Positions 1 through 64,000 of a stretch of 64,000 nt of DNA are shown here, piece by piece (within the stretch, counting starts at the first letter, position 1; each line of letters starts with the position of its first letter). The notes under the pieces are model-generated. The model did no database searches, was not told the origin of the DNA, and saw nothing but the letters and a program-made list of their open reading frames with translations. The translations under genes were made by a program, and so were the position numbers. This DNA is from Bacteroidales bacterium. Lineage in GTDB: Bacteria > Bacteroidota > Bacteroidia > Bacteroidales > UBA932. The DNA is taken from assembly GCA_017454905.1 (NCBI GenBank), contig JAFTCB010000018.1, positions 1 to 64,000 on the forward strand, written 5' to 3'.

Positions 1-1005
1 CTCCACGCGAATATCGAGGACGTCTATTATCTTCGTGTCCAGAGCCGTTCCGACCAGGGGCCACTGGCCGATGTCCTGGCGGCATTGCCCTGCGTGAAAA
101 GAATCGGATTCAGCCAGGGGGCTCCGGGCGCCCGGACGGGCGGACAGTTTTCGCTGACCCGCGACGGAAGCGAGATCATGTACCGGACCTTCAAGATGGA
201 CAGCACCGCCTTCGACATTTTCCATTTTGAGAAACTGAAGGACTTTGAGGCGCCCCAATTCAATGCCGTTTGGTTTGGCGAGGCGGCTTTTGCGGCATCG
301 GGATTTGACGACGAGTATCACGACATCAGCCAGACGCTGTCCCAAAGGACGCGGGGGTGTGAGTATGTGGCCGGCGTGATCAAGGATTTCCCGGTGAATC
401 TGTCCAACGCCGGAACGGAAGATTATCTCTTCGTGTCCGTCATGAAGCGTGAGGACTTGATGTGGGGAGGCTGGGTCATCGAGACCGTCGGTGACCGGGC
501 GGAGGCGCGGAAAGCAATCAGACAGGTATATGAGGACTGGAGCCGGACCAATATCGCCAGCGTGGCGGACAACGGTTTCCTCACGGAAAACTATCGGGAA
601 GCGCTCCGCCCTGCCCGCAACAATATGCGCCTGCTGGAACTGTTTATGCTGCTCTCTGTCTTGATTTCCCTGCTGGGCCTGCTGGCCATGAGTACCTATT
701 TTGCCGATGAAAAAGCCCATGACATCGCCGTGCGGAAGGTTTTCGGAGGCACGGTGGACTCAGAGACCTGGCGGACGATCCGGGACTATATGATTCTGGT
801 AGGCATCGCCTGTATCATCGGCATTCCGATTGCGGTCTATGCCGCGCAGGAATACCTCAAAGATTTCATTTACAGGCTGGAAGGATATTGGTGGATTTTC
901 GTGGTGGCCGTGCTGCTCACCGGGCTTATCGCGTTTGTCTCTGTCATCTGGCAGGTATTGAAGGCAGCTAAGACCAATCCGGCTGTAGAATTGAAAAAAG
1001 AATAA
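1..1005 (+). CDS. MacB/FtsX-type ABC permease, C-terminal part
   Basis: The frame is open from base 1, so the gene starts outside the window and about the last 334 residues are visible. The first part is an extracytoplasmic (MacB-PCD-like) domain. The last 130 residues form a three-helix FtsX domain whose helices contain LFMLLSVLISLLGLLAM, YMILVGIACIIGIPIAVYA and WWIFVVAVLLTGLIAFVSV. The tail ends in KAAKTNPAVELKKE, nearly the same as the three full permeases downstream, so this is a fourth paralog. It is probably an inner-membrane subunit working with the shared ATPase at 8890-9570. Substrate unknown. The internal ATG at base 85 is not the start. Confidence 0.9.
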   Translation, partial: LHANIEDVYYLRVQSRSDQGPLADVLAALPCVKRIGFSQGAPGARTGGQFSLTRDGSEIMYRTFKMDSTAFDIFHFEKLKDFEAPQFNAVWFGEAAFAASGFDDEYHDISQTLSQRTRGCEYVAGVIKDFPVNLSNAGTEDYLFVSVMKREDLMWGGWVIETVGDRAEARKAIRQVYEDWSRTNIASVADNGFLTENYREALRPARNNMRLLELFMLLSVLISLLGLLAMSTYFADEKAHDIAVRKVFGGTVDSETWRTIRDYMILVGIACIIGIPIAVYAAQEYLKDFIYRLEGYWWIFVVAVLLTGLIAFVSVIWQVLKAAKTNPAVELKKE

Positions 1006-1033
1006 CATTTTTTCTTCATAGCATTGCAAATCT

Positions 1034-1147
1034 TTATGCATATTGGTTGATATACTGGATGATCCCTCTGACGTGTAGGCCGATGATGGCTCGGCGGCCG
1101 GGGGCGGATTCGAGGAAAGCGATGTCCTGGGGGTTGAAGTGTAAAGA
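1034..1147 (-). pseudogene. Possible 3' remnant of an unidentified gene
   Basis: On the reverse strand an open frame runs from 1147 to a TAA at 1034-1036. It reads FNPQDIAFLESAPG, then RRAIIGLHVRGIIQYINQYA, which looks like a genuine protein C-terminus. There is no start codon. The upstream end runs into the regulatory palindromes at 1140-1178 and meets a stop at 1148-1150. I do not recognise the family. It may be a leftover of a gene displaced when the exporter locus assembled, or chance. Confidence 0.25.
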
Positions 1148-1178
1148 TCATTTACAGGAAGTGTAAAATTATGTTACA
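1140..1178 (+). promoter_or_regulatory. Tandem 17-bp palindromic operators, copy 1
   Basis: Two palindromes, TGTAAA-GATCA-TTTACA (1140-1156) and TGTAAA-ATTAT-GTTACA (1162-1178), lie 22 bp apart (two helical turns). They sit 55-93 bp upstream of a sigma54 promoter. The same pair occurs at 6218-6255 and 8738-8775. The arrangement is typical of enhancer sites for NtrC-family activators, and the likely ligand is the response regulator at 3953-5326. Confidence 0.75.
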
Positions 1179-1189
1179 CTTCCTGTTTT
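1155..1189 (+). terminator. Stem-loop terminator of the first permease, overlapping operator 2
   Basis: Perfect 12-bp arms (CAGGAAGTGTAA at 1155-1166, TTACACTTCCTG at 1174-1185) with a 7-nt loop are followed by TTTT. The hairpin embeds the second operator palindrome, so the same DNA probably ends the upstream transcript and binds the activator. Confidence 0.55.
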
Positions 1190-1232
1190 GTATTATTTAT
1201 TAATCGATTGTCAATCAATTAAATAACAATAC

Positions 1233-1248
1233 TGGCACGGGGCATGCA
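1233..1248 (+). promoter_or_regulatory. Sigma54 (-24/-12) promoter of the TolC-HlyD-RR-HK operon
   Basis: TGGCACGGGGCATGCA has GG (1234-1235) and GC (1246-1247) separated by exactly 10 nt, the RpoN signature. The ATG at 1244 lies inside the -12 element, which rules it out as a start and supports ATG 1274. Confidence 0.75.
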
Positions 1249-1273
1249 GCGCAGAGGGGCAAAGGCATTGAAT

Positions 1274-2602
1274 ATGAAAAAGACCTCTCTGATATTGCTC
1301 CTCCTGCTCTCGGCCGTCCTCCGGCCCGCCGCCGCGCAGCAGCCGATGACCCTGCACGACTGCATGGAGTACGCCTTGTCGCATGCCACCAAACTGCGCA
1401 TCCGGCAGGCCGAGACCGGTGACGCCCGCATCGCGCGGCGTGACGCCCTCCTGGCGGTCTTCCTGCCGAACATCAACGGCAGCACATCCGCCTACTACAA
1501 CTTCGGCCGCAACATCGACCCGGAGACCAACACCTACATCAACACGGTCTCCTTCAACAACGGCTACAGCCTCTCCGCAAGCATCACCCTGTTCAACGGC
1601 TTCTCCGCCGTCAACAACCTCAAGATCTCCCAGACCTCCCTCAAGATGGGGAAGACCCGGGAACTGCAGGCCGAGGCGGACATCTGCCTGGCGGTGATGG
1701 AGGCCTACTACAATGTGCTGTATTACCAGAAACTGCTCGAAATCTACGAAAGCCAGGTCGCCACGGCGGAACAGCTCGTGCAAAAAGTCCGGCGCCAGGA
1801 GGAACTGGGCCAGAAAGGCCATGCCGACGTGGTCCAGCTGGAAGCCGACCTGGCCGACCGGCGCTACGACCTCGTGAACACGCGCAACCTGCTGGCCGAC
1901 CACCGGGTCAACCTCGAAGACCTGCTCTTCTGGCCGGGGGACGAACCGCTGGTGATTGACGACGGCGTGACTGCGCTTGTGCCGCAGCCGGCAACGGGGG
2001 ACAGCGGCCTGGTGGACTACGCCCTGGCCCACAATCCGGCCGTGCGGCTCGCGGCCTGGACCGTCGAGAACGCCCGCCTGGAACTCAACACGGCGAAATG
2101 GCAGATCCTGCCCAGCGTGAGCCTTTCCAGCGGCTGGAGCACCAGCTACTACTCCTACCAGGGCAACCAGACCACACCATACTTCGACATGCTGCGCAGC
2201 AACGCCGGTGAGTACATTGCCATGTCCGTCAGCATTCCGATCTTCAACCGGCTCTCGCGTCAGTCCAACATCGCGCGCCGCCGCAATGCCCTCGTGCGGG
2301 CCACTGCGGAGTACGACCAGAAGCAGCGTGACGTGGAGTCCGAGGTGCGCCGGGCCGTGCAGGACCGCGACGGCGCGGAAGCCGCCTATGAGCAGGCCGA
2401 GCGCAAAGCCGAAGTCCAGCAGGAGGCCTACGCTCTCAACACCCGCAAGATGGAGCAGGGACTGATCTCCCCGCTGGAGTACCAGACGGCGGCCAACAAC
2501 TACCTGCGCGCCGGCGCCGACCGGCTGAACAGCCTCTTCAAATTCCTCATCAAGCAGAGCATTGTCCGCTACTACGGCGGCGAAGAATATATCAACCAGT
2601 AA
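1274..2602 (+). CDS. TolC-family outer membrane efflux protein
   Basis: 442 residues from ATG 1274, starting with a signal peptide (MKKTSLILLLLLSAVL, cleavage after about AAAQ). The body has the duplicated helical-hairpin pattern of outer-membrane efflux proteins, with long Ala/Glu/Gln-rich helices around residues 120-220 and 320-430 and beta segments such as VSFNNGYSLSASITLFNGF. It should form the trimeric outer membrane channel of a tripartite exporter. It heads an operon with the adaptor (2676), response regulator and kinase under the sigma54 promoter at 1233-1248. The longer frame from 1244 is rejected because that ATG lies in the promoter. Confidence 0.92.
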   Translation: MKKTSLILLLLLSAVLRPAAAQQPMTLHDCMEYALSHATKLRIRQAETGDARIARRDALLAVFLPNINGSTSAYYNFGRNIDPETNTYINTVSFNNGYSLSASITLFNGFSAVNNLKISQTSLKMGKTRELQAEADICLAVMEAYYNVLYYQKLLEIYESQVATAEQLVQKVRRQEELGQKGHADVVQLEADLADRRYDLVNTRNLLADHRVNLEDLLFWPGDEPLVIDDGVTALVPQPATGDSGLVDYALAHNPAVRLAAWTVENARLELNTAKWQILPSVSLSSGWSTSYYSYQGNQTTPYFDMLRSNAGEYIAMSVSIPIFNRLSRQSNIARRRNALVRATAEYDQKQRDVESEVRRAVQDRDGAEAAYEQAERKAEVQQEAYALNTRKMEQGLISPLEYQTAANNYLRAGADRLNSLFKFLIKQSIVRYYGGEEYINQ

Positions 2603-2675
2603 AAGAGATGGCCGGTCAGGCCGGCTGTAACAAGTCATGCCCGGTCAGCCCGGGCATCCTATAAGACAGAAGAAT

Positions 2676-3929
2676 ATGGACAAGATTATCGAAAAGAAGA
2701 AAGGCTGGCGCCTCGCATTCACCAGGAAGGCGCTCCCTTACTGGCTCGGCGGCGTCGTGCTCGTCTTCATCGGCTACCTCATCCTGCGGCCGGATACCCA
2801 GACCCTGCGCGTGGCAGGCGATGCCTTCACGGCCAGTACGGTCCAGCGCGGCGAATTCAACGACTACATCCGGGTCAGCGGGCAGGTCCACCCGATGACG
2901 ACCATCCAGCTCTCCCCGCAGGAAGGCGGCATCGTGCAGCAGATCCTGATCGAGGAAGGCTCCGCCGTCAGGGCCGGCGATCCGATCCTCGTGCTTTCAA
3001 ACGACAACCTGGACCTGCAGATCCTGAACTCCGAGGCCGAGCTGGCCGAGAAAGAGAACATCCTGCGCAACACCCAGATCCAGATGGAGCAGCAGAAGCT
3101 GGATGTCCGCCAGAACGTGCTGGAATACGGCACGCAGGTGGAGCGGCTCAAGCGCGCCTACGAACAGCAGAAAGCCCTATACGACGAGAAACTCATCGCC
3201 CGGGAGGAATACCTCAAGGCCGAAGAGGACTACCGCCTGGCCCGCTCGAAATATGCCCTTATCAGCGAACGCTCCAAGCAGGACAGCCTCTACCGCGGCA
3301 CCCAGATCAACCGGATGGAAGAGTCCCTGGAGAACATGCAGCTGAACATGCAGATGATCCGCAAGCGCAAAAGCAACCTCGTCGTCAAGGCGCCGATCGA
3401 CGGCGAACTGGGTCTGCTGGACGTCGTGCTCGGCCAGTCCGTTGCTTCGGGCACCAAGATCGGCCAGATCAACAGCGTGGGCAGCTACAAGGTCGAAGCC
3501 AAGATCGACGAGCACTATATCGACAAGGTCATCCCCGGACTCGAGGCCACCTTCGAACGCCAGGGCGAGCAGTACTCCATGGAGATCCGCAAGGTCTATC
3601 CGGAGGTGCGCGACGGCAAGTTCCAGGCGGACTTCAAGTTCACCGGCGTGCAGCCCGACAACATCCGCACGGGCCAGACCTACTACCTCAACCTCCAGCT
3701 CGGCCAGCCCGAGGAAGCGGTCATCATCCCCCGCGGCACCTTCTACCAGAAGACCGGCGGCAAATGGATCTACGTGCTCTCCGGCGAGGGCAAGGCCGTC
3801 CGCCGCGAGATCCGCATCGGCCGCCAGAACCCGCAGTACTACGAGGTGCTCGAAGGCCTGGAGCCGGGGGAGCGGGTGATCACCTCCTCCTATGATACTT
3901 TCGGCGACGCCGACGTGCTTGTATTCTAA
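2676..3929 (+). CDS. HlyD/RND-type periplasmic adaptor (membrane fusion protein)
   Basis: 417 residues from ATG 2676. One N-terminal transmembrane helix (about residues 18-36, LPYWLGGVVLVFIGYLIL) anchors it in the inner membrane. A lipoyl half (QLSPQEGGIVQQILIEEG), a long alpha-hairpin coiled coil (about residues 105-225), the second lipoyl half (LVVKAPIDGELGLLDVVLGQ) and beta-barrel/membrane-proximal domains follow. It should bridge the MacB-like permeases and the TolC-like channel encoded just upstream. The 73-nt gap to the TolC gene has no clear terminator, so the two are probably co-transcribed. The frame can be extended upstream, but ATG 2676 gives the typical basic N-terminus before the helix. 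Confidence 0.92.
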   Translation: MDKIIEKKKGWRLAFTRKALPYWLGGVVLVFIGYLILRPDTQTLRVAGDAFTASTVQRGEFNDYIRVSGQVHPMTTIQLSPQEGGIVQQILIEEGSAVRAGDPILVLSNDNLDLQILNSEAELAEKENILRNTQIQMEQQKLDVRQNVLEYGTQVERLKRAYEQQKALYDEKLIAREEYLKAEEDYRLARSKYALISERSKQDSLYRGTQINRMEESLENMQLNMQMIRKRKSNLVVKAPIDGELGLLDVVLGQSVASGTKIGQINSVGSYKVEAKIDEHYIDKVIPGLEATFERQGEQYSMEIRKVYPEVRDGKFQADFKFTGVQPDNIRTGQTYYLNLQLGQPEEAVIIPRGTFYQKTGGKWIYVLSGEGKAVRREIRIGRQNPQYYEVLEGLEPGERVITSSYDTFGDADVLVF

Positions 3930-3936
3930 TTTTCCC

Positions 3937-3944
3937 TAACTTTG
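3937..3944 (+). promoter_or_regulatory. -7 element (TAACTTTG) before the response regulator
   Basis: Matches the Bacteroidota -7 consensus TAnnTTTG 8 nt before ATG 3953. I see no good -33 box at the usual spacing. It may give a basal supply of regulator and kinase independent of the sigma54 promoter. Confidence 0.4.
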
Positions 3945-3952
3945 CAGTAAGC

Positions 3953-5326
3953 ATGGAAAAGAAAGGCAAGATCCTCGTCGTGGACGACAACCAGGGCATC
4001 CGTTCCGCCCTCGGCCTGCTGCTGCCTCCGCATTTCGCGGAGGTGGAGCTGATTCCTTCCCCGACGACGCTGGTATCCACCCTGGAGCGCTTCCGCCCGG
4101 ACGTGGTCCTGCTGGACATGAATTTCTATACCGACACCAACACCGGAAACGAAGGCCTCTATTGGACCGGCCAGATCAAGCAGATGTCCCCGTTGACGGA
4201 GGTGGTGCTCTTCACCGCCTACGCGGACATCCAGCTGGCGGTGGAGGGGATGCGCCGGGGTGCTTTCGACTTCATCGTGAAGCCCTGGGAGAACGACAAA
4301 CTCATCGCCGTGCTCTCCGCCGCCCGCGACAAGGCGCGGAAGGCGCAGGGGAGAGAGGTCCGGCCGGGGACAGGCAAGGCAGGCCTCGCCGCAGCCGCCA
4401 GTCCCATGTTCTGGGGCTCTTCGCCTGCCATGGAGATCATCCGCCGCCATGTCTCCAAGATCGCCCCGACCGACGCCACCGTGCTCATCACGGGAGCCAA
4501 CGGTACGGGCAAGGATGTGCTGGCGGGCGAGATCCATGCCCGGAGCCTGCGTTCCGCGAAGCCGCTGGTGGCCGTGGATGCCGGCGCCATTCCGGAGACC
4601 CTGTTCGAGAGCGAACTGTTCGGGCACATCAAAGGCGCCTTCACCGATGCCCATGCCGATCATGTCGGCAAATTTGAACAAGCCGACGGCGGCACCCTCT
4701 TCCTGGACGAGATCGGCAACATCCCCCTGCACCTGCAAGCCAAGTTGCTGCGCGCCATCCAGAACCGCAGCATCACGCGGGTGGGGGACACGAAGGCCCG
4801 TCCGGTGGACATCCGGCTCATCTGTGCGACCAACATGGACCTGGAAGCGCTTGTGCGTGAGGGGCGTTTCCGCGAAGACCTCTACTACCGCATCAACACG
4901 ATGCACTTGCATCTGCCGTCCCTGAACGACCGTCCGGACGACATCCTGCCGCTCGCGGAACGTTTCATCCTGCGGTACAACGAGAAATACCACCGCGCCG
5001 TCTCCGGCTTGACGCCGGCCGCCGGGGAAGCGCTGCGTGCCCACAACTGGAGCGGCAACATCCGCGAATTGCAGAACTGCATCGAGAAGGCCGTGATCCT
5101 GGCGGAAGGGGAGTGCCTGGATGTCCAGGACCTGCAGCTCGGCGAGCGCCGTGATCTGTCGGGAAGCGCCCCGGCCGGAGGAGGTGCCCAGACCCTGGAA
5201 ATGGCGGAAGAACGGACGATCCGGGAAGCGATGACCCGCTTCGGCGGCAACCTGACTGCCGTGGCGAAGGCCCTGAATATCAGCCGCCCGACCCTGTATC
5301 GAAAACTCAGTAAATACAATATATGA
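3953..5326 (+). CDS. NtrC-family sigma54-dependent response regulator
   Basis: 457 residues in three domains. The receiver (about 1-125) has acidic pocket D11-D12 and phosphoacceptor D55 (VVLLDMNF). The AAA+ domain (about 150-380) has Walker A GANGTGKD, Walker B GGTLFLDEIG and an arginine-finger region. The C-terminal Fis-type HTH (about 415-457) ends in ALNISRPTLYRKLSKY. The sigma54-contact loop reads GAFTDA rather than the canonical GAFTGA. It is the obvious ligand for the tandem palindromes at 1140, 6218 and 8738, each paired with a -24/-12 promoter, including the promoter of its own operon. Its stop overlaps the kinase start (ATGA, 5323-5326). Confidence 0.94.
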   Translation: MEKKGKILVVDDNQGIRSALGLLLPPHFAEVELIPSPTTLVSTLERFRPDVVLLDMNFYTDTNTGNEGLYWTGQIKQMSPLTEVVLFTAYADIQLAVEGMRRGAFDFIVKPWENDKLIAVLSAARDKARKAQGREVRPGTGKAGLAAAASPMFWGSSPAMEIIRRHVSKIAPTDATVLITGANGTGKDVLAGEIHARSLRSAKPLVAVDAGAIPETLFESELFGHIKGAFTDAHADHVGKFEQADGGTLFLDEIGNIPLHLQAKLLRAIQNRSITRVGDTKARPVDIRLICATNMDLEALVREGRFREDLYYRINTMHLHLPSLNDRPDDILPLAERFILRYNEKYHRAVSGLTPAAGEALRAHNWSGNIRELQNCIEKAVILAEGECLDVQDLQLGERRDLSGSAPAGGGAQTLEMAEERTIREAMTRFGGNLTAVAKALNISRPTLYRKLSKYNI

Positions 5327-6204
5327 TGTCCTGGTGGCTGATCGTTTTGCTGATGGTGGCCGTCGCGTTATTCGTGGCGGCCCTCACTGCGTATTGGGTC
5401 CGCCGCCGCGACCGCAAGAAAGTCGCCTACATGCTTGACTCCCTGGAAGACGGGGAACTGAATTTCCGCTTTGTGGAAAAGAGTTCGTTCGAGCGTACGC
5501 TCAACCGTCTGCGCTGGATCTTCGAACGCCAGCGCCAGCGCAATGAGCAGGAGTCCTGGACCAAGCTGATCCGCGTGCTCACGCATGAGATCATGAATAC
5601 GGTCTCGCCGATCGCCTCGTTGAGCGATGCGCTCAGCAAATATGCCGACCTGCCTGCCGAGCAGCAGGAAATGGACGTCAAGGCGGGCTTGCAGACCATT
5701 TCCGACTCTTCCCGCAACCTCATCCGCTTCGTGGAGACCTATCGCGAACTCTCCGGCGTCGCCCGGCCGTTCAAGAAGGCGGTGATGCTGGATGAACTGG
5801 TGGACAAGGTGCTGCACCTGACGGAGAAGCAGTGTGCGGATGCCGGAGCCGTCTGCAGCTACAGCGCTTCCAGCCCGGATATCCTGCTCTACCTCGATGA
5901 GGGGCAGATTTCGCAGATCTTCATCAACCTGATCAAAAACGCCCTGCAGGCCGGAGCCACGCAGATCACCATCACGGCCTTCATCGACCGGGCCGAGGAG
6001 ACCCATGTGCGCTTCGCCAACAACGGGGAACCGATCAGCAAGGAGAGCCAGGAACAGATCTTCGTGCCGTTCTACACCACCAAGAAAGAAGGCAGCGGCA
6101 TCGGCCTGAGCATCTCCCGCCAGATCATGAACCAGCACAACGGGACCATCGACCTCCTTTGGTCCAACAACACCGAGACCGCCTTCGAGCTCCTTTTCCG
6201 GTAA
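5323..6204 (+). CDS. Sensor histidine kinase, short N-terminus
   Basis: 293 residues with one N-terminal membrane helix (about 5-25) and no recognisable periplasmic sensor domain. The phosphoacceptor is H88 in RVLTHEIMNTVSPI. The HATPase domain (about 185-293) carries the N box (FINLIKNALQAG) and G box (EGSGIGLSISRQIM). Its ATG overlaps the stop of the response regulator by 4 nt, implying translational coupling and a cognate pair. With no periplasmic domain it may sense within the membrane or through the exporter itself, as in Bce-type modules; that is inference. Confidence 0.9.
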   Translation: MMSWWLIVLLMVAVALFVAALTAYWVRRRDRKKVAYMLDSLEDGELNFRFVEKSSFERTLNRLRWIFERQRQRNEQESWTKLIRVLTHEIMNTVSPIASLSDALSKYADLPAEQQEMDVKAGLQTISDSSRNLIRFVETYRELSGVARPFKKAVMLDELVDKVLHLTEKQCADAGAVCSYSASSPDILLYLDEGQISQIFINLIKNALQAGATQITITAFIDRAEETHVRFANNGEPISKESQEQIFVPFYTTKKEGSGIGLSISRQIMNQHNGTIDLLWSNNTETAFELLFR

Positions 6205-6217
6205 CGGGGATATCGGG

Positions 6218-6255
6218 TGTAAAGTGCCTTTACACAAGTGTAAAAGATCGTTACA
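6218..6255 (+). promoter_or_regulatory. Tandem 17-bp palindromic operators, copy 2
   Basis: TGTAAA-GTGCC-TTTACA (6218-6234) and TGTAAA-AGATC-GTTACA (6239-6255) lie 21 bp apart, upstream of the sigma54 promoter at 6311. Same arm sequences and order as copies 1 and 3, while the 5-bp spacers differ, so the arms are what is conserved. Confidence 0.75.
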
Positions 6256-6310
6256 GGTTTTTTGCGCGGTGGATTGTAGAAGATTTTAATTTTCAAGTAA
6301 TTACGAATTC

Positions 6311-6326
6311 TGGCACGGGGTTGGCT
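6311..6326 (+). promoter_or_regulatory. Sigma54 promoter of the second permease
   Basis: TGGCACGGGGTTGGCT has GG (6312-6313), 10 nt, then GC (6324-6325). The predicted start is near 6337, leaving a short leader before ATG 6355. Confidence 0.75.
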
Positions 6327-6354
6327 GTGCTCTCGTGCGCGTTGTGATATAAAC

Positions 6355-8724
6355 ATGAAAAGTTATCTGAAGTTCCTTTCCCGTAACAAACTGTACACCG
6401 CCATCGAGGCGGTGGGGCTGGCCGTGAGCCTGGCTTTCGTGATCCTGATCGGCAGCTACGTGGTGCAGCAGTACCAGGTGGCGCATGAATCGTCGGCGTG
6501 GGAGAGCACCTTTGCGCTGGGAAGTGACGATTTCCTGGGCCTGACCTACTGGGACAAGGAGGAGCTGGAAATGAACATCCCGGAAGTGGAGGCGGCGACG
6601 CACATGGCGCTCCTCTGGCAGCCGGTAATCCAATACGGCGGGGAGAGGCTCCAGGTGGCAGGCATTGAGGGGGATGCCGACTTCTTCAAGGTGTTCCCGC
6701 AGTACCGCCTCCTGGAAGGAAACCTCGATGACTTCGTGGGCAAGGACGACATCCTTATCAGCGAGTCCCTGGCCCGGAAGACGGGCGTCCGGATCGGCCA
6801 GACCCTCAGGATCGAAGACGCGGACCATACCATCAAGGGTATTTTTGCCGATTTCGAAGGAGCCTTCTTCATGCCTGCGGACATCATCACGAACATCACC
6901 GCCACATGGGCGGCCGAAGCGGAGAAGGCATTCAACAGCATCGGCAACTACACCACCTGGTTCCGGGTGCGGAAAGATGCGGACCCGTCCGAGGTTCAGG
7001 CCAAGGTGAAAGCCCTGCTGCACAAGAACTATGACCCCACCTGGTCTGCGGAAAGGGTGGACAAGTGGCGCGCCTACCGCATGGACGAGGCCTTCTTCTT
7101 CACCGGCAGCAGCTCCGGGCTCACCCGTACGGGAAATGCCCAGTTGCTGCGCCTGTTGACCATCGTGGTCCTGTTGCTCCTCCTTTCGGCCGTCTTCAAC
7201 TACGTGAACCTGAGCCTGGCGCTTACCGGAAAGCGCGCCAAGGAGATGGCTACCCGGCGGCTCCTGGGGGCCGGCAAGACCGGCATCCTGTGGAAGTATA
7301 TCGGCGAATCCGTGGCCTTCACCGCCGTCTGTTTCGCGCTGGCGCTCCTGCTGGCTGACCTGCTGGCCCCCATGGTGAACAACCTGGTTTCCTCCAGCGA
7401 TCCGGACGAGGTGATGCTGGGCTTTGACTCCAGCGTACGGCTTTCCTTCATGCTTACGCCCGGCTATATCCTGGCCTATCTGGCGGGTATCCTGATCCTG
7501 GGCGTGATCAACGGCCTGCTCCCGGCTTTCGCCGCATCACGCTATGAACCCATCGACGTGATCAAGGGCACGCTCCGGCGCCGCAACAAGATGGTCCTGA
7601 GCAAAGTGTTTATCGTGGTGCAGAACGTCCTTTCCGTCTTCCTGATTGCCCTGGCGCTGGTGATGGAGGTGCAGATGCGTCACATGCTCACCCGGCCGAC
7701 GCACGCTGCCACGGACAACCTTTTCTACATCGAATATTCCGCCCGGGACTACGATGCGATGAAGCTTTTCAAAGACAAAGTGGAGCAGCTCCCCTTCGTG
7801 ACCCAGGCAGGCGTAGGCCGTGGAATTCCCGGCATGATTAATATGACCATGGGCGTCAGGGTGGATGAAGAACATCATGTAGACATGCCGGTCATTGTCT
7901 GCGATTCTACCTATTTCCGCCTTTTGGGGCTGGAAGTGGAGGAAGATTTCGGTCATCCGCTGGTGCATTCGCTCTGGATGAGCCGTTCCGCCTTCAACGC
8001 AGCTGCGGTGTCGGACACTTCCACCGTATTTCCCCGGCGGATCAGCATGAACGGCGCCCGGCCGGAGTTTATCGGCGGCGTGGTGACCGATTTCCCTTCC
8101 AGGCCGGCCTCGGAAGTCGACCAAAACCCGAATGGCGGGGTCATCGTCATCCGGGCCGAAGAGCTCAGCTACTCCAATAGCCTGCTGATCGGTACCACCG
8201 GGGAGGACAAGTCCTATGAGGACCGGATCCGGCAGGCTTACCGGGAATTCCGGCTGGAGACCTCCGGTGTCGAGGACCCTGCCTGGCGCTACGGCTTCAT
8301 CCGGGACATCAACCGGAAGCAGTTGGCACCGGTACAGCGGACCTTGCGCCTGGTGGAACTCTTCGCCGCGCTGGCGGTCCTCATCTCCCTGCTGGGCCTG
8401 CTGGCCATGAGCACCTGGTTTGCCGATGAAAATACCAAACAGATTGCCGTCCGCAAGGTATTCGGCTCCGATGTGTCGCAGGAGACCTGGCGTTCGGTCC
8501 GCAGCTACATGCTGCTGGTGGGCGTGGCCTGCCTCATCGGCGTCCCGCTGGCCGTCTGGGCCGCCGGCGTCTATCTGGAGCGCTTCACCTACCGGATCGA
8601 TGGCTACGGCTGGGTGTTCGCGGCCGCGGCTGTGCTCTCCCTGGCCATCGCCTTCGGGACCGTGCTCTGGCAGACGCTGAAAGCCGCCCGGACCAACCCG
8701 GCGACAGAACTGAAAAAGGAATAG
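6355..8724 (+). CDS. MacB/FtsX-type ABC permease (paralog 2)
   Basis: 789 residues. Eight predicted helices: about 17-38, 262-290, 312-337, 372-393, 417-440, 666-688, 716-738 and 751-773. Large extracytoplasmic MacB-PCD-like domains sit at about 40-260 and 441-660, so this is the double-length FtsX architecture common in Bacteroidota. N-terminus MKSYLKFLSRNKLYTAIEA and C-terminus ending NPATELKKE are near-identical to the paralogs at 9571 and 11981. No ATPase is fused; it should use the single ATPase at 8890. It has its own palindrome pair and sigma54 promoter. Likely role: mechanotransmission-type export with the HlyD/TolC partners. Substrate unknown. Confidence 0.92.
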   Translation: MKSYLKFLSRNKLYTAIEAVGLAVSLAFVILIGSYVVQQYQVAHESSAWESTFALGSDDFLGLTYWDKEELEMNIPEVEAATHMALLWQPVIQYGGERLQVAGIEGDADFFKVFPQYRLLEGNLDDFVGKDDILISESLARKTGVRIGQTLRIEDADHTIKGIFADFEGAFFMPADIITNITATWAAEAEKAFNSIGNYTTWFRVRKDADPSEVQAKVKALLHKNYDPTWSAERVDKWRAYRMDEAFFFTGSSSGLTRTGNAQLLRLLTIVVLLLLLSAVFNYVNLSLALTGKRAKEMATRRLLGAGKTGILWKYIGESVAFTAVCFALALLLADLLAPMVNNLVSSSDPDEVMLGFDSSVRLSFMLTPGYILAYLAGILILGVINGLLPAFAASRYEPIDVIKGTLRRRNKMVLSKVFIVVQNVLSVFLIALALVMEVQMRHMLTRPTHAATDNLFYIEYSARDYDAMKLFKDKVEQLPFVTQAGVGRGIPGMINMTMGVRVDEEHHVDMPVIVCDSTYFRLLGLEVEEDFGHPLVHSLWMSRSAFNAAAVSDTSTVFPRRISMNGARPEFIGGVVTDFPSRPASEVDQNPNGGVIVIRAEELSYSNSLLIGTTGEDKSYEDRIRQAYREFRLETSGVEDPAWRYGFIRDINRKQLAPVQRTLRLVELFAALAVLISLLGLLAMSTWFADENTKQIAVRKVFGSDVSQETWRSVRSYMLLVGVACLIGVPLAVWAAGVYLERFTYRIDGYGWVFAAAAVLSLAIAFGTVLWQTLKAARTNPATELKKE

Positions 8725-8737
8725 GGGAGCGGATGTG

Positions 8738-8775
8738 TGTAAACAGTCTTTACACCGGTGTAAAAAACCGTTACG
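8738..8775 (+). promoter_or_regulatory. Tandem 17-bp palindromic operators, copy 3
   Basis: TGTAAA-CAGTC-TTTACA (8738-8754) and TGTAAA-AAACC-GTTACG (8759-8775) lie 21 bp apart and 56-93 bp upstream of the promoter at 8831. One base of the last arm differs from copies 1 and 2. Confidence 0.7.
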
Positions 8776-8830
8776 GAATGATACTGGATTTGATTTTGTA
8801 ATAGATTGATTATAAATTAAATAGTCTAAT

Positions 8831-8846
8831 TGGCATAAGCTTTGAG
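8831..8846 (+). promoter_or_regulatory. Sigma54-like promoter of the ATPase-permease operon
   Basis: TGGCATAAGCTTTGAG has GG (8832-8833), 10 nt, then GA instead of GC, a weaker -12 element. Its distance from the palindromes matches the other two copies. Confidence 0.6.
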
Positions 8847-8889
8847 ACAGAACGGTCAAGCAGAAACAAACAAATAAAAAACGATACAG

Positions 8890-9570
<681 letters not shown>

Positions 9571-11865
9571 ATGAAATCCTACCTGAAATTCCTTTCCCGC
9601 AACAAGCTCTACACCGCCATCCAGGCGGTGGGCCTCATCGTGAGCCTTGCCTTCGTGGTTATTATCTCCTGCTATACTTGGCAGCAGCTGGCCATCACGC
9701 GGGCTGCCAGGGACTACAAGCGCCTGTACGCGCTGACCGGCGGGCAGGAGTGGATTTCCGCCTGGCCCGGCGAGATGGCGACCGTGCAGGACCGGGTCCC
9801 GGACGTTGAGGCGGCCGGGAGACTCCAAAATCATGGGATGGCGGTCTGGTTCGATGGGAAAAAGGCGCCGGGGAATCCTAATGTCTATGAGATCGATCCG
9901 GAGATCTTCGAGTTCCTGCCGCAGACTTTTGTCTCCGGGGACGAGCGCATCCTGCAGGACCGGAGTCAGGTCATCCTGGGCGAATCTTTCGCGAAGAAAA
10001 TCTCTCCGGACCTGGATCCGGTGGGCAAGACCATCGTGATCCGCAGCGACACCTGCGTGGTCGGGGGTATCATCCGGGGGAATGACGATTCCATCCTGAA
10101 GGAAGCGGACATCTACCGCGCCTTCAAAGGGCCTGACGCGCCTTCCTCTTCAGAATTTGTCATTCCTGTGGACCTGGTCCTGCTTCGCTTGCGGGATGGG
10201 GCTGACCATCAGGCGGTACGGACGCTTATCGATACCGTGGTGACCCGGGAGTTCGCCCCGATGTACTCCGTCAATAAACCGGAGCGGCGGATGACCCTGC
10301 CGTTCCGGGAGCTCTATTTTCAGGAGACGGGAAATGTCATCAGGCATGGCAACGCCACCTGGGTGTATGTGCTGTTGGCCGTCGGGCTGCTGCTGCTTGC
10401 CTCGGCGCTCTTCAATTATATCAACCTCAGCGTCGCCCTGGCCGGCAAGCGGGCGAAGGAAATGGCCATCCGATCCACCCTGGGAGAGTCTGCAGAGAGG
10501 ATTCGCTGGCGATATGTCTCGGAGTCCGTCCTGTTCGTGGTGCTATGCCTGGCGCTTGCCCTGCTTTTAGCCAAGGCGCTTGAGCCTGTGTTCAACCGCT
10601 ATCTGATCGGGGATGTCCGGCTGGATGTGTCTCTCTCTCCGCTCTACCTGTGCGCATACGCCCTGCTGGCCATCATCATTGGCCTCGTGTCGGGCCTGAT
10701 CCCTGCCTGGATGACCTCGCGCTACCAGGCGGTGGAGGTCATCAAAGGAGAGCAGCGCCGACAGACCAAGACCCTGTTCTCCAAGGTCTTCATCATCATC
10801 CAGAACGTGATTACCGTGGCGCTGATCTCCCTGGCGCTGGTGATGGAACTCCAATACCGCCATTTGATGGACATGCCCCTGGGCGTTGACATGGACGGGT
10901 TGTATTTCACTAGCGTGAACGGCAAGGATGTCCTGGCATCCAAACCCTATGTTGACCGGTTGGGTAAGAGCAACGGTTATCCCGGTGCTGGGCAAATGTC
11001 ATTTACTACGACGGTGGAAGGGCAGAAAGTCCTGGTAGGGATTCTTCAATGCGACGGGACAGCTTTCGATATGTTCGGATTCGGGGTCGTGGAAGATTTC
11101 GGCACACCGAGGAATAACTCCCTGTGGTTCACCGAATCTGCTGCCAGGGTATTTTCCCTGGACAAAGAGAATCTCTCCCTGCCGGATGTGTTCAAGTGGG
11201 TGGTCGGAGATTCCCATGTGGGCGGGATCATCCGGGATTTCGCCATCAAGGGGCCGACTGAGGTGGATGGCAACCAGCTCGGCATCGTGTCCATCGAAAA
11301 ACTGGAGGGCAACTCCACAGTCGTCCTGAAGCTCAACCGCTTCGATGCCGAAGTGCGCGCGGAATTAAAAGAAATCAGCCGGGCCGAAAGCCTGCGGTTT
11401 ACGGGAGCGGAAGAATATGGGGAAAAGTATTACGGATACATCCCGGAGTTGATAGAGAAAAGCATGGAGACAACGCGCAACTTCATCAGCCTGATCGAAC
11501 TCTTCATGCTTCTGGCAACCCTCATCTCCCTCTTGGGTCTCGTCGCTATGAGCACGTACTATGCCGCGATGCAGACCCGGGACATCGCTGTGCGCAAGGT
11601 ATTCGGTGGCAGCGTCGCCACGGAGACGGGGCGTTCCGTGAAGGAATATCTGGTGCTGGTCGGCATCGCCGTCCTCATGGGAATTCCCATTGCCGTCTTC
11701 CTGGCCGAACGGTATTTGCGCCAGTTCTGGTACCGGATCGATCACTACGGGTGGGTGTTCGCCGCCGGGGCCGTTATCGCCCTGCTGATCTCCTTCCTTG
11801 CCGTGCTCTGGCAGACGCTTAAGGCCGCCCGGACCAACCCGGCGGTCGAATTGAAAAAAGAATAG
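9571..11865 (+). CDS. MacB/FtsX-type ABC permease (paralog 3)
   Basis: 764 residues with the same eight-helix, two-periplasmic-domain plan as its neighbours. TM1 is about 17-38, TM2 about 265-290 (AVGLLLLASALFNYINLSVA), TM5 about 405-428, and the last three helices lie after about 641. It begins immediately after the ATPase stop (9568-9570), so it is the most tightly coupled permease. The last 60 nt differ from those of the next paralog at only two positions, pointing to recent duplication or gene conversion. Confidence 0.92.
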   Translation: MKSYLKFLSRNKLYTAIQAVGLIVSLAFVVIISCYTWQQLAITRAARDYKRLYALTGGQEWISAWPGEMATVQDRVPDVEAAGRLQNHGMAVWFDGKKAPGNPNVYEIDPEIFEFLPQTFVSGDERILQDRSQVILGESFAKKISPDLDPVGKTIVIRSDTCVVGGIIRGNDDSILKEADIYRAFKGPDAPSSSEFVIPVDLVLLRLRDGADHQAVRTLIDTVVTREFAPMYSVNKPERRMTLPFRELYFQETGNVIRHGNATWVYVLLAVGLLLLASALFNYINLSVALAGKRAKEMAIRSTLGESAERIRWRYVSESVLFVVLCLALALLLAKALEPVFNRYLIGDVRLDVSLSPLYLCAYALLAIIIGLVSGLIPAWMTSRYQAVEVIKGEQRRQTKTLFSKVFIIIQNVITVALISLALVMELQYRHLMDMPLGVDMDGLYFTSVNGKDVLASKPYVDRLGKSNGYPGAGQMSFTTTVEGQKVLVGILQCDGTAFDMFGFGVVEDFGTPRNNSLWFTESAARVFSLDKENLSLPDVFKWVVGDSHVGGIIRDFAIKGPTEVDGNQLGIVSIEKLEGNSTVVLKLNRFDAEVRAELKEISRAESLRFTGAEEYGEKYYGYIPELIEKSMETTRNFISLIELFMLLATLISLLGLVAMSTYYAAMQTRDIAVRKVFGGSVATETGRSVKEYLVLVGIAVLMGIPIAVFLAERYLRQFWYRIDHYGWVFAAGAVIALLISFLAVLWQTLKAARTNPAVELKKE

Positions 11866-11912
11866 TTACCGGATGGAAGCAAAATGGTCCAAATACCGGT
11901 TGGCTGCGGCAA

Positions 11913-11938
11913 GTTCCGGGAGATTTTTCTCCAGGAAC
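11913..11938 (+). other. Stable hairpin in the gap between permeases 3 and 4
   Basis: GTTCC-G-GGAGA-TTTT-TCTCC-A-GGAAC forms a 10-bp stem with one mismatch and a TTTT loop. No T-tract follows, so it is not a classical terminator. It may process or stabilise the ATPase-permease mRNA. No operator palindrome or promoter is visible in 11866-11980, so the fourth permease probably depends on read-through. Confidence 0.35.
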
Positions 11939-11980
11939 GCGGCGCAATACCCAAGTGTTTCGGCATAGATACAAATAAAA

Positions 11981-14353
11981 ATGAAAAGCTACCTGAAATT
12001 CCTGTCCCGCAATAAGCTCTACACCGCCATCGAAGCAGCCGGGCTCATCGTGAGCCTGGCCTTCGTGGTCATTATCGGCACCTCGATCCGGGACCAGCTG
12101 CGCATTTCCCGTGCTCCGGACGGACAGGAAAACCTGTACCTGCTCGGTCCGCCCTCGGACCCCGTTTTGGAATACCGGCAGGAAGAAGAACTCGCCGCGC
12201 TGCCGGATCTGCAGCAGACGGCGGCTTTCGTGCGTGCTGAAATGAATGTCCTGATCGACGGGGTGCCTCACCGGGCCCGGATCCTGCTGGCGGATGCCGG
12301 GCTGCTGGAAATGGTCCCGCTGGAGTTGCATACCGGCAGCATGGATCTTTTCAAGGCCGGCCCGGGTGTCCTGGTCACGGAATCTGCCGCCCGAAAGTAT
12401 TATCAGGGGCAGGATCCTCTGGACAAGATGCTGGAAATGCGCAGCGTCTCCGGGCGTGACGAGCGGGGGGCGGAGACCGTCCTTTCCTCCATCGTCGGCG
12501 TGGTCGGAGATCCGTCCTTTACGATTCTGGATGATTTTGATTTCCTGGTCAGTTTCCAGGCACCCATTCCGGCCGTGCGGGCCTATCGTGAATCGGATTT
12601 GCGCCATACCGGGACGGGCATGATGGTCCATATGCTGGCCCGGACTACGCCCCAGGCGGATATTCAGGAAGTCTCTGCCAAGTATGTGAAGTTGTGCGGA
12701 TGGTTCTTGAACAAGGATGAAAGGGAGGAACCGATGCTGACCCCGTATGAGGACCTGTTTTTCGCTTCGGAGATGCGCTCGCTGGGGATCCGCCACGGCA
12801 GCCGCCTTTATCTGGTGGTCCTTGTGATCCTGGGGCTGCTCCTGCTCGCTTTTGCTGTGCTGAATTATATCAATCTCAGTCTGGCCGCCTGCGGGGGCCG
12901 GGCGAAGGAGATGGCGACGCGCCGGCTGGTCGGGGAGTCGCGGGGATGTGTGATCCGGCGCTGCCTGCGCGAGTCTGTCCTGTTTGTACTCGTGTGTTTC
13001 GTGCTGGCCGCGCTGCTTGCCTGGGCGGTGGTTCCGGTGCTGAACAGTATCCGGCCTGTCGGGCTGACGGTCCCGTTGCGGGCGCATTTCGATGGATTCT
13101 TCCTGTTGCTGGGCCTCGTCTCCGTCCTGGGAATCGGCGGTCTGGTCGGGCTGCTCCCTGCCTTTTCCCTGGCTTCGTGGCTTCCGCTGGACGTCGTCTC
13201 CGGCCGGATCCGCCGCAGGCGGAAAATGGGGTTCAACCAGGTCAGCATCGTCGTCCAGTCCGCTCTGGCCCTGCTGCTCGTGGTGATGTCCATTACGATG
13301 GAGGTGCAGTTCCGCCATCTGCGGACGCTGGATACCGGGATCTCCCCGGTGCAGGACCTGTATTATTTCCATCCTGATTTCTATAAATCCCTGACGGGAC
13401 TGGCTGACCGGCTGGCGACTTCTCCCCAAGTGGAAGAAACGTGTTTTGCCGGAGGATTCCCTACACATCTCCGCATGACGACAGTGATCGACAGAACCTA
13501 TTCAGCCCAGGTCATCTATTGTGACAGTGTCGCTTTCCGGCTGCTGGGTTTCCGGGAGGCCCTGCGCTATGAGCAGCCTCATTCCGGGACGGTCTGGCCG
13601 GTCCGGAGCGCTTTCCTGGCGCTGGACATTTCTTCCGATCAGCCGGACCCGTCCCGGTTGGGCTATCTCGGAGAGGATTGTAGCATTGGCGGTATGCTGG
13701 AGGATTTCCGGCTGGCGCCGGTCAACGCAGAACTGCGGGACAATACCCTGGGCGCTGTACAGGTTACTGTACCCGAAGATGCCTCGGCCTCATCGGGCCT
13801 TTTGGTCCGTACGCGCGGCGACCACAGGGAGTTCGACCGTTTCTTCAAGGAGGCGGCGACGGAGTATTGCCGTTCGGAGCTGGGGGTGGACCTCACGTTC
13901 GAAGGAAAATACAACGAGTGCGGTTATCTGGAAGACATCATTGCACGGGATTACGACGACCTGCACCGTTTCACGCGGCTCGTCGAGGTCTTCAGCCTGA
14001 TTATTATCCTGCTCTCCATGCTGGGCCTGCTCGCGATGAGCACCTGGTATGCGGACACCCATACCAAGGGGATCGCCATCCGAAAAGTCTTCGGCGGCAC
14101 GATGAACAGCGAGACCCGGCGCGCCGTGCTTTCCTATATGTCGTGGGTGGCCGTGGCGCTGGTCCTGGCCGTACCGGCCGGCGTCATGCTGGTCCGGCGC
14201 TTCCTGGAGTATTATCCAGAGCGGATCAGCGGCTGGTGGTGGATTTTCGCCGTGGCGGTGCTGCTGATCCTGGCCGTTTCCTTTGTCTCCGTGCTCTGGC
14301 AGACGCTGAAGGCCGCCCGGACCAACCCGGCGGTCGAATTGAAAAAAGAATAA
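11981..14353 (+). CDS. MacB/FtsX-type ABC permease (paralog 4)
   Basis: 790 residues, same architecture as paralogs 2 and 3. It starts MKSYLKFLSRNKLYTAIEA and ends TLKAARTNPAVELKKE. The middle extracytoplasmic domains are much more divergent than the ends, as expected if each permease handles a different ligand or partner while sharing the ATPase-contacting parts. It lies 115 nt after paralog 3 with no visible promoter and is probably the last gene of that operon; the next gene has its own -7 element. Confidence 0.92.
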   Translation: MKSYLKFLSRNKLYTAIEAAGLIVSLAFVVIIGTSIRDQLRISRAPDGQENLYLLGPPSDPVLEYRQEEELAALPDLQQTAAFVRAEMNVLIDGVPHRARILLADAGLLEMVPLELHTGSMDLFKAGPGVLVTESAARKYYQGQDPLDKMLEMRSVSGRDERGAETVLSSIVGVVGDPSFTILDDFDFLVSFQAPIPAVRAYRESDLRHTGTGMMVHMLARTTPQADIQEVSAKYVKLCGWFLNKDEREEPMLTPYEDLFFASEMRSLGIRHGSRLYLVVLVILGLLLLAFAVLNYINLSLAACGGRAKEMATRRLVGESRGCVIRRCLRESVLFVLVCFVLAALLAWAVVPVLNSIRPVGLTVPLRAHFDGFFLLLGLVSVLGIGGLVGLLPAFSLASWLPLDVVSGRIRRRRKMGFNQVSIVVQSALALLLVVMSITMEVQFRHLRTLDTGISPVQDLYYFHPDFYKSLTGLADRLATSPQVEETCFAGGFPTHLRMTTVIDRTYSAQVIYCDSVAFRLLGFREALRYEQPHSGTVWPVRSAFLALDISSDQPDPSRLGYLGEDCSIGGMLEDFRLAPVNAELRDNTLGAVQVTVPEDASASSGLLVRTRGDHREFDRFFKEAATEYCRSELGVDLTFEGKYNECGYLEDIIARDYDDLHRFTRLVEVFSLIIILLSMLGLLAMSTWYADTHTKGIAIRKVFGGTMNSETRRAVLSYMSWVAVALVLAVPAGVMLVRRFLEYYPERISGWWWIFAVAVLLILAVSFVSVLWQTLKAARTNPAVELKKE

Positions 14354-14357
14354 TTTG

Positions 14358-14365
14358 TATCTTTG
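14358..14365 (+). promoter_or_regulatory. -7 element (TATCTTTG) of the esterase gene
   Basis: Consensus TAnnTTTG 16 nt before ATG 14382. Its position supports ATG 14382 over an upstream start at 14355, which would lie before this element. Confidence 0.5.
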
Positions 14366-14381
14366 CCAAAACCATCCAACG

Positions 14382-15323
14382 ATGCTGTCCCTGATGAGTG
14401 CCCTAGTGTCCCTGCTCGCCGTCCTGCCCTATACGACTCCGGAATATGCCGTGGAGGTGGAGCGGGATGTGGTCTATGTGCAGGCGGAAGGGTACTGGAC
14501 CCATGCGCCGGTGGGGGAGAAGGGGACCGTGCGGCGCCTGATTCCGGAGCTGCGCCGCACCCGCACGCTGGATCTTGACATGGACATCTACCTGCCGGCG
14601 GCCGACAGTTCGGCGAGCCGGCCCCTGCTGCTGATGATGCACGGCGGGTCTTTCTTTGTCGGTCACAAGGAAGAGAAGGGCCAGGCGGGCTGGTGCGAAT
14701 ATTTCGCCTCGCTGGGCTACGTGGCCGTCTCGATCAACTACCGTCTGGGCTTCCAGCCCACGAAAAAGGATCTCACGGCCGCCGAGAAAAGGGCCCTGGA
14801 GGACGCCGATGCGGCGCTGGACTACCTGCTCTCCCGCAGGGACCTTCGCATCGATCCGGAGCGGATCTTCGCCGCCGGGACGAGCGCCGGGGCGATGCTC
14901 TCCCTCGGCCTCGCGTTCCGCCCGGAAGCCGCGCCCCGCGACGGACATCCTGCGGAGCGCCCGCACATCCGGGCCGTGGGCAATCTCTGGGGCTCCGTGC
15001 ACGACCTCAAGGTGCTTGAGTACTCGGATACGGCGATCCTGTCCTTCCAGTCTCCCGATGACCCGGTGATGCCTTATGGCCGGGGCTATCCCTTCCGGAC
15101 CGGGGGAAAAGGCATCCATCCGCCTTCCCAATGGTTCTCCGAAGTGATGTACGGCACGCAGGCCGTCCACGAACGCGCGCTGCAACTGGGTCTGCGCGCC
15201 GAGCACCACGCTTGCGCAGAGCCGCGCCACCGCTTGCACATCGGCGACGACGGACAGTACACGCCCCGTTTTTACGAGATCCGCGACCGTATGGCGGCCT
15301 TCTTCGCCGAAGAAATGAAATAG
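14382..15323 (+). CDS. Secreted alpha/beta hydrolase (carboxylesterase-like)
   Basis: 313 residues with a hydrophobic signal-like N-terminus (MLSLMSALVSLLAVLP). The oxyanion motif HGGSFF (about 87-92) and nucleophile S168 in AAGTSAGAM are typical of HSL/carboxylesterase-type hydrolases. A late His in the AEPRHRLHIGDDG region may complete the triad. Likely a periplasmic esterase acting on acylated sugars or small esters; substrate not determinable. It is convergent with the Kef-type antiporter, with one base between the two stop codons. Confidence 0.8.
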   Translation: MLSLMSALVSLLAVLPYTTPEYAVEVERDVVYVQAEGYWTHAPVGEKGTVRRLIPELRRTRTLDLDMDIYLPAADSSASRPLLLMMHGGSFFVGHKEEKGQAGWCEYFASLGYVAVSINYRLGFQPTKKDLTAAEKRALEDADAALDYLLSRRDLRIDPERIFAAGTSAGAMLSLGLAFRPEAAPRDGHPAERPHIRAVGNLWGSVHDLKVLEYSDTAILSFQSPDDPVMPYGRGYPFRTGGKGIHPPSQWFSEVMYGTQAVHERALQLGLRAEHHACAEPRHRLHIGDDGQYTPRFYEIRDRMAAFFAEEMK

Positions 15324-15324
15324 A

Positions 15325-17586
15325 TTATTCTTTACTGCCGCCGAGCCACTCGCAGGAGCTGGTCTCGCCTGCAATCCAGACGACGTCGCCGCTCTTGAAT
15401 TCGTAGTCGGGACGGGGGTTGGTGTGGAATCCGTTCTCGCTCAGCACGCTGATCACCATGCAGTGGTAGTCGCGCATGTTGGTGCTGCGAAGCGTCTTGC
15501 CGGTCAGGTAGGAATCCTCGTCCAGTGTGACCGGGACGACTTCGAATTCTGTATCCGGCGCTGCAGCAGGCCCGGCGGCGGACTCGGCGAGCATGGTGCG
15601 CAGGCGCTCGATCTGCTCCGTCGTACCCACGGCGAGCAGCCGGTCGTGCGGGTAGATGCACACCTCGCCCGAAGGGATGGTGATGCTCTGCGAGCCGCGT
15701 TCGATCTTGATGAGGTTGGCGCCGGTCTCGGCGCGGAACGGGATTTCCCTGAGCGGCTTGCCGACGAAGGCGCAGTCGGGGGAGACCTCCAGCAGCTCCA
15801 GGTGGACGTCGTAGCCGGCCATCTTGTCCTGCACCGAGGTCGTGACCGGACGGCGCCGGCGCTCGATCTCCTCTTTCTCGTTGAGGTTCGACAGGAAGCG
15901 CTGCTCCAGCGCATAATAGCGGTGCATCGTGCGGCGGCCGATGTAGATGAAGGCGATGCCGCCGAAGATGATGAGGAACACCGCCCAGCCCGCCAGGTGG
16001 AAGTGGCTCGCAATGACGCTGAGCACCATCGAGATGGCGAGGAAGGTGCGGGTGAGCACGAGGCCCGCGATGGGCCATTTGTTGCTGTTCTTCTCCCGGA
16101 GGAGTTTGGCGGCGGAGGCGTTGATGGAGCCGGAACTGATCGCAAGGCCGTAGAGGAAGGGGGCCATCACCAGCAGGGTCACGATCACGACCACGAGGTT
16201 CAGCAGGAACGGGGACCAGCCGGGGAACAGCCGTCCGGCCAGCGGCTCCAGGAACTGCTTGGAGCCGATCATGATGGCGATCAGGATCACGCCGTAGAGC
16301 ACGACGCGCAGGAAATACGCCTTCAGCAATTTCTTCCATTCGCTCTGCTCGGCGGCGGAGGAACGGGTAGTCTGCTCCGGTGCGGCCAGGCGCGCGATCC
16401 ACTTGTCGGGCAGCACGCGCAGCAGCCAGGCATGTGTCGGGGCAGCCAGCTTGATCATGTAAGGGGTCGTGAAAGTGGTGATCACGGACACGGCGATGAT
16501 CACCGGATAGATGAAGTCGCGCATCACCCCCAGGCTCACGCCCACGCCTGCGATGATGAAGCCGAATTCGCCGAGCTGGGCGAGGCTGAATCCCGTGTTG
16601 ACGGCGTTTTCCAGGCCGCCGCCGGTCATCAGGATGCCCGCTCCTGCGAACAGGATGTGGCTCAGCATCACGATGAGGGTGATGATCAGGATTACCCACC
16701 AGTGTTCTGCAATCACGGCCGGGGCGACCATCATACCCACGGACACGAAGAAGATGGCGCCAAACAGGTCCTTGATCGGCGCGACCAGGCGCTCGATGTG
16801 CTCGCTCTCGATCGTCTCGGCGAGGATCGAGCCCATCACGAAGGCGCCCAGGGCGGAGGAGAATCCCACGCCCTCGGCCAGTGCGACCATCCCGAAGCAG
16901 AGGCCGATGCTGACGATCAGCAGGATCTCGTCGCTGAGGTATTTCCGGGCGCGTTTCAGCACGGTCGGGATCAGGTAGATGCCCACCAGGAACCACAGGA
17001 TCAGGAAGAAGGCGAGCTTGGCGAGGCCCTTGATCATCTCGCCGCCGGCGAAACTGTTGGAGACGGCCAGGGTGGACAGGAGCACCATCAGGAGGATGGC
17101 GATCAGGTCCTCCACCACCAGCGTGCCGAAGACCATCCCGGCCCAGGGTTTCTCCTTGAACCCCATGTCGTCGTAGGACTTGAGGACCACCATCGTGGAG
17201 GACATGGACAGCAGTCCGCCGAGGAAAATGCTTTCCATCGTAGTCCATCCCAGGGCCTGTCCGGCCACGAATCCCAGCACGAACACGCCTGCGAACTTGC
17301 TTCCGGCGGTCACGAGTGCGCTGCTGCCTACCTTGAGGAGTTTCTTGAAACTGAACTCCAGGCCGAGGCCGAACATCAGGAAGATGATGCCGATCTCGGA
17401 CCATTGGTGGACGGTTTCCTCGCTCTGGATCCCCGGGAACCAGGAAATATGCGGACCGATCAGGAATCCGGCGATGATGTAGCCCAGGATCAGCGGCTGC
17501 TTGAGGGCCTTGGAAATGATGGTGAATATGCCTGCGGACACGAGGATGATCGCCAGGTCCCGCACCAGGTTGAGTTCTTCGGACAT
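15325..17586 (-). CDS. Kef-type monovalent cation/H+ antiporter with TrkA-C domains
   Basis: 753 residues from ATG 17586 (MSEELNLVRDLAIILVSAG). The N-terminal half is a CPA2 Na+/H+ exchanger domain with about 12 helices. Another helical block (about 430-540) follows, then two TrkA-C-like cytoplasmic segments (about 590-670 and 680-753). There is no clear Rossmann TrkA-N domain. Likely exports K+ or Na+ in exchange for protons. The -7 element TACATTTG (17593-17600) is only 6 nt before ATG, so the mRNA is probably leaderless and upstream in-frame extension is excluded. Confidence 0.88.
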   Translation of the reverse strand: MSEELNLVRDLAIILVSAGIFTIISKALKQPLILGYIIAGFLIGPHISWFPGIQSEETVHQWSEIGIIFLMFGLGLEFSFKKLLKVGSSALVTAGSKFAGVFVLGFVAGQALGWTTMESIFLGGLLSMSSTMVVLKSYDDMGFKEKPWAGMVFGTLVVEDLIAILLMVLLSTLAVSNSFAGGEMIKGLAKLAFFLILWFLVGIYLIPTVLKRARKYLSDEILLIVSIGLCFGMVALAEGVGFSSALGAFVMGSILAETIESEHIERLVAPIKDLFGAIFFVSVGMMVAPAVIAEHWWVILIITLIVMLSHILFAGAGILMTGGGLENAVNTGFSLAQLGEFGFIIAGVGVSLGVMRDFIYPVIIAVSVITTFTTPYMIKLAAPTHAWLLRVLPDKWIARLAAPEQTTRSSAAEQSEWKKLLKAYFLRVVLYGVILIAIMIGSKQFLEPLAGRLFPGWSPFLLNLVVVIVTLLVMAPFLYGLAISSGSINASAAKLLREKNSNKWPIAGLVLTRTFLAISMVLSVIASHFHLAGWAVFLIIFGGIAFIYIGRRTMHRYYALEQRFLSNLNEKEEIERRRRPVTTSVQDKMAGYDVHLELLEVSPDCAFVGKPLREIPFRAETGANLIKIERGSQSITIPSGEVCIYPHDRLLAVGTTEQIERLRTMLAESAAGPAAAPDTEFEVVPVTLDEDSYLTGKTLRSTNMRDYHCMVISVLSENGFHTNPRPDYEFKSGDVVWIAGETSSCEWLGGSKE

Positions 17587-17592
17587 AGAATG

Positions 17593-17600
17593 CAAATGTA
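17593..17600 (-). promoter_or_regulatory. -7 element (TACATTTG) of the antiporter gene
   Basis: Reverse-strand match to TAnnTTTG ending 6 nt before ATG 17586, just after the T-tract of the ohrR-like terminator. Implies a leaderless or near-leaderless transcript. Confidence 0.55.
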
Positions 17601-17630
17601 ATAAAAAACCTGCGCAGTTGTGCGCAGGTT
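17601..17630 (-). terminator. Intrinsic terminator of the gpx-ohrR-like operon
   Basis: Perfect arms AACCTGCGCA and TGCGCAGGTT (17607-17616 and 17621-17630) with a GTTG/CAAC loop. On the reverse strand the stem is followed by TTTTTTAT. Confidence 0.8.
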
Positions 17631-17650
17631 CCGGGGACTTTCTGCCCGAT

Positions 17651-18088
17651 TCATTGCTCGAGGGTGGAGATGATGGCGTCCAGCGTCGCAAAGAGTTCCG
17701 GCACCGTCCCGGGGGTCAGCTTGTCGCAGACCATCCTCGAGCCGACCTGATGCGGGATGTGGGCGGCTTCCTGCTCCAGTGCGCGGCCTTGGTCCGTGAG
17801 CGAGACGAGTACCTGGCGGCCGTCTTCCTTCCCCTTCCTGCGGGACACCAGTCCTTCCTTCTCCATCCGCTGGAGGAGGGGCGTGACGGTGTTGGTCTCC
17901 AGGTGCAGGCGCTTGGCGAGGTCGTTGACAGGTTGTTCGTTCTTCTCCCAGAGCACCAGCAGCACCAGGTATTGCGGATAGGTGATGCCGAGTTTCGAAA
18001 GGAAGGGCGTGTAGGCCTGCGTGACGAGCCGCGAAGCGGCATAGAGCCGGAAGCAGAGCTGGTTCTCCAGTTTGAGCTGTTCGTGCAT
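17651..18088 (-). CDS. OhrR-like MarR-family regulator (peroxide sensor)
   Basis: 145 residues from ATG 18088. It begins LENQLCFRLYAASRL, the OhrR hallmark with the redox-sensing cysteine (C12 here), and YPQYLVLLVLWE follows. The winged HTH spans about 50-100 (NDLAKRLHLETNTVTPLLQRM, then a basic wing RRKGKEDGR). OhrR-type proteins are repressors that release DNA when the cysteine is oxidised by organic hydroperoxides. Its ATG overlaps the stop of the glutathione peroxidase gene by one base (TAATG), so both share the promoter at 18602-18631, where an inverted repeat probably serves as operator. Confidence 0.88.
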   Translation of the reverse strand: MHEQLKLENQLCFRLYAASRLVTQAYTPFLSKLGITYPQYLVLLVLWEKNEQPVNDLAKRLHLETNTVTPLLQRMEKEGLVSRRKGKEDGRQVLVSLTDQGRALEQEAAHIPHQVGSRMVCDKLTPGTVPELFATLDAIISTLEQ

Positions 18089-18564
18089 TAGAGGAGGGCT
18101 TTGATCTTTTCTTCGAGGGATTCCGGGGTGGCCATCGGGGCGAAACGCTCGATCCTGGAGCCGTCGCGGGAGATCAGGAATTTGGTGAAGTTCCACTTGA
18201 TGGCGCTGCCGAGCAGGCCTTTGGTTTCGCTCTTGAGGTACTTGTAGATCGGGTGGGCATTGTCTCCATTGACCTCGATCTTGCTCATCAGCGGGAAGGT
18301 CACGCCGTGGTTGAGGCGGCAGAATTCAGCGATCTCCGCATCGGAGCCCGGCTCCTGGTGGGCGAATTGGTCGCAGGGGAAGCCGATGACCACGAGACCC
18401 TGGTCCTGGTATTTCTTCCAGAGTGCCTCGAGTCCGTCATACTGCGGGGTAAAACCGCATTTGGAGGCGGTGTTGACAATCAGCAGGACCTTGCCCTTGT
18501 AGTCGGCGAAGTTCACCTCGTTGCCCTTGTTGTTCAGGGCCTTGAAATCATAAATCGTTGCCAT
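18088..18564 (-). CDS. Glutathione peroxidase family (thiol peroxidase-like)
   Basis: 158 residues from ATG 18564 (MATIYDFKALNNKGNEV). The catalytic cysteine is C36 in NTASKCGFTPQY, where some animal enzymes have selenocysteine. The partner Gln (GFPCDQFAHQEPG) and Trp (IKWNFTKFL) motifs are present. Bacterial members usually draw electrons from thioredoxin and reduce lipid or organic hydroperoxides. It is first in an operon with the OhrR-like repressor. An alternative upstream ATG at 18597 is unlikely: it would begin only 5 nt after the -7 box, and MATIYDF is the usual family start. Confidence 0.93.
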   Translation of the reverse strand: MATIYDFKALNNKGNEVNFADYKGKVLLIVNTASKCGFTPQYDGLEALWKKYQDQGLVVIGFPCDQFAHQEPGSDAEIAEFCRLNHGVTFPLMSKIEVNGDNAHPIYKYLKSETKGLLGSAIKWNFTKFLISRDGSRIERFAPMATPESLEEKIKALL

Positions 18565-18601
18565 ATCAGTATGTTTTAAAATTGTTATGTCGTTCACGAC
18601 A

Positions 18602-18631
18602 CAAAGGTAATGATTTATTTTTATATCGCAA
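18602..18631 (-). promoter_or_regulatory. Promoter of the gpx-ohrR-like operon
   Basis: Reverse strand: TTGC (18631-18628), 18 nt, then TACCTTTG (18609-18602), a good Bacteroidota -33/-7 pair. Confidence 0.6.
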
Positions 18632-18638
18632 GCGATAT
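18623..18638. promoter_or_regulatory. Inverted repeat, candidate OhrR-like operator
   Basis: ATATCGC-AA-GCGATAT, perfect 7-bp arms with a 2-nt spacer, covers the -33 box of the gpx promoter. The size and symmetry suit a MarR-family dimer, and repression by occlusion would follow. Confidence 0.6.
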
Positions 18639-18661
18639 TTCAAAAAAGTGCAAAAAAATGC

Positions 18662-18695
18662 AAAAAGCGGTGACCGTCACGGCCGCCGCTTTTTT
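18662..18695. terminator. Hairpin terminator after the dehydrogenase gene
   Basis: AAAAAGCGG and CCGCTTTTT arms (18662-18670, 18686-18694) with an inner GTGAC/GTCAC stem. The arms give T-runs on either strand, so it can end the reverse-strand dehydrogenase transcript. Confidence 0.6.
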
Positions 18696-18720
18696 CTTAG
18701 GTTGTAGTACAGTTTATTGT

Positions 18721-19704
18721 TTAATATCCATTCTTTCCGAATGGGATAATTTCTAAAACCGTGCCAAAATCCGGATCATGCGAAAAATTCCGGATATTTT
18801 CGGCAATTTGATGCACCAGCCGGCCGAGCGCCTCGCGGCTGGCCCACGCCGTATGCGGGGTGAAACGGAAGCGCTCCGGATGCCGGACCTGCAGCAGGGG
18901 ACTGCCGGCGGGCAGGGGCTCGGTGACGAAGACGTCCAGTCCGGCACCGGCGATCTCGCCTGCATCCACGGCCTGCGCCAGGGCGGCTTCGTCCACGATG
19001 CCGCCGCGCCCGACATTGATCAGGAAGGCGGTCGGTTTCATCCTGCGGAACTGCTCCGCGCCGATCAGGCCCTGCGTACGCGCGTTCAGCGGCGCGTGGA
19101 TGCTGACGACGTCCGCACGCTCCAGGAGCGTGTCCAGGGGGACGCTGGGGTAGTCCTGGTTGTGGGCGGTGCCCGAAGTGGAAAAGTAGATGACTTTCAT
19201 CCCGAAGGCGGTCGCCGCTGCTGCGACGCGCGTCCCGATGGTGCCCATGCCGATGATGCCCATCGTCTTGCCGGCGAGCTCCAGCGTGGGGTGCGAGATG
19301 TCGCAGAAGAGGGAACCGGCGGAGTAACGGCCGCTTTTGACGCAGTCGTCGAAATACGGTGCATGCCCGGCCAGGGACAGCAGGTGCGCGAAGGTGCACT
19401 GGACCACGGACTCGGTGGCGTAGCCGGCGACGTTGCGGACTTCGATCCCGCGGCGCGCGGCCGCTTCGAGGTCGATGTTATTGACGCCGGTGGCCGCTTC
19501 GCAGATCAGCCGCAGGCGGGGCGCACGGTCGAGCAGGGCGTCCGTCACGCGGATCTTGTTGACGATCAGTACATCGCAATCGCCCACGCGTTCGAGGGCT
19601 TCTGCCGGCGTGCTGGCCGGCCAGGTGACGAGTTCGCCGAGGGCGGCGATTTCATCGAGCGGGGAGTCTCCCAGCGTGGCAGCATCCAGGAATACGATTT
19701 TCAT
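18721..19704 (-). CDS. D-2-hydroxyacid dehydrogenase
   Basis: 327 residues from ATG 19704 ([13 protein letters not shown]). Rossmann motif [13 protein letters not shown], substrate-binding Arg in [10 protein letters not shown], catalytic Glu (FVTEPLP) and His in FTPHTAWAS are all present, in the order of the lactate/glycerate/phosphoglycerate dehydrogenase family. NAD-dependent reduction of a 2-keto acid is expected; the exact substrate is open. It is divergent from the PmoA-family lipoprotein gene. Confidence 0.9.
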
Positions 19705-19762
19705 GGCAGGAAGGTTTTGTCCTGACAATATAAGAAAAAATACTAAATTAGCGGTCAAAAGA

Positions 19763-20788
19763 ATGAATCCCATGCGCATCTTCCCGTTCTGTGCCGTCCT
19801 GCTGGCTGTCCTTTCCTGCCAGGGGCCCGGCTCTCCGGTTTCCTTTGTCCGCGACGACGCGGCGCACAAGGTGGAAATCAGCATCGACGGCCGCTATTTC
19901 ACCACTTTTTTCTACCCGGAGGACGAAGCAAAGCCCATCCTGTGGCCGATCATGACCGCGTCCGGTGTCGACATCACCCGGGGCTATCCCCGTGCACCGC
20001 GGCCGTTCGAGAGCGTGGACCATCCACATCATTCCGGGTTGTGGTTCAACCACGGAGACGTCAACGGCCTGGATTTCTGGAACAACTATCACGCCTACCC
20101 GCCCGAGCGCAAGCCCGCCTACGGGACGGTCCTGCTCCGCAGCATCGAATCCATGGAAGGCGGCTGCCTGGTGACACTCTCGGACTGGGTGGACCATACG
20201 GGCAAGGTGCTGCTCACGGAGCGGACGACCTATGTCTTCGGGGGCGGTGCGGACGAGCGCTCCATCACCCGCACTGCCGAGCTGACCGCCGTCTGCCCGG
20301 TTACCTTCGGCGAGGACAAGGAAGGCATGCTCGGACTGCGCGTGGACCGGGCTTTCCAGCAGCCGTCGGACAGCCCCGTCCGCTATCTGGACGCCCATGG
20401 CCAGCCCACTGACGAAGCCACGGTCAACAGGGATGGCGTCACTGGCCTGTACACCAACAGCCTGGGCTTCAAGGGAGATGCGGCCTGGTCGAAGCGGGCC
20501 GAATGGACCCGCCTGGACGGGACCAAGGAAGGCGACGACATCTCGATCCTGATCATCGACTCGCGGGACAACATCAACTTCCCGGCCTGGTCCCATGCCC
20601 GCGGCTATGGGTTGTTCGCCGTCAACAACCTTGGCGGAAAGGCCATGGATCCTTCCAGCACGGAACCTGTCGGCTTCACGCTGCAGCCCGGCGAGTCCCG
20701 GACGTTCAGCTACCGGATCATCATCAAGAACGGCGGACATCTCAGTGACGTCGAGAGCGAGGCCCGGGCGCGGGCTTTCAATCCGTAA
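19763..20788 (+). CDS. PmoA-family (DUF6807) lipoprotein
   Basis: 341 residues from ATG 19763 (MNPMRIFPF); ATG 19772 is an equally possible start. The signal peptide ends in a lipobox (AVLSC, then QGPG), so it is an exported lipoprotein. The family motif [19 protein letters not shown] is clear (about residues 89-107). Members were named after methane oxygenase PmoA but have no shown oxygenase role in Bacteroidota, where they often sit near sugar-acid or glycan genes. A -7-like TAAATTAG lies at 19744-19751. A functional link to the divergent dehydrogenase is possible but unproven. Confidence 0.85.
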
Positions 20789-20810
20789 TAATCAAAAAAA
20801 CAGCGAAGTG

Positions 20811-21274
20811 ATGAAGATAAAATTTTTACTGCTTGCCATCTTGCTGATTGGCGTTCCGGCCCTCCTGAGGGCGCAGGAAGAGGAAGACTGGAGTATCCCC
20901 GTGAGCTATTCCGGACAAAGGCCTGCCATCACGGACTTCGTATCGGCCATCCTGTCAGAGGAAGACCTCGGCGAGTCTCTGGGCGAAATGAAGGATAACT
21001 GGGACCTGCATCCTGTTCTCAGGCCGGGGTTCCTTACATGGGCCAGTACTCGGGAGTTTCTTTCTATCTGTATGACGGCAAGACCCGCCGGATGGAATCC
21101 GCCTACGCTGACGACCTGGGGCTTGACCCCGATTATCCCGACGGCATGGAGGTAATTGTCCATCAGCTTCCCCGTATCGGGAAAACCATCAAATTCCTGT
21201 TCTATACTATGTCGGAAACAATCTCCAAAAGCTTCACTTGGAATGGAAACAAGTTCGTGGAAGAGGCGGAATAA
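20811..21274 (+). pseudogene. Small secreted protein gene, frameshifted
   Basis: ATG 20811 opens a reading frame with a clear signal peptide (MKIKFLLLAILLIGVPALLRAQ) followed by about 50 plausible residues. After about 21000-21035 this frame becomes low-complexity nonsense (ending at 21155), while another frame reads MGQYSGVSFYLYDG onward to FTWNGNKFVEEAE, stop 21274. The two halves fit one exported protein of about 150 residues interrupted by an indel, perhaps with lost sequence. Family not recognised. Either a real pseudogene or an assembly indel. Confidence 0.6.
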
Positions 21275-21311
21275 AAAGAAATGAGTTGGTACCATCCCGG
21301 CAACAACTCAT
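21270..21311 (-). terminator. Intrinsic terminator of the candidate small RNA
   Basis: Reverse strand: ATGAGTTG (21311-21304), 15-nt loop, CAACTCAT (21288-21281), then TTCTTTTTAT. The T-tract is only on this strand, so it serves leftward transcription. Confidence 0.65.
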
Positions 21312-21386
21312 ACTAACCACATAATTAATAACACTAAAACTAATAACCAATAGGTTGATGGGCCAGAACGGTCACTTGCTCAACCC
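21272..21386 (-). ncRNA. Candidate small RNA (about 115 nt)
   Basis: A near-consensus promoter on the reverse strand predicts a start at G21386. The RNA would open with a hairpin (GGTTGA at 21385-21380 pairing with TCAACC at 21358-21353, inner GACC/GGCC stem), continue through an AU-rich single-stranded linker (about 21312-21350) and end at the terminator at 21270-21311. No ORF of note lies within. The structure is that of a trans-acting regulatory RNA. I cannot match it to 6S, 4.5S, tmRNA or a known Bacteroides RNA. The + strand upstream of the BASS gene is the only alternative use of this DNA. Confidence 0.55.
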
Positions 21387-21391
21387 GGATA

Positions 21392-21422
21392 CAAAGGTAC
21401 AACATTATTCCGAATTTGCAAA
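21392..21422 (-). promoter_or_regulatory. Promoter of the candidate small RNA
   Basis: TTTG (21422-21419), 19 nt, TACCTTTG (21399-21392): full Bacteroidota consensus facing left, away from the BASS gene. Confidence 0.65.
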
Positions 21423-21498
21423 ATTTTTTTGAAAAATTTTTAATAATTTTTCTATGCGCTGATTTTCAGTGTATTATAGTTAAGAAGATTTTTACATA

Positions 21499-21528
21499 TT
21501 GTAGACTATCCTTTTTTTTGTACCTTTA
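21499..21528 (+). promoter_or_regulatory. Promoter of the BASS transporter-acyltransferase operon
   Basis: TTG (21499-21501), 19 nt, TACCTTTA (21521-21528), one base off consensus; 20 nt before ATG 21549. The preceding 21423-21498 is AT-rich with no other signal I can name. Confidence 0.5.
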
Positions 21529-21548
21529 GGGCGTAAATCCGTGTACTT

Positions 21549-22505
21549 ATGTCACCTGAAACCATCCAACTCATCGACAGCATCGATGTCACTTTAAATG
21601 CCGGTGGGATGAATACCATCAATATCGTACTGGCTTTTGTCATGTACGGTGTGGCCCTGGGGATCCATCCGAGTATTTTCGTTGAAGTTTTCAAGAAACC
21701 CAAATCCCTGATTCTCGGTATGTGCTGCCAGTTGGTCCTGCTTCCGCTGCTGACCTTCCTGCTGACCCTGGCCTTCGGTACTTCGATCAGTTGGACGATG
21801 GCCTTGGGCATGATTCTCGTGGCCTCCTGCCCGGGCGGCAACATTTCCAATTTCATGAGTTCGCTCTCGAAGGCGAATGTCGAACTGTCCGTCAGCCTGA
21901 CCGCCGTCAGCACGGCCCTGGCCATCCTGATGACCCCGTTCAATTTCTGGCTGTACGGCAATCTCTACCTGCATTTCGCCAACGTGGCAGGGGAGGTGCC
22001 GACGCTCGTGATTCCGCTTTGGGATGTCTTCAAGACCATTTTCATCTTGCTGGGCATTCCCCTTACCGCCGGCATCCTGACCGCCAGGTACCTGCCCAAG
22101 GTGGCCGCGGTGCTCAAGAAGCCCCTGCAGTACCTGAGCATCCTGTTCTTCCTGGCGATGGTCGTACTGTCCTTCATGGGCAATCTCGACGCATTCCTGA
22201 AGTGCATCAAATATATCTTCCTGATCGTGCTGCTGCATAATTTCCTCGCCCTGTCGATCGGATTTGGGGTGGGCAGCGCTTTCCGCGTCCCGCGCCGGGA
22301 CCGCCGGACGCTCACCATCGAGACCGGTATCCAGAACAGCGGCCTGGGGCTCGTGCTGCTGCTGGGCACCAACCTGTTCGCCGGTTTCCCGCCGCATGGC
22401 GGCACCCTTGTGATCACGGCCTGGTGGGGTGTGTGGCATATCGTCAGCGGCCTGACGGTCAGCGGTATTTTCAACTGGCACGAAAAGCGCCATCCTTTAC
22501 AATAA
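21549..22505 (+). CDS. Bile acid:sodium symporter family (BASS) transporter
   Basis: 318 residues with about nine or ten hydrophobic helices in two repeats, the ASBT/NTCP fold. Characteristic crossover-type segments are MILVASCPGGNISNFMSSL (about 92-110) and IETGIQNSGLGLVLL (about 258-272). Family members use sodium to import organic anions such as bile acids, pantoate or keto acids; the real substrate here is unknown. Only 3 nt separate its stop from the acyltransferase, so the two form an operon. Confidence 0.9.
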   Translation: MSPETIQLIDSIDVTLNAGGMNTINIVLAFVMYGVALGIHPSIFVEVFKKPKSLILGMCCQLVLLPLLTFLLTLAFGTSISWTMALGMILVASCPGGNISNFMSSLSKANVELSVSLTAVSTALAILMTPFNFWLYGNLYLHFANVAGEVPTLVIPLWDVFKTIFILLGIPLTAGILTARYLPKVAAVLKKPLQYLSILFFLAMVVLSFMGNLDAFLKCIKYIFLIVLLHNFLALSIGFGVGSAFRVPRRDRRTLTIETGIQNSGLGLVLLLGTNLFAGFPPHGGTLVITAWWGVWHIVSGLTVSGIFNWHEKRHPLQ

Positions 22506-22508
22506 CTC

Positions 22509-23453
22509 ATGCTTGATCAGATCGTCTGGAAAGATAACCCGCGCTACACGCGCTTACGCCATTATGCCGCCCTCACCACCCGGAGCTGTTTCCGTTCTTT
22601 CACGGTGGAAGGGCGTGAGAACCTGCCTAAGGACGGCGCCGTCATGCTAGGGCCGAACCATTGTGCCGCTTTCATGGATCCGATGACGGTCCTGGCGGGA
22701 ACAGACCGCGCCGTGGGTTTCGGCGCCCGGTCAGACGTGTTCGCCAATCCGAAAACACGCTCCTTGCTGTACTGGATGCGCATCCTGCCCATCGCCCGGG
22801 AGCGCAACGGCTTGCAGGAAGTGACCAAGAATTATGAAATTTTCGACGAAATCGTCGAATGCATGGGACATGGTCTGGCCTTCTGCCTCTTCAGTGAGGG
22901 GCGCCACCGTGCCGAGCGGGGGATGCTGCCTGTCAAGAAAGGCATCTTCCGGGTTGCCAAGCAGGCGGTGGATACGCTGGACATGCCGGTGTATGTCGTC
23001 CCGATGGGCCTGGACTATGAGCATTTCTTCCGCACGCAGTGCCGCGCGGCCGTGCGCATCGGTGAACCGATAGACGTCGGGGCTTTCTTCGCTGCCCGTC
23101 CCGGGATGCCGGAAGGCGATGTGTACCGGGAACTTTGCGCGGAATTGCAGGAACGGGACCTGGCCTTGATCGGGCGCATTCCCGAACGCCGGCATGACCG
23201 CATCGCGCTCCGCATCCTGGTCTCCCTGCTGCTGCTGCCGCTTTTTGCGGTATGTGCCGCCGGCGGGATCCTGATCTGGCTGCCGCACCTGATCATCATG
23301 TCCCGGATCAAGGACAAGGCCTGGTACCACTCGGTGCGGTTCCTGCTGCACCTGATCTTCCCGCTGTTCTGGCCGTTCGACATCGGCTTCGGCCGCATCC
23401 TGGGCTACTGGCAGGACCTGTTCGAGGACCTGAAGGGGAAGAAAGCGGAATAG
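22509..23453 (+). CDS. PlsC-type lysophospholipid/glycerolipid acyltransferase
   Basis: 314 residues. The acyltransferase box I reads GPNHCAAFMDP (His51, Asp57), an H-X5-D spacing rather than the textbook H-X4-D. Box III-like SEGRHRAERGMLPVKKGI follows at about 120-145. Two hydrophobic helices (about 235-275) anchor it in the inner membrane. It probably acylates a lysophospholipid or related lipid. Second gene of an operon with the BASS transporter, ended by the strong terminator at 23482-23520. Confidence 0.85.
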   Translation: MLDQIVWKDNPRYTRLRHYAALTTRSCFRSFTVEGRENLPKDGAVMLGPNHCAAFMDPMTVLAGTDRAVGFGARSDVFANPKTRSLLYWMRILPIARERNGLQEVTKNYEIFDEIVECMGHGLAFCLFSEGRHRAERGMLPVKKGIFRVAKQAVDTLDMPVYVVPMGLDYEHFFRTQCRAAVRIGEPIDVGAFFAARPGMPEGDVYRELCAELQERDLALIGRIPERRHDRIALRILVSLLLLPLFAVCAAGGILIWLPHLIIMSRIKDKAWYHSVRFLLHLIFPLFWPFDIGFGRILGYWQDLFEDLKGKKAE

Positions 23454-23481
23454 CTGTTCCGTATCGGGATCTACAAGATAG

Positions 23482-23520
23482 GGGACCTGGAGCTTCGGTT
23501 CAGCAGGTCCCTTTTATTTT
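23482..23520 (+). terminator. Intrinsic terminator after the acyltransferase gene
   Basis: Perfect 8-bp arms GGGACCTG (23482-23489) and CAGGTCCC (23504-23511), then TTTTATTTT. Confidence 0.85.
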
Positions 23521-23528
23521 ATTGGATA

Positions 23529-24860
23529 TCAGTCTCCGAGATCTTCGAATCGCATCGGAACTCCAGTCCTGGGGTGCCGGAAGCCAAGCGATTCGGCGTG
23601 GAGCCAGAGGCGGCCTCCGTCGGGGCTTCCGTAGAGGCGGTCGCCCTTGATGGGACGGCCCAGGCCGTCTGCGTGGGCGGCATGGACGCGGAGCTGGTGG
23701 GTGCGCCCGGTGCGCGGGGTGAAGCGGATGTCGATCTCGCCGCCGGGCAGGAATCCGAGGACTTCGTATTCCGTGACGGCCAGTTTGCCGTGTTCGTAGT
23801 CGACCATTTGCCGGGGGCGGTCGTAGTAATCCAGCATCAGGGGAAGGGCGATGGTGCCGCGGCGGGCATGTCCGAAGGGTTTGTCGCCGGCTGCGAGCCG
23901 TGCGCGGTAGGTCTTGCTGACTTCCCGCTCAGCGAATTGCCGCTCCAGTTCTACTTGTGCGGGGAGGTTGCGGGCGAAGACCATGACCCCGGAGGTGTCC
24001 ATGTCCAGCCGGTGGCAGGAGTGGACTTCATCGTAGCGTTCCCGGAGCCATTCCAGCAGGGAGCGGGCGCGGGTGCGTCCCGGTACGGTGAGCATGCCGG
24101 CGGGTTTGCTGACGACCAGGATGTCTGCGTCTTCGTGGAGGATGCGGGGTTCCCGGAGGGCGGTGAATTCGCGGTCGAGGGGGTTGGGAGCGACATCCAG
24201 GCCTTCCAGCATGTAGCTTAGCAGGGGACCGCATTTGCCTGTGCATGAGGGATAGAAACATCCTTGTTGCCGAACTTCAGAGGCGGGGGAGGCGCCGTAC
24301 CAGAATTCGCCCATCGCCAGCGGCGTGCATGCGTGGGTGTAGGCGTATTGCAGGAGCTTGGGGGCGGCGCAGTCGCCGGTGCCGCCGGGTGGGGTGAGTC
24401 CGCGGCGGGCGAAGATTTCCCGGATGGTGAGGGTCTCGCCACGGGCGTTTCTGACATGGTATTGGTCGAAGATCCAGGTTTGCAGTTCTGCGGAGGCGGC
24501 TTTGCGTCCGGGGCCCGGGGGCATGGCGGAGATTTCGGCTTCCCGCTGGCGGAAATAGCCGTCCGGGGCGGTCAGGTCGTAGATCGGGGGCACGAAGCCC
24601 GGGAGCGTTGCGCGTCCGCCCACCGTTCCGCTGAATCCGAACAGGTACTCCACCTCACCCTCCGCATTCTCCACCTTCAGCACCCCCAGCATCTTTCCTT
24701 CTTTCAAGGATTTTATCGCCTCCGCGGAAATGCCGACCGCCGGCTCGGCTTGTATTTCCGCGGAGCCGGCGTCAAGGCGACGTATAAGATCCTGTGCCGC
24801 AGCGACGATGTCGGGGTCGGGGGTGTAGCAGAAGGGATAAGTGAAGGGCGGGCGTGCCAT
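23529..24860 (-). CDS. RluA-family RNA pseudouridine synthase with N-terminal extension
   Basis: 443 residues from ATG 24860. The C-terminal half (about 225-443) is a pseudouridine synthase with catalytic Asp in HRLDMDTSG and the KTYRARL, RTGRTHQLRVH and GDRLYG motifs. The first about 220 residues are an extension containing a Cys-rich segment (GCFYPSCTGKCG). Such long RluA forms occur in Bacteroidota; the extension may bind RNA. The target (rRNA or tRNA) is unknown. ATG overlaps the stop of maf by one base. Last gene of the operon DUF3467-kdsC-maf-rluA. Confidence 0.88.
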   Translation of the reverse strand: MARPPFTYPFCYTPDPDIVAAAQDLIRRLDAGSAEIQAEPAVGISAEAIKSLKEGKMLGVLKVENAEGEVEYLFGFSGTVGGRATLPGFVPPIYDLTAPDGYFRQREAEISAMPPGPGRKAASAELQTWIFDQYHVRNARGETLTIREIFARRGLTPPGGTGDCAAPKLLQYAYTHACTPLAMGEFWYGASPASEVRQQGCFYPSCTGKCGPLLSYMLEGLDVAPNPLDREFTALREPRILHEDADILVVSKPAGMLTVPGRTRARSLLEWLRERYDEVHSCHRLDMDTSGVMVFARNLPAQVELERQFAEREVSKTYRARLAAGDKPFGHARRGTIALPLMLDYYDRPRQMVDYEHGKLAVTEYEVLGFLPGGEIDIRFTPRTGRTHQLRVHAAHADGLGRPIKGDRLYGSPDGGRLWLHAESLGFRHPRTGVPMRFEDLGD

Positions 24861-25426
24861 CAGAGGAAGCGCTGCAGTTCGTGCCAGACGCGGTGCACCG
24901 GGAACCCCATCACGTTGTAGAACGACCCCTCGATCGACGAGATGCCCACATAGCCGATCCATTCCTGGATCCCGTAGGCCCCCGCCTTGTCGAAAGGCCG
25001 GTACTTATCAATATAATGGTCGATCACGTCCTGTGGCAGTTCCACGAAATGGACCTGCGTCGAGACGCTGAAGGTCTCCTCGCGGACGGCATCCCGGATC
25101 GTCACGGCGGTCACGACTTCATGCGCGCGCCCGGAGAGCAACCGGAGCATCCGGACCGCATCCTCGCGGGAATGCGGCTTGCCCAGCACCTCCCGGTCCA
25201 CGATGACCACGGTATCGGAAGTGATCAGCACCTCGTCCGCCTCCAGCGGACGGTGGAATCCATGCGACTTGCCCCGGCTCAGCAGTTCCGGCACCCGGTG
25301 CGCCTCCACACCCGGATCGAGCCGTTCCTCGAAGGTGTTGCCCGTATCCACGGTGAAGGGAATGTCGAGCCCGGCAAGCAACTCCCGGCGGCGCGGCGAA
25401 TTGCTGCCCAGAATGATCCGTTTCAT
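24860..25426 (-). CDS. maf: Maf-like nucleotide pyrophosphatase
   Basis: 188 residues, normal family length. N-terminal GSNSPRRRELLAGL, the SDTVVIVD acidic motif, GKPHSREDA and the late GAYGIQEW motif are all intact. Maf/YhdE enzymes hydrolyse non-canonical or modified nucleoside triphosphates (dTTP/UTP or m7GTP). It lies 1 nt after the KdsC-like gene and overlaps the next start by one base. Confidence 0.93.
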   Translation of the reverse strand: MKRIILGSNSPRRRELLAGLDIPFTVDTGNTFEERLDPGVEAHRVPELLSRGKSHGFHRPLEADEVLITSDTVVIVDREVLGKPHSREDAVRMLRLLSGRAHEVVTAVTIRDAVREETFSVSTQVHFVELPQDVIDHYIDKYRPFDKAGAYGIQEWIGYVGISSIEGSFYNVMGFPVHRVWHELQRFL

Positions 25427-25427
25427 G

Positions 25428-25973
25428 CTAATAGAGTTTTTCGTAGTGGTTCTCGTCGAAGACCCAGGTGCCCTGGGTGCGCATGATCAGCTCGATCCCT
25501 TCGCGGATGCAGCCGCGTCCGCCGGGGAGCTGCGTCACGTAGTCCGCAGCATCCTTGGCTTCCTGGACAGCGTCCGCGGGAGCGATGCCGAGTCCGCATG
25601 CGCGCAGGACCTGCGTATCGGGGATGTCATCCCCGAAATAAGCCACTTCGGCAGGGTCGAGGCCGTGCTGCTGGCAGAACGCATTGAAAATATCGAGTTT
25701 GCCGCGTGCCCCCAGGAAGAGGTTCTCTTCCTGGATACCCATATGCAGGCAGCGGGAACGCAGGGCAGGGGTGTTGCCGCCTGAGATCACGGCCATGATA
25801 TAGCCTTTCCCGGAGGCCACCCGGGAGGCGAAGGAATCCTTGGCATTGACGATGCGGACCAGGTCTTCCGGTCTCGGTCCGACGGGGATGATGCTTCCGT
25901 CTGTCGCAACGCCGTCCAGGTCGTAGGCGATGGCCTTGATGCGCAGGATGCGGTCTTTAAGATTTTGTTCCAT
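25428..25973 (-). CDS. KdsC-like HAD phosphatase
   Basis: 181 residues from ATG 25973. HAD motif I AYDLDGVATDGS (nucleophile Asp plus second Asp), motif II ISGGNTPALRSRC, a conserved Lys in GARGKLD and motif III GDDIPDTQVL. The size and capless layout suit 3-deoxy-D-manno-octulosonate 8-phosphate phosphatase, which releases KDO for lipopolysaccharide. The C-terminal half retains the GxGxAPADAV segment of the family. Overlaps the DUF3467 gene by 17 nt. Confidence 0.85.
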   Translation of the reverse strand: MEQNLKDRILRIKAIAYDLDGVATDGSIIPVGPRPEDLVRIVNAKDSFASRVASGKGYIMAVISGGNTPALRSRCLHMGIQEENLFLGARGKLDIFNAFCQQHGLDPAEVAYFGDDIPDTQVLRACGLGIAPADAVQEAKDAADYVTQLPGGRGCIREGIELIMRTQGTWVFDENHYEKLY

Positions 25974-26286
25974 TGGGCGCGAAGTCTGCAAGGTTGAACG
26001 TTCCTTTCTGCTCCGGAGCCGGAGCCCCCAGGCTGATCGGGCCGAACTGGGCCTCGTAGCGGCCGATATTGTCCGCCAGCGCATTGAGCAGGCGCTTGCA
26101 ATGCTCCGGTGTCATCAGGATGCGGTTCTGGACCTCCGGCTTGGCAAGTCCGGGGAGCATGGTCGCGAAATCGATGATGAACTCGCTGTGGGAGTGGCTG
26201 ATGATGGCCAGGTTGGAGTAGGTGCCCTTGGCGATCTCGGGCTTCAGGTCGAGGTTGATCTGCTTCTTATTGTCGTTGCTGTCCAT
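25957..26286 (-). CDS. DUF3467 protein
   Basis: 109 residues from ATG 26286 (MDSNDNKKQINLDL). The core YSNLAIISHSHSEFIIDFAT and the RILMTPEHCKRLLNALADNI segment are typical of DUF3467, a small protein of unknown function widespread in Bacteroidota. First gene of the operon with the KdsC-like phosphatase, maf and rluA genes. A -7 box lies at 26310-26317. Confidence 0.88.
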   Translation of the reverse strand: MDSNDNKKQINLDLKPEIAKGTYSNLAIISHSHSEFIIDFATMLPGLAKPEVQNRILMTPEHCKRLLNALADNIGRYEAQFGPISLGAPAPEQKGTFNLADFAPNGTKS

Positions 26287-26309
26287 AGGGGAAGATTGTC
26301 GTTGGTGGA

Positions 26310-26317
26310 CAAAGGTA
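26310..26317 (-). promoter_or_regulatory. -7 element (TACCTTTG) of the DUF3467 operon
   Basis: Reverse-strand consensus match 23 nt before ATG 26286; no convincing -33 box at normal spacing. Confidence 0.5.
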
Positions 26318-26330
26318 CGAATTTTCCCGC

Positions 26331-26368
26331 AATAAAACACGGAGGGCGGTCCTTGCGGGCCACCCTCC
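26331..26368 (-). terminator. Terminator after the rubrerythrin gene
   Basis: GGAGGG(TGGCC)/(GGACC)GCCCTCC stem (26341-26368) followed on the reverse strand by GTGTTTTATT. Confidence 0.55.
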
Positions 26369-26373
26369 TTTCT

Positions 26374-26399
26374 GGATCCGGGACCGAAGTCCCGGGTCC
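26374..26399. repeat. Large inverted repeat (REP-like)
   Basis: GGATCCGGGAC-CGAA-GTCCCGGGTCC: 11-bp arms with one G-T pair and a UUCG-type tetraloop on the reverse strand. It precedes the terminator of the rubrerythrin gene and may protect the mRNA 3' end. Confidence 0.5.
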
Positions 26400-26413
26400 G
26401 CTATGACGGTTCA

Positions 26414-27142
26414 TCAATAATTGACGGCTTCTACCTGGAAATAGCTCTGCGGATGGTCGCAGACCGGGCAGACTTCGGGGGCCGCCTTGCCGACCACGAT
26501 GTGGCCGCAGTTGGCGCACTGCCAGATCACGTCGCCGTCCTTGGAGAAGACCTTCTTGTCGCTGATGTTCTTCAGGAGCTTGCGGTAGCGCTCCTCGTGG
26601 TGGCGCTCGATGGCGGCGACCATCTCGAACTTCTGGGCGATCTCGATGAAGCCCTCTTCGCGGGCCTCGCGGGCCATCCGGGGATACATGTCCGTCCACT
26701 CGTGGTATTCACCGCCGGCGGCGTCCATCAAGTTGGCGGAGGTGTCGTTGACACTGCCGCCGTTGAGATACTTGTACCAGATCTTGGCGTGCTCTTTCTC
26801 GTTGGCAGCCGTCTCCTCGAACAGGGCTGCGATCTGGACGAAGCCGTCCTTCTTGGCCTTGGAGGCGAAATAGGTGTATTTGTTGCGGGCCATGGACTCA
26901 CCGGCGAAGGCCTCCTGGAGGTTCTTTTCGGTCTTGGATCCGGCCAGGGAAATCCTCCTGGTTGAATAGATCGGCGCAGCGGCGGCCGGGCCGGCTGCGG
27001 CCTTCGGTTCGACGGGCTGGTAAACGCCGCCGCCCATCATCTGGACGAACTTCTCCCGGGGCTGCTTGCAGCGCGGGCAGATATCCGGAGCATCTTCACC
27101 TTCGTGGATGTAGCCACAGACTGTGCATTTGAATCTTGCCAT
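26414..27142 (-). CDS. Rubrerythrin with rubredoxin-like domains at both ends
   Basis: 242 residues. N-terminal rubredoxin-like zinc/iron site C6xxC9...C22xxC25. Central ferritin-like di-iron domain (about 70-195) with [46 protein letters not shown]-terminal rubredoxin domain CANCG...CPVC (about 207-235). Rubrerythrins reduce hydrogen peroxide with electrons from NADH via rubredoxin and protect anaerobes. The double rubredoxin layout is unusual compared with the standard single C-terminal domain. A -7-like TATATTAG lies upstream. Confidence 0.93.
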
Positions 27143-27323
27143 ATGGAAATCGGATTTGTTGTTAGTGTTTTTGTCTGGCTAATATAAGGAGCTTTTCCCG
27201 GAATTCAAAATAAAACTGGCGTTGAAGCGGCAGGATCTTCTCCCCGCGGGCGCGGCGGTCCGGGAGGGTGGCATTTTGTCGTTTGTGCATAGGCGGAGGG
27301 GCGTTTTTTATGTGAAAAATTAC

Positions 27324-27331
27324 TACCTTTG
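27324..27331 (+). promoter_or_regulatory. -7 element (TACCTTTG) of valS
   Basis: Consensus match ending 6 nt before ATG 27338, so the mRNA is probably leaderless. Confidence 0.6.
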
Positions 27332-27337
27332 TAAATT

Positions 27338-29977
27338 ATGGAACTTAGTGCAAAATACAACCCCTCCGAAGTGGAGGAAAAGTGGTACGCCTACTGGCTG
27401 AAGAACCGGTGCTTCCACTCCGAACCGGACAATCGTGAACCCTATACCATCGTCATCCCGCCGCCCAACGTGACGGGTATCCTGCACATGGGCCATGTGC
27501 TCAACAACACGCTCAACGACGTGCTGATCCGCAAGGCCCGCATGGACGGCAAGAACGCCTGCTGGGTCCCCGGCACGGACCATGCTTCCATCGCCACGGA
27601 GTCCAAGGTCGTCGCCCGCCTCAAGGAGCAGGGCATCTCCAAGGAGGACATGACCCGCGAACAGTTCCTCGAGCACGCCTGGGCGTGGAAAGAGGAGCAC
27701 GGCGGCATCATCCTGGAGCAGCTCCGCAAACTCGGAGCCTCCTGCGACTGGGACCGTACCCGCTTCACGATGGAGCCGGCGCTGTCCGATGCCGTGATCG
27801 CCACGTTCTGCCATTTCTACAAGAAGGGCTGGATCTACCGCGGCGTGCGGATGGTCAACTGGGATCCCGTGGCGCTGACCGCGATCAGTGACGACGAGGT
27901 GATCCACCGCGACACCAAGAGCCATTTCTATCATCTGAAATATTACGTTTCCGACGGGAACGGCAATCCCACGGACCAGTACCTCGTGATCGCCACCACG
28001 CGTCCCGAGACCATCATGGCGGATGCTGCGATCTGCGTCAATCCCGCCGACGAGCGCCACCACTGGCTGCGCGGCAAGAAGGTGCTCATCCCGCTGATCA
28101 ACCGGGAGATCCCGGTGATCGAGGACGACTACGTGGAAATGGATTTCGGTACGGGCTGCCTCAAGGTCACGCCCGCCCACGATGCCCATGACTACGAGAT
28201 CGGCCTGCGCCACAACCTTCCGGTCCTGGATATCATCGACGATCACGGCCGCCTGAACGAGCAGGCACAGATCCTGGTGGGTGAGGACCGCTTCGTGGCC
28301 CGCAAGAAGATCGAGAAGATGCTTGAGGAGGCCGGCAACCTGGTCAAGGTCGAGGAATACATCTCCCCGGTGGGCTATTCGGAGCGCACCGATGCCGTGA
28401 TCGAGCCGAAACTGTCCGCCCAGTGGTTCCTCAAGATGGAGGACCTGGCCGCCCGCGCCCTGGACCACGTGGAGTCCGGCCGCATCAAGTTCATCCCTGA
28501 CAAATACCGCAACACCTACCGCCACTGGATGGAGAATGTCCGCGACTGGTGCATCTCCCGCCAGCTGTGGTGGGGCCAGCGAATCCCGGCCTGGTATCTG
28601 CCCGACGGGCAGGTGGTGGTCGAGGAGACCGCGGAGAAGGCCCTTGCTGCCGCGCAGAAGATCGATCCGTCCCTGACGGCTGCCGACCTGAAGCAGGACG
28701 AGGATGTGCTCGACACCTGGTTCTCCAGCTGGCTGTGGCCGATCTCCGTGTTCGACCCGCAGCTGCCCGGGCACCCGGACCACAAGCCCAACCGCGATCT
28801 GTCCTATTATTATCCGACAAGCGACCTGGTGACGGGTCCGGATATCATCTTCTTCTGGGTTGCCCGCATGATCATGGCCGGCGACGAGTTCATGCACGAT
28901 GTCCCGTTCCGCAATGTGTACTTCACCGGTATCGTGCGTGACAAGATCGGGCGCAAGATGAGCAAGACGCTGGGCAACAGTCCCAACCCGCTTGACCTGA
29001 TCGCCAAGTACGGCGCTGACGCCGTCCGGCTCGGCATGCTGCTTTGCTCTTCGGCAGGCAATGACATCCTGTATGATGAGTCGCAGGTGGAGCAGGGACG
29101 CAATTTCTGCGCGAAAATCTGGAATGCCTGGCGCCTGGTCAGCAATTGGAGCGTCGATGAGGCCGCTGAGCAGCCGGATGCGGCCCGCGTGGCCGTCAAA
29201 TGGTTCGACAACCTGCTCTCCCGTACGATCGAGTCAGTGGAGGACCATTATTCCAAGTTCCGTATCAACGATGCCCTGATGGCCATCTACAAACTCTTCT
29301 GGGACGACTATTGCAGCTGGTTCCTGGAGCTGGTGAAGCCGGAGTTCGGCAAGGCCGTGGACGGCCGTACCTACGAGGCCGCCGTGCTTTTCTTCGAGAA
29401 ACTGATCAAACTGATCCACCCGGTGATGCCGTTCATCACCGAGGAACTCTGGCAGGCGATGGACCAGCGGCACGAAGGGGAGACCATCATGTACCAGCGT
29501 ACGCCGGTGGCCGGTCCCTATGACGCAAAGTTCCTTGCGCAGTTTGAGCAGACCCGCGAGGCCATTATCAATGTACGCGCTATCCGCGCCCAGAAGCAGA
29601 TTGCTCCGAAGGAGGCGCTCAACCTCTTTGTGGACGGCGAATTCAGTGCAGAACTGGTACCCGTTCTCAAGAAGGCGGCCAATCTCGGCGAAGTCTGCCC
29701 CGGTGCCGCTGAAGGCGCCTCCGTGTCCTTCCTGGTCGGGACCGTCAAGATGAGCATCCCGATGGCGGGCTTCGTCAACGCGGATGAGGAGCGGGCTCGT
29801 CTGCAGGCGGAGCTGGACCACCAACACAAGTTCCTCGCCGGCGTGCGTGCCAAGCTCTCCAACGAGAAATTCGTCGCTCACGCTCCCGAGGCCGTCATCG
29901 CGAACGAACGCAAAAAGGAGTCTGACTGCCTCACCCGCATTGAGGCACTGGAAGCTTCGTTAAGTACTCTGAATTAA
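27338..29977 (+). CDS. valS: Valyl-tRNA synthetase
   Basis: 879 residues, full length. HIGH motif in PPPNVTGILHMGH (about 39-51), editing domain (about 200-340), KMSKS motif GRKMSKTLGN (about 538-547) and a C-terminal coiled coil (from about 815, with repeated ARLQAELDHQ-type heptads). Charges tRNA-Val and edits threonine mischarging. Followed by tatA 19 nt downstream, probably co-transcribed. Confidence 0.98.
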   Translation: MELSAKYNPSEVEEKWYAYWLKNRCFHSEPDNREPYTIVIPPPNVTGILHMGHVLNNTLNDVLIRKARMDGKNACWVPGTDHASIATESKVVARLKEQGISKEDMTREQFLEHAWAWKEEHGGIILEQLRKLGASCDWDRTRFTMEPALSDAVIATFCHFYKKGWIYRGVRMVNWDPVALTAISDDEVIHRDTKSHFYHLKYYVSDGNGNPTDQYLVIATTRPETIMADAAICVNPADERHHWLRGKKVLIPLINREIPVIEDDYVEMDFGTGCLKVTPAHDAHDYEIGLRHNLPVLDIIDDHGRLNEQAQILVGEDRFVARKKIEKMLEEAGNLVKVEEYISPVGYSERTDAVIEPKLSAQWFLKMEDLAARALDHVESGRIKFIPDKYRNTYRHWMENVRDWCISRQLWWGQRIPAWYLPDGQVVVEETAEKALAAAQKIDPSLTAADLKQDEDVLDTWFSSWLWPISVFDPQLPGHPDHKPNRDLSYYYPTSDLVTGPDIIFFWVARMIMAGDEFMHDVPFRNVYFTGIVRDKIGRKMSKTLGNSPNPLDLIAKYGADAVRLGMLLCSSAGNDILYDESQVEQGRNFCAKIWNAWRLVSNWSVDEAAEQPDAARVAVKWFDNLLSRTIESVEDHYSKFRINDALMAIYKLFWDDYCSWFLELVKPEFGKAVDGRTYEAAVLFFEKLIKLIHPVMPFITEELWQAMDQRHEGETIMYQRTPVAGPYDAKFLAQFEQTREAIINVRAIRAQKQIAPKEALNLFVDGEFSAELVPVLKKAANLGEVCPGAAEGASVSFLVGTVKMSIPMAGFVNADEERARLQAELDHQHKFLAGVRAKLSNEKFVAHAPEAVIANERKKESDCLTRIEALEASLSTLN

Positions 29978-29996
29978 CCGTTAAAACAATATTGTT

Positions 29997-30215
29997 ATGT
30001 TGATTTATCCACTCGGCGTCATCGGTCCCTGGCAGATCGTCATCATTGCCCTGGTCATCCTCCTTCTTTTCGGCGGCAAAAAGATTCCCGAATTGATGAA
30101 GGGCCTGGGCAAGGGGGTCAAGAGTTTCAAGGAAGGGATGAACGAGATCGAGGACCAGATCAATCAGGCTGACGACAGCCTGAAGAAAGATCCCAAGGAC
30201 AGCGCGGAAAAGTAG
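29997..30215 (+). CDS. tatA: Sec-independent translocase subunit TatA/TatB
   Basis: 72 residues: short N-terminus, one helix ([20 protein letters not shown], with the FGxxKxPEL hinge), then an amphipathic helix ([20 protein letters not shown]) and a charged tail. With TatC it exports folded proteins with twin-arginine signals. Only one A/B-type subunit is seen here, so it may serve both roles. The next gene starts 1 nt after its stop. Confidence 0.93.
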
Positions 30216-30216
30216 C

Positions 30217-30996
30217 GTGGCGGAGTCCGGCCAGGAAAAGGAGATGTCCTTCTGGGACCATCTCGAAGAATTGAGAGGAACCATCTTCCGCTCAATTCTT
30301 GCCGTGTGCCTTTTCTCCGTGCTGGGTTTTATCTTCAAGCGCCTGCTTTTCGATGTCGTGCTGTTGCCGGCGTCGAAGGATTTCTTCATTTACAGGCTCC
30401 TGGGCTGGGATTTCCAGCTGGAACTGATCAACGTGGAAGTGTCCGCTCAGTTCTTCGTGCATTTGCAGGCGGCTTTCGGCGCGGGCTTGATCCTCGCTTT
30501 CCCGTATGTGATCTGGGAGTTGTGGCGCTTCATCGCTCCTGCGCTGTATGTCCGGGAGAAGAAGGCTGCCGGGGCTGCATTCCTGATGGCGACCGGGTTG
30601 TTCTATCTCGGCGTCGCCGTGGGGTATTTCCTCGTCCTGCCTGCCTGCGTGCAGTTCTTCCTGAATTATTCGGTCAGCGACCAGGTCACGAACTCGATCA
30701 CGATCGGGTCCTATATGTCGATGTTCACGTCCACCGTGCTGATGATCGGGGTGGCTTTCGAGTTTCCGACGATTATCTGGATGCTTTCCAAGATGGGGCT
30801 GCTGACGCGTGCGCAGTTGCGCAAGGGCCGCCGTTATGCGCTGGTGGCCGTGCTGGTCATCGCCGCCATCGTGACCCCGGCGGACCCGCTGTCGATGATG
30901 ATCGTGGCTGCGCCGCTGTATTTGTTGTATGAAATAGCCATCCTGCTATGCTCCAAGTCACCCGAGAACCCCGAAGAGAGCGAATCGGCTGCCTGA
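30217..30996 (+). CDS. tatC: Sec-independent translocase subunit TatC
   Basis: 259 residues from GTG 30217; ATG 30244 (MSFWDHLEELRG) is an alternative start, but the family often has a short stretch before FWDHLEELR. Six hydrophobic helices, the N-terminal DHLEELR signature (receptor for twin-arginine signals), a conserved PxVIWELWRF region and the VTPADPLSMM motif in the last helix pair. Its 3' end overlaps the CBM9-like gene by 49 nt. Confidence 0.94.
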   Translation: MAESGQEKEMSFWDHLEELRGTIFRSILAVCLFSVLGFIFKRLLFDVVLLPASKDFFIYRLLGWDFQLELINVEVSAQFFVHLQAAFGAGLILAFPYVIWELWRFIAPALYVREKKAAGAAFLMATGLFYLGVAVGYFLVLPACVQFFLNYSVSDQVTNSITIGSYMSMFTSTVLMIGVAFEFPTIIWMLSKMGLLTRAQLRKGRRYALVAVLVIAAIVTPADPLSMMIVAAPLYLLYEIAILLCSKSPENPEESESAA

Positions 30997-31541
30997 ATTG
31001 GCCGGAAGCGTTCCCGTACAGGCCTGAAGTGTCTTTCGACATATCGCATTCCGGGGATTGCCTGCATCTGCATTTCCGGGTGCAGGAGGCGGCCGTGCGG
31101 GCAGTCTGTGCTGCGGACGGCGAGCATTCTTGGGAGGATTCGTGCGTGGAATTCTTCTTCGCACCGCGCGAAGACGGCCTGTATTACAATCTGGAATGCA
31201 CCTGCGTCGGCAAGATTTATCTTTGCCAGGGGAGCGGCCGGCATGGCCGGGAGCGGCTTCCGGATGCACGCTGCGCGGGAATCCGCCGCAGCTGCTCGCT
31301 GGGGGAGTTGCCTTTCGGCCTGCGGGAGGAGCCTGTGGCGTGGGAGGTCGGGCTGGATATCCCGGCGGCGACCTTCGGCCTGGAGACGTTTTCCGGGCTG
31401 CAGGGGCGGGGCAATTTCTATAAATGCGGGGACCGGCTGCCGGTGCCGCATTACCTCAGCTGGGCGCCGATTGACACGCCGAAGCCGGATTTCCACCGCC
31501 CGGAGTTTTTTGATGTGATTGAGTTTATTTGGGAGGGATGA
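30948..31541 (+). CDS. CBM9-like carbohydrate-binding family protein
   Basis: 197 residues, no signal peptide. Segments such as EVSFDISHSGDCLHLHF, WEDSCVEFFFAP and VAWEVGLDIPAATFGL followed by GNFYKCGDRLPVPHYLSW fit the CBM9-like beta-sandwich domain found in Bacteroidota. The fold suggests sugar or glycan binding, but a stand-alone cytoplasmic version of unknown role is common. Start inside tatC (49-nt overlap), so it is translationally coupled to it; whether it belongs functionally to Tat export is unclear. Confidence 0.75.
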   Translation: MLQVTREPRRERIGCLNWPEAFPYRPEVSFDISHSGDCLHLHFRVQEAAVRAVCAADGEHSWEDSCVEFFFAPREDGLYYNLECTCVGKIYLCQGSGRHGRERLPDARCAGIRRSCSLGELPFGLREEPVAWEVGLDIPAATFGLETFSGLQGRGNFYKCGDRLPVPHYLSWAPIDTPKPDFHRPEFFDVIEFIWEG

Positions 31542-31593
31542 GCGAAGCGAAGTTTCGCTGCGGCAGCTGCCTTGCCGCGAAAGAAGAAGAGAT

Positions 31594-33504
31594 ATGATAT
31601 CGATTGAGGATGTGACTGTTGCGTATGGAGGTTTTGTCCTGTTGGACAAGATCAATTTCCATATCAGCGAATCAGACAAAATCGGCCTCGTGGGCAAGAA
31701 CGGGGCCGGGAAGTCCACGATCCTGAAACTGATCTGCGGCTTGCAGAACCCGACTTCCGGACGGATCGACCGCCCGAAAGAACTGTCAATCGGTTATCTG
31801 CCCCAGATCATGGAGCACCATCGCGGCCGCACGGTGCTCGAAGAAGCGATGACCGCTTTCGAGAGCACGGCCGGGATCGAACGCGAAATCGAAGAAGTGA
31901 CCCGCGAACTGGAGACCCGGACCGACTATGAATCAGACACATACGCGGCGCTGATCGAACACCTGACCACGCTCAACGACCGCCTGGAAATGAGCCACAC
32001 CGAGCCGCCGGAGGTGCAGGCACGCAGGACCCTGCTTGGCCTGGGCTTCCTGGACAGCGAACTGGACCGCCTCACGGAAACATTCTCTCAAGGTTGGAAC
32101 ATGCGTATCGAACTGGCCAAGATCCTGCTCCGTCAGCCGGACGTGCTGCTGCTCGATGAACCCACCAACCACCTGGACATCGAGTCCATCGAGTGGCTGG
32201 AAGACTACCTCAAAGGCCGCCGCTGCTCGCTGCTGCTCGTCAGCCACGACCGGCGCTTCCTCGACACGGTGACCAACCGTACGGTCGAAGTGATGCTGGG
32301 GCACATCCATGATTATAAGGTCCCTTACAGCAAATACCTGGAACTCCGCGCAGAGCGCATCCAGCAGCAGGTTGCCGCCTATGAGAACCAGCAGCGGATG
32401 ATCCAGAAGACCGAGGAATTCATCCAGGCCTTCCGCTACAAGCCGACCAAGTCCAACCAAGTCCAGTCCCGTATCAAAGCCCTGGAGAAACTGGACCGCA
32501 TCGAGATCGACGAGACGGACAACGCCCGCCTGACGGTCAAATTCCCGCCCGCACCGCGCTCCGGAGACGTCGTATTCAAGGGTACGGACCTGACCGTCGG
32601 CTACCCGCAGAAAGTCGTTTTCCGCCATGCGGAGGTGGAGATCCGGCGCGGGGAGAAGGTCGCACTGATCGGGCGCAACGGCGAAGGCAAGACGACGCTC
32701 ATGCGCGTCATCGCGGGGGAGTTGGAGCCCTTCGAAGGGGAAGCCCGGCTCGGGCACAATGTCCAGATGGGCTATTATGCGCAGAATCAGGAGGATATCC
32801 TGGACAAGAACGAGACGGTCTTCTCTACGCTGGACCGGATTGCGGTAGGGGATATCCGCACCAAATTGCGGGACCTGCTGGCGCAGTTCCTGTTCCGGGG
32901 AGAAGATATCGACAAACGGGTGTCCGTGCTGTCCGGCGGGGAACGGGCCCGGCTCGGCATGGCGAAACTGATGCTGCAAAGCTACAATCTGCTGGCGTTG
33001 GACGAACCGACCAACCACATGGACATCAAGTCGAAAGAGATCCTCAAACAGGCGCTCAAAGCGTATGACGGCACCTTGATCGTCGTCTCGCACGACCGTG
33101 ACTTCCTGGACGGTCTGGTGGACAAGATGTACGAATTTCGGGACGGCCGCGTGCAGGAGCACTTGGGATCGGTGGCGGAGTTCCTTGCCAAACGCAAATT
33201 GGAGACGCTTCAGGAGCTGGAGCGCAAATTCTCCGCAGAACCTGCCGCCAAGAAGGCGGATGAGCAGAAAAAGACCGTTATCGAGGTACGGAAGCAGGAA
33301 AACCGGATGGACCGGAAAAAGAAAAACCGGATCTCCTGGCTGGAATGTGAGATTGGCAAGCTGGAGCAGAAGATGAAAGAGATCGAAACGGTCCTGGCCG
33401 CTCCGACGCCGCAAGATGACATCATGGAGTTGACCCGCACTTATCTGGAATGCAAACGGGATCTGGATGCAAAGACCGAAGAGTGGGGGACTTTAATCGA
33501 GTAA
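31594..33504 (+). CDS. ABC-F family ATPase (ribosome-associated type)
   Basis: 636 residues from ATG 31594. Two ABC domains: Walker A GKNGAGKST and GRNGEGKTT, Walker B LLLDEPTNHLD and LALDEPTNHMD. The first signature is degenerate (TFSQGWNMRIELA), the second is canonical (LSGGERARLGMA). A charged linker (about 235-310) and a C-terminal coiled coil (from about 560) complete the Uup/YheS/EttA-like plan. No transmembrane part: these act on the ribosome E site. The upstream in-frame ATG at 31519 lies inside the preceding gene and is not preferred. Confidence 0.92.
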   Translation: MISIEDVTVAYGGFVLLDKINFHISESDKIGLVGKNGAGKSTILKLICGLQNPTSGRIDRPKELSIGYLPQIMEHHRGRTVLEEAMTAFESTAGIEREIEEVTRELETRTDYESDTYAALIEHLTTLNDRLEMSHTEPPEVQARRTLLGLGFLDSELDRLTETFSQGWNMRIELAKILLRQPDVLLLDEPTNHLDIESIEWLEDYLKGRRCSLLLVSHDRRFLDTVTNRTVEVMLGHIHDYKVPYSKYLELRAERIQQQVAAYENQQRMIQKTEEFIQAFRYKPTKSNQVQSRIKALEKLDRIEIDETDNARLTVKFPPAPRSGDVVFKGTDLTVGYPQKVVFRHAEVEIRRGEKVALIGRNGEGKTTLMRVIAGELEPFEGEARLGHNVQMGYYAQNQEDILDKNETVFSTLDRIAVGDIRTKLRDLLAQFLFRGEDIDKRVSVLSGGERARLGMAKLMLQSYNLLALDEPTNHMDIKSKEILKQALKAYDGTLIVVSHDRDFLDGLVDKMYEFRDGRVQEHLGSVAEFLAKRKLETLQELERKFSAEPAAKKADEQKKTVIEVRKQENRMDRKKKNRISWLECEIGKLEQKMKEIETVLAAPTPQDDIMELTRTYLECKRDLDAKTEEWGTLIE

Positions 33505-33511
33505 TTTTAGT

Positions 33512-34444
33512 ATGAAGTTATTGAAAAATAGATTTTTACATATCCTTATCGGGATTATCGCTTTAGGAGTTGTCCCGCTTTCTGCGCAGACGGTCCGCCA
33601 GTCCGTCCGGGAGTCGCTGCCCCCTTTCAGCAGCATCTCGCTGGGCGGGGATTTCAATATGGAAATCCATTACGGCAAGCAGTTCTCCGCCCGGCTGGAT
33701 GTCGAGGAACTGTTTGCGGAGTATGTCCGTTTCAATGTCGCGGACAGTACGCTGACCGTCGAACTGGACGACCGGAAAGTGCCGATGGACGTGCGGAAGC
33801 TCTTCCGCGGCAAAGACGGCGCTCCGGCCTTCCGCGTGATCGTCACGATGCCTGAATATCTCCGTTCCCTGCATCTGCACGACCGTGCCGTGTTGCTTTC
33901 AGCCGAAGATCTGGTCGTCGCGCCTTCCGCCGTGGACATCCAGGTGACCGACAATGCCCGGATTGCTTCGTTTGCCTTCGGGACCGGCCGGGTGAACCTG
34001 GATGTGGACCGGAAAGGGGATGTCCGCGTGAATGTGAGCTGCGATTCGCTCTCCGTGCGGCTCGGGGGGAGTGCCTCCCTGGATCTTGAGCAACATGTGC
34101 TCTCTTCCGCGCTGGAAGTCTCCGGCACATCCAGCCTGCTGCTTAAAGGGGCTGCGAAGAAAATGGCGCTCGGCGCCAAGGGCAATTCCAAGTCCATCCT
34201 GAACGGCGTCGTCCCGGGCGTGCGCTACCAGGTGTCCGGGTTGGCACAGGTCAATGCCGTCAATCTGGAAGCGGAGAGAGCCGAAGTTGAAATGAGCGGT
34301 CTTTGTTCGCTGATCCAGTCTGCTTCCGAAGAACTGACGGTGGATATCAGCGGCGGTTCCACCCTGTCTTTCCAGAACGCACCGGCCATCCGGATCCGGC
34401 AGATCAAGAATGCGACAATGACTCCGTACGCGGCCGGAAAATAG
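33512..34444 (+). CDS. GIN-domain (DUF2807) secreted protein
   Basis: 310 residues with a signal peptide (about 1-25, ending PLSAQ). The rest is the repetitive beta-helix typical of the head-GIN/DUF2807 domain: short strands such as VDIQVTDNARIASF, VRVNVSCDSLSVRL, ALEVSGTSSLLLKG and VEMSGLCSLIQ. Probably a periplasmic or surface adhesin-like protein; role unknown. Starts 7 nt after the ABC-F gene. Confidence 0.85.
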   Translation: MKLLKNRFLHILIGIIALGVVPLSAQTVRQSVRESLPPFSSISLGGDFNMEIHYGKQFSARLDVEELFAEYVRFNVADSTLTVELDDRKVPMDVRKLFRGKDGAPAFRVIVTMPEYLRSLHLHDRAVLLSAEDLVVAPSAVDIQVTDNARIASFAFGTGRVNLDVDRKGDVRVNVSCDSLSVRLGGSASLDLEQHVLSSALEVSGTSSLLLKGAAKKMALGAKGNSKSILNGVVPGVRYQVSGLAQVNAVNLEAERAEVEMSGLCSLIQSASEELTVDISGGSTLSFQNAPAIRIRQIKNATMTPYAAGK

Positions 34445-34460
34445 TCCGCTCCGGAGCAGG

Positions 34461-34490
34461 AAAAACCCCGAAAACAGGGGATTTTCGGGG
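34461..34490 (-). terminator. Terminator of the DHODH-like/pncC operon
   Basis: Arms CCCCGAAAA (34466-34474) and TTTTCGGGG (34482-34490), 7-nt loop; on the reverse strand the stem is followed by TTTTT. No T-tract on the forward strand. Confidence 0.75.
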
Positions 34491-34539
34491 CTAACAAAAA
34501 TGTTATAGAGAAAAACTTCCTTGTTTCTTTCTTTGGTTA

Positions 34540-35025
34540 TCAGTCTTTTATATCTTTTTCAATATATTTGGCCAAAAACTGGAGTGCAACGTTGGCAAAA
34601 CGGCGGATATTGGCTGTCCGGCCCAGATCGCACTGGTATTTTTTGGTCACGGTACCGGATGGGCCGGTGACTCCGATCCATACGGTGCCTTCCGGATTGC
34701 CCCATTCGTCGCCGCCCTCGGAGAGACCGGTGGTCGCAACGGCATAGGTCGTGCCCATTACTTTCCGGACACCTTCCGCCATTGCTGACGCGACCTCGCT
34801 GCTGACCAGGCCGTGCTCCCGGATGGTCTTGGAAGGGACGCCGAGCACCTGCTCTTTGATCCGGGTTGCATAGGACGTCACGGAGCCGGCGTACCAGGCT
34901 GAGGAGCCGGAGACGGTCGTACACAGGTGGGAAATCTGTCCGCCGGTACAGGATTCGGCGACGCTAAGCGTCTGGCCGCAGGCTGTCAACAGCGCTGCGA
35001 TCCGGTGTTGGACCGGTTCTCTCAT
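34540..35025 (-). CDS. pncC: Nicotinamide-nucleotide amidohydrolase (PncC/CinA C-terminal family)
   Basis: 161 residues, the usual length of stand-alone PncC. SVAESCTGGQISH, SGSSAWYAGSVTSYA, HGLVSSEVASAMAEG and the ATTGLSEGGDE motif (normally TGxAGP) are visible. Converts nicotinamide mononucleotide to nicotinic acid mononucleotide in pyridine recycling. Start lies 62 nt inside the DHODH-like gene, an unusually long overlap. Confidence 0.9.
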   Translation of the reverse strand: MREPVQHRIAALLTACGQTLSVAESCTGGQISHLCTTVSGSSAWYAGSVTSYATRIKEQVLGVPSKTIREHGLVSSEVASAMAEGVRKVMGTTYAVATTGLSEGGDEWGNPEGTVWIGVTGPSGTVTKKYQCDLGRTANIRRFANVALQFLAKYIEKDIKD

Positions 35026-35821
35026 TTTTGAATATGTTTAGGAGGTGTTTCAGGATGTTTCCGACGAACTGCGGGCCTTGGCGTACCAGACCGTTGCGTA
35101 CCTCGATCAGGGAGGCGCCCGCCTGGAGCGCTTCTTCGGCCTGTTTCGGGGATTCGATGTGGGTGTTGGCGATAATCGGCAGTTTTCCGCGGGTATACGA
35201 GGCGATCAGGCGCACTTGATCGATGTCGCGGGCCTCCATGCCGTCGATGCCGTTCATGAGGCTGTAATCGGCTATTTCTTCGATTTCCGTGTTGGAGATC
35301 GCCTTGGGGAGCTTGATGACGATCGGTTTGTAGATTTCTTCGGCCAGGCGGGCTTCCAGGATGGGGTCCACGGTGTCCGAACTGAAGGGGGTGGATGAGA
35401 AGTCCATGACGAAGAAATCGCAGAAGTCGTAGGCCAGGGTGAAGGCGGTCAGGAAGTCGTTGTTGATACAGGCTGCGAGGATGTCTGCCTGGGGGTCGTC
35501 CTGGATCCTGCGGACGGCCCGGCGGACGCCGTCGGCTCCCATGGGGCCGATTTCTGAGAAGCTGAATCCCAGGTTGTTAAGGTCGTTGTACAGTTCTCCG
35601 TGGATGTCCAGGCCGGCGCCCAGGCCGACGGGGTTGTAGAAGTCCAGTCCGAAGACCTCGCGCTGGAGTCCGACGGGGCGGTTGTTGTGGATCCAGCGGC
35701 TGATCAGTCGTCCGCCCGGGATTTTTTCGACGAATTCGAAGTAGCGGAGGGCGATTTTGGATGCGCTCTCGATGTCCATCCGGCGGACGACGGGTCTGAC
35801 CAGTATGCTGTAGAGTCCCAT
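34964..35821 (-). CDS. Divergent dihydroorotate dehydrogenase-like FMN protein
   Basis: 285 residues from ATG 35821. Similar to class 2 PyrD in its first part (an N-terminal helical region, then FYNPVGLGAGLDIHGE and FSEIGPM). It is short (class 2 is about 340), and the segments that should carry the catalytic Ser/Asn loop (NxSSPNTPG) and the GVGGI phosphate site are replaced by MDFSSTPFSSDTV and IIANTHIESP. It may keep the barrel but not the reaction, or act on another substrate. TATCTTTG 7 nt before ATG implies a leaderless transcript. Confidence 0.7.
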   Translation of the reverse strand: MGLYSILVRPVVRRMDIESASKIALRYFEFVEKIPGGRLISRWIHNNRPVGLQREVFGLDFYNPVGLGAGLDIHGELYNDLNNLGFSFSEIGPMGADGVRRAVRRIQDDPQADILAACINNDFLTAFTLAYDFCDFFVMDFSSTPFSSDTVDPILEARLAEEIYKPIVIKLPKAISNTEIEEIADYSLMNGIDGMEARDIDQVRLIASYTRGKLPIIANTHIESPKQAEEALQAGASLIEVRNGLVRQGPQFVGNILKHLLNIFKNERTGPTPDRSAVDSLRPDA

Positions 35822-35828
35822 ATCTTTA

Positions 35829-35836
35829 CAAAGATA
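35829..35836 (-). promoter_or_regulatory. -7 element (TATCTTTG) of the DHODH-like operon
   Basis: Reverse-strand consensus within a near-palindrome TATCTTTACAAAGATA (35821-35836), 7 nt before ATG 35821. Confidence 0.5.
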
Positions 35837-35866
35837 CAGATTATTTCTGATTTCCGTCAACAGGGA

Positions 35867-36313
35867 TTATTCAATCTCGGAGTAGGATCCGTCGGAGTAG
35901 AAAACGATAATTTTTGATATAGTACGCTGATTAATATTTGATTGCGTAATATTATCTAAATCTTTGGATAAAGTGTTTTGCATCGAAAGGGGAGTGTCCG
36001 TTACGGTTTCTGCCGGTTTTTTCGGCTCGTCGAACAGGCCGTTTCCGGCCAGGGGCGAAGGGGGAGTAATCGCCTCTACAGGTGCTTCTGAGGCCGTTTT
36101 TTGCGAGGTGTACATCCGTCCGCGCCCGGTGATCAGCCACTCCAGATTGAGCTCCGGGTAGTGACGGGCCATGCTTTCGATGAAATCGAAGCCGGGTTTG
36201 TTGCGTCCGGCGAGAATATGAGAAATGCTGGCTCGTGCGACGCCGATCGTGTCGGCGAACTGGGACTGGCTGATGTTTTCGGCGGCCAGGAACTGCTGCA
36301 GGCGCTTGTTCAT
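35867..36313 (-). CDS. XRE-family transcriptional regulator
   Basis: 148 residues from ATG 36313. N-terminal Cro/CI-type HTH (about 4-60): RLQQFLAAENISQSQFADTI, GVARASISHILAGRNKPGF, then YPELNLEWLITGRG. The rest (about 65-148) is a disordered Pro/Thr-rich linker and a short C-terminal beta segment (ISKIIVFYSDGSYSEIE). This layout is common for Bacteroidota housekeeping XRE proteins of unknown regulon. It is probably autoregulated: inverted repeats lie over its own promoter and a related site lies before queA. Confidence 0.88.
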   Translation of the reverse strand: MNKRLQQFLAAENISQSQFADTIGVARASISHILAGRNKPGFDFIESMARHYPELNLEWLITGRGRMYTSQKTASEAPVEAITPPSPLAGNGLFDEPKKPAETVTDTPLSMQNTLSKDLDNITQSNINQRTISKIIVFYSDGSYSEIE

Positions 36314-36328
36314 TTTTCGAACGGATTT

Positions 36329-36381
36329 GTTTACAAAAGTAACAAGTCTTTTCGGGATTTTCAAGTGTTACAAATGGTAAC
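36329..36381. promoter_or_regulatory. Promoter and two inverted-repeat sites before the XRE gene
   Basis: Reverse promoter: TTG (36364-36362), 20 nt, TACTTTTG (36341-36334). Repeat A, GTTTACAAAAGTAAC (36329-36343), covers the -7 box. Repeat B, GTTAC-AAATG-GTAAC (36367-36381), sits just upstream of the -33 box. Likely operators of the XRE protein. Confidence 0.5.
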
Positions 36382-36719
36382 TGTTGACAATATGTGGATG
36401 GATTGTTGATAAGTGAGCTGATTTAAAAATGAAGAAAACGATATACAATAAATTGGTTTATATTCTTTTATGATTTTATCTTTCTTGCAATGATAGATTT
36501 TGGGGCCGGGAAGTGGGGGAGTTGGGGGAGAATCAACATCATTGTTAACTTTATTTGAATTTTATAAAATATTGGGTTTCTTGTGCTTATTACTTTGTTT
36601 TCTAATCCATAATTTCAGGTTATCCCGTTTTCTGAACACTGTTGATAATTTGTTGGATAATATTTGTAAATTTTACAAAATAAAACCAAAGATTTACAAA
36701 AGTTAACAAGAAAACAGGG
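36382..36719. other. AT-rich intergenic region with DnaA-box-like 9-mers
   Basis: About 340 bp without a gene. Contains TGTTGATAA at 36404-36412 and 36640-36648, each one base from the DnaA box complement TGTGGATAA. Weaker relatives are TGTGGATGG (36393-36401), TGTTGACAA (36382-36390) and TTGGATAA (36653-36660). Also a TGTAA-ATT-TTACA repeat (36665-36677) and TTTACAAAAGTTAAC (36693-36707), the latter resembling the XRE sites. Possible replication-related or regulatory DNA; unproven. Confidence 0.3.
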
Positions 36720-36751
36720 TTTGTCCGCCTCCGCAAAAAGAACTATCTTTG
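36720..36751 (+). promoter_or_regulatory. Promoter of queA
   Basis: TTTG (36720-36723), 20 nt, TATCTTTG (36744-36751), full consensus. It excludes an upstream TTG start at 36749, which lies inside the -7 box. Confidence 0.75.
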
Positions 36752-36760
36752 CGGCGCATT

Positions 36761-37966
36761 ATGATACCGCAGATTCATATCGAAGACTTTTCCTATCCGC
36801 TTCCTGACGAGCGGATTGCCAAATATCCGCTCGAAGAGCGTGATGCGTCGAAATTGCTGATTTACCGCGATGGACAGGTGGGCGAGCGCAAATTCCGCAA
36901 TCTCGCGGAGGAATTGCCGGCGGGCTGCCTGATGATATTCAATGATACAAAGGTAGTTCCGGCCCGTTTGTTCTTCCGGCGTGCCACCGGTGCGCATGTC
37001 GAGATTTTCTGTCTGGATCCGGACGATCCTGCGGAATACAACACCAATTTCGCCGCGACGGAGCGGTGCCGTTGGAAGTGCGTGATCGGGAACGCGAAAC
37101 GCCTGAAAGCCGGCGAGGTCCTGACCCTGGACGCCGGTTCCGGCGCCTGGGACGGGATCGAGCCGACGGCGCGCCTGATCAGCCGAGCCGGCCAGACCGG
37201 CGTGGTGGAGTTCAGCTGGCGGGGCGGCCTGCCGTTTTCCCGCGTGCTGGAACTCTGCGGCCAGGTGCCTATCCCGCCGTACCTGAACCGGGAGACAGAG
37301 GCGATCGACCTGGAGCGATACCAGACCCTTTATGCGCATATCCGCGGGTCCGTTGCAGCGCCGACGGCGGGCCTGCATTTCACGCAGCGCGTGCTGGACG
37401 ATATCGCCGCTCGCGGGATCGAGACGGCGAATGTGTGCCTGCACGTGGGGGCGGGAACCTTCCTGCCGGTCAAGAGTTCGCTCGTGTCCGAGCATCCGAT
37501 GCATCGCGAACCGTTCGTGGTGAGCCGGGACCTGCTCTGCCGGCTCCGGGATTGCAGCCAGCCGGTGGTGGCTGTCGGGACGACTTCCGTGCGCACGCTT
37601 GAATCCTTATATTATGTAGGCATCAGCTGCCTGGAAGGGGGCTCTCCGGCCGACGTGGAGCAGTGGGCGCCCTATGAGCGCACGTATGCTCCGACGCGGG
37701 CCGAAGCCCTGGATGCCATCGTGCGCTACCTGGATGCCAACGGGCTGCAGGAACTGAAGGTCGGCACGCGCATCATCATCGTTCCGGGATTCCGTTTCCG
37801 GGTCGTGGATGCGATGGTGACCAATTTCCACCAGCCGCAGAGCACGCTTCTGCTGCTGATTTCGGCTTTTGTCGGCGGCGACTGGCATACCATCTACGAC
37901 TACGCGCTTGCGAACGGGTTCCGGTTCTTGAGTTATGGGGACTCTTCGTTGCTTTTCCGACGCTAA
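36761..37966 (+). CDS. queA: S-adenosylmethionine:tRNA ribosyltransferase-isomerase
   Basis: 401 residues from ATG 36761. DFSYPLPDERIAKYPLEERD, the FNDTKVVPARL motif, IPPYLNRE, the APTAGLHFT motif and the C-terminal TNFHQPQSTLLLLISAF are diagnostic. Adds the epoxycyclopentane moiety to 7-deazaguanine in tRNA, the penultimate queuosine step. Longer than the about 350-residue E. coli enzyme, as in other Bacteroidota. No other queuosine gene is in the window. Confidence 0.96.
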   Translation: MIPQIHIEDFSYPLPDERIAKYPLEERDASKLLIYRDGQVGERKFRNLAEELPAGCLMIFNDTKVVPARLFFRRATGAHVEIFCLDPDDPAEYNTNFAATERCRWKCVIGNAKRLKAGEVLTLDAGSGAWDGIEPTARLISRAGQTGVVEFSWRGGLPFSRVLELCGQVPIPPYLNRETEAIDLERYQTLYAHIRGSVAAPTAGLHFTQRVLDDIAARGIETANVCLHVGAGTFLPVKSSLVSEHPMHREPFVVSRDLLCRLRDCSQPVVAVGTTSVRTLESLYYVGISCLEGGSPADVEQWAPYERTYAPTRAEALDAIVRYLDANGLQELKVGTRIIIVPGFRFRVVDAMVTNFHQPQSTLLLLISAFVGGDWHTIYDYALANGFRFLSYGDSSLLFRR

Positions 37967-37979
37967 TTAGTTATCTTTG
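37949..37979 (+). promoter_or_regulatory. Promoter of the acyltransferase gene at 38002
   Basis: TTG (37949-37951), 20 nt, TATCTTTG (37972-37979), 22 nt before ATG 38002; the -33 box lies in the end of queA. Confidence 0.6.
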
Positions 37980-38001
37980 TCAGACACTCTGAAACTGACC
38001 G

Positions 38002-39150
38002 ATGGAAGCGAATGACTTCGAGAATATCCGGCCCTATACCGATGAAGAGACCGTAGCGGCGATGGAGCGCGTGTCGCGCCATCCGATGCTGCCGGTCATT
38101 TCCAAGTATCTGTTTCCGGACCAGCCCGTGGGGAGCCTTGCGCAGAAGTTGCGCAGCATTTCCAGCACGGATGAATTCCAGGACAAAGTGATGATCGATG
38201 TCGTGGAGTCCATCATCCGCAACACTTCCGCCGGTTTCACTTTCAGCGGGACGGAGCATCTGGAATCGCTGGCAGGGCATCGTTTCCTGGCCATTTCCAA
38301 CCACCGCGATATCGTTCTCGACCCGGCTCTGGTCCAGTATACCATGTTCCGTCAGGGCTTGCCGTATACGGAGATTTGCGTGGGATCCAACTTGCTGACA
38401 AGCAAGCTGATAGAAGATTTGATGCGCTCCAACCGCATGATCAAGGTCATCCGCGGGATCAGCGCGCGCCAGTTGTACCTGAGTTCCCAGAACCTGTCCA
38501 GTTATATCCGCGGGACGATCACGACCGACCGGGCGTCCATCTGGATCGCACAGCGCGAAGGGCGCACCAAGAACGGCATCGACACCACGGAGCAGGGCTT
38601 GCTCAAGATGTTCGACATGAGCGGAGAAGGGACGTTCGAGGAGAATTTCAAGGCGCTGAACATCCTTCCGATGAGCATTTCCTATGAATATGAGCCCTGC
38701 GACTCGCGGAAAGCCCGGGAGATCCTGCTGCGGCGCGAAGGACCTTACACGAAGAAGCCGAAGGAGGACCTGCACAGCATCCTGACGGGAATCCGCCAGC
38801 AGAAAGGACATATCCACCTGGCGTTCGGAGCTCCGCTGACCGCGGAAGAAATCGCGGAAGCGGCCCGCGCCGACAAGAACGAGCGTTATCAGGCGATCCG
38901 TCAGACGCTCGACCGCCGCATCATCGGGGGTTACCAGCTCTGGAAAACCAATTACATGGCGCACGACATGCTGCACGGCCGGTCCGAGTATCTCCGGGCC
39001 GGGCTGTATACCGACGCGGACCGGGATGCTTTCGATGATTACATCGCGCACAAACTCGGAAAACTGGAGTGGCGGCTGGACCATGCTGCGCTGCGTTACC
39101 TGTTCCTGAATATCTATGCTTCGCCGGTGGACAGCAAGAAGAACCTCTAG
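38002..39150 (+). CDS. PlsC-like acyltransferase
   Basis: 382 residues. Box I reads AISNHRDIVLDPAL (His101, Asp107; H-X5-D spacing like the gene at 22509). The region WIAQREGRTKNGIDTTEQGL matches the substrate-binding box (FxEGxR type), and ALNILPMSISYEYEPCD follows. No membrane helix is evident. The family includes 1-acylglycerol-phosphate acyltransferases; this longer subtype is common in Bacteroidota and its substrate is uncertain. Confidence 0.8.
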   Translation: MEANDFENIRPYTDEETVAAMERVSRHPMLPVISKYLFPDQPVGSLAQKLRSISSTDEFQDKVMIDVVESIIRNTSAGFTFSGTEHLESLAGHRFLAISNHRDIVLDPALVQYTMFRQGLPYTEICVGSNLLTSKLIEDLMRSNRMIKVIRGISARQLYLSSQNLSSYIRGTITTDRASIWIAQREGRTKNGIDTTEQGLLKMFDMSGEGTFEENFKALNILPMSISYEYEPCDSRKAREILLRREGPYTKKPKEDLHSILTGIRQQKGHIHLAFGAPLTAEEIAEAARADKNERYQAIRQTLDRRIIGGYQLWKTNYMAHDMLHGRSEYLRAGLYTDADRDAFDDYIAHKLGKLEWRLDHAALRYLFLNIYASPVDSKKNL

Positions 39151-39228
39151 GGTCCCCTGCTTTCCGCTTTTGTTACACAATTTATATTATGTTAAGAAGA
39201 GGATATAACACACTCTCCCTATATTAGT

Positions 39229-39849
39229 ATGATACTCCACAAGTTCCTCTTCTTTCTTCTTCTTTTGATGCTTGGCTGTCAGCCTTCAGCGACCGAGCAG
39301 GCTATCCGCCGGCAGCTGGAGGACTACCCGCAGTCCCGCGTGCAGGACATCTACAAGAGTTTCTGCCAGGACAACCTGGGACCGGGACATCTTATTCCGG
39401 ATCCCGAATATGCCCGGACTTATCTGCGGGAAGAACTATCGGCCTTCCGGGCCGAGCTGGACAGTTCCCGCCGTGTAGCTCCCGCATACCGGTACTATCC
39501 CGCAGGTGACCGGGGGAATTACGTGCGCGTTGACCTCTCCGTGGTTATGGACGGCCTGGTTAGCGAAGAGGCGCTGCTGGACGCATTCGTGCGAAGCGCC
39601 AATGAAGGAAAGACAGTCAGCTCCGGGCAATGGGTAGCCAAGTGGAACGGCGTTGCCGCCATCCTCCGCAGCGGCTTCCCGGACATCCCTTATGCGGACA
39701 AGGATCTGCAGCGGTTGGACTCCCTCATCCGGGAAGGACACCTGATCATGCACCACAGCCCGGAATATGAGGAGACCTATCATCCTCATTACAGGATCAT
39801 TTCAAAGGAGATCTTCGAATCCGAACTCAAACCCTTGATTGACCGCTGA
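39229..39849 (+). CDS. Lipoprotein of unknown function
   Basis: 206 residues. Signal peptide MILHKFLFFLLLLMLGC with a lipobox (LMLGC), so a lipid-anchored envelope protein. Mature part is mixed alpha/beta with conserved-looking segments VQDIYKSFCQDNLGPGHLI and ETYHPHYRIISKEIFE. Not a family I can name. The 78-nt upstream gap has a -7-like TATATTAG. Its 3' end abuts the umuC fragment. Confidence 0.75.
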   Translation: MILHKFLFFLLLLMLGCQPSATEQAIRRQLEDYPQSRVQDIYKSFCQDNLGPGHLIPDPEYARTYLREELSAFRAELDSSRRVAPAYRYYPAGDRGNYVRVDLSVVMDGLVSEEALLDAFVRSANEGKTVSSGQWVAKWNGVAAILRSGFPDIPYADKDLQRLDSLIREGHLIMHHSPEYEETYHPHYRIISKEIFESELKPLIDR

Positions 39850-39860
39850 CAGCTGGTACG

Positions 39861-40117
39861 ATGTACGCCTTGGCCGACTGCAACAATTCTTCAAGATAAG
39901 GGACATCGTGGAGAAGAACCATGTCCATGTCTTCTCGGGGAATTTCGCGATGTACGGCGACATGTCCCGAAGGGTACAGGAGGTGCTCAGGTGCTACTCC
40001 CCTTCCATCGAAGTCTACTCGATCGACGAAGCGTTCCTGGACCTGGACGGTATCGACGTGGATTTCGACAAGTACGCCAAGGAGATCTCCCGGGCCAAGG
40101 AGCTCGGTCTGCTCTGA
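39861..40117 (+). pseudogene. umuC (Y-family DNA polymerase) remnant
   Basis: ATG 39861 starts MYALADCNN, the exact N-terminus expected for UmuC-type polymerases, but that frame stops after 12 residues. In another frame from about 39884 the sequence resumes as FFKIRDIVEKNHVHVFSGNF and includes YSIDEAFLDLDGI (catalytic D-E motif), then ends at 40117. So there is an internal deletion of about 60 codons and loss of the whole C-terminal two thirds. Non-functional. Probably debris of an SOS or plasmid/phage-linked umuDC locus. Confidence 0.8.
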
Positions 40118-40118
40118 C

Positions 40119-40970
40119 CTACTTTTTCCTCAGGCCGTTCAAAAGCCCTTCAAGGGCATTGACGCCCTCGTTGAGGGCCTTCTCGATGTCATCGCCGGAG
40201 GCCCTGTTCTGACTGGCTTCCGTGGCTTCCTTGGAGGTCCTGCCAAGCAACCCTTCCAGTTGCTGCATCATTTCCGCCTGCCTGGACATGTCGTTCACCT
40301 CGAACTTGTAGTCCTGCGGAAGTTCAAATACCTCGGGATAGGGATTGGCCAGGTGGATGTTGCGCAGATAGGTCCTGATGCCGCTCTCATCCTTCAGGAT
40401 GGCGATGCCGGTCTCCAGGTCCGTATAGGTCGTCTCGGACCATTTTTCGCTGTCGTCAGTATGGATGACCCGGCGCATATGGCACCAGCGGCCGGCTTCC
40501 GGGACGATGTCAACCTCCGCCTCCTCCTGGGCACGGCCCGATGTCATCGTCCCGGCCATCGCCTTCAGGGCCTCGGTCGGGATCTTCGTGACGGTCCTGG
40601 CCTCGTCATTGATCTTGTAGATGGCCAGGCTGTCCGGGATGGAGAGTTCCTTGAGGATTTCCCGCTGGCCGGTGGCGGCGTTCACGCCGAAACTCACGGT
40701 GAATTCCCGCCTGGACACGGCATCATAGAACACCTTGGCCAGGTATCCCTCCCGGCTGATCCGGTAGGCGCAGTAGGTGACGGTGGCCGCCGGCTGGCGG
40801 AGCTCCGGCTTCCCGCCATCGTCATTCTTCGACAGCCCGAGCGCGACCTCGGCGGGGCTGGAAGGCACATCAAAATAGGTGTACGGACTGGGCACGCCGC
40901 CCGTCCCCTGGGCACTGGCCGCACTGCACGCCAAAGCGAGCAGGGACAGCATCAAGATGGTCTTTTTCAT
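40119..40970 (-). CDS. Secreted protein of unknown function
   Basis: 283 residues with a signal peptide (MKKTILMLSLLALACSAASAQ). Mature part is beta-rich with WCHMRRVIHTDDSEKWSETT, TDLETGIAILKDES and NPYPEVFELPQDYKFEVND. This pattern resembles periplasmic DUF4412-type beta proteins, but I would not assign it. The C-terminus is a low-complexity helical tail. Last gene of an operon with a lipoprotein (15 nt upstream) and a small LuxR-type HTH protein. Confidence 0.75.
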   Translation of the reverse strand: MKKTILMLSLLALACSAASAQGTGGVPSPYTYFDVPSSPAEVALGLSKNDDGGKPELRQPAATVTYCAYRISREGYLAKVFYDAVSRREFTVSFGVNAATGQREILKELSIPDSLAIYKINDEARTVTKIPTEALKAMAGTMTSGRAQEEAEVDIVPEAGRWCHMRRVIHTDDSEKWSETTYTDLETGIAILKDESGIRTYLRNIHLANPYPEVFELPQDYKFEVNDMSRQAEMMQQLEGLLGRTSKEATEASQNRASGDDIEKALNEGVNALEGLLNGLRKK

Positions 40971-40985
40971 TTCTTTGCTACTGTG

Positions 40986-41606
40986 TTATTTATTCAACTG
41001 CCTGTCAGCTTCCTTGACAGCCTCTTCCACCGACTTGGTAATCCCGTCGATAAAGGTGGCCTCGATGTAATTACCCTTCGGAGCGTAGATCTTGCACACC
41101 CAGAACTGATCATTCAGGCGGTAGCACCATTTGGGCTCCGCAGCCGTAAGAATCTTGCCCAAATCAGCTTCGTCCAGTGCGTGGGCCGGGTCATCATTGG
41201 AAAAACCGAAGCCCAGCACGTTCTTGCCGTCCTGGGACTTGGACTTGGTGAGAGCGTACAGTTTACGGATGTACGCCTCCACTTCTTCCTGGGTATAAGC
41301 ACCTTCGGCTTTCTTATAAGTGACCCTGGCCATATGACCGGGCTCGGGCATGCCGCTGAACTCGGTTTTGGCGGCATCGTAGGGAGCGTCAAGTCTGACG
41401 TCTGAAAACTTGAAACCATAGTCGCGCTGGATCACGGCCTCGAACTGCTCGTTCGGCGTCATATCCTTGTAGGCCTTGGCGACAGGCTTTGCCGCTTCTT
41501 TTGCCGTCTCGTTGCCGGGAGCGGCGGTCTTGCTGTTGGAATTGCCGCCGCATGATACCGCGGCCAGCACGGCCGCAAACAGGAGAAAGTTCTTTAACTG
41601 TTTCAT
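40986..41606 (-). CDS. Lipoprotein of unknown function
   Basis: 206 residues from ATG 41606. Lipobox AAVSCGG after MKQLKNFLLFAAVL, followed by a 30-residue Ala/Lys-rich tether. Mature domain contains FEAVIQRDYGFKFSDVRL and WCYRLNDQFWVCKIYAPKGNY. Family not recognised. Lies between the LuxR-type gene (37-nt gap) and the secreted protein (15-nt gap), suggesting one envelope-related operon. Confidence 0.75.
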   Translation of the reverse strand: MKQLKNFLLFAAVLAAVSCGGNSNSKTAAPGNETAKEAAKPVAKAYKDMTPNEQFEAVIQRDYGFKFSDVRLDAPYDAAKTEFSGMPEPGHMARVTYKKAEGAYTQEEVEAYIRKLYALTKSKSQDGKNVLGFGFSNDDPAHALDEADLGKILTAAEPKWCYRLNDQFWVCKIYAPKGNYIEATFIDGITKSVEEAVKEADRQLNK

Positions 41607-41643
41607 GATTCGTGTATTGTTTTCAGTAATTGATCCCAATGAC

Positions 41644-41862
41644 TCAAATAAGACCCTGCTGGATCGCGAAACGGATGAGCATGGCCGTACTTTCAACGTT
41701 CAGCTTCTCCTTGAGTTTCTTCCGGTACCACTTGATGGTCGGCAGGGTCAGGCACAGCTCCTTCGCGATCTCCGGACTGGTCTTCCCTTCGGCGATCAGC
41801 TGGATGATCCTGTGTTCCTTTTTCGAAATCCGGATGACGTTGTCTTCTTCTGTTATCACCAT
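41644..41862 (-). CDS. Stand-alone LuxR/GerE-type HTH protein
   Basis: 72 residues, almost only a GerE-type HTH: HRIIQLIAEGKTSPEIAKEL, then CLTLPTIKWYRKKLKEKL and ESTAMLIRFAIQQGL. It has no sensor domain. Its HTH resembles the C-terminal domain of the divergent TPR-LuxR protein (both contain PTIKWYR), so the two may bind the same operators, one as regulator and the other as competitor or partner. Similar to small GerE-like regulators of other bacteria. Heads the reverse-strand operon with two envelope proteins. Confidence 0.8.
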   Translation of the reverse strand: MVITEEDNVIRISKKEHRIIQLIAEGKTSPEIAKELCLTLPTIKWYRKKLKEKLNVESTAMLIRFAIQQGLI

Positions 41863-41916
41863 AGATCCGTGGTTTTTCTGTTTGCAAATTTCGGGTGTAT
41901 CCTAGAGAAAAACACC

Positions 41917-41952
41917 ATCCCAAGGGATAGTATGCCCTATCCGTTTGGATAG
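41917..41952. promoter_or_regulatory. Two tandem palindromes between the divergent LuxR-type genes
   Basis: ATCCC-AA-GGGAT (41917-41928) and CTATCC-GTTT-GGATAG (41937-41952), centres 22 bp apart, two helical turns. Placed upstream of the -33 box at 41967 and between both start codons, ideal for co-regulation of the pair. Confidence 0.5.
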
Positions 41953-41966
41953 AATTGTGCGTTTTT

Positions 41967-41998
41967 TTTGCGTGTGCCTCCGATTCTTCGTACCTTCA
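41967..41998 (+). promoter_or_regulatory. Promoter of the TPR-LuxR gene
   Basis: TTTG (41967-41970), 20 nt, TACCTTCA (41991-41998), two mismatches in the -7 box, as expected for an activator-dependent promoter. ATG 42003 follows 4 nt later. Confidence 0.45.
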
Positions 41999-42002
41999 TC
42001 GC

Positions 42003-43205
42003 ATGAAAAGGATCCTCCTCTGCTGCATGTTCTTCTGCCTGACCGGGGCGGCGGTTTCCCGTGCGCAATACATCGATCACCGGGACCACGAACTGGACTC
42101 CCTGGAGGGTTTTGTCGTCGGATGGACAGCGGAAAGGATTGCCGCCTCGAGCGACGAGGATTGTACGGCCCTGGCGGAAGCCTATTCCGGACTGATGTGG
42201 GGATATATGCAGATCAATCCCGACCGGGGATTGTATTTCGGGCGGAAACTGCTGGCGCTGGGGGTTCACAAGGACTGGCTCTGGCGGCAGTTCGACGCCG
42301 ACCGCGTCATCGGCCAGTATCACTATGCGAAGGGGCAATACGACAGCGCCTTCTTCTACTACAATGCCGCGCAGGCCGTCATCGACCGGATGCCCGGCCG
42401 CTACGAGCAGGTGAACATCGATGACGTCCAGTCCCAGCTGTATGGGACCGTCGGCAATCTGTACAATGTCCTGGATTCCATCCCCAGGGCGATGGAGTAC
42501 TACCGCAAGGCCGGGGAGATCTTCGAGCGCTACGGCTGGCTGAACAGCAGCGCCGTCCTCTATCACAATATGGGCGAGACCTATCTGGAAGCAGGAGACC
42601 TCCAGGAAGCCGAAACCTGCTATGACAAGGCGCTGCAGTATGGTCGGGAAGCGGCCGACTCCCTGCAGATTGCCGAGGCCCTCTCAGGCTTGGGAGCCTT
42701 GTATCTTCAAAAGGGCCAGACCAACAAGGCGCTTCGCCTTCTCCAGGAGGCCGACGGGTACTTCTCCACCCATCAGGACCAGGAATTCGGCCACCGGATC
42801 GAAGCGCTCGACCTGATCGGCAAGGTATTGAAGGCCCAGAAGCGCCAGTTATGGGCGATGGTCGCCGGAGGTACGGCCCTTATCCTGCTGCTTGCCGGCT
42901 TCCTCCTCGTCCTGCTGCGCACCCGGCGGCTGCACAGGGAGAAGGAAGCCGCGGACGAAGTCATCGACCAGGCTCTCGAACAGGCAGCGCCGCGCATCGT
43001 CCTGGAGAAGGACGTCGGTCTTACCGACCGCGAGCGGGAAATCCTGCCTCTGCTGGCCGAGGGCCTCACCAGCAACCAGATAGCAGACAAACTCTACCTG
43101 TCGCAACCCACCATCAAATGGTACCGCCGCCGGCTGCTGGACCGCTTCGACGCCAAAAACACCACGGAAATGATCGCAAAAGCCCGCGAGCAGGGGCTGC
43201 TGTAG
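42003..43205 (+). CDS. Membrane TPR protein with C-terminal LuxR HTH
   Basis: 400 residues from ATG 42003. Signal/anchor (MKRILLCCMFFCLTGAAVS), a periplasmic TPR domain (about 60-275, e.g. SAVLYHNMGETYLEAGDLQE), one transmembrane helix (about 283-305), then a cytoplasmic linker and a GerE-type HTH (about 337-400, LTDREREILPLLAEGLTSNQ, PTIKWYRRRL). A one-component, membrane-spanning regulator that could sense a periplasmic signal through its TPRs. Divergent from the operon that encodes the small HTH protein and two envelope proteins. Confidence 0.88.
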   Translation: MKRILLCCMFFCLTGAAVSRAQYIDHRDHELDSLEGFVVGWTAERIAASSDEDCTALAEAYSGLMWGYMQINPDRGLYFGRKLLALGVHKDWLWRQFDADRVIGQYHYAKGQYDSAFFYYNAAQAVIDRMPGRYEQVNIDDVQSQLYGTVGNLYNVLDSIPRAMEYYRKAGEIFERYGWLNSSAVLYHNMGETYLEAGDLQEAETCYDKALQYGREAADSLQIAEALSGLGALYLQKGQTNKALRLLQEADGYFSTHQDQEFGHRIEALDLIGKVLKAQKRQLWAMVAGGTALILLLAGFLLVLLRTRRLHREKEAADEVIDQALEQAAPRIVLEKDVGLTDREREILPLLAEGLTSNQIADKLYLSQPTIKWYRRRLLDRFDAKNTTEMIAKAREQGLL

Positions 43206-43214
43206 GCGTCCGGC

Positions 43215-43524
43215 CTACCGCTTCGCGGCCTTGGAATCGTCCCACTGGCCGTAGCCGATGACGATCTTCCCCTGGACCAGGTTGCCTCCCAGGGAGCAGA
43301 ACGGGAACACGCAGTTCCGGCAGATGTGATTCTCCCCCTTCCCGGCGGAAGGGATTGTACTTGACCATCTCCTCCGCGGGCGTGACGTTGGGCATGAAGA
43401 CGTTGGCCCCGGACATGATGCCCATTTCGCGGCCGCGCGGATCCAGCACCTCAAGCGCGGTGGCGGCGGCCATTCCGGTGGCGGTTATGGCGGAGGCACG
43501 CGGTAAACAGCACACAGACAGCAA
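43215..43524 (-). pseudogene. hydE ([FeFe]-hydrogenase maturase) C-terminal remnant
   Basis: One reverse frame reads ATGMAAATALEVLDPRGRE, then SGANVFMPNVTPAE, the C-terminal core of HydE-type radical SAM proteins. Another frame continues with ENHICRNC and IGYGQWDDSK before a stop at 43215, also HydE-like. The frames are joined by an indel near 43340-43350, and the N-terminal about 250 residues, including the radical SAM cluster, are missing. Remnant of a lost hydrogenase maturation gene. Confidence 0.7.
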
Positions 43525-43569
43525 GAAAAGAGGCCACTTTCCTGAGGCAGACGAGGCATCCCTTGCAGT

Positions 43570-43710
43570 TCAGTATCCGTAAATGAGTCCGTATTTGTCG
43601 TGAAGGCTCCTGAGAGAGCCGTCCGATTTCATTCTTTGAATCGTTGAATTGATTCGCTTCAGCAGGTCGTCCTTCCCTTTCTGCATGAGGACACCGATTT
43701 CTCCGCCACC
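43570..43710 (-). pseudogene. Periplasmic solute-binding protein C-terminal remnant
   Basis: Reverse frame ends VLMQKGKDDLLKRINSTIQR, then MKSDGSLRSLHDKYGLIYGY and a stop at 43570. This is the typical last helix region of family 3 (amino-acid type) substrate-binding proteins. Sequence further upstream is not recognisable in this frame. Together with the hydE fragment it makes 43206-43850 a zone of decayed genes; I see no intact gene there. Confidence 0.5.
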
Positions 43711-43830
43711 GGCACCACCTAGGCCGTGGCGAAAGATCTCCCGCCTCCGGGACGAGGAATTCGACAACCTGGCCCCGATCCGCTACTGCTTCAACGTGGA
43801 GCGGGAATTCATTTGCCGTTTCCGGAAGCG

Positions 43831-43862
43831 TTTGATATTGTGCTGAATTCTTGTTATTTTTG
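43831..43862 (+). promoter_or_regulatory. Promoter of the beta-propeller gene
   Basis: TTTG (43831-43834), 20 nt, TATTTTTG (43855-43862), full consensus, 21 nt before ATG 43884. Confidence 0.7.
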
Positions 43863-43883
43863 CGACTTTGAAACCTGACCGTC

Positions 43884-45305
43884 ATGAAATTATACCGGAT
43901 TTTGTCCCTGGGAATACTGTTGCTTTCCGCAGCGGCCGTCTTGGCGAAGCCTGCACCTGACGAGAAAAAATCCGGCCCGGCCGTCGTGCATCCCGCACCG
44001 GGCACCCAGTGGATCGGCGACGGGATCAAGGTGACGTTCCAGACGCGCAAGCAGCATTTTTCCTATGCTGACACGGCGACGCTGGACAAGGACATCCATT
44101 CTCCCAAATCCGTGAATATCCATCCTTCGGGGCGGAAATATTATGTCAATTCGCTCGAAGGCGCCAAGACGGTGGTGTACGATTTCCTCACGGGCGAGAA
44201 AACCAAGGTGATCCGCCATCGTTTCGATGACGGAGACAAGGCCCTCTGGGCGCCTTCCAGCGGCCTTTATTCCTATGTACACAGCTACGATCACCCGGAC
44301 AGCTTCGACGGCAAGCCCGTCGAGAGCACCTTCTCGCACGACGGCCGCTATCTCTGGGTTCCCTATTACCGGCGCAGCTTTGATTTCAACGCCCAGGAGC
44401 CGTCGGCGATGGCGGTGATCGACACGCAGTCGGACGAGATCATCCGTCTCTTCGAGACCGGTCCCCTGCCCAAGATGGTCGCCACTTCCCCGGACGGGAC
44501 GCGGCTTGCCGTTACGCATTGGGGCAACAATACGGTGGGGCTGCTGGATATCTCCGGCGCCGAACCGGAGGATTGGCACTACCTCGACTGCCTGGTGGTA
44601 GATTATCAGCTGAAACTCAATTTCAGCCTGACGCAGAAGGTGGACCGCGACGTCAACAGCGGATACTGCCTGCGCGGGACGGTTTTCACCCCGGACGGCC
44701 GCTACCTGCTGGTCGGCTGCATGGGCGGAGGCGGCGGCATCGCCGTGATCGACCTGACGGCAAACCGTTATCTGGGCCGTGCAATGGGTGTCATGGCCAA
44801 TCTCCGCCACCTGGTCATCAAGGACGGCAACCTGTATATCAGCATCAACAAGACCGGCTACATCCAGCGGATCGGCCTGGACGACTTCCTTTCGCAGGTC
44901 AGCGTGCTGGACGGCGACAAGAAAAAGACGGTCGTCGTGCACAACTGGGTCAACTGCAAGATTCCCGCGGGTGCACGGACCATCGAACTCTCCCCCAGCG
45001 GGAAATACATCTTCGCGGCCTGCAACTTCAGCAGCTGCCTGGCCATCGTGGACGCCGAGAAGATGGAACTTCTCGGCACGATTCCTGCTGACTCCTTCCC
45101 CGTCGGACTGGATATTTCCCGTGACGGGCGTTATGTTTTCACGACCTCGCAGGCGCGGAACATCGCCGGTAACGCAGTGGATATCTTCAAAATAGAATAT
45201 CTGAATGAGACTTTTAAACGCTATATTGACTGGCTTCCTCCTATGCCCGGCTTTGTCGGTGACGGCCCAAGGAGTACCGTCCTCGACTGGTTTATCAGCC
45301 GCTGA
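43884..45305 (+). CDS. Secreted YncE-like beta-propeller protein
   Basis: 473 residues with a signal peptide (ending AAAVLAKP). The repeated pattern of propeller blades is clear: HPSGRKYYVNS, SHDGRYLWVPYY, SPDGTRLAVTHWGNNTVGLLD, TPDGRYLLVGCMGGGG, SPSGKYIFAACN, SRDGRYVFTTS. YncE/cytochrome-cd1-like propellers serve as binding or scaffold modules in the envelope; partner unknown. The last 101 nt overlap, in another frame, the start of the NlpC/P60 gene, so they are probably translationally linked. Confidence 0.85.
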   Translation: MKLYRILSLGILLLSAAAVLAKPAPDEKKSGPAVVHPAPGTQWIGDGIKVTFQTRKQHFSYADTATLDKDIHSPKSVNIHPSGRKYYVNSLEGAKTVVYDFLTGEKTKVIRHRFDDGDKALWAPSSGLYSYVHSYDHPDSFDGKPVESTFSHDGRYLWVPYYRRSFDFNAQEPSAMAVIDTQSDEIIRLFETGPLPKMVATSPDGTRLAVTHWGNNTVGLLDISGAEPEDWHYLDCLVVDYQLKLNFSLTQKVDRDVNSGYCLRGTVFTPDGRYLLVGCMGGGGGIAVIDLTANRYLGRAMGVMANLRHLVIKDGNLYISINKTGYIQRIGLDDFLSQVSVLDGDKKKTVVVHNWVNCKIPAGARTIELSPSGKYIFAACNFSSCLAIVDAEKMELLGTIPADSFPVGLDISRDGRYVFTTSQARNIAGNAVDIFKIEYLNETFKRYIDWLPPMPGFVGDGPRSTVLDWFISR

Positions 45306-46203
45306 CAGCATCCGGGTGCAGGCTTCCGAACTGGCCGACCGCATCATCGAAGAGGCGAAACAGTACATGGGGACGCCATACCGGCGGGGCGGGAACGGCC
45401 CGAAGGTCTTCGACTGTACCGGTTTCACGAAGTTCATCTTCGGGAAATTCGGCTATCAGCTCGGCCGGACGGTCCCGGCTCAGGCCGGCGACGGCCGCGA
45501 ACTGATCGGCAACCTGGCCGACCTGCAGAAGGGTGACCTGCTGATTTTCGGCGCCCGCGGCAATGTCCGCCGGCAGGGTCATGCCGGCATCTTCATCGGA
45601 ATGGACAGCACGGGCACCAACTTCAGCTTCATCCATGCCGCCGTCCACGGGGGCATCATGATTTCCAACCTGAAGGAGACATACTACAAGCAGCGTTTCC
45701 TGGGAGCACGCCGCATCCTGCCGGATTTCCTGCCTGACGTGGCGGATTCCACGGCCGTGGCCGTGCTGGACTCCCTGGCGGGACGGTTCGTCCCGCAAGT
45801 GGATACCCTCCTGCTCTCCCCTGCCGACCGCAGGATCATCCTCTTCGCGGACGGCACCTGGGCGCTGGTGGATACGGCCGGCGTCGTGGCGGCGCCTGCT
45901 TCCCGCGAGCGGATCCTGCTGGCGGAAAACGGCTCCTGGCGCGCCGTTCCTTCTTCGACCGTGAAGATCCCGGATCTCAAGAAACCGGAACCCGAGCCGG
46001 CGAAGAGCGGCAGTATGTCCAAGACTACGACGGCTCCCCCGCCCCCTGCGGATGGTTCCGCCGTGTACCATACAATCGTGTCCGGCGATACGCTCTACGC
46101 GCTTGCCCGCCGCTACGGGACGACGGTGAACAACATCTGTACGCTCAACGGCATCACCACCAAGACGACGCTCCGTCCCGGCAAAAAACTCCGTGTCCGC
46201 TAA
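45205..46203 (+). CDS. NlpC/P60 peptidoglycan endopeptidase with LysM
   Basis: 332 residues. Signal peptide MRLLNAILTGFLLCPALSVT is encoded wholly inside the overlap with the upstream gene. NlpC/P60 catalytic residues: C71 (DCTGF), H126 (GHAGI) and H144 (FIHAA). C-terminal LysM (about 287-332, VSGDTLYALARRYGTTVNNI) binds glycan. The middle (180-280) is Pro/Ala-rich. It cleaves peptide stems of peptidoglycan in the periplasm. Stop overlaps the next ATG (TAATG). The long overlap is odd but the signal peptide needs this start; a later in-frame Met in the catalytic domain would lose it. Confidence 0.9.
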   Translation: MRLLNAILTGFLLCPALSVTAQGVPSSTGLSAADSIRVQASELADRIIEEAKQYMGTPYRRGGNGPKVFDCTGFTKFIFGKFGYQLGRTVPAQAGDGRELIGNLADLQKGDLLIFGARGNVRRQGHAGIFIGMDSTGTNFSFIHAAVHGGIMISNLKETYYKQRFLGARRILPDFLPDVADSTAVAVLDSLAGRFVPQVDTLLLSPADRRIILFADGTWALVDTAGVVAAPASRERILLAENGSWRAVPSSTVKIPDLKKPEPEPAKSGSMSKTTTAPPPPADGSAVYHTIVSGDTLYALARRYGTTVNNICTLNGITTKTTLRPGKKLRVR

Positions 46204-47021
46204 TGAGGCACCTCCGGCTCATACTTGTGTTGCTTCTCGCCCTGGCTGCGAACCGGTTGCAGGCGGACAACCTGTATGCCTACCGGGATTCGGTCAAGAA
46301 TGCGTACGACTTCCTGCTGTACATTCCTGACGAGTACTACACGAGCGAAAAGCCCCTCCCCTTGATCCTGAATCTTCATGGCAAGAGCCTGACAGGCAAT
46401 GACTTGAATATGATTACACGCTACGGTTGCATCGATGCGCTCCGCCGTGGCCGCAAGATAAACGCCGTCGTGCTCTGCCCCCAGTGCCGCTCCACGGGCG
46501 GCTGGGATCCGGAGAAACTGATGAAAGTCGTGGAATGGGTGCGCTACCGCTTCCGTACGGACCATGACCGGCTCTATGTTTTCGGCATCAGCATGGGCGG
46601 CTGGGGGACGTTCAAATTCGCTGCGGCCTATCCGGACCAGGTGGCTGCCGCCATTGCGATGTGCGGCGGCTATACGGGCCCTGTCGAGCCGCTCTCGGAG
46701 CTCCCGCTGTGGATCATCCATGGCACGAGCGACCGCATCACCACGATATCCTATTCGACTTCCATCGTGGAGAAACTGGCCGCCATGGGCAAATCGGGAC
46801 GCTTTGTCTTCAGTTGGCTGACCGGCTGCGACCATTCGATCCTGGCGCGCATATTCCTGCTCCAGCAGCCCTATGACTGGCTGTTCTCGCACACGATCAA
46901 GGACACCGGACGCCCGGCGAACCGGGACTTCAAAATCGATCCCAAGGACCTGAATGCCGCCTATATGCGGCTGGACCAGAGCCAGGCGCAGCGTCTGCGG
47001 ATCAAGAATCCGGAGAAATAA
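46203..47021 (+). CDS. Secreted alpha/beta hydrolase (feruloyl esterase/PHB depolymerase-like)
   Basis: 272 residues with a signal peptide (MRHLRLILVLLLALAANRL). Nucleophile S130 in FGISMGGWG; probable Asp177 (HGTSDRIT) and His211 (GCDHS) complete the triad. Oxyanion part NLHGKSLTG. Resembles phospholipase/carboxylesterase and LpqC/feruloyl-esterase-type hydrolases. Starts on the last base of the NlpC/P60 stop, hence co-translated; together with the propeller protein they form a three-gene envelope operon. Confidence 0.82.
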   Translation: MRHLRLILVLLLALAANRLQADNLYAYRDSVKNAYDFLLYIPDEYYTSEKPLPLILNLHGKSLTGNDLNMITRYGCIDALRRGRKINAVVLCPQCRSTGGWDPEKLMKVVEWVRYRFRTDHDRLYVFGISMGGWGTFKFAAAYPDQVAAAIAMCGGYTGPVEPLSELPLWIIHGTSDRITTISYSTSIVEKLAAMGKSGRFVFSWLTGCDHSILARIFLLQQPYDWLFSHTIKDTGRPANRDFKIDPKDLNAAYMRLDQSQAQRLRIKNPEK

Positions 47022-47024
47022 TCC

Positions 47025-47505
47025 TTAACGAATCCTGAAAAGAACCCCGATCCGGTACCAGAAGCCGGGCTGGGGGATGTTGCCGTGATCGTAGTAGGTG
47101 ATATTGAGCAGGTTGTTCCCTTCGATGAAAGCGTTCCAACTCCCGGCCTCCCAGTTCAAGCGCGCATCCAGCAGCGAATAAGGCTTGTAGGCGCGCTGCC
47201 CAAGACTCTTGCCCCCCTCGAATGCCTCATAGTTCCCTACCCTGTCCTGCCAGCGGTAGGACAGGTGGAAGGACAGCCGCTGCGCGAGGTGGAAGTCCGC
47301 CTGCGGCATTGCGGCTGTAGCCGTCCGAGTGGCCATAGGAGGCCGACAGCTGGTTGTCCCAGCGTCCGGAGGCCAGGTTGGCGCGGATGCCTCCGCCCAG
47401 GGTGCCCCAGGCGCCGCTGACGGTGACTTCTTCCAGGGATTTCTGCGCGCTGAGCGCAGCGGCGGCCAGCAGCAGGCCGGCCAGGCAGACAACAATCTTT
47501 CTCAC
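47025..47505 (-). pseudogene. TonB-dependent receptor remnant
   Basis: From ATG 47505 a signal peptide (MRKIVVCLAGLLLAAAALSAQ) and LEEVTVSG, the start of a plug domain, run straight into barrel-like sequence (NQLSASYGHSDGYSRN). The frame then shifts near 47300, and the other frame gives a perfect C-terminal barrel end: FHLSYRWQDRVGNYE, WNAFIEGNNLLNITYYDHG and a terminal GVLFRIR. Normal length would be 600-1000 residues, so most of plug and barrel are deleted. It still has a promoter (47529-47536). Confidence 0.85.
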
Positions 47506-47528
47506 TTCATGCTTGCTTTACACGGGCG

Positions 47529-47536
47529 CAAAGATA
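47529..47536 (-). promoter_or_regulatory. -7 element (TATCTTTG) before the TonB receptor remnant
   Basis: Reverse-strand consensus directly after the T-tract of the upstream terminator. Confidence 0.5.
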
Positions 47537-47537
47537 C

Positions 47538-47568
47538 AAAAAAAGCCGCTGCCGGGGCACGGCAGCGG
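47538..47568 (-). terminator. Terminator of the GH2-esterase operon
   Basis: Arms CCGCTGCC/GGCAGCGG (47546-47553, 47561-47568), then on the reverse strand C and TTTTTTT (47544-47538). Confidence 0.8.
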
Positions 47569-47588
47569 ACTTTAATGCGGGGGAACCC

Positions 47589-49991
47589 CTATCGGGTCCG
47601 GAGCGGCACGCTGAGCGGCTTTTTGAGCAGGGGCGTGCGGATGGTCAGGGAGGCGCTTCCGGGCGTGTCCGAACTCCGCAGGATCACCAGCGCGGTGCCC
47701 TGGAAGAGTCGGACATGGGGTTCGGTATGGATCTCGTCGGAGTAGAGGTTGCCCGAGGAGATGCCGGCCAGGCAGGCTGCGCCGCCAACCTCGAGGTCCA
47801 GTTCTTCACTGGCGGTCCAGACGCGGCGGCCGCGGCTGTCAACCGCCGTCACGCGGAGGAACTGCAGGTCCTTGCCGTCCCCTTTCCAATCGGTGACGGC
47901 AGGCTCGACGCGCAGGGCGACCGGCTTTCCGACGGTCTCCAGCTTGTGGCGGGCCACTACGCGGCCGTCTTTGCGGGAAACGGCTTCGATGTTGCCGTTC
48001 TTGTAGGGCACCCCTTCCCATTTGATGCGGTTGCGCAGCGACGGGTCGGAGATATCGTTCTGCTTGATCCCCAGGCTCTTGCCGTTTACGAAGAGCTCCA
48101 CCTCGTCGCCGTTGGTGTAGGTCCAGAGGTCGACCTGCTCCCCGGCGTTGCGGTTCCAGTTCTCGCTCATGTAGGATGTCCCGACCGTCATGCCGTTCCA
48201 TTCATAATTCTCGGTCGGTTTCTCGATGATGGCGATATGGACCACGGGATCCGTACTGAACATGCTTTTGATCAGCCAGGCGATGGGCTTGGGTTCAAAG
48301 GAGATGTCGAATTCGCCGTTGGCGAAACCCTTGGCCGGCCAGCCGGCGCTCTCCCCCAGATAGTCGATGGCGCCCCAGTAAGCCAGGCCGATGACCTTGT
48401 CCAGATTCATGCCGAACCAGTTGGCCGGCAGGCCGGTGGTGTTGGCTTCGCTCTGGTAGAACATCATCCGGGGATAACGCACCGCGTCGCCGGGGAAATA
48501 CATGTAGCGGTAGTTGTAGGATGCGACGTCGGTCTCGAGGGCGAGATCGCACGGGATGTCGTTGGTCTCCCAGTTGCGGTAGCGCGGGTGCATCGCCACG
48601 GTGGTCGGACGGGTCTTGTCGTACTTGTGGAGCAGTTCGCGCTGGAGACGGTAGGCCGTCACGCCGTAGTCGCCGAAGGGCTCGGGATTCTGCTGGAGTT
48701 CGTTGCCGAAGCTCCACATCACCACGCAGGGGTGGTTGCGGTCGCGCTTGACCCACTCTTCGACATTCTCCTGCCAGAGGGCTTTCCAGTCGCGGCGTCC
48801 GCCGGCGTACTGCATGTTCCACTTGTCATAGAGTTCGTCCACCACCAGGATGCCCATCCGGTCGCAGAGGCGCAGGAAGGACTCTGAATACGGGTTGTGC
48901 GAAGTGCGGATATGGTTGAAACCGAATGACTTGAACATCTTCAGCAGATACTCTTCCCCGCGCGGATAAGCCGCGGCGCCGAGCGGACCCAGGGTGTGGT
49001 GGTTGGCTGCGCCTTTGAGGAGGACCTTCTCGCCGTTGAGCTTGAGGCCGAAGGCCGGGTCGAATTCGAGGGTACGGATGCCGAACGGCTCGCATACCCG
49101 GTCGCAGACCTTGCCGTCCTCGTCATAGAGGGAGACCTCGACGGTATAGAGATACGGGTCTTCGCAGCTCCAGAGGCGGGGTGCGGGGACGACCAGGGGG
49201 ATCAGGTCGTAGGCGGAACCGGGCAGCCAGTTCTTGTACTTGGTCTCGGTCACCTGCTCTGCGGCAACCTTGCCCCCGGCATCCAGCAGGCGGACGCCGA
49301 ACTTGACAGTCTTGACCTCACGGGAACGGAGGAAGATGGCCGCCTGGACGTCGATGACCGCCCGGCCGCCGGAGACCGCACGGGTGCGCAGGTAGAGCGG
49401 ATGGCGGGTGAAATAGCCGTTGGCGGGCGTGACGACGAGATGGACGTCCCGGTAGAGGCCGCCGCCGGTGTACCAGCGGGAGTTGAACGGACCCATCGTG
49501 TCCGCACGGACCGTCAGTTCATTGGCTTCGCCGTATTTGACCTTGTCGGTGATGTCCACTTCGAATCCGAGGTAGCCGTAGTCCGTCTTGGCGATCAGTT
49601 CGCCATTGAGATACACGTCGCCGACCAGCATGATGCCCTCGAAATCCAGCACGAGGCGCTGCCCTTTCAGGCTGGCGGGGATGTCCAGCGTCCTCTTGTA
49701 CCAGCCGGCTCCCAGCTGCTTGAAGGCGCGGGCGGAGAGGGTGCTGCGGAAGTTGGCTGCCAGGTCGGCCGAGTTGCCCTTCTCGTCGGCGCTTGGCGCG
49801 ATCCAGGGCTGGGAGATCTGGAAGTCATGCGGAAGGTTGACGGACTGCCATTCCGCGGCATCATCGCCATAGTGGAACTGCCAGCCGGCATTGAGACTGA
49901 GGGTATCGCGGACCATCCCGTCGGCCGCCTGTGCGGCAGGCAGGAAAGCGGTCAGGGAAAGGACTGCGAAAAGATGTTTGAAATATCTCAT
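47589..49991 (-). CDS. Glycoside hydrolase family 2 (beta-galactosidase-like)
   Basis: 800 residues from ATG 49991 with signal peptide (MRYFKHLFAVLSLTAFLPAAQA). Domains: sugar-binding jelly roll (about 30-190), Ig-like (about 195-300), TIM barrel (about 305-600) with acid/base E431 (WSFGNEL) and nucleophile E515 (YQSEANT), then a DUF4982-type C-terminal domain and a beta domain. Periplasmic exo-glycosidase on plant or host glycans; galactosidase is the commonest activity. Lies 10 nt after the esterase, so in the same operon. No SusC/SusD pair nearby. Confidence 0.92.
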   Translation of the reverse strand: MRYFKHLFAVLSLTAFLPAAQAADGMVRDTLSLNAGWQFHYGDDAAEWQSVNLPHDFQISQPWIAPSADEKGNSADLAANFRSTLSARAFKQLGAGWYKRTLDIPASLKGQRLVLDFEGIMLVGDVYLNGELIAKTDYGYLGFEVDITDKVKYGEANELTVRADTMGPFNSRWYTGGGLYRDVHLVVTPANGYFTRHPLYLRTRAVSGGRAVIDVQAAIFLRSREVKTVKFGVRLLDAGGKVAAEQVTETKYKNWLPGSAYDLIPLVVPAPRLWSCEDPYLYTVEVSLYDEDGKVCDRVCEPFGIRTLEFDPAFGLKLNGEKVLLKGAANHHTLGPLGAAAYPRGEEYLLKMFKSFGFNHIRTSHNPYSESFLRLCDRMGILVVDELYDKWNMQYAGGRRDWKALWQENVEEWVKRDRNHPCVVMWSFGNELQQNPEPFGDYGVTAYRLQRELLHKYDKTRPTTVAMHPRYRNWETNDIPCDLALETDVASYNYRYMYFPGDAVRYPRMMFYQSEANTTGLPANWFGMNLDKVIGLAYWGAIDYLGESAGWPAKGFANGEFDISFEPKPIAWLIKSMFSTDPVVHIAIIEKPTENYEWNGMTVGTSYMSENWNRNAGEQVDLWTYTNGDEVELFVNGKSLGIKQNDISDPSLRNRIKWEGVPYKNGNIEAVSRKDGRVVARHKLETVGKPVALRVEPAVTDWKGDGKDLQFLRVTAVDSRGRRVWTASEELDLEVGGAACLAGISSGNLYSDEIHTEPHVRLFQGTALVILRSSDTPGSASLTIRTPLLKKPLSVPLRTR

Positions 49992-50001
49992 ATGCAAACG
50001 T

Positions 50002-50850
50002 TTAACGAGCGAAACATTGGCTCAGCCAGCGCTCGAGCTCACCGGTCCATTCGCGCTTGTAGGCGAAGCTGTCCTGGAAGCCCCAGCCGTGGCCGCCGGA
50101 AGGATAGATATGCAGGGTGGCGCCGACGCCGTTCTCGCGCAGCGCGAGGAAGTACTCGATGCTGTTGATGCAGGGGACGGATGTGTCATCGGCCGAGCAC
50201 ATGATGAAGGCGGGCGGGGTCTGCGCCGTGACATGCTTGACGCTGGTGTACTGGTCGATGCGCGCCTGCGAAGGATGTTCGCCGAGCATCAGGGTGGGGT
50301 TGCTGCCTACGCGCGTGACGGCATAGAAGAGGACCTGGAAGTCCGGACGGTCGGAGGCGGAGGTGAAATGGGTGGCCACCTGCGTGGCGAGGTTGCCGCC
50401 TGCGGAAGCGCCCATGATGCCCACCTTGTGCGGGTCGATCCCCCACTCCGCGGCGTGCTCGCGCAGGATCTCGATGGAACGGAGGCCGTCGCTCAGGGGC
50501 ACTTCGATCAGCCCGTTGGGCATGCGGTACTTCAGGACGGCATAGGTGATGCCCAGGTTGTTGAACCAGGGGGCCATGTCGTAGCCCTCGTGGTTCATCG
50601 CCAGGCGCCGGTAGCCGCCGCCCGGGCACATGATCACGGCGATGCCGTTGGGCTTCGCCGCCGGATAGACGGTCAGCGTGGCGCGGGTGATGTTGGCCAC
50701 GCGGCCGTTCTCGAGGGGTTGTTCGGGGCCGGTCAAGCCGCTGTCATTGGGGGCGCCGTCCGGCCAGACGTCCAGGACGACTGGGCCGCCTTGTGCGGCG
50801 GCGAGCAGGCAGCAGGATGCCGCCAGCAGGGAGAGGATGATTCTTTTCAT
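50002..50850 (-). CDS. Secreted acetyl-esterase-like alpha/beta hydrolase
   Basis: 282 residues, signal peptide MKRIILSLLAASCCLLAAAQ. CPGGGY (about 75-80) oxyanion loop, nucleophile S149 (GASAGGN), Asp221/222 (CSADDTS), His254 (SGGHGWG). Matches the acetyl xylan esterase/BD-FAE-like group that deacetylates plant polysaccharides. Next to GH2, suggesting joint breakdown of an acetylated glycan. Confidence 0.87.
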   Translation of the reverse strand: MKRIILSLLAASCCLLAAAQGGPVVLDVWPDGAPNDSGLTGPEQPLENGRVANITRATLTVYPAAKPNGIAVIMCPGGGYRRLAMNHEGYDMAPWFNNLGITYAVLKYRMPNGLIEVPLSDGLRSIEILREHAAEWGIDPHKVGIMGASAGGNLATQVATHFTSASDRPDFQVLFYAVTRVGSNPTLMLGEHPSQARIDQYTSVKHVTAQTPPAFIMCSADDTSVPCINSIEYFLALRENGVGATLHIYPSGGHGWGFQDSFAYKREWTGELERWLSQCFAR

Positions 50851-50883
50851 ATCTTAACGGTTGATTGGTTGTGTCGGCGGGAG

Positions 50884-51390
50884 TCAGTCCTTCTCTTTCC
50901 TGGCCGGGTCGGCATCCGGATCCAGGTTGCCCTGGAAGTCGATCGGTTCCCGGTTGCGGGAGCGGACATTCAGCGAACACCGCCCGTTGTCGAAGACCAC
51001 GAGACGATAGACCAGGATGTCCTCTTCATTGTCGGTCGTGATGACGATCGTCCGGCGGTCCTGCCCGGAGGGCAGCTCCTCATAGGTACTGATGGTGCTT
51101 TCGAAATTCAGCGCCTTGCCTCCCCCGTACGGGACGTTATATGCGACGCCGAAATACGGAAGATGGGAGATGAGCTTGTCTTCATTCACGGTCAGGGAAT
51201 ACGGGGAGGTGACGGCGCGGGAAGCACCCCGGGTGGGGTGCATGTGGGTGATGTCCACTTTGAAACGGCGGCTGTCCAGGCGCTCTTGCACCTGCGCTTG
51301 CATACGGGCGGCTTCCTCCGGGCTCTGCCGGAGCGCACCGCAGGCGGCAAGCATACAGACGGCAGAAAGAAGGATCAGGATCTTCTTCAT
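50884..51390 (-). CDS. DUF4251 lipoprotein
   Basis: 168 residues. Lipobox MLAAC after a short signal. Mature part shows the DUF4251 core: FKVDITHMHP, SPYSLTVNEDKLISHLPYFG, VAYNVPYGGGKALNFES. Envelope protein of unknown role, common in Bacteroidota. 33 nt upstream of the esterase gene on the same strand; the reverse -7 box TATTTTTG (51415-51422) drives it. Confidence 0.88.
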   Translation of the reverse strand: MKKILILLSAVCMLAACGALRQSPEEAARMQAQVQERLDSRRFKVDITHMHPTRGASRAVTSPYSLTVNEDKLISHLPYFGVAYNVPYGGGKALNFESTISTYEELPSGQDRRTIVITTDNEEDILVYRLVVFDNGRCSLNVRSRNREPIDFQGNLDPDADPARKEKD

Positions 51391-51414
51391 GGCAGATTGG
51401 GTATTGGTTCTCTA

Positions 51415-51422
51415 CAAAAATA
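51415..51422 (-). promoter_or_regulatory. -7 element (TATTTTTG) of the DUF4251-esterase-GH2 operon
   Basis: Reverse-strand TAnnTTTG match 24 nt before ATG 51390. Confidence 0.45.
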
Positions 51423-51444
51423 CAAATAATTCTGATTGAATCCG

Positions 51445-51452
51445 TATCTTTG
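51445..51452 (+). promoter_or_regulatory. -7 element (TATCTTTG) of the AlkZ-like gene
   Basis: Consensus ending 7 nt before ATG 51460, implying a leaderless mRNA and excluding the upstream ATG at 51436. Confidence 0.55.
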
Positions 51453-51459
51453 TCCGGTC

Positions 51460-52134
51460 ATGTCCATTTTCGCGAAGCGCACCGATCCCGCCGCCCGCTG
51501 GCGGATCGACAGCCCGGAGGCTCTGCACCGGGCCGTCCGGGCCTGCGGCATCCTCCCCTTCTTCGAGGGTCCCGTCCCGGGCTTCTCCGTTGAGGAAATG
51601 ACGCCCCCGGAGCACTGGTTCGACGGCGAGACGATGGGTCCCTGGGACTGGAAGATCTTTGCGGTGCAGCAGGGCGACATTGCCTACGGTAAATTCCTGC
51701 TGGGCGGGAAGGCCGCCTTCGCTTCGGCGGAGTGCTACCGCGACTTGCTGAACTGGCGCCGTTCCCTGCCCAAATGCGCCTTGCGTGAGAGTGACCGGAG
51801 GGCCTATGAGGCCGTCTGTGAAGCCGGGAGCCATACGAGCCGCGAACTGCGCAAGATTTGCGGGCTCAGGAAGGCGCAGATGGATGCCGTCGTGACGCGC
51901 CTGCAGTACCAGACCCGGCTGGTGACCGGCGACTTCGAGCGCGTCTACAAGGGCGAGTTCCTCGAATACCAGGGCTGGCAACTTGCCTCCTTCTGCCGTC
52001 CCGAAGACCTCTTCGAATACGATCTGGACGCTCCCTTCCGCACCCCGCAGGAGTCCTATGACCGCCTTGCCGCCCGCATCCGCGACGCCGCCCCCGCCGC
52101 CTCCGACGCGGACATCCGGAAGATGCTGGGGTAG
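51460..52134 (+). CDS. AlkZ-related winged-helix-type protein
   Basis: 224 residues, cytoplasmic. Segments WDWKIFAVQQGDIAYGKFLL, GKAAFASAECYRDLLNWRR, SRELRKICGLRKAQMDAVVT and RLQYQTRLVTGDFERVY resemble proteins named AlkZ-related, which share fold traits with HTH_42-type DNA glycosylases; this is from memory, without a search. No catalytic motif can be pinned down. The remnant HTH gene on the other strand overlaps its 3' end. Confidence 0.6.
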   Translation: MSIFAKRTDPAARWRIDSPEALHRAVRACGILPFFEGPVPGFSVEEMTPPEHWFDGETMGPWDWKIFAVQQGDIAYGKFLLGGKAAFASAECYRDLLNWRRSLPKCALRESDRRAYEAVCEAGSHTSRELRKICGLRKAQMDAVVTRLQYQTRLVTGDFERVYKGEFLEYQGWQLASFCRPEDLFEYDLDAPFRTPQESYDRLAARIRDAAPAASDADIRKMLG

Positions 52135-52334
52135 GTCCCTGCCCAACGGTCCAATTGTTGGACCCCCAGGCGCGGCTGCACTTCCGGACCGATCAGGCCA
52201 CACAGGCGCTTGAGCGTATTGACGGAAAGGTTTTGCCCGGTCCGCTCGGCAATGTCCATCGCGAGCGCGTCTAAGTCGGACGGATAGTGTAGCTCCTGGC
52301 CGAAGGCAGCGCTGAGTTGCTGCCGGAGAATCAT
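52056..52334 (-). pseudogene. Truncated N-terminal fragment of a Bacteroidota regulator-like protein
   Basis: Reverse frame from ATG 52334 reads MILRQQLSAAFGQ, then DIAERTGQNLSVNTLKRLCG and VQPRLGVQQLDRWAGTYP. The pattern with TLKRL and PRL is the start of a common Bacteroidota protein family that normally continues for several hundred residues (next expected words: ...TLDVIARYLGY). Here it degenerates and runs into the AlkZ-like gene. Likely a remnant. This accounts for most of 52135-52371. Confidence 0.5.
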
Positions 52335-52371
52335 GGGTAGGATCATAAAAACAAATAAAACGAATAATTCT

Positions 52372-52379
52372 TATATTTG
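52372..52379 (+). promoter_or_regulatory. -7 element (TATATTTG) of the rRNA methyltransferase gene
   Basis: Consensus match 22 nt before ATG 52402; supports that start over the upstream ATG at 52333. Confidence 0.5.
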
Positions 52380-52401
52380 TAAGATTTTTATACCCACAAG
52401 C

Positions 52402-53814
52402 ATGCCAAGACACAGCAAGTTGGATATCATCCTGGAGAACCTCGTCATCGAGTCCGTAGCGGCGGAAGGCAAAGCGATTGCCCATACGCCCGAGGGACAG
52501 GTGGTTTTCGTCGGGTTTGCCGTGCCGGGAGATGTGGTCGACGTGCGTCTGATCCGCAAGAAGAAGGCTTGGATGGAGGGATCGATCATCCGCCTGGTGA
52601 AGCCTTCGGAGATGCGTCTGGAGCCTTTCTGCGAGCATTTCGGGGTCTGCGGCGGATGCCGCTGGCAGCCGCTCCCCTACGAGATCCAGCTCGCAGCCAA
52701 ACAGCGTCAGGTCTATGACCAGCTGACCCGGATCGGTCACCTGAAAGTGCCTGTATTTTCCCCCATCCTGGGTTCTGAGAAAACCGTCGCCTACCGCAAT
52801 AAACTGGAGTATTCCGCCTCGGACAAGCGCTGGATGACGCGTGAGGAGATCGATGCCGGCGCTCCGGCGGAGCCCGGCCTGGGCTTCCATGTCGGGAAGT
52901 TTTTCGACAAGGTGCTGGATATCCGCCACTGCCACTTGCAGCCGGAACCGACCAATGCCATCCGCCTCTTCATCAAGCGCTGGTGCCTGGAGCACGGCGT
53001 CACCTTCTACAATATCCGCGAGAACTACGGGCAGCTGCGCAACATGTTCATCCGGACGACGGATGCCGGCGCCGTCATGCTGATCGTGTGCTTCGGAGAG
53101 GATTTCCCCGAGCGCGAGGCCTTGCTGGATGCGGTCGCGGAAGCCTTCCCCCAGATTAGTTCCCTGTATTACGTCCTCAACGGGAAGAAGAACGACACCA
53201 TCGGCGACCTGGAGTGCATCCTGTTCCGGGGCGAGGAAGCCATCTACGAGCAGATGGAGGGCCTGCGCTTCAAGATCGGCCCCAAATCCTTCTATCAGAC
53301 CAATACGGGCCAGGCCTACAATCTGTACAAGGTCGCCCGCGGATTCGCCGCCCTGACAGGCAGCGAGACCGTCTATGATTTGTATACCGGGACGGGCACC
53401 ATCGCCCAGTTCGTCTCTGCGGGTGCCGCCAGGGTCATCGGCATCGAATATGTCCCCGAGGCCATCGAGGACGCCAAGGTCAATGCCGCCGGAAACGGGA
53501 TCACGAATTGCGAATTCTTCGCCGGGGACATGAAGGACATCCTCACGGCTGACTTCATCACGGAGCACGGCCGTCCGGACGTGGTCATCGTGGATCCTCC
53601 CCGGGCGGGCATGCATCCCGACGTGGTGAAGACAATCCTGGAAGCCGCACCCAGGCGGATTGTCTATGTGAGCTGCAATCCTGCTACGCAGGCGCGCGAC
53701 ATGGAAATGATGAGCGGACAATATGAAATCACAGCCGTCCAGCCGGTGGATATGTTCCCCCACACCTTCCACGTGGAGAACGTGTGCCGGTTGGACAGGA
53801 TACAACAAGAATAA
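52402..53814 (+). CDS. rlmD: RlmD-type 23S rRNA (uracil-5-)-methyltransferase
   Basis: 470 residues. N-terminal TRAM domain, a 4Fe-4S motif C-x5-C-x2-C (FCEHFGVCGGC) with a fourth Cys in IRHCHLQ, SAM site VYDLYTGTGTIAQF, catalytic Cys in YVSCNPATQARD and VDMFPHTFHVENV near the end. Methylates U1939 (or U747 in RlmCD types) of 23S rRNA. 7 nt before the antiporter gene, probably one operon. Confidence 0.92.
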   Translation: MPRHSKLDIILENLVIESVAAEGKAIAHTPEGQVVFVGFAVPGDVVDVRLIRKKKAWMEGSIIRLVKPSEMRLEPFCEHFGVCGGCRWQPLPYEIQLAAKQRQVYDQLTRIGHLKVPVFSPILGSEKTVAYRNKLEYSASDKRWMTREEIDAGAPAEPGLGFHVGKFFDKVLDIRHCHLQPEPTNAIRLFIKRWCLEHGVTFYNIRENYGQLRNMFIRTTDAGAVMLIVCFGEDFPEREALLDAVAEAFPQISSLYYVLNGKKNDTIGDLECILFRGEEAIYEQMEGLRFKIGPKSFYQTNTGQAYNLYKVARGFAALTGSETVYDLYTGTGTIAQFVSAGAARVIGIEYVPEAIEDAKVNAAGNGITNCEFFAGDMKDILTADFITEHGRPDVVIVDPPRAGMHPDVVKTILEAAPRRIVYVSCNPATQARDMEMMSGQYEITAVQPVDMFPHTFHVENVCRLDRIQQE

Positions 53815-53821
53815 GTATATC

Positions 53822-54760
53822 ATGGCTTTACAGATTCTGTTATTGCTGGTAGGGCTGGCGCTGATCGTTTTCGGTGCGGACTGGCTGGTGGACGGTGCTT
53901 CCACCATCGCCCGCAAGGCCGGTATCAGCGAATTCGTCATCGGACTTACCATCGTGGGATTCGGGACCAGTTGTCCCGAACTGGTCGTCAGCCTGACCGG
54001 TGCCCTGCAGGGCAATGCTGACATTTCCGTGGGCAACGTCATCGGCTCCAATATTTTCAATACGCTGCTGATCCTGGGTATGACCGCCGTCATTGCCCCG
54101 CTGGCGGTGACCAAGGCCAACGCCCGCCGGGACATTCCGATCGTGGTGCTGGTAACGTTCCTGTTTGCGGTTTTCTGCCTGTCCGGGCATGAGATCAACC
54201 GCTGGGAGGGCATCGCGTTCCTGCTGGTCTTCGCCTTGTATATGTTCTTCTGCTTCAAGTCCGACGCCGGCGAAACGGCCGGTGAAGCCGCCGAAGTAAA
54301 GGAGATGAACATCTGGCTGGCCATCCTGCTGGTGGCCGCCGGGCTGGGCGGACTGATCTTCGGCGGACAGCTCTTCGTCAACAATGCCACCGACATCGCC
54401 CGTGCCCTGGGCGTCTCCGACAAGTTCATCGCCATCACGCTGCTGGCCGGAGGGACTTCCCTGCCCGAACTTGCGACCTGCATCGTGGCAGCTGCCAAGA
54501 AGAAAGACCAGCTTGCGCTCGGCAATATCCTGGGATCCAATGTCTTCAATATCCTGCTGATCCTGGGCGCCTCTGCCGTCATTACCCCGCTTTCCACACT
54601 ATCGGTTGACTTGGTCGATCTCGGTGTCATCATGCTCAGCGTCGTGCTGGTGTGGTTGTGGACCTATACTGGAAAGCGCAACCGGATCGACCGCTGGGAG
54701 GCCGTGCTGATGCTCCTGAGCTTTATCGGCTATTATATCTGGTTGTTCGTGAAATTATAA
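53822..54760 (+). CDS. Calcium/sodium antiporter (CaCA, YrbG-like)
   Basis: 312 residues, ten helices in two inverted repeats. The alpha-1 and alpha-2 repeats are intact: GFGTSCPELVVSL...GNVIGSNIFNTLLILG and AGGTSLPELATCI...GNILGSNVFNILLILG. Exchanges Ca2+ or K+ for Na+ across the inner membrane. Follows rlmD directly and precedes the cysteate synthase-like gene by 12 nt, so the three may be one transcript. Confidence 0.94.
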   Translation: MALQILLLLVGLALIVFGADWLVDGASTIARKAGISEFVIGLTIVGFGTSCPELVVSLTGALQGNADISVGNVIGSNIFNTLLILGMTAVIAPLAVTKANARRDIPIVVLVTFLFAVFCLSGHEINRWEGIAFLLVFALYMFFCFKSDAGETAGEAAEVKEMNIWLAILLVAAGLGGLIFGGQLFVNNATDIARALGVSDKFIAITLLAGGTSLPELATCIVAAAKKKDQLALGNILGSNVFNILLILGASAVITPLSTLSVDLVDLGVIMLSVVLVWLWTYTGKRNRIDRWEAVLMLLSFIGYYIWLFVKL

Positions 54761-54772
54761 AACAGACGTGAT

Positions 54773-56065
54773 ATGAATCTGAAATTCAAACCTACCCGGT
54801 ACCGCCTGATGAACGTTGCGACGGGACGGGTCTTCGATGACCGCGGATGGGACCTCTCCGATCCCCAGGGAGGAGAAAAGCCCTCGCTGGTCCGTGCTGT
54901 CTATGAACAGCAGACCTTCAACCCCCGCAGTGACTTGCGCGGCCTGTACCGGTATGCCGACTGGATGCCCATCCGCCGGACGCTGAAGCACTCCTGCGCC
55001 CCGGTCACCTACAAGTCCAAGGGGCTGGCGAAGCACCTCGGACTCGAGAACCTCTACATCACCTTCTCCGGCTACAATCCCCGGATCGGCGCCAAGATGC
55101 AGACCTGCTCCTTCAAGGAGACGGAAGCATTCAGCGTCTGTGCCCGCATGGACCGCCGTGAGGACCGCGTGCTGGTGGTGCAGTCCGCCGGCAATACGGC
55201 CCGCGCCTTCGCCCAGGTCTGCTCGGACAATGAGATCCCGGTCGTCATCTGCATTCCGGAGGACAACATCCACGACCTGTGGTTCCACAAGAAGCTGCAC
55301 CGCTGCGTGAAGGTGATCGCCGTCCCGCACGGCTGCGATTATTATGATGCGATCGCCCTGGGCGAGAAACTGGCGCAGGATCCCCACTATTTCCTCGAAG
55401 GCGGTGCCAAAAACGTGGCACGACGTGACGGAATGGGCACGACGCTGCTCAGTTGCGTGGAGAAGACCGGGCGGATTCCCGATGCCTATTTCCAGGCTGT
55501 CGGATCCGGTACCGGCGCCATCGCCGCCTGGGAGAATGCCGAGCGCCTGGCGGCCGACGGCCGCTTCGGCGAAAACAAGATGCGGGTCTACGTGGCCCAG
55601 AATAAGCCCTTTACGCTGATCCATGATTCCTGGAAGGCCGGAAGCCGGGATCTCGTCGTGCTGGATCCCGTGGTGGGACGCCGCAATGCCGAGGTCATCC
55701 TGGCCAAGGTGCTGGCCAACCGGAAACCGCCTTACGGCCTGGCCGGCGGCCTTTACGATGTGCTGAAGGCGAGCGGCGGCGACAGTTTCGTCTGCACCAA
55801 CGACGACATCATGTACTGGCTGCTCCAGTTCCGCAATCTGGAAGGCTACGATCTGCTCCCCGCCTCCTGCGCTGCCGTTGCCGCGCTTGCCCAGGCTGTC
55901 AAGGAGGGCAAGGTCCGGCCGGATGAGTGCATCATGCTCAACTGCACCGGTGGCGGCACCTTGGCTTCCATGGCCAAGGGCTATGTGTTCAAGGAGCCGG
56001 ATCTGGTTATGGATCCCGATCTTCCCACGGAGGAAGTGATCGCCGCTGTCAGCAGCCTGTTCTAG
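54773..56065 (+). CDS. Cysteate synthase-like PLP enzyme
   Basis: 430 residues, fold type II PLP family close to threonine synthase. The PLP lysine lies in QTCSFKETEAF (about 121-131); QSAGNTARAFAQV and a phosphate-binding GSGTGAIAAW follow; the C-terminus has NCTGGGTLASMAKG. In methanogens and Bacteroidota such proteins are called cysteate synthase (O-phosphoserine plus sulfite gives L-cysteate). Cysteate is the head group precursor of sulfonolipids in some gut Bacteroidota. Function here inferred. Ends 4 nt into the convergent OM gene. Confidence 0.8.
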   Translation: MNLKFKPTRYRLMNVATGRVFDDRGWDLSDPQGGEKPSLVRAVYEQQTFNPRSDLRGLYRYADWMPIRRTLKHSCAPVTYKSKGLAKHLGLENLYITFSGYNPRIGAKMQTCSFKETEAFSVCARMDRREDRVLVVQSAGNTARAFAQVCSDNEIPVVICIPEDNIHDLWFHKKLHRCVKVIAVPHGCDYYDAIALGEKLAQDPHYFLEGGAKNVARRDGMGTTLLSCVEKTGRIPDAYFQAVGSGTGAIAAWENAERLAADGRFGENKMRVYVAQNKPFTLIHDSWKAGSRDLVVLDPVVGRRNAEVILAKVLANRKPPYGLAGGLYDVLKASGGDSFVCTNDDIMYWLLQFRNLEGYDLLPASCAAVAALAQAVKEGKVRPDECIMLNCTGGGTLASMAKGYVFKEPDLVMDPDLPTEEVIAAVSSLF

Positions 56066-56691
56066 AAATTGACGGCAATCGTCAGGTCCAGGGCGCAATA
56101 GATCGCAGAATTGCTGCGGATATTGCGCCCTGGCACATATCCGGGCCCCTCCGGGTTCGGGATAAGCGGATGGTCATAGAGAAGTTTGACTCCGGCAATC
56201 AGGTCCAGGTTGCAGTCGCTCGTGAGCGTGAGGCGGTATCCCCCGCCCAGCGAGCCCAGCCAGGCCAGATTCCCGTTCCTGGGAAAGATGTGGATGGCCG
56301 GTCCTCCCTGCACGAAGGCGAAGCCGCCATCCTCGACGGCCGTCTGGGGAAAATAACTGAAGCGGAGCTGGAAGGGAATCAGCTGGTTGTTCCTGCCTAC
56401 GCCGATGTATCCGGAGAGAACCGCCAGGTTGAAGCGGTCCTGGCTCAGGTTGGTCCCGACCTGCGCCAGGAAGATGCCGTTGGATTTCCAATGCGTTCCC
56501 CGCGTGTCCTCATAAAAGCGGGAACCTTCTTCGCTGATGAAATTGTAGCTCCAGCCCCGGTAGAAACACTGGCTGTATCCCCATTCCGCACCGATGCGGA
56601 AATGGTTGAAGAACCAATTGTCCGGCATCTTGCCCGATGCGGAGACGGCTTGTATCAAGAATATGATCAACAATAGTTTCCGTCTCATCAT
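56062..56691 (-). CDS. Small outer-membrane beta-barrel-type protein
   Basis: 209 residues from the first of two ATGs (56691, alternative 56688). Signal peptide (MMRRKLLLIIFLIQAVSA). Alternating strands such as FRIGAEWGYSQCFYRGW, FNLAVLSGYIGVG, LGSLGGGYRLTLTSD and a terminal LDLTIAVNF with C-terminal Phe indicate a small barrel. No family name. Start overlaps the stop of the upstream gene by one base; both are co-transcribed. Confidence 0.75.
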   Translation of the reverse strand: MMRRKLLLIIFLIQAVSASGKMPDNWFFNHFRIGAEWGYSQCFYRGWSYNFISEEGSRFYEDTRGTHWKSNGIFLAQVGTNLSQDRFNLAVLSGYIGVGRNNQLIPFQLRFSYFPQTAVEDGGFAFVQGGPAIHIFPRNGNLAWLGSLGGGYRLTLTSDCNLDLIAGVKLLYDHPLIPNPEGPGYVPGRNIRSNSAIYCALDLTIAVNF

Positions 56692-57266
56692 CAGAAGCGA
56701 TACATTAAGTTGAACTGCGGGTAGAACGCATGATAGACTCCGGCCTTGTAGAAACTGACCAGCAGGGCGCCGGTCTTGTCGTCCATTCGCAGATGGATGC
56801 CCGGCAGGATGGAAAAGCTCAGGTCCATCGACAGGTTGCGGGCGAAGTCGAAGCGGAGTCCGGCATTGCCCGCCAGGGCTCCCGTCCAGCCGTGTTTCCG
56901 CTCCAGCCGGCGTTCGTAAGCGCTGAAAAAGCCCTTTTCGAAGTCGTGCGTGAAGCCGAACAGCCCCCCGGCGCCGATGTGGATCCGAAAACCGTATTCG
57001 TCGTTTTCCTGTCGGTACAGGACGTAGTCATGGGTATAGGAGATACAAGCCCCTGCTTCCTGCGTCCGGCCGGACAGCATGCCGTAGAAATCGCTTCTCA
57101 GCGTCAGGATATCCATCTCCAGTCCGCCGGCAGACTCGATGACGGCCGAGATGCCGACACCCTTGGGCGATTGATACAGGCCCAGCAGCCGTTCCTGCCC
57201 CGGCAGGGTCGGGCAGAAAAGCAGCAGGGAGACGGCCAGAAGCGTCGCATGAAGGACTTTGTACAC
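56691..57266 (-). CDS. Small outer-membrane beta-barrel-type protein
   Basis: 191 residues from GTG 57266 (no ATG fits near the N-terminus). Signal peptide (YKVLHATLLAVSLLLFCPTL). Strand-rich, with LRSDFYGMLSGRTQEAG, FRIHIGAGGLFGFTHDF and a terminal YPQFNLMYRF ending in Phe. Similar in plan to the next gene, perhaps a distant paralog. A -7-like TATCTTCG (57271-57278) ends 4 nt before GTG, so it may be leaderless. Confidence 0.72.
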   Translation of the reverse strand: MYKVLHATLLAVSLLLFCPTLPGQERLLGLYQSPKGVGISAVIESAGGLEMDILTLRSDFYGMLSGRTQEAGACISYTHDYVLYRQENDEYGFRIHIGAGGLFGFTHDFEKGFFSAYERRLERKHGWTGALAGNAGLRFDFARNLSMDLSFSILPGIHLRMDDKTGALLVSFYKAGVYHAFYPQFNLMYRF

Positions 57267-57348
57267 GATACGAAGATAGCCAATTTCTTTGATAATTTCC
57301 TACGAAATGATTATCTTCGCATTACTTTGTAACTAAACCTATTCCAAC

Positions 57349-58485
57349 ATGTCAGTTGAAATCAGACCTGTCCGGACACGGAGCGAATTGCGCAAATTCG
57401 TCAATTTCCCGGAGAAACTCTATCACGACAATCCCTATTATGTACCGCCGCTGGTGTTTGACCAGATGGACACGCTGGACCAGAAAAAAGGCGCAGCGCA
57501 GGAATTCTGCGATTCCGTCCTTTATATGGCCTACAAAGACGGTGAACCGGCCGGCCGCGTCGCTGCAATCGTCAACCACAAGGCGAACAAGCAGTGGAAC
57601 CACAAGGAAGTCCGCTTCGGCTGGCTTGATTTTATCGATGACCGGGAAGTCTCCAAGGCCTTGATGGACAAGGTGGAAGAGTTCGGCCGTCAGCATGGGA
57701 TGGAGTCCATTGTCGGCCCGCTCGGCTTCACGGATTTCGATCCGGAAGGCATGCTGATCGATGGTTTCGACCGCCTGAGCACGATGGCGTTGATTTACAA
57801 CTTCCCCTATTATAACGACCATCTGGAGGCCCTGGGCTTCGGAAAGGATGCGGACTGGATCGAGTTCAAGTGTACGGTCCCGACCGAGATGCCGGACCGC
57901 TGGGAGCGAATGGCGAAGATCATCCAGGAGCGCTCCAACGTACACCTGCGCCAGCTTACACGCAAGATCATCCGCGAGGAGGATTACGGCCATAAGGTGT
58001 TCAAGTGCATCAACGAGTGCTACAAGGACCTGTATAACTTCACCGTCCTGCCTGACCATATGGCGGACAAGTACCTGGGTTTCTACCTGAGCATCCTCGA
58101 CCTCCGCTACCTGTCGATGGTGGAGAATGAGAAGGGTGAACTGATCGCGTTCGGCATCACGATGCCTTCCATCGCCAAGGCGCTTCAGAAAAGCCGCGGC
58201 AAGCTCTTCCCCTTCGGCTGGTTCTGGCTGCTGAAGTCGATGTTCATCAAGCACGAGGGCACGGCGGAGATGCTGCTGGTCGGCGTCCATCCGGACTACC
58301 AGAACAGCGGCGTGAATTCGCTCATCTTCATGGATATGTTCCGCAAATACACCGAATTCGGCATCAAATACGCCGAAACGAACGCCATCCTGGAGACGAA
58401 CCTGAAGAATCAAGGACAGTTCCGTGATTTTGATCCCGAATGTAAGAAGCGTCGTCGCTCTTATATTAAAAAGCTTGAATATTAA
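57349..58485 (+). CDS. Large GNAT-type N-acyltransferase
   Basis: 378 residues, soluble. The N-terminal half starts IRPVRTRSELRKFVNFPEKL and contains VGPLGFTDFDPEGMLIDGFD. The C-terminal half has the acyl-CoA site region MLLVGVHPDYQNSGVNSLIF. The long Bacteroidota GNAT-like group is little studied; ceramide synthases (bCerS) of other bacteria are also long GNAT-type enzymes, so a lipid N-acyltransferase role is conceivable but only a guess. Ends in a basic tail (KKRRRSYIKKLEY). Probable -7 box TTACTTTG at 57320-57327. Confidence 0.75.
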   Translation: MSVEIRPVRTRSELRKFVNFPEKLYHDNPYYVPPLVFDQMDTLDQKKGAAQEFCDSVLYMAYKDGEPAGRVAAIVNHKANKQWNHKEVRFGWLDFIDDREVSKALMDKVEEFGRQHGMESIVGPLGFTDFDPEGMLIDGFDRLSTMALIYNFPYYNDHLEALGFGKDADWIEFKCTVPTEMPDRWERMAKIIQERSNVHLRQLTRKIIREEDYGHKVFKCINECYKDLYNFTVLPDHMADKYLGFYLSILDLRYLSMVENEKGELIAFGITMPSIAKALQKSRGKLFPFGWFWLLKSMFIKHEGTAEMLLVGVHPDYQNSGVNSLIFMDMFRKYTEFGIKYAETNAILETNLKNQGQFRDFDPECKKRRRSYIKKLEY

Positions 58486-58520
58486 GGTATAAAACAAAAG
58501 TGTTTGAGTCATTAACAAAA

Positions 58521-59804
58521 ATGTTACCGCCTCTTCCGGAGCGAATGCGGCCTCAAAAGTTGTCCGAATATGTCGGACAACGCCATCTGGTCGGGCCCGG
58601 ATGCATCCTGCGGAACATGATGGACTCAGGCAACCTTTCTTCTTTCATTTTATGGGGGCCTCCGGGAGTGGGCAAGACGACGCTTGCCCGTATCATCGCC
58701 GGGACCCTGGACCGGGAGTTCTATACCTTGTCGGCCGTGAGTTCGGGTGTCAAGGATGTGCGTGAGGTGATCGATGCCGCCAAGGGAAAGTCCCTTTTTT
58801 CCGGCGCGGGTGCGCCGATTCTTTTCATCGATGAGATCCACCGCTTCAACAAGGCCCAGCAGGATGCCCTGCTGGGCGCTGTCGAAGCCGGGACGGTCGT
58901 GTTGATCGGGGCGACGACGGAGAATCCTTCTTTCGAGGTGATCACGCCCCTCCTGTCCCGCTGCCAGGTCTTTGTGCTCAAGTCGCTGGAGGTTTCCGAC
59001 CTGCAGCAGCTGCTGGACCGTGCTTTGCGTGAGGATCAGGTCCTCCGGGAGCGCAAGATCGAGGTCCGGGAGACCGAGGCGCTTTTCCGCCATAGCGGCG
59101 GGGATGCCCGCAAGTTGCTGAATATCCTGGAGATCGTGGTGGATGCGCAGTTGGGCAAGGCTGATCCGCTTGTGATTGATAACAAGACGGTTACGGATTG
59201 CCTGCAGGAGAATATGGCCATCTATGACAAGGGCGGCGAGATGCACTACGATATCATTTCCGCGTTCATCAAGAGCGTGCGCGGGTCGGATCCCAATGCG
59301 GCGGTCTATTGGATGGCGCGGATGCTGGACGGCGGCGAGGATCCGCTTTTCATTGCCCGGCGGCTCTGTATCCTGGCGGCCGAGGATATCGGGCTGGCGA
59401 ATCCCAATGCTTTGCTTCTGGCGGATGCTACTTTCCGGATCGTGCATTCGATCGGGATGCCGGAGGCGCGGATTCCGCTCAGCGAGTGTGCGATCTATTT
59501 GGCGAGTTCGCCCAAGAGCAATGCTGCCTACCTGGCTGTTGACAAGGCGCTGGGGGCTGCCAAGGCGGACCAGACGGCGGCGGTGCCGCTGTATCTGCGC
59601 AATGCGCCTACGAAGTTGATGGAGGATCTGGGTTATGCTGATGGCTACAAGTATGCCCATGACTATCCCGGGCACTTCACGGACCTGGAATTCCTTCCTC
59701 CTTCCCTCTCCGGCACCGTTTTCTACGAACCCCAGCCCAACCCCCAGGAAGACCGCCTCAAGACCTACCTCGAGCACTGCTGGCCCAAGTACTACAAGAA
59801 ATAA
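58521..59804 (+). CDS. rarA: Replication-associated recombination protein A (RarA/MgsA)
   Basis: 427 residues from ATG 58521; GTG 58500 would add seven residues and is an alternative start. RLRPxxLxxYVGQ-type N-terminus, Walker [11 protein letters not shown], Walker [11 protein letters not shown], sensor motifs [11 protein letters not shown], and the MgsA C-terminal domain ([25 protein letters not shown] near the end). AAA+ ATPase acting at stalled replication forks with SSB. Located close to parAB. Confidence 0.95.
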
Positions 59805-59833
59805 CCCTTGTCATCCCCGACCCTTCTTTGGTC

Positions 59834-59887
59834 ATGGCCGACCTGATCGGCCATCTCCTGTCATCCCCGGTCGGAGCCGGGGATGAC
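59834..59887. repeat. Two adjacent inverted repeats between rarA and mltD
   Basis: ATGGCCGA-CCTGA-TCGGCCAT (59834-59854, 8-bp arms) and GTCATCCCCGG-TCGGAG-CCGGGGATGAC (59860-59887, 11-bp arms). A partial copy, GTCATCCCCGACC, starts near 59809. Between convergent genes, so they may end both transcripts, though T-tracts are weak. REP-like. Confidence 0.6.
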
Positions 59888-61665
59888 TATTTCGTCGGGA
59901 TCGTCAGTTTCTGGCCGGCGCGGATGGCGTCGGTTTTGAGGCCGTTGGCTTTCTTGATGTCGTCGGCGGAGACGCCCGGGTACTTCTGCGAGATCTTGAA
60001 GAGCGTGTCGCCGGATTTGACGGTGTAGATGACGGTCTTGGACTGGGTAGTCGTGGTGGACTTGGAACTGCTGCCTCCGGTGCTTCCCTGCGAGATCGTC
60101 GGGCCGCCGTTCTTGTAGATGTAGAGCGTCTGGCCGATCTGGATGTTGTTGGATCGCAGGTTATTCCAGCTCTTGAGCTGGTTGACGCTCACCCCGTATT
60201 TCGAGGCGATCTTGCCGAGATAATCCCCGCTCTTGACCTTGTAGGCGATGCGCTGCTGGTTGTTGCTGCTTCCGGAAGTCTTGCTGCCGGTGGACTTCCC
60301 GGAGCTCTTCCCGGAACTCTTCCCCGTGCTCTTGCCGGATCCCTTGTCCTGCAGGACCTTGGTGTGGCTGAGCAGGGAATCCGCCTTGAAGGCATAGAGC
60401 GAATCCCGGTTGGCATCCATGAACGGACCGGTCCAGTTGTACGGGAGTTTCAGGATGTATGGATGGTCGTTGCCGGGGATGATGTCGTGGATATACTGCG
60501 GATTGAGGTTCTGCAGCACATCCACCGGCACGCCGACCACCCCGTTGATCTGCTCGAAATGCAGGTTCCTGCGGATCTCGAACGTATCCGTCTGGGCAGG
60601 CATGCCCATCCGCTGCGGAACGATACCGTATTCACGGTAATAGGTCATCGCGTACATGGCGCCCACGAAAGCGGGCACATAACCGCGCGTCTCCTTCGGC
60701 AGATAGGGATAGATGCTCCAGAAATCACGCTTCCCGTCCGCCCGGCGGATGGCCTTGGCCACATTGCCGGCGCCGCAGTTGTAGGAACTGATCGCGAGCG
60801 CCCAGTCCCCGAAGGTCTTGTAGGCATCGCGCAGGTAGCGGGCAGCCGCATCCACGGCCTTCTCCACGTCCAGGCGCTCATCCACGAAGGAATTGATCTC
60901 CAGGCCATAGGCGGAGCCCGTCTGGTACATGAACTGCCAGATGCCGCGCGCACCGGCGCGGGAAGTCGCGACGGGGTTCAGCATCGATTCGATAATGGCC
61001 ATGTACTTGAGCTCCTGCGGCAGGTCGTAGCGGAGCAGGATGTCCTCGAAAATCGGGAAATAATAGGTACTCAGCCCGAGCACGCGGCCCATCTTGGACG
61101 GCATTCGCTCGGAATAGAGGATGATGTAGTTCTTGACCTGCTCGTTGAAGGGCAACTTGATGAAGGAATTCATGGCCTCCAGCCGGCGCATCATCTCCGC
61201 GTCGGAAACGTTGGACGTGAAGCGGATGGAGTCCATGTTGTATTCGTTGACCGCGTCAAAATCCGTGGCCAGGGAATTCTTGTACCAGAGGTGCAGCAGG
61301 CTGTCGGTGGTCTCGGTGGTGTACTCGATATTATCGGGAGAATTGCCCTCCAGAATGGCGATCTCCCGCTCTTCCAGGGTATTCCGGCCCCGGAGGCTGT
61401 CGAGAAGGTACTGCAGGGAATCCAGTTCCTCTTTCAGCACGGCATTCTCCTGGATGACCTGCTTCCTGTTCTGCCGGCGGCTCCGGCTGAAAAGTCCTTC
61501 GAAGGGATTCTGTGTGCTGCGCTGCTGCTGACGGGTGAATCCGGGGAAAAAACCAAGGGTATCCGCTTGGGCGGTGGTGTCCACCTGGGGCTGCATGTCT
61601 GCCTGGGCCCCGAGGGGGACGCATACAGCAGCCAGCAGACTGAATATGGTAATCAATTTCTTCAT
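59887..61665 (-). CDS. mltD: Membrane-bound lytic murein transglycosylase D
   Basis: 592 residues from ATG 61665 with signal peptide (MKKLITIFSLLAAVCVPLGAQ). Coiled-coil region (about 60-110), SLT domain (about 190-330) with catalytic Glu in AIIESMLNPVATS and AGARGIWQFM, then a linker of GKS/SSG repeats (about 440-470) and two LysM domains (about 480-525 and 545-590). Cleaves peptidoglycan glycan strands. Last gene of the parA-parB-DUF5683-mltD cluster; the TTG in frame before ATG is not preferred. Confidence 0.93.
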   Translation of the reverse strand: MKKLITIFSLLAAVCVPLGAQADMQPQVDTTAQADTLGFFPGFTRQQQRSTQNPFEGLFSRSRRQNRKQVIQENAVLKEELDSLQYLLDSLRGRNTLEEREIAILEGNSPDNIEYTTETTDSLLHLWYKNSLATDFDAVNEYNMDSIRFTSNVSDAEMMRRLEAMNSFIKLPFNEQVKNYIILYSERMPSKMGRVLGLSTYYFPIFEDILLRYDLPQELKYMAIIESMLNPVATSRAGARGIWQFMYQTGSAYGLEINSFVDERLDVEKAVDAAARYLRDAYKTFGDWALAISSYNCGAGNVAKAIRRADGKRDFWSIYPYLPKETRGYVPAFVGAMYAMTYYREYGIVPQRMGMPAQTDTFEIRRNLHFEQINGVVGVPVDVLQNLNPQYIHDIIPGNDHPYILKLPYNWTGPFMDANRDSLYAFKADSLLSHTKVLQDKGSGKSTGKSSGKSSGKSTGSKTSGSSNNQQRIAYKVKSGDYLGKIASKYGVSVNQLKSWNNLRSNNIQIGQTLYIYKNGGPTISQGSTGGSSSKSTTTTQSKTVIYTVKSGDTLFKISQKYPGVSADDIKKANGLKTDAIRAGQKLTIPTK

Positions 61666-61667
61666 TC

Positions 61668-62564
61668 TCAAAAGCTTACGCCCAGTCTCAGCCCGAAGGC
61701 CGCCTGCTGGGTCACAGGGTTAATGGAAGCAAATTGGTTCTCCGGCATGATCAGGGCCGGCGCCACTTTCAGCGCGATGTCATCGTCCACCTCGAAATTG
61801 TGCATGTACGAGAAGACGTTGGCGTCAATGACCTGCAGAAGATATAGGGCGGCGATGGCCAGGACGGAATAGTCCCGGTAACGCCGGTACACGTTGCGGT
61901 AGTAAAGGGCCTGGTCCGCGGTGATCGGCCCGGTGTAGGTTGTTTCCGAGTCCGTGGCCGCGATGTAGATGGAGCGGAAACGCTGGTAATTGGTGTTGCA
62001 GTCCATGTAGTAATGGAAGGCAAACGCCATGGCTCCCAGATAGATGGGGAGCTTCCAGTACTCCCGGTTGTAGATCTGTCCCAGGCCGGGGACGAAGATC
62101 GAATAGAGGGTTGCGCGGCCCGGATGGGGGAATTCGCTGGGCCGGTAGTTGATCACACCGTCGAACAGGGTCGCCCAATAGGCGACGCCGGTGCCGATGA
62201 AACAATACTTGGCGGCATTGTGCCGTCCCTGCGTGTTGAAATAGATGCCGGCAGCAAGCGATCCGCCGATGGCGCCATACACGATCGGCAGTTTCCAGAG
62301 TTGCTTGTTGTAGATCTGGGAGCCGCCGATGATTGCCACGGAACCGGCCGTCATCGTACCGATCTTGATCTCGCTCTCATGGCGGAGGCCGCTGAAATAC
62401 TCCTTGAATGAGAAGAGCACGTCCGTCGAATCCTGATCTGCGCTCTTGTCGTCATTGTATTGTTGGGAGAATGCCTCCTCCTTGAACTGGGCTGAAGCGT
62501 CCATGCAGAAAAGAGCGGCGGACAACGCCACTAAAATGCTGCAGATAAGCTTCAGGTGATGCAT
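61668..62564 (-). CDS. DUF5683 membrane protein
   Basis: 298 residues, signal peptide (ends MDASAQ). Hydrophobic segments and the duplicated YNKQLWKLPIVYGAIGG / YNREYWKLPIYLGAMAF motif, plus ATLYSIFVPGLGQIYNR, mark DUF5683. In Bacteroidota it regularly lies between parB and mltD. Function unknown; an envelope role is likely. Its stop lies 3 nt before mltD ATG and its ATG overlaps the parB stop by one base. Confidence 0.92.
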   Translation of the reverse strand: MHHLKLICSILVALSAALFCMDASAQFKEEAFSQQYNDDKSADQDSTDVLFSFKEYFSGLRHESEIKIGTMTAGSVAIIGGSQIYNKQLWKLPIVYGAIGGSLAAGIYFNTQGRHNAAKYCFIGTGVAYWATLFDGVINYRPSEFPHPGRATLYSIFVPGLGQIYNREYWKLPIYLGAMAFAFHYYMDCNTNYQRFRSIYIAATDSETTYTGPITADQALYYRNVYRRYRDYSVLAIAALYLLQVIDANVFSYMHNFEVDDDIALKVAPALIMPENQFASINPVTQQAAFGLRLGVSF

Positions 62565-63511
62565 TAGAATTCCTTTTCTTCCAGAGCTTTGACAAACTTC
62601 TTCACTTCCTCGTCCGAATCAAAGCGGATGGTCATGATGCCCTTCCCGCCCGAAGTGCGTTTGAGGGAGATATCGTTGGAAAAATACTTCCCGACATGCT
62701 CCAGGATACGGTAATAATCCTGGGGCAGTTCCTGGGTGGGGCGGGCTGTGCGTACCTTGGCTTTGGCCGCATTCGGATCGACCTGCAGCTTGCGCACGAT
62801 ACCTTCCAGTTCGCGGACGGACAGGCCGTCGCGGATCACCAGGTCGCAGAGCTGCTCCTGGACCTCCGGAGAATCGACGCCGAGGATGGCCTTGGCGTGA
62901 CCGGCGCTCAGCAGTCCGACCTTGATGTCGTGCTGGACCTTGGCGGGGAGTTTCAGCAGGCGGATCGTGTTGGCCACGGTGGCGCGCTTCTTCCCTACCC
63001 GCTCTGCGAGGTTGTCCTGGGTGAGCTGGCATTCCTCGATGAGGCGACGATAGCTGAGGGCGAGCTCGATCGGGTCGAGGTCCTCGCGCTGCACGTTCTC
63101 CACGATAGCCATTTCCAGCATTCCCTGGTCGTTGGCATCCCGGATATAGGCGGGAATCGTGGTCATTCCGGCGAGCCGGCAGGCCTTGTAGCGCCGCTCG
63201 CCGCTGATGATCTGGTACCGGCGCTCCGTGATACGGCGGACCGTGATGGGCTGGATGAGCCCCAGGGTGCGGATGGACGCCGCCAGTTCCTCCAGGGAAG
63301 CCTGGTCGAAGGACATTCGGGGCTGGAAAGGATTCGGCTCGATCATGTCCACGGGGATCCGGAGGATGTCGGCCGTGTTCTCCTGCCGGCCGCGCGTGCC
63401 GACGATTTCCTTGTTGACATAGCCGACCGGCTGACGCAGCTGGTCAGCATCGGGCACTTCGCCGAGCAGGGCGCTCAGGCCCTTGCCGAGGCCTCGGGGT
63501 TCTTTTTTCAT
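62564..63511 (-). CDS. parB: Chromosome partitioning protein ParB
   Basis: 315 residues from ATG 63511 (MKKEPRGLGKGLSALLGEV). N-terminal CTPase/ParB domain: IRTLGLIQPITVRR, SGERRYKACRLAG, ENVQREDLDPIE; central HTH (AERVGKKRATVANTIRLLKL); C-terminal dimerisation part. Loads at parS sites near the origin; no parS-like site found in the window. Overlaps the parA stop by 4 nt (ATGA). Confidence 0.96.
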   Translation of the reverse strand: MKKEPRGLGKGLSALLGEVPDADQLRQPVGYVNKEIVGTRGRQENTADILRIPVDMIEPNPFQPRMSFDQASLEELAASIRTLGLIQPITVRRITERRYQIISGERRYKACRLAGMTTIPAYIRDANDQGMLEMAIVENVQREDLDPIELALSYRRLIEECQLTQDNLAERVGKKRATVANTIRLLKLPAKVQHDIKVGLLSAGHAKAILGVDSPEVQEQLCDLVIRDGLSVRELEGIVRKLQVDPNAAKAKVRTARPTQELPQDYYRILEHVGKYFSNDISLKRTSGGKGIMTIRFDSDEEVKKFVKALEEKEF

Positions 63512-64000
63512 ACCGTTTCTCCGTTGTGCTCCAGGACTTCCCTCGCCAGGTTGAGGTAGTTGGTGGAGCCGTTGCACATGATGTCATATAGGATGATGGG
63601 CTTGCCGTGGGACGGCGCCTCGCTCAAGCGGATGTTCCGCTGGATGACCGTTTTGAATACCAGGTCCTTGAAATGGTCGCGCAGTTCGCCCAGCACCTGG
63701 GTGTGGACGCGGGTGCGGCCGTCGAACATCGTGACCACGAAACCTTCGATGGTCAGGTCGGGATTGACGCCGCCCTGCACCAGCCGGATGGTCTGGAGGA
63801 GCTTGCCGAGCCCCTCGAGGGCGAAAAACTCGGGCTGCACGGGGATGATCACCGAATCAGCGGCCGTCAGGGTATTGACCGTGATGAGCCCCAGGGACGG
63901 GGAACAGTCGATGATGATGTAGTCGTAGTCGTCCCGGATCGGGGCCAGGGCGTTCTTGAGAAGGGATTCGCGGTTGTCCGCTTCCAGCATCTCGATCTCG
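63508..64000 (-). CDS. parA: Chromosome partitioning ATPase ParA (3' part)
   Basis: The last about 164 residues are visible and the frame is open to the window end. IIIDCSPSLGLITVNTLTAA (switch II region), PVQPEFFALEGLGKLLQTI and VLGELRDHFKDLVFKTVIQRN, then LSEAPSHGKPIILYD are typical of ParA/Soj. The Walker A motif lies outside the window. Operon parA-parB-DUF5683-mltD. Confidence 0.95.
   Translation of the reverse strand, partial: EIEMLEADNRESLLKNALAPIRDDYDYIIIDCSPSLGLITVNTLTAADSVIIPVQPEFFALEGLGKLLQTIRLVQGGVNPDLTIEGFVVTMFDGRTRVHTQVLGELRDHFKDLVFKTVIQRNIRLSEAPSHGKPIILYDIMCNGSTNYLNLAREVLEHNGETV

Follow-up and report, generated by a model that had tools for sequence, protein, structure and literature searches.

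The window, by which we mean the whole stretch of 64,000 nucleotides that was analysed, comes from a gut bacterium related to Bacteroides and opens with an export locus. An adaptor, a TolC channel, a MacB_PCD/FtsX permease and an ATPase are all encoded together, along with a response regulator and a histidine kinase:

1..1005, forward strand: FtsX permease truncated by the contig start, C-terminal part only (Pfam)
1274..2602, forward strand: TolC-type outer membrane efflux protein (Pfam OEP, 7.7e-51)
2676..3929, forward strand: HlyD/RND-type periplasmic adaptor (Pfam HlyD_3, 2.4e-15)
3953..5326, forward strand: NtrC-type response regulator (Pfam Response_reg, Sigma54_activat and HTH_8)
5323..6204, forward strand: histidine kinase (HATPase_c, HEIMN H-box)
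6355..8724, forward strand: MacB_PCD/FtsX permease, ADOP-like (Pfam)
8890..9570, forward strand: ABC transporter ATPase, DarD/MacB/LolD-like (Pfam ABC_tran, 3.7e-37)
9571..11865, forward strand: MacB_PCD/FtsX permease (Pfam)
11981..14353, forward strand: FtsX permease (Pfam)

These matches agree with the gene assignments of an earlier note on the same DNA. The reading frames of the TolC-type gene and the adaptor gene open at 1244 and 2637, and the ATG codons at 1274 and 2676 were taken as starts. The N-terminal part of the truncated permease probably lies at the left end of contig C11 of the same genome, behind a fourth promoter of the type described below. Judging by distance, the last FtsX permease probably belongs to the same transcription unit as the ATPase and permease genes before it.

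The regulator consists of a receiver, an AAA+ sigma54 activator domain and an HTH_8 domain with the recognition helix SRPTLY. Its sigma54-contact loop in the AAA+ domain reads GAFTDA, not GAFTGA, a motif called invariant in the available text of PMC12316311. The first 30 residues of the kinase are, by eye, one hydrophobic segment and a basic stretch; the Pfam search finds no sensor domain, and HATPase_c alone scores above its cut-off. In NCBIfam the adaptor exceeds the RND_mfp cut-off, with DarC as its best equivalog (209 bits, under the 450-bit cut-off). The permease at 6355..8724 reaches 156 bits against TIGR03434 ADOP (cut-off 622) and the ATPase 282 bits against DarD (cut-off 375).

With up to two mismatches allowed, the window contains TGTAAAN5TTTACA six times, at 1140, 1162, 6218, 6239, 8738 and 8759; 100 dinucleotide shuffles contain 0.41 on average and none reached six. 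They form three pairs, each followed by a sigma54-like -24/-12 element of the GG-N10-GC type before a target gene, judged by sequence only:

1140..1156, forward strand: operator 1a, TGTAAAGATCATTTACA, perfect arms; 94 bp downstream of its start is the GG of the -24 element
1162..1178, forward strand: operator 1b, TGTAAAATTATGTTACA, one mismatch
1233..1247, forward strand: promoter P1, sigma54-type -24/-12 element, TGGCACGGGGCATGC
6218..6234, forward strand: operator 2a, TGTAAAGTGCCTTTACA
6239..6255, forward strand: operator 2b, TGTAAAAGATCGTTACA
6311..6325, forward strand: promoter P2, sigma54-type element, TGGCACGGGGTTGGC
8738..8754, forward strand: operator 3a, TGTAAACAGTCTTTACA
8759..8775, forward strand: operator 3b, TGTAAAAAACCGTTACG, two mismatches
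8831..8845, forward strand: promoter P3, sigma54-type element, TGGCATAAGCTTTGA

The earlier note had described tandem operators with identical arms at three promoters, 21-22 bp apart and at a near constant distance from a GG-N10-GC/GA element. All six sites are where it placed them, and both spacings hold: the start-to-start distances are 22, 21 and 21 bp, and the first half-site precedes the GG of the -24 element by 94 bp in all three promoters, so that repeated upstream sites stand at a fixed distance from the sigma54-type element. However, the arms are not all identical. The first operator has perfect arms in every pair, while the second reads TGTAAA-N5-GTTACA in two pairs and TGTAAA-N5-GTTACG, with two mismatches, in the third. 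The element ends in GA in P3 and in the C11 promoter. Operator 1b sits within an inverted repeat with 13-bp arms, ACAGGAAGTGTAA..TTACACTTCCTGT.

The arrangement extends past the window onto other contigs of the same genome. Two more promoters of this type are found on C11 and C10; behind them lie another permease operon and the gene of a small secreted protein. The genome encodes a single rpoN (one PF04552 match, 180 bits) as well as three strong sigma54 activators. Two-mismatch sites occur at 41 places in the rest of the genome, and the reversed control pattern at 36; they were dismissed as mostly chance. At those inspected on C26 and C19, no second full site is visible by eye 20-22 bp away.

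To follow the sites in relatives, we reduced 82 sources to 73 non-redundant sigma54-like promoters of the cluster's genes, picked blind to half-sites. These contain 280 exact TGTAAA half-sites, compared with a median of 7 and a maximum of 64 for 59 permuted control hexamers. The control maximum comes from a hexamer that overlaps the motif. At least two half-sites are present in all 37 TolC promoters and in 18 of the 20 regulator promoters. Their distance to the -24 element is strongly phased: the 262 half-sites between -120 and -40 fit a period of 10.5 bp best (R 0.71), and 5000 random phase shifts gave a maximum R of 0.29. Further, a sigma54-like GG stands at +92 to +95 bp in 33 of 70 oriented tandem pairs, where 0.56 are expected per 7-bp window. 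Pairs with the GG at this distance also occur in families f4, f55, f101 and f111, before TolC, ATPase or permease genes.

A strict palindrome scan of the 82 sources found 22 pairs, where three control patterns gave 1, 2 and 5, and first suggested poor conservation; this was discarded when the half-site scan showed other orientations in many relatives. In many close relatives the half-sites of the TolC promoter are arranged as direct repeats and keep the helical phase. Within the genus the direct-repeat pattern is found in 11 of 20 genomes with the regulator and 2 of 17 without (control 2 of 37), while outside the genus there is no enrichment (5 of 24, control 9 of 24). As the loci are related, neither these counts nor the others given here for relatives are independent events. 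The earlier note would have given up its claim had the palindromes not been kept in related genomes. They are kept, yet many TolC promoters use direct repeats instead, and the half-site comes in two or more arrangements, among them the 17-bp palindrome pair. The unit under selection thus looks like the phased half-site and not the palindrome pair. In 33 pairs the two spacers agree in mirror image at a mean of 2.70 of 5 positions, compared with 2.03 under shuffled pairing (maximum of 2000 shuffles 2.67); this symmetry is suggestive, but the figure carries no correction for related loci and is given no weight in what follows.

A regulator ortholog of at least 60% identity is present in 17 of 393 genomes and a three-half-site pattern in 16, with 10 genomes having both. 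The pattern is therefore found in 10 of 17 genomes with a close ortholog and 6 of 376 without (Fisher 6.5e-12; 9.4e-11 when the window genome is left out). The reversed control occurs in one of the 393. Seven of the 17 have the close ortholog and no exact pattern, and the pattern is absent in all 17 genomes whose best regulator match is 50-58% identical. Within the genus the association of exact palindromes with the regulator is modest: 13 of 20 genomes with it and 3 of 17 without (p 0.007). When G020, the one genome re-examined in this way, is moved to the regulator group for its truncated regulator at a contig end, the counts are 14 of 21 and 2 of 16 (p 0.002). G027 and G030 have one exact palindrome each and no detected ortholog.

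The recognition helix shows a corresponding signature. All listed orthologs of at least 60% identity have SRPT[LM]Y, and SRPT is found in all 76 genus loci read; all nine distinct relatives listed at 48-56% identity have [ST]RQTLY. Single exact palindromes are found in the RQTLY genomes G043, G046, G053, G058 and G060 (1, 2, 1, 1 and 1; reversed control 0, 1, 1, 0 and 0). The distinction between Pro and Gln is not absolute, since G263, which has the pattern and no close ortholog, has the helix SRQTIY and carries three half-sites and a sigma54-like element before an ATPase gene. Around the 48-56% orthologs and the paralogs of G382, a de novo search for palindromes of other spelling but unchanged phase gave nothing convincing beyond the TGTAAA type. 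Its candidates were one TGTC-type palindrome in locus L203 and one of TGTAAA type in L205 of G263.

The sites could be occupied by some other DNA-binding protein, another activator or a repressor, with the encoded regulator acting elsewhere. The direct repeats in the relatives' TolC promoters are unusual for a symmetric dimer and depart from what a simple one predicts, and the six genomes with the pattern and no close ortholog point the same way. However, the sites co-occur with regulator orthologs across families, and in part of the relatives they stand before the regulator gene itself. In G382, only one of 16 paralogs (42-47% identity) has RPTLY, and the genome's only operator pair lies about 50 bp from it. 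In the window genome, the helices of two of the three activators were read: SRPTLY belongs to the window regulator only, and the other reads SERTIYRKL. We consider a different binding protein improbable. The earlier note had named the encoded regulator as the natural ligand of the sites, in an autoregulated export regulon, and the phasing, the co-occurrence, the helix signature and the operators before the regulator gene all argue for this.

A less probable alternative, and in our view a very unlikely one, is that the palindromes chiefly serve the genes upstream of them, as transcription terminators or RNA hairpins, with a secondary resemblance to operators. Inverted repeats in the TolC promoters do have long arms (mean 12.1 bp, shuffled 4.8). 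Arms of at least 9 bp are found in 33 of 37, and 27 of these 33 have at least six T in the last four stem bases and the next eight. The arms also run past the half-site with matching flanks of varied sequence (AAAG, GGAG, CAAG and others). Nothing, however, requires a terminator to keep in 10.5-bp phase with a sigma54 element further downstream, and in regulator-gene promoters the arms extend little beyond the half-sites (mean 6.6, shuffled 4.4). The TolC-promoter palindromes may have a double role, as operator and terminator. That the sites are shared only through joint duplication of promoters and permease genes, as recent paralogy without function, we hold to be hardly credible: the permeases are paralogous and several are preceded by the same promoter type, but spacers and flanks look unrelated between the window promoters by eye, the same arrangement stands before TolC, ATPase and small secreted protein genes and before a carboxylesterase-like gene in another family, and it is kept in other families with regulators 61-68% identical.

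The preferred reading, that the encoded NtrC-type regulator, the phased TGTAAA operators and sigma54 control an exporter regulon, is on sequence grounds highly probable. The sites, their phasing and conservation, the co-occurrence and the helix signature are observed; from these we infer binding, activation, autoregulation and sensing. The phased half-sites would be upstream activating sequences for the regulator at 3953-5326, which the partner kinase at 5323-6204 would phosphorylate. The phosphorylated regulator would then bind the two adjacent palindromes, which lie some 110 and 90 bp upstream of where transcription is expected to start and present every half-site on the same face of the helix. 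The regulator's AAA+ domain would open sigma54 RNA polymerase at each -24/-12 element. P1 would give the outer membrane channel, the adaptor, the regulator and the kinase, P2 a permease and P3 the ATPase-permease operon; the further permease operon and the small secreted protein on the other contigs would join the same regulon.

As P1 would also drive the regulator and the kinase, positive autoregulation would follow. Among 81 starts of regulator genes in related loci, 60 lack a sigma54-like element at a distance of up to 110 bp. In roughly one locus in four the regulator has a sigma54-like promoter to itself, nearly always with half-sites. Operators overlap the -7 box pattern TAnnTTTG in 11 of 34 cases for regulator genes and in 0 of 24 for TolC (background 2.1%). 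An operator on the regulator's housekeeping -7 box in some loci suggests repression of basal expression. Because the kinase has no sensor domain, sensing would most likely fall to the permeases of the transporter, as in the Bce modules of Firmicutes; that they act as flux sensors is a tentative proposal by analogy, for which the chances are somewhat below even.

A broader joint reading can be formulated, which we regard as rather unlikely to be correct as a whole. Here an undescribed sigma54 exporter regulon would span several Bacteroidales-type families. Its enhancer would be a one-face array of half-sites, fixed in phase and free in orientation, with the activator assembling on half-sites as such, and Pro versus Gln in RxTLY would mark the operator-using lineages. 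The same operator would repress the housekeeping promoter of the regulator and activate the sigma54 promoters, a sigma-factor switch, and the sensorless kinase would read transporter activity as a sigma54 counterpart of Bce flux sensing.

Our searches of open-licence papers showed no activator or operator assigned to these exporters. For this exporter class of gut and rumen bacteria, the analysis gives a concrete candidate regulator, with an operator, a spacing rule and a list of predicted targets. Further, the phased array with variable half-site orientation, together with the Pro/Gln marker, provides natural material for studying how enhancer-binding proteins select DNA and arrange themselves on it.

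With the NtrC-family sigma54 enhancer-binding regulators, the window regulator has the receiver, AAA+ and Fis-type HTH domains in common. Its best NCBIfam scores are to PEP_resp_reg, AtoC, NtrC and ZraR, each below the equivalog cut-off. NtrC itself uses tandem palindromes upstream of -24/-12 promoters, and in this the window locus is like NtrC systems. It differs in its own operator TGTAAA-N5-TTTACA, the GAFTDA loop and a regulon of MacB/FtsX exporters. The activator Nla28 of Myxococcus xanthus also works through clusters of short half-sites, repeated in tandem upstream of sigma54 promoters; in the available text of PMC9765219 these half-sites are 8-bp CT(C/G)CG(C/G)AG sequences with variable spacers; the window system has 6-bp TGTAAA half-sites in a fixed helical phase and in both orientations.

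The author of the earlier note had not seen such a regulon described. This has to be narrowed, as a 2025 paper (PMC12316311) had inferred, by scanning for promoters, sigma54 control of COG0577 permeases in Bacteroidia, the same phylum and permease class as here. In the available part of that paper no activator or operator is assigned to them, and its main text contains neither 'UAS' nor 'operator'.

With MacAB-TolC and DarBCD (darobactin export) the locus shares a TolC channel, a HlyD/MacA-type adaptor, MacB_PCD/FtsX permeases and a separate ATPase, but it has several permeases per cluster, and the window proteins stay below the equivalog cut-offs of MacA, MacB, DarB, DarC and DarD. Bce modules of Firmicutes have an OmpR-type regulator. 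According to the available text of PMC10314905, they encode a kinase without a dedicated sensing domain together with an ABC transporter, and the transporter is upregulated. The window locus is Bce-like in its sensorless kinase encoded with an ABC transporter. It differs in the kinase, which by eye has one hydrophobic segment, in the regulator, which is an NtrC-type sigma54 activator and not of OmpR type, and in the Gram-negative set of channel, adaptor and permeases.

The three operator pairs, each being two palindromes of the type TGTAAA-N5-TTTACA (half-site TGTAAA) in tandem before a sigma54-type -24/-12 element, lie where the earlier note had placed them, with six matches in the window against 0.41 expected by chance. 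Its claim of invariant arms stands for the first site, which is TGTAAA-N5-TTTACA in every pair; the second site ends in GTTACA, but in GTTACG in the third pair. The distance to the sigma54-like element is near constant as described, with 94 bp from the start of the first half-site to GG in all three pairs, and the gene assignments are upheld by Pfam.

The genome of the window comprises 2.42 Mb in 62 contigs, with a completeness of 82%, and the window begins where contig C48 begins. A pattern search of this assembly added two places. A fourth pair, with TGGCACTATGATTGA downstream, is found on contig C11 upstream of a MacB/FtsX-like permease. C11 and the contig of the window are probably neighbours in the genome, because a partial permease stands at the start of each, a front part on C11 and a rear part in the window. 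The fifth place, on contig C10, has half-sites at -94, -83, -72, -64 and -52 relative to GG, and precedes a secreted-looking protein of 108 aa whose carboxypeptidase-regulatory-like match, at 30.6 bits, stays below the cut-off of 32.3. In two loci of relatives (L097 and L121) an ortholog behind this type of promoter lies immediately 5' of the regulator:

Small secreted-looking carboxypeptidase-regulatory-like proteins with this promoter type
L016 (contig C10), close to the contig end
L097, 5834-6151, adjoining the regulator
L121, 6938-7255, adjoining the regulator

In agreement with the earlier note, which took the sites to be under selection, a search in genomes of the order, that of the window included, found a three-half-site pattern in 16 of 393, and the reversed control in 1 of 393. 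In the stretches examined from families f4, f55, f101 and f111, pairs stand upstream of genes for TolC, an ATPase or a permease. Over all loci gathered, 33 of 70 oriented pairs have a sigma54-like GG at 92-95 bp (expectation 0.56); since a palindromic pair is counted once on each strand, roughly half of these are unable to face a promoter. Further families hold four more putative targets, identified by eye (L170 4505, L142 1490, L186 6532 and L178 6729): a secreted-looking protein in which GSG motifs recur, one that resembles a carboxylesterase, a small repeat protein, and one of zinc-ribbon/oxidase-like type.

The phasing of the half-sites was studied in 82 sources: the window, the C11 stretch and 80 loci kept out of 223 confirmed relatives. 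Most of the relatives that have names are genomes assembled from metagenomes of ruminant or other animal gut samples, and one is titled Candidatus Cryptobacteroides. Of 316 gene starts examined, all of genes that match proteins of the cluster, 81 have a sigma54-like element within 110 bp, chosen blind to the half-sites; removal of 8 that were more than 85% alike left 73 promoters. These hold 280 exact half-sites. Counts for 59 permuted hexamers have a median of 7; the highest, 64, belongs to TAAAGT, a hexamer overlapping the true motif. The half-sites cluster near -105, -98/-95, -84, -73, -63 and -54. The 262 that fall between -120 and -40 fit best to a period of 10.5 bp (R 0.71); when each promoter's set is shifted at random, R averages 0.09 and never exceeds 0.29 in 5000 trials. 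At least one half-site falls in this range in 64 of the 73 promoters, and at least two in 37/37 TolC and 18/20 regulator promoters, 6/10 of the pooled permeases, 1/1 ATPase, 1/2 HlyD and 0/3 kinase promoters.

The position of a half-site relative to the promoter is thus constant and its orientation variable, as the same phase is seen in two arrangements. Near -84, 28 half-sites are forward and 27 backward. The arrangement of the window, > < > <, makes two palindromes. In close relatives, many TolC promoters have > > > < <, the forward repeats being spaced by about 11 bp, and a similar array exists in another family (G265). Within the genus, a genome-wide search found the direct-repeat pattern in 11/20 genomes with the regulator and 2/17 without (reversed control 2/37); outside the genus it is not enriched (5/24, control 9/24). 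Direct-repeat half-sites are also used by the activator Nla28 (PMC9765219).

Long inverted repeats with half-sites in their arms, often with T-rich 3' ends, are located as follows:

Window, 1157-1192
TolC promoters of loci L051-L130

The arms are at least 9 bp in 33 of 37 TolC promoters, 27 of these 33 having a T-rich end. They extend past the half-sites, and the flanks match within a repeat yet vary in sequence. Such repeats may have a second role in terminating the upstream transcript.

To relate the pattern to the regulator, an NtrC-type protein encoded at 3953-5326 in the window, up to four candidate homologs per genome were scored in the 393 genomes. Seventeen have a homolog of at least 60% identity; the pattern is present in 10 of these versus 6 of the 376 others (Fisher 6.5e-12), and in 9/16 with the window genome excluded (9.4e-11). 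It is absent from all 17 genomes whose match has 50-58% identity. Among the matches listed, all homologs of at least 60% have the recognition helix SRPT[LM]Y, and SRPT is found in 76/76 genus loci read. The nine distinct relatives of 48-56% identity among these matches all have [ST]RQTLY, and the pattern occurs in none of the eight of their genomes included in the sample. The genome of the window has one rpoN and three strong sigma54 activators; of its two readable activator helices, only that of the regulator is SRPTLY. The sigma54-contact loop in the regulator's AAA+ domain is GAFTDA in place of GAFTGA, as it is in L097 and L121.

Several observations stand against this link. Genome G263, with the helix SRQTIY, has three half-sites upstream of its ATPase; single pattern matches occur in G045, G105, G247 and G395, all without a close homolog; the exact pattern is missing in 7 of the 17 genomes with one; and five genomes with RQTLY relatives hold single exact palindromes, roughly at control level. 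Inside the genus the association is modest: the exact palindrome is found in 13/20 genomes with the regulator and 3/17 without (p 0.007), or 14/21 and 2/16 (p 0.002) after G020, where a truncated regulator was found, is reassigned.

Genome G382 has 18 regulator matches, 16 of them at 42-47% identity, whose helices include one TRPTLY and one SRPAIY. Just one pair is present in this genome, about 50 bp 5' of the TRPTLY gene. A sigma54-like GG stands at 105 bp in the direction of a permease, which is the usual distance plus one helical turn. With their diverse recognition helices, these sixteen paralogs (L206, L210, L215 and L219-L231) form a natural data set on helix-operator covariation.

As to autoregulation, the order behind the first promoter of the window is TolC, HlyD, then regulator and kinase. 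Of 81 regulator gene starts, 21 have a sigma54-like element of their own within 110 bp and 60, that of the window included, have none. TAnnTTTG, which PMC7366714 gives as the -7 consensus for the housekeeping sigma factor of Bacteroides, is overlapped by 11 of 34 distinct operators upstream of regulator genes and by 0/24 TolC operators; among all TGTAA of these loci the share is 2.1%. In genes with such an overlap, the regulator probably represses a housekeeping promoter. Five of the 11 have a sigma54-like element further downstream. In L117, positions 9853-9952 ahead of the regulator gene hold tandem repeats, each of about 25 bp and containing TGTAAT.

The kinase has one hydrophobic segment, judged by eye, and no sensor domain over the Pfam cut-offs. 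The lack of a sensor domain is shared with the kinases of Bce modules, which are coupled to ABC transporters (PMC10314905). From this feature and the Bce precedent, our working guess is that the permeases may sense flux for the kinase.

Systems of this kind, with a sigma54 activator and tandem sites upstream, are well known. Sigma54 promoters upstream of COG0577 permeases in Bacteroidia are reported in PMC12316311, where they are termed first evidence; the sections available assign no activator or operator to them. In the open-licence literature no earlier description of the operator was found. What is added here is the operator and the regulon, the phase rule in which orientation varies, and the marker in the recognition helix.
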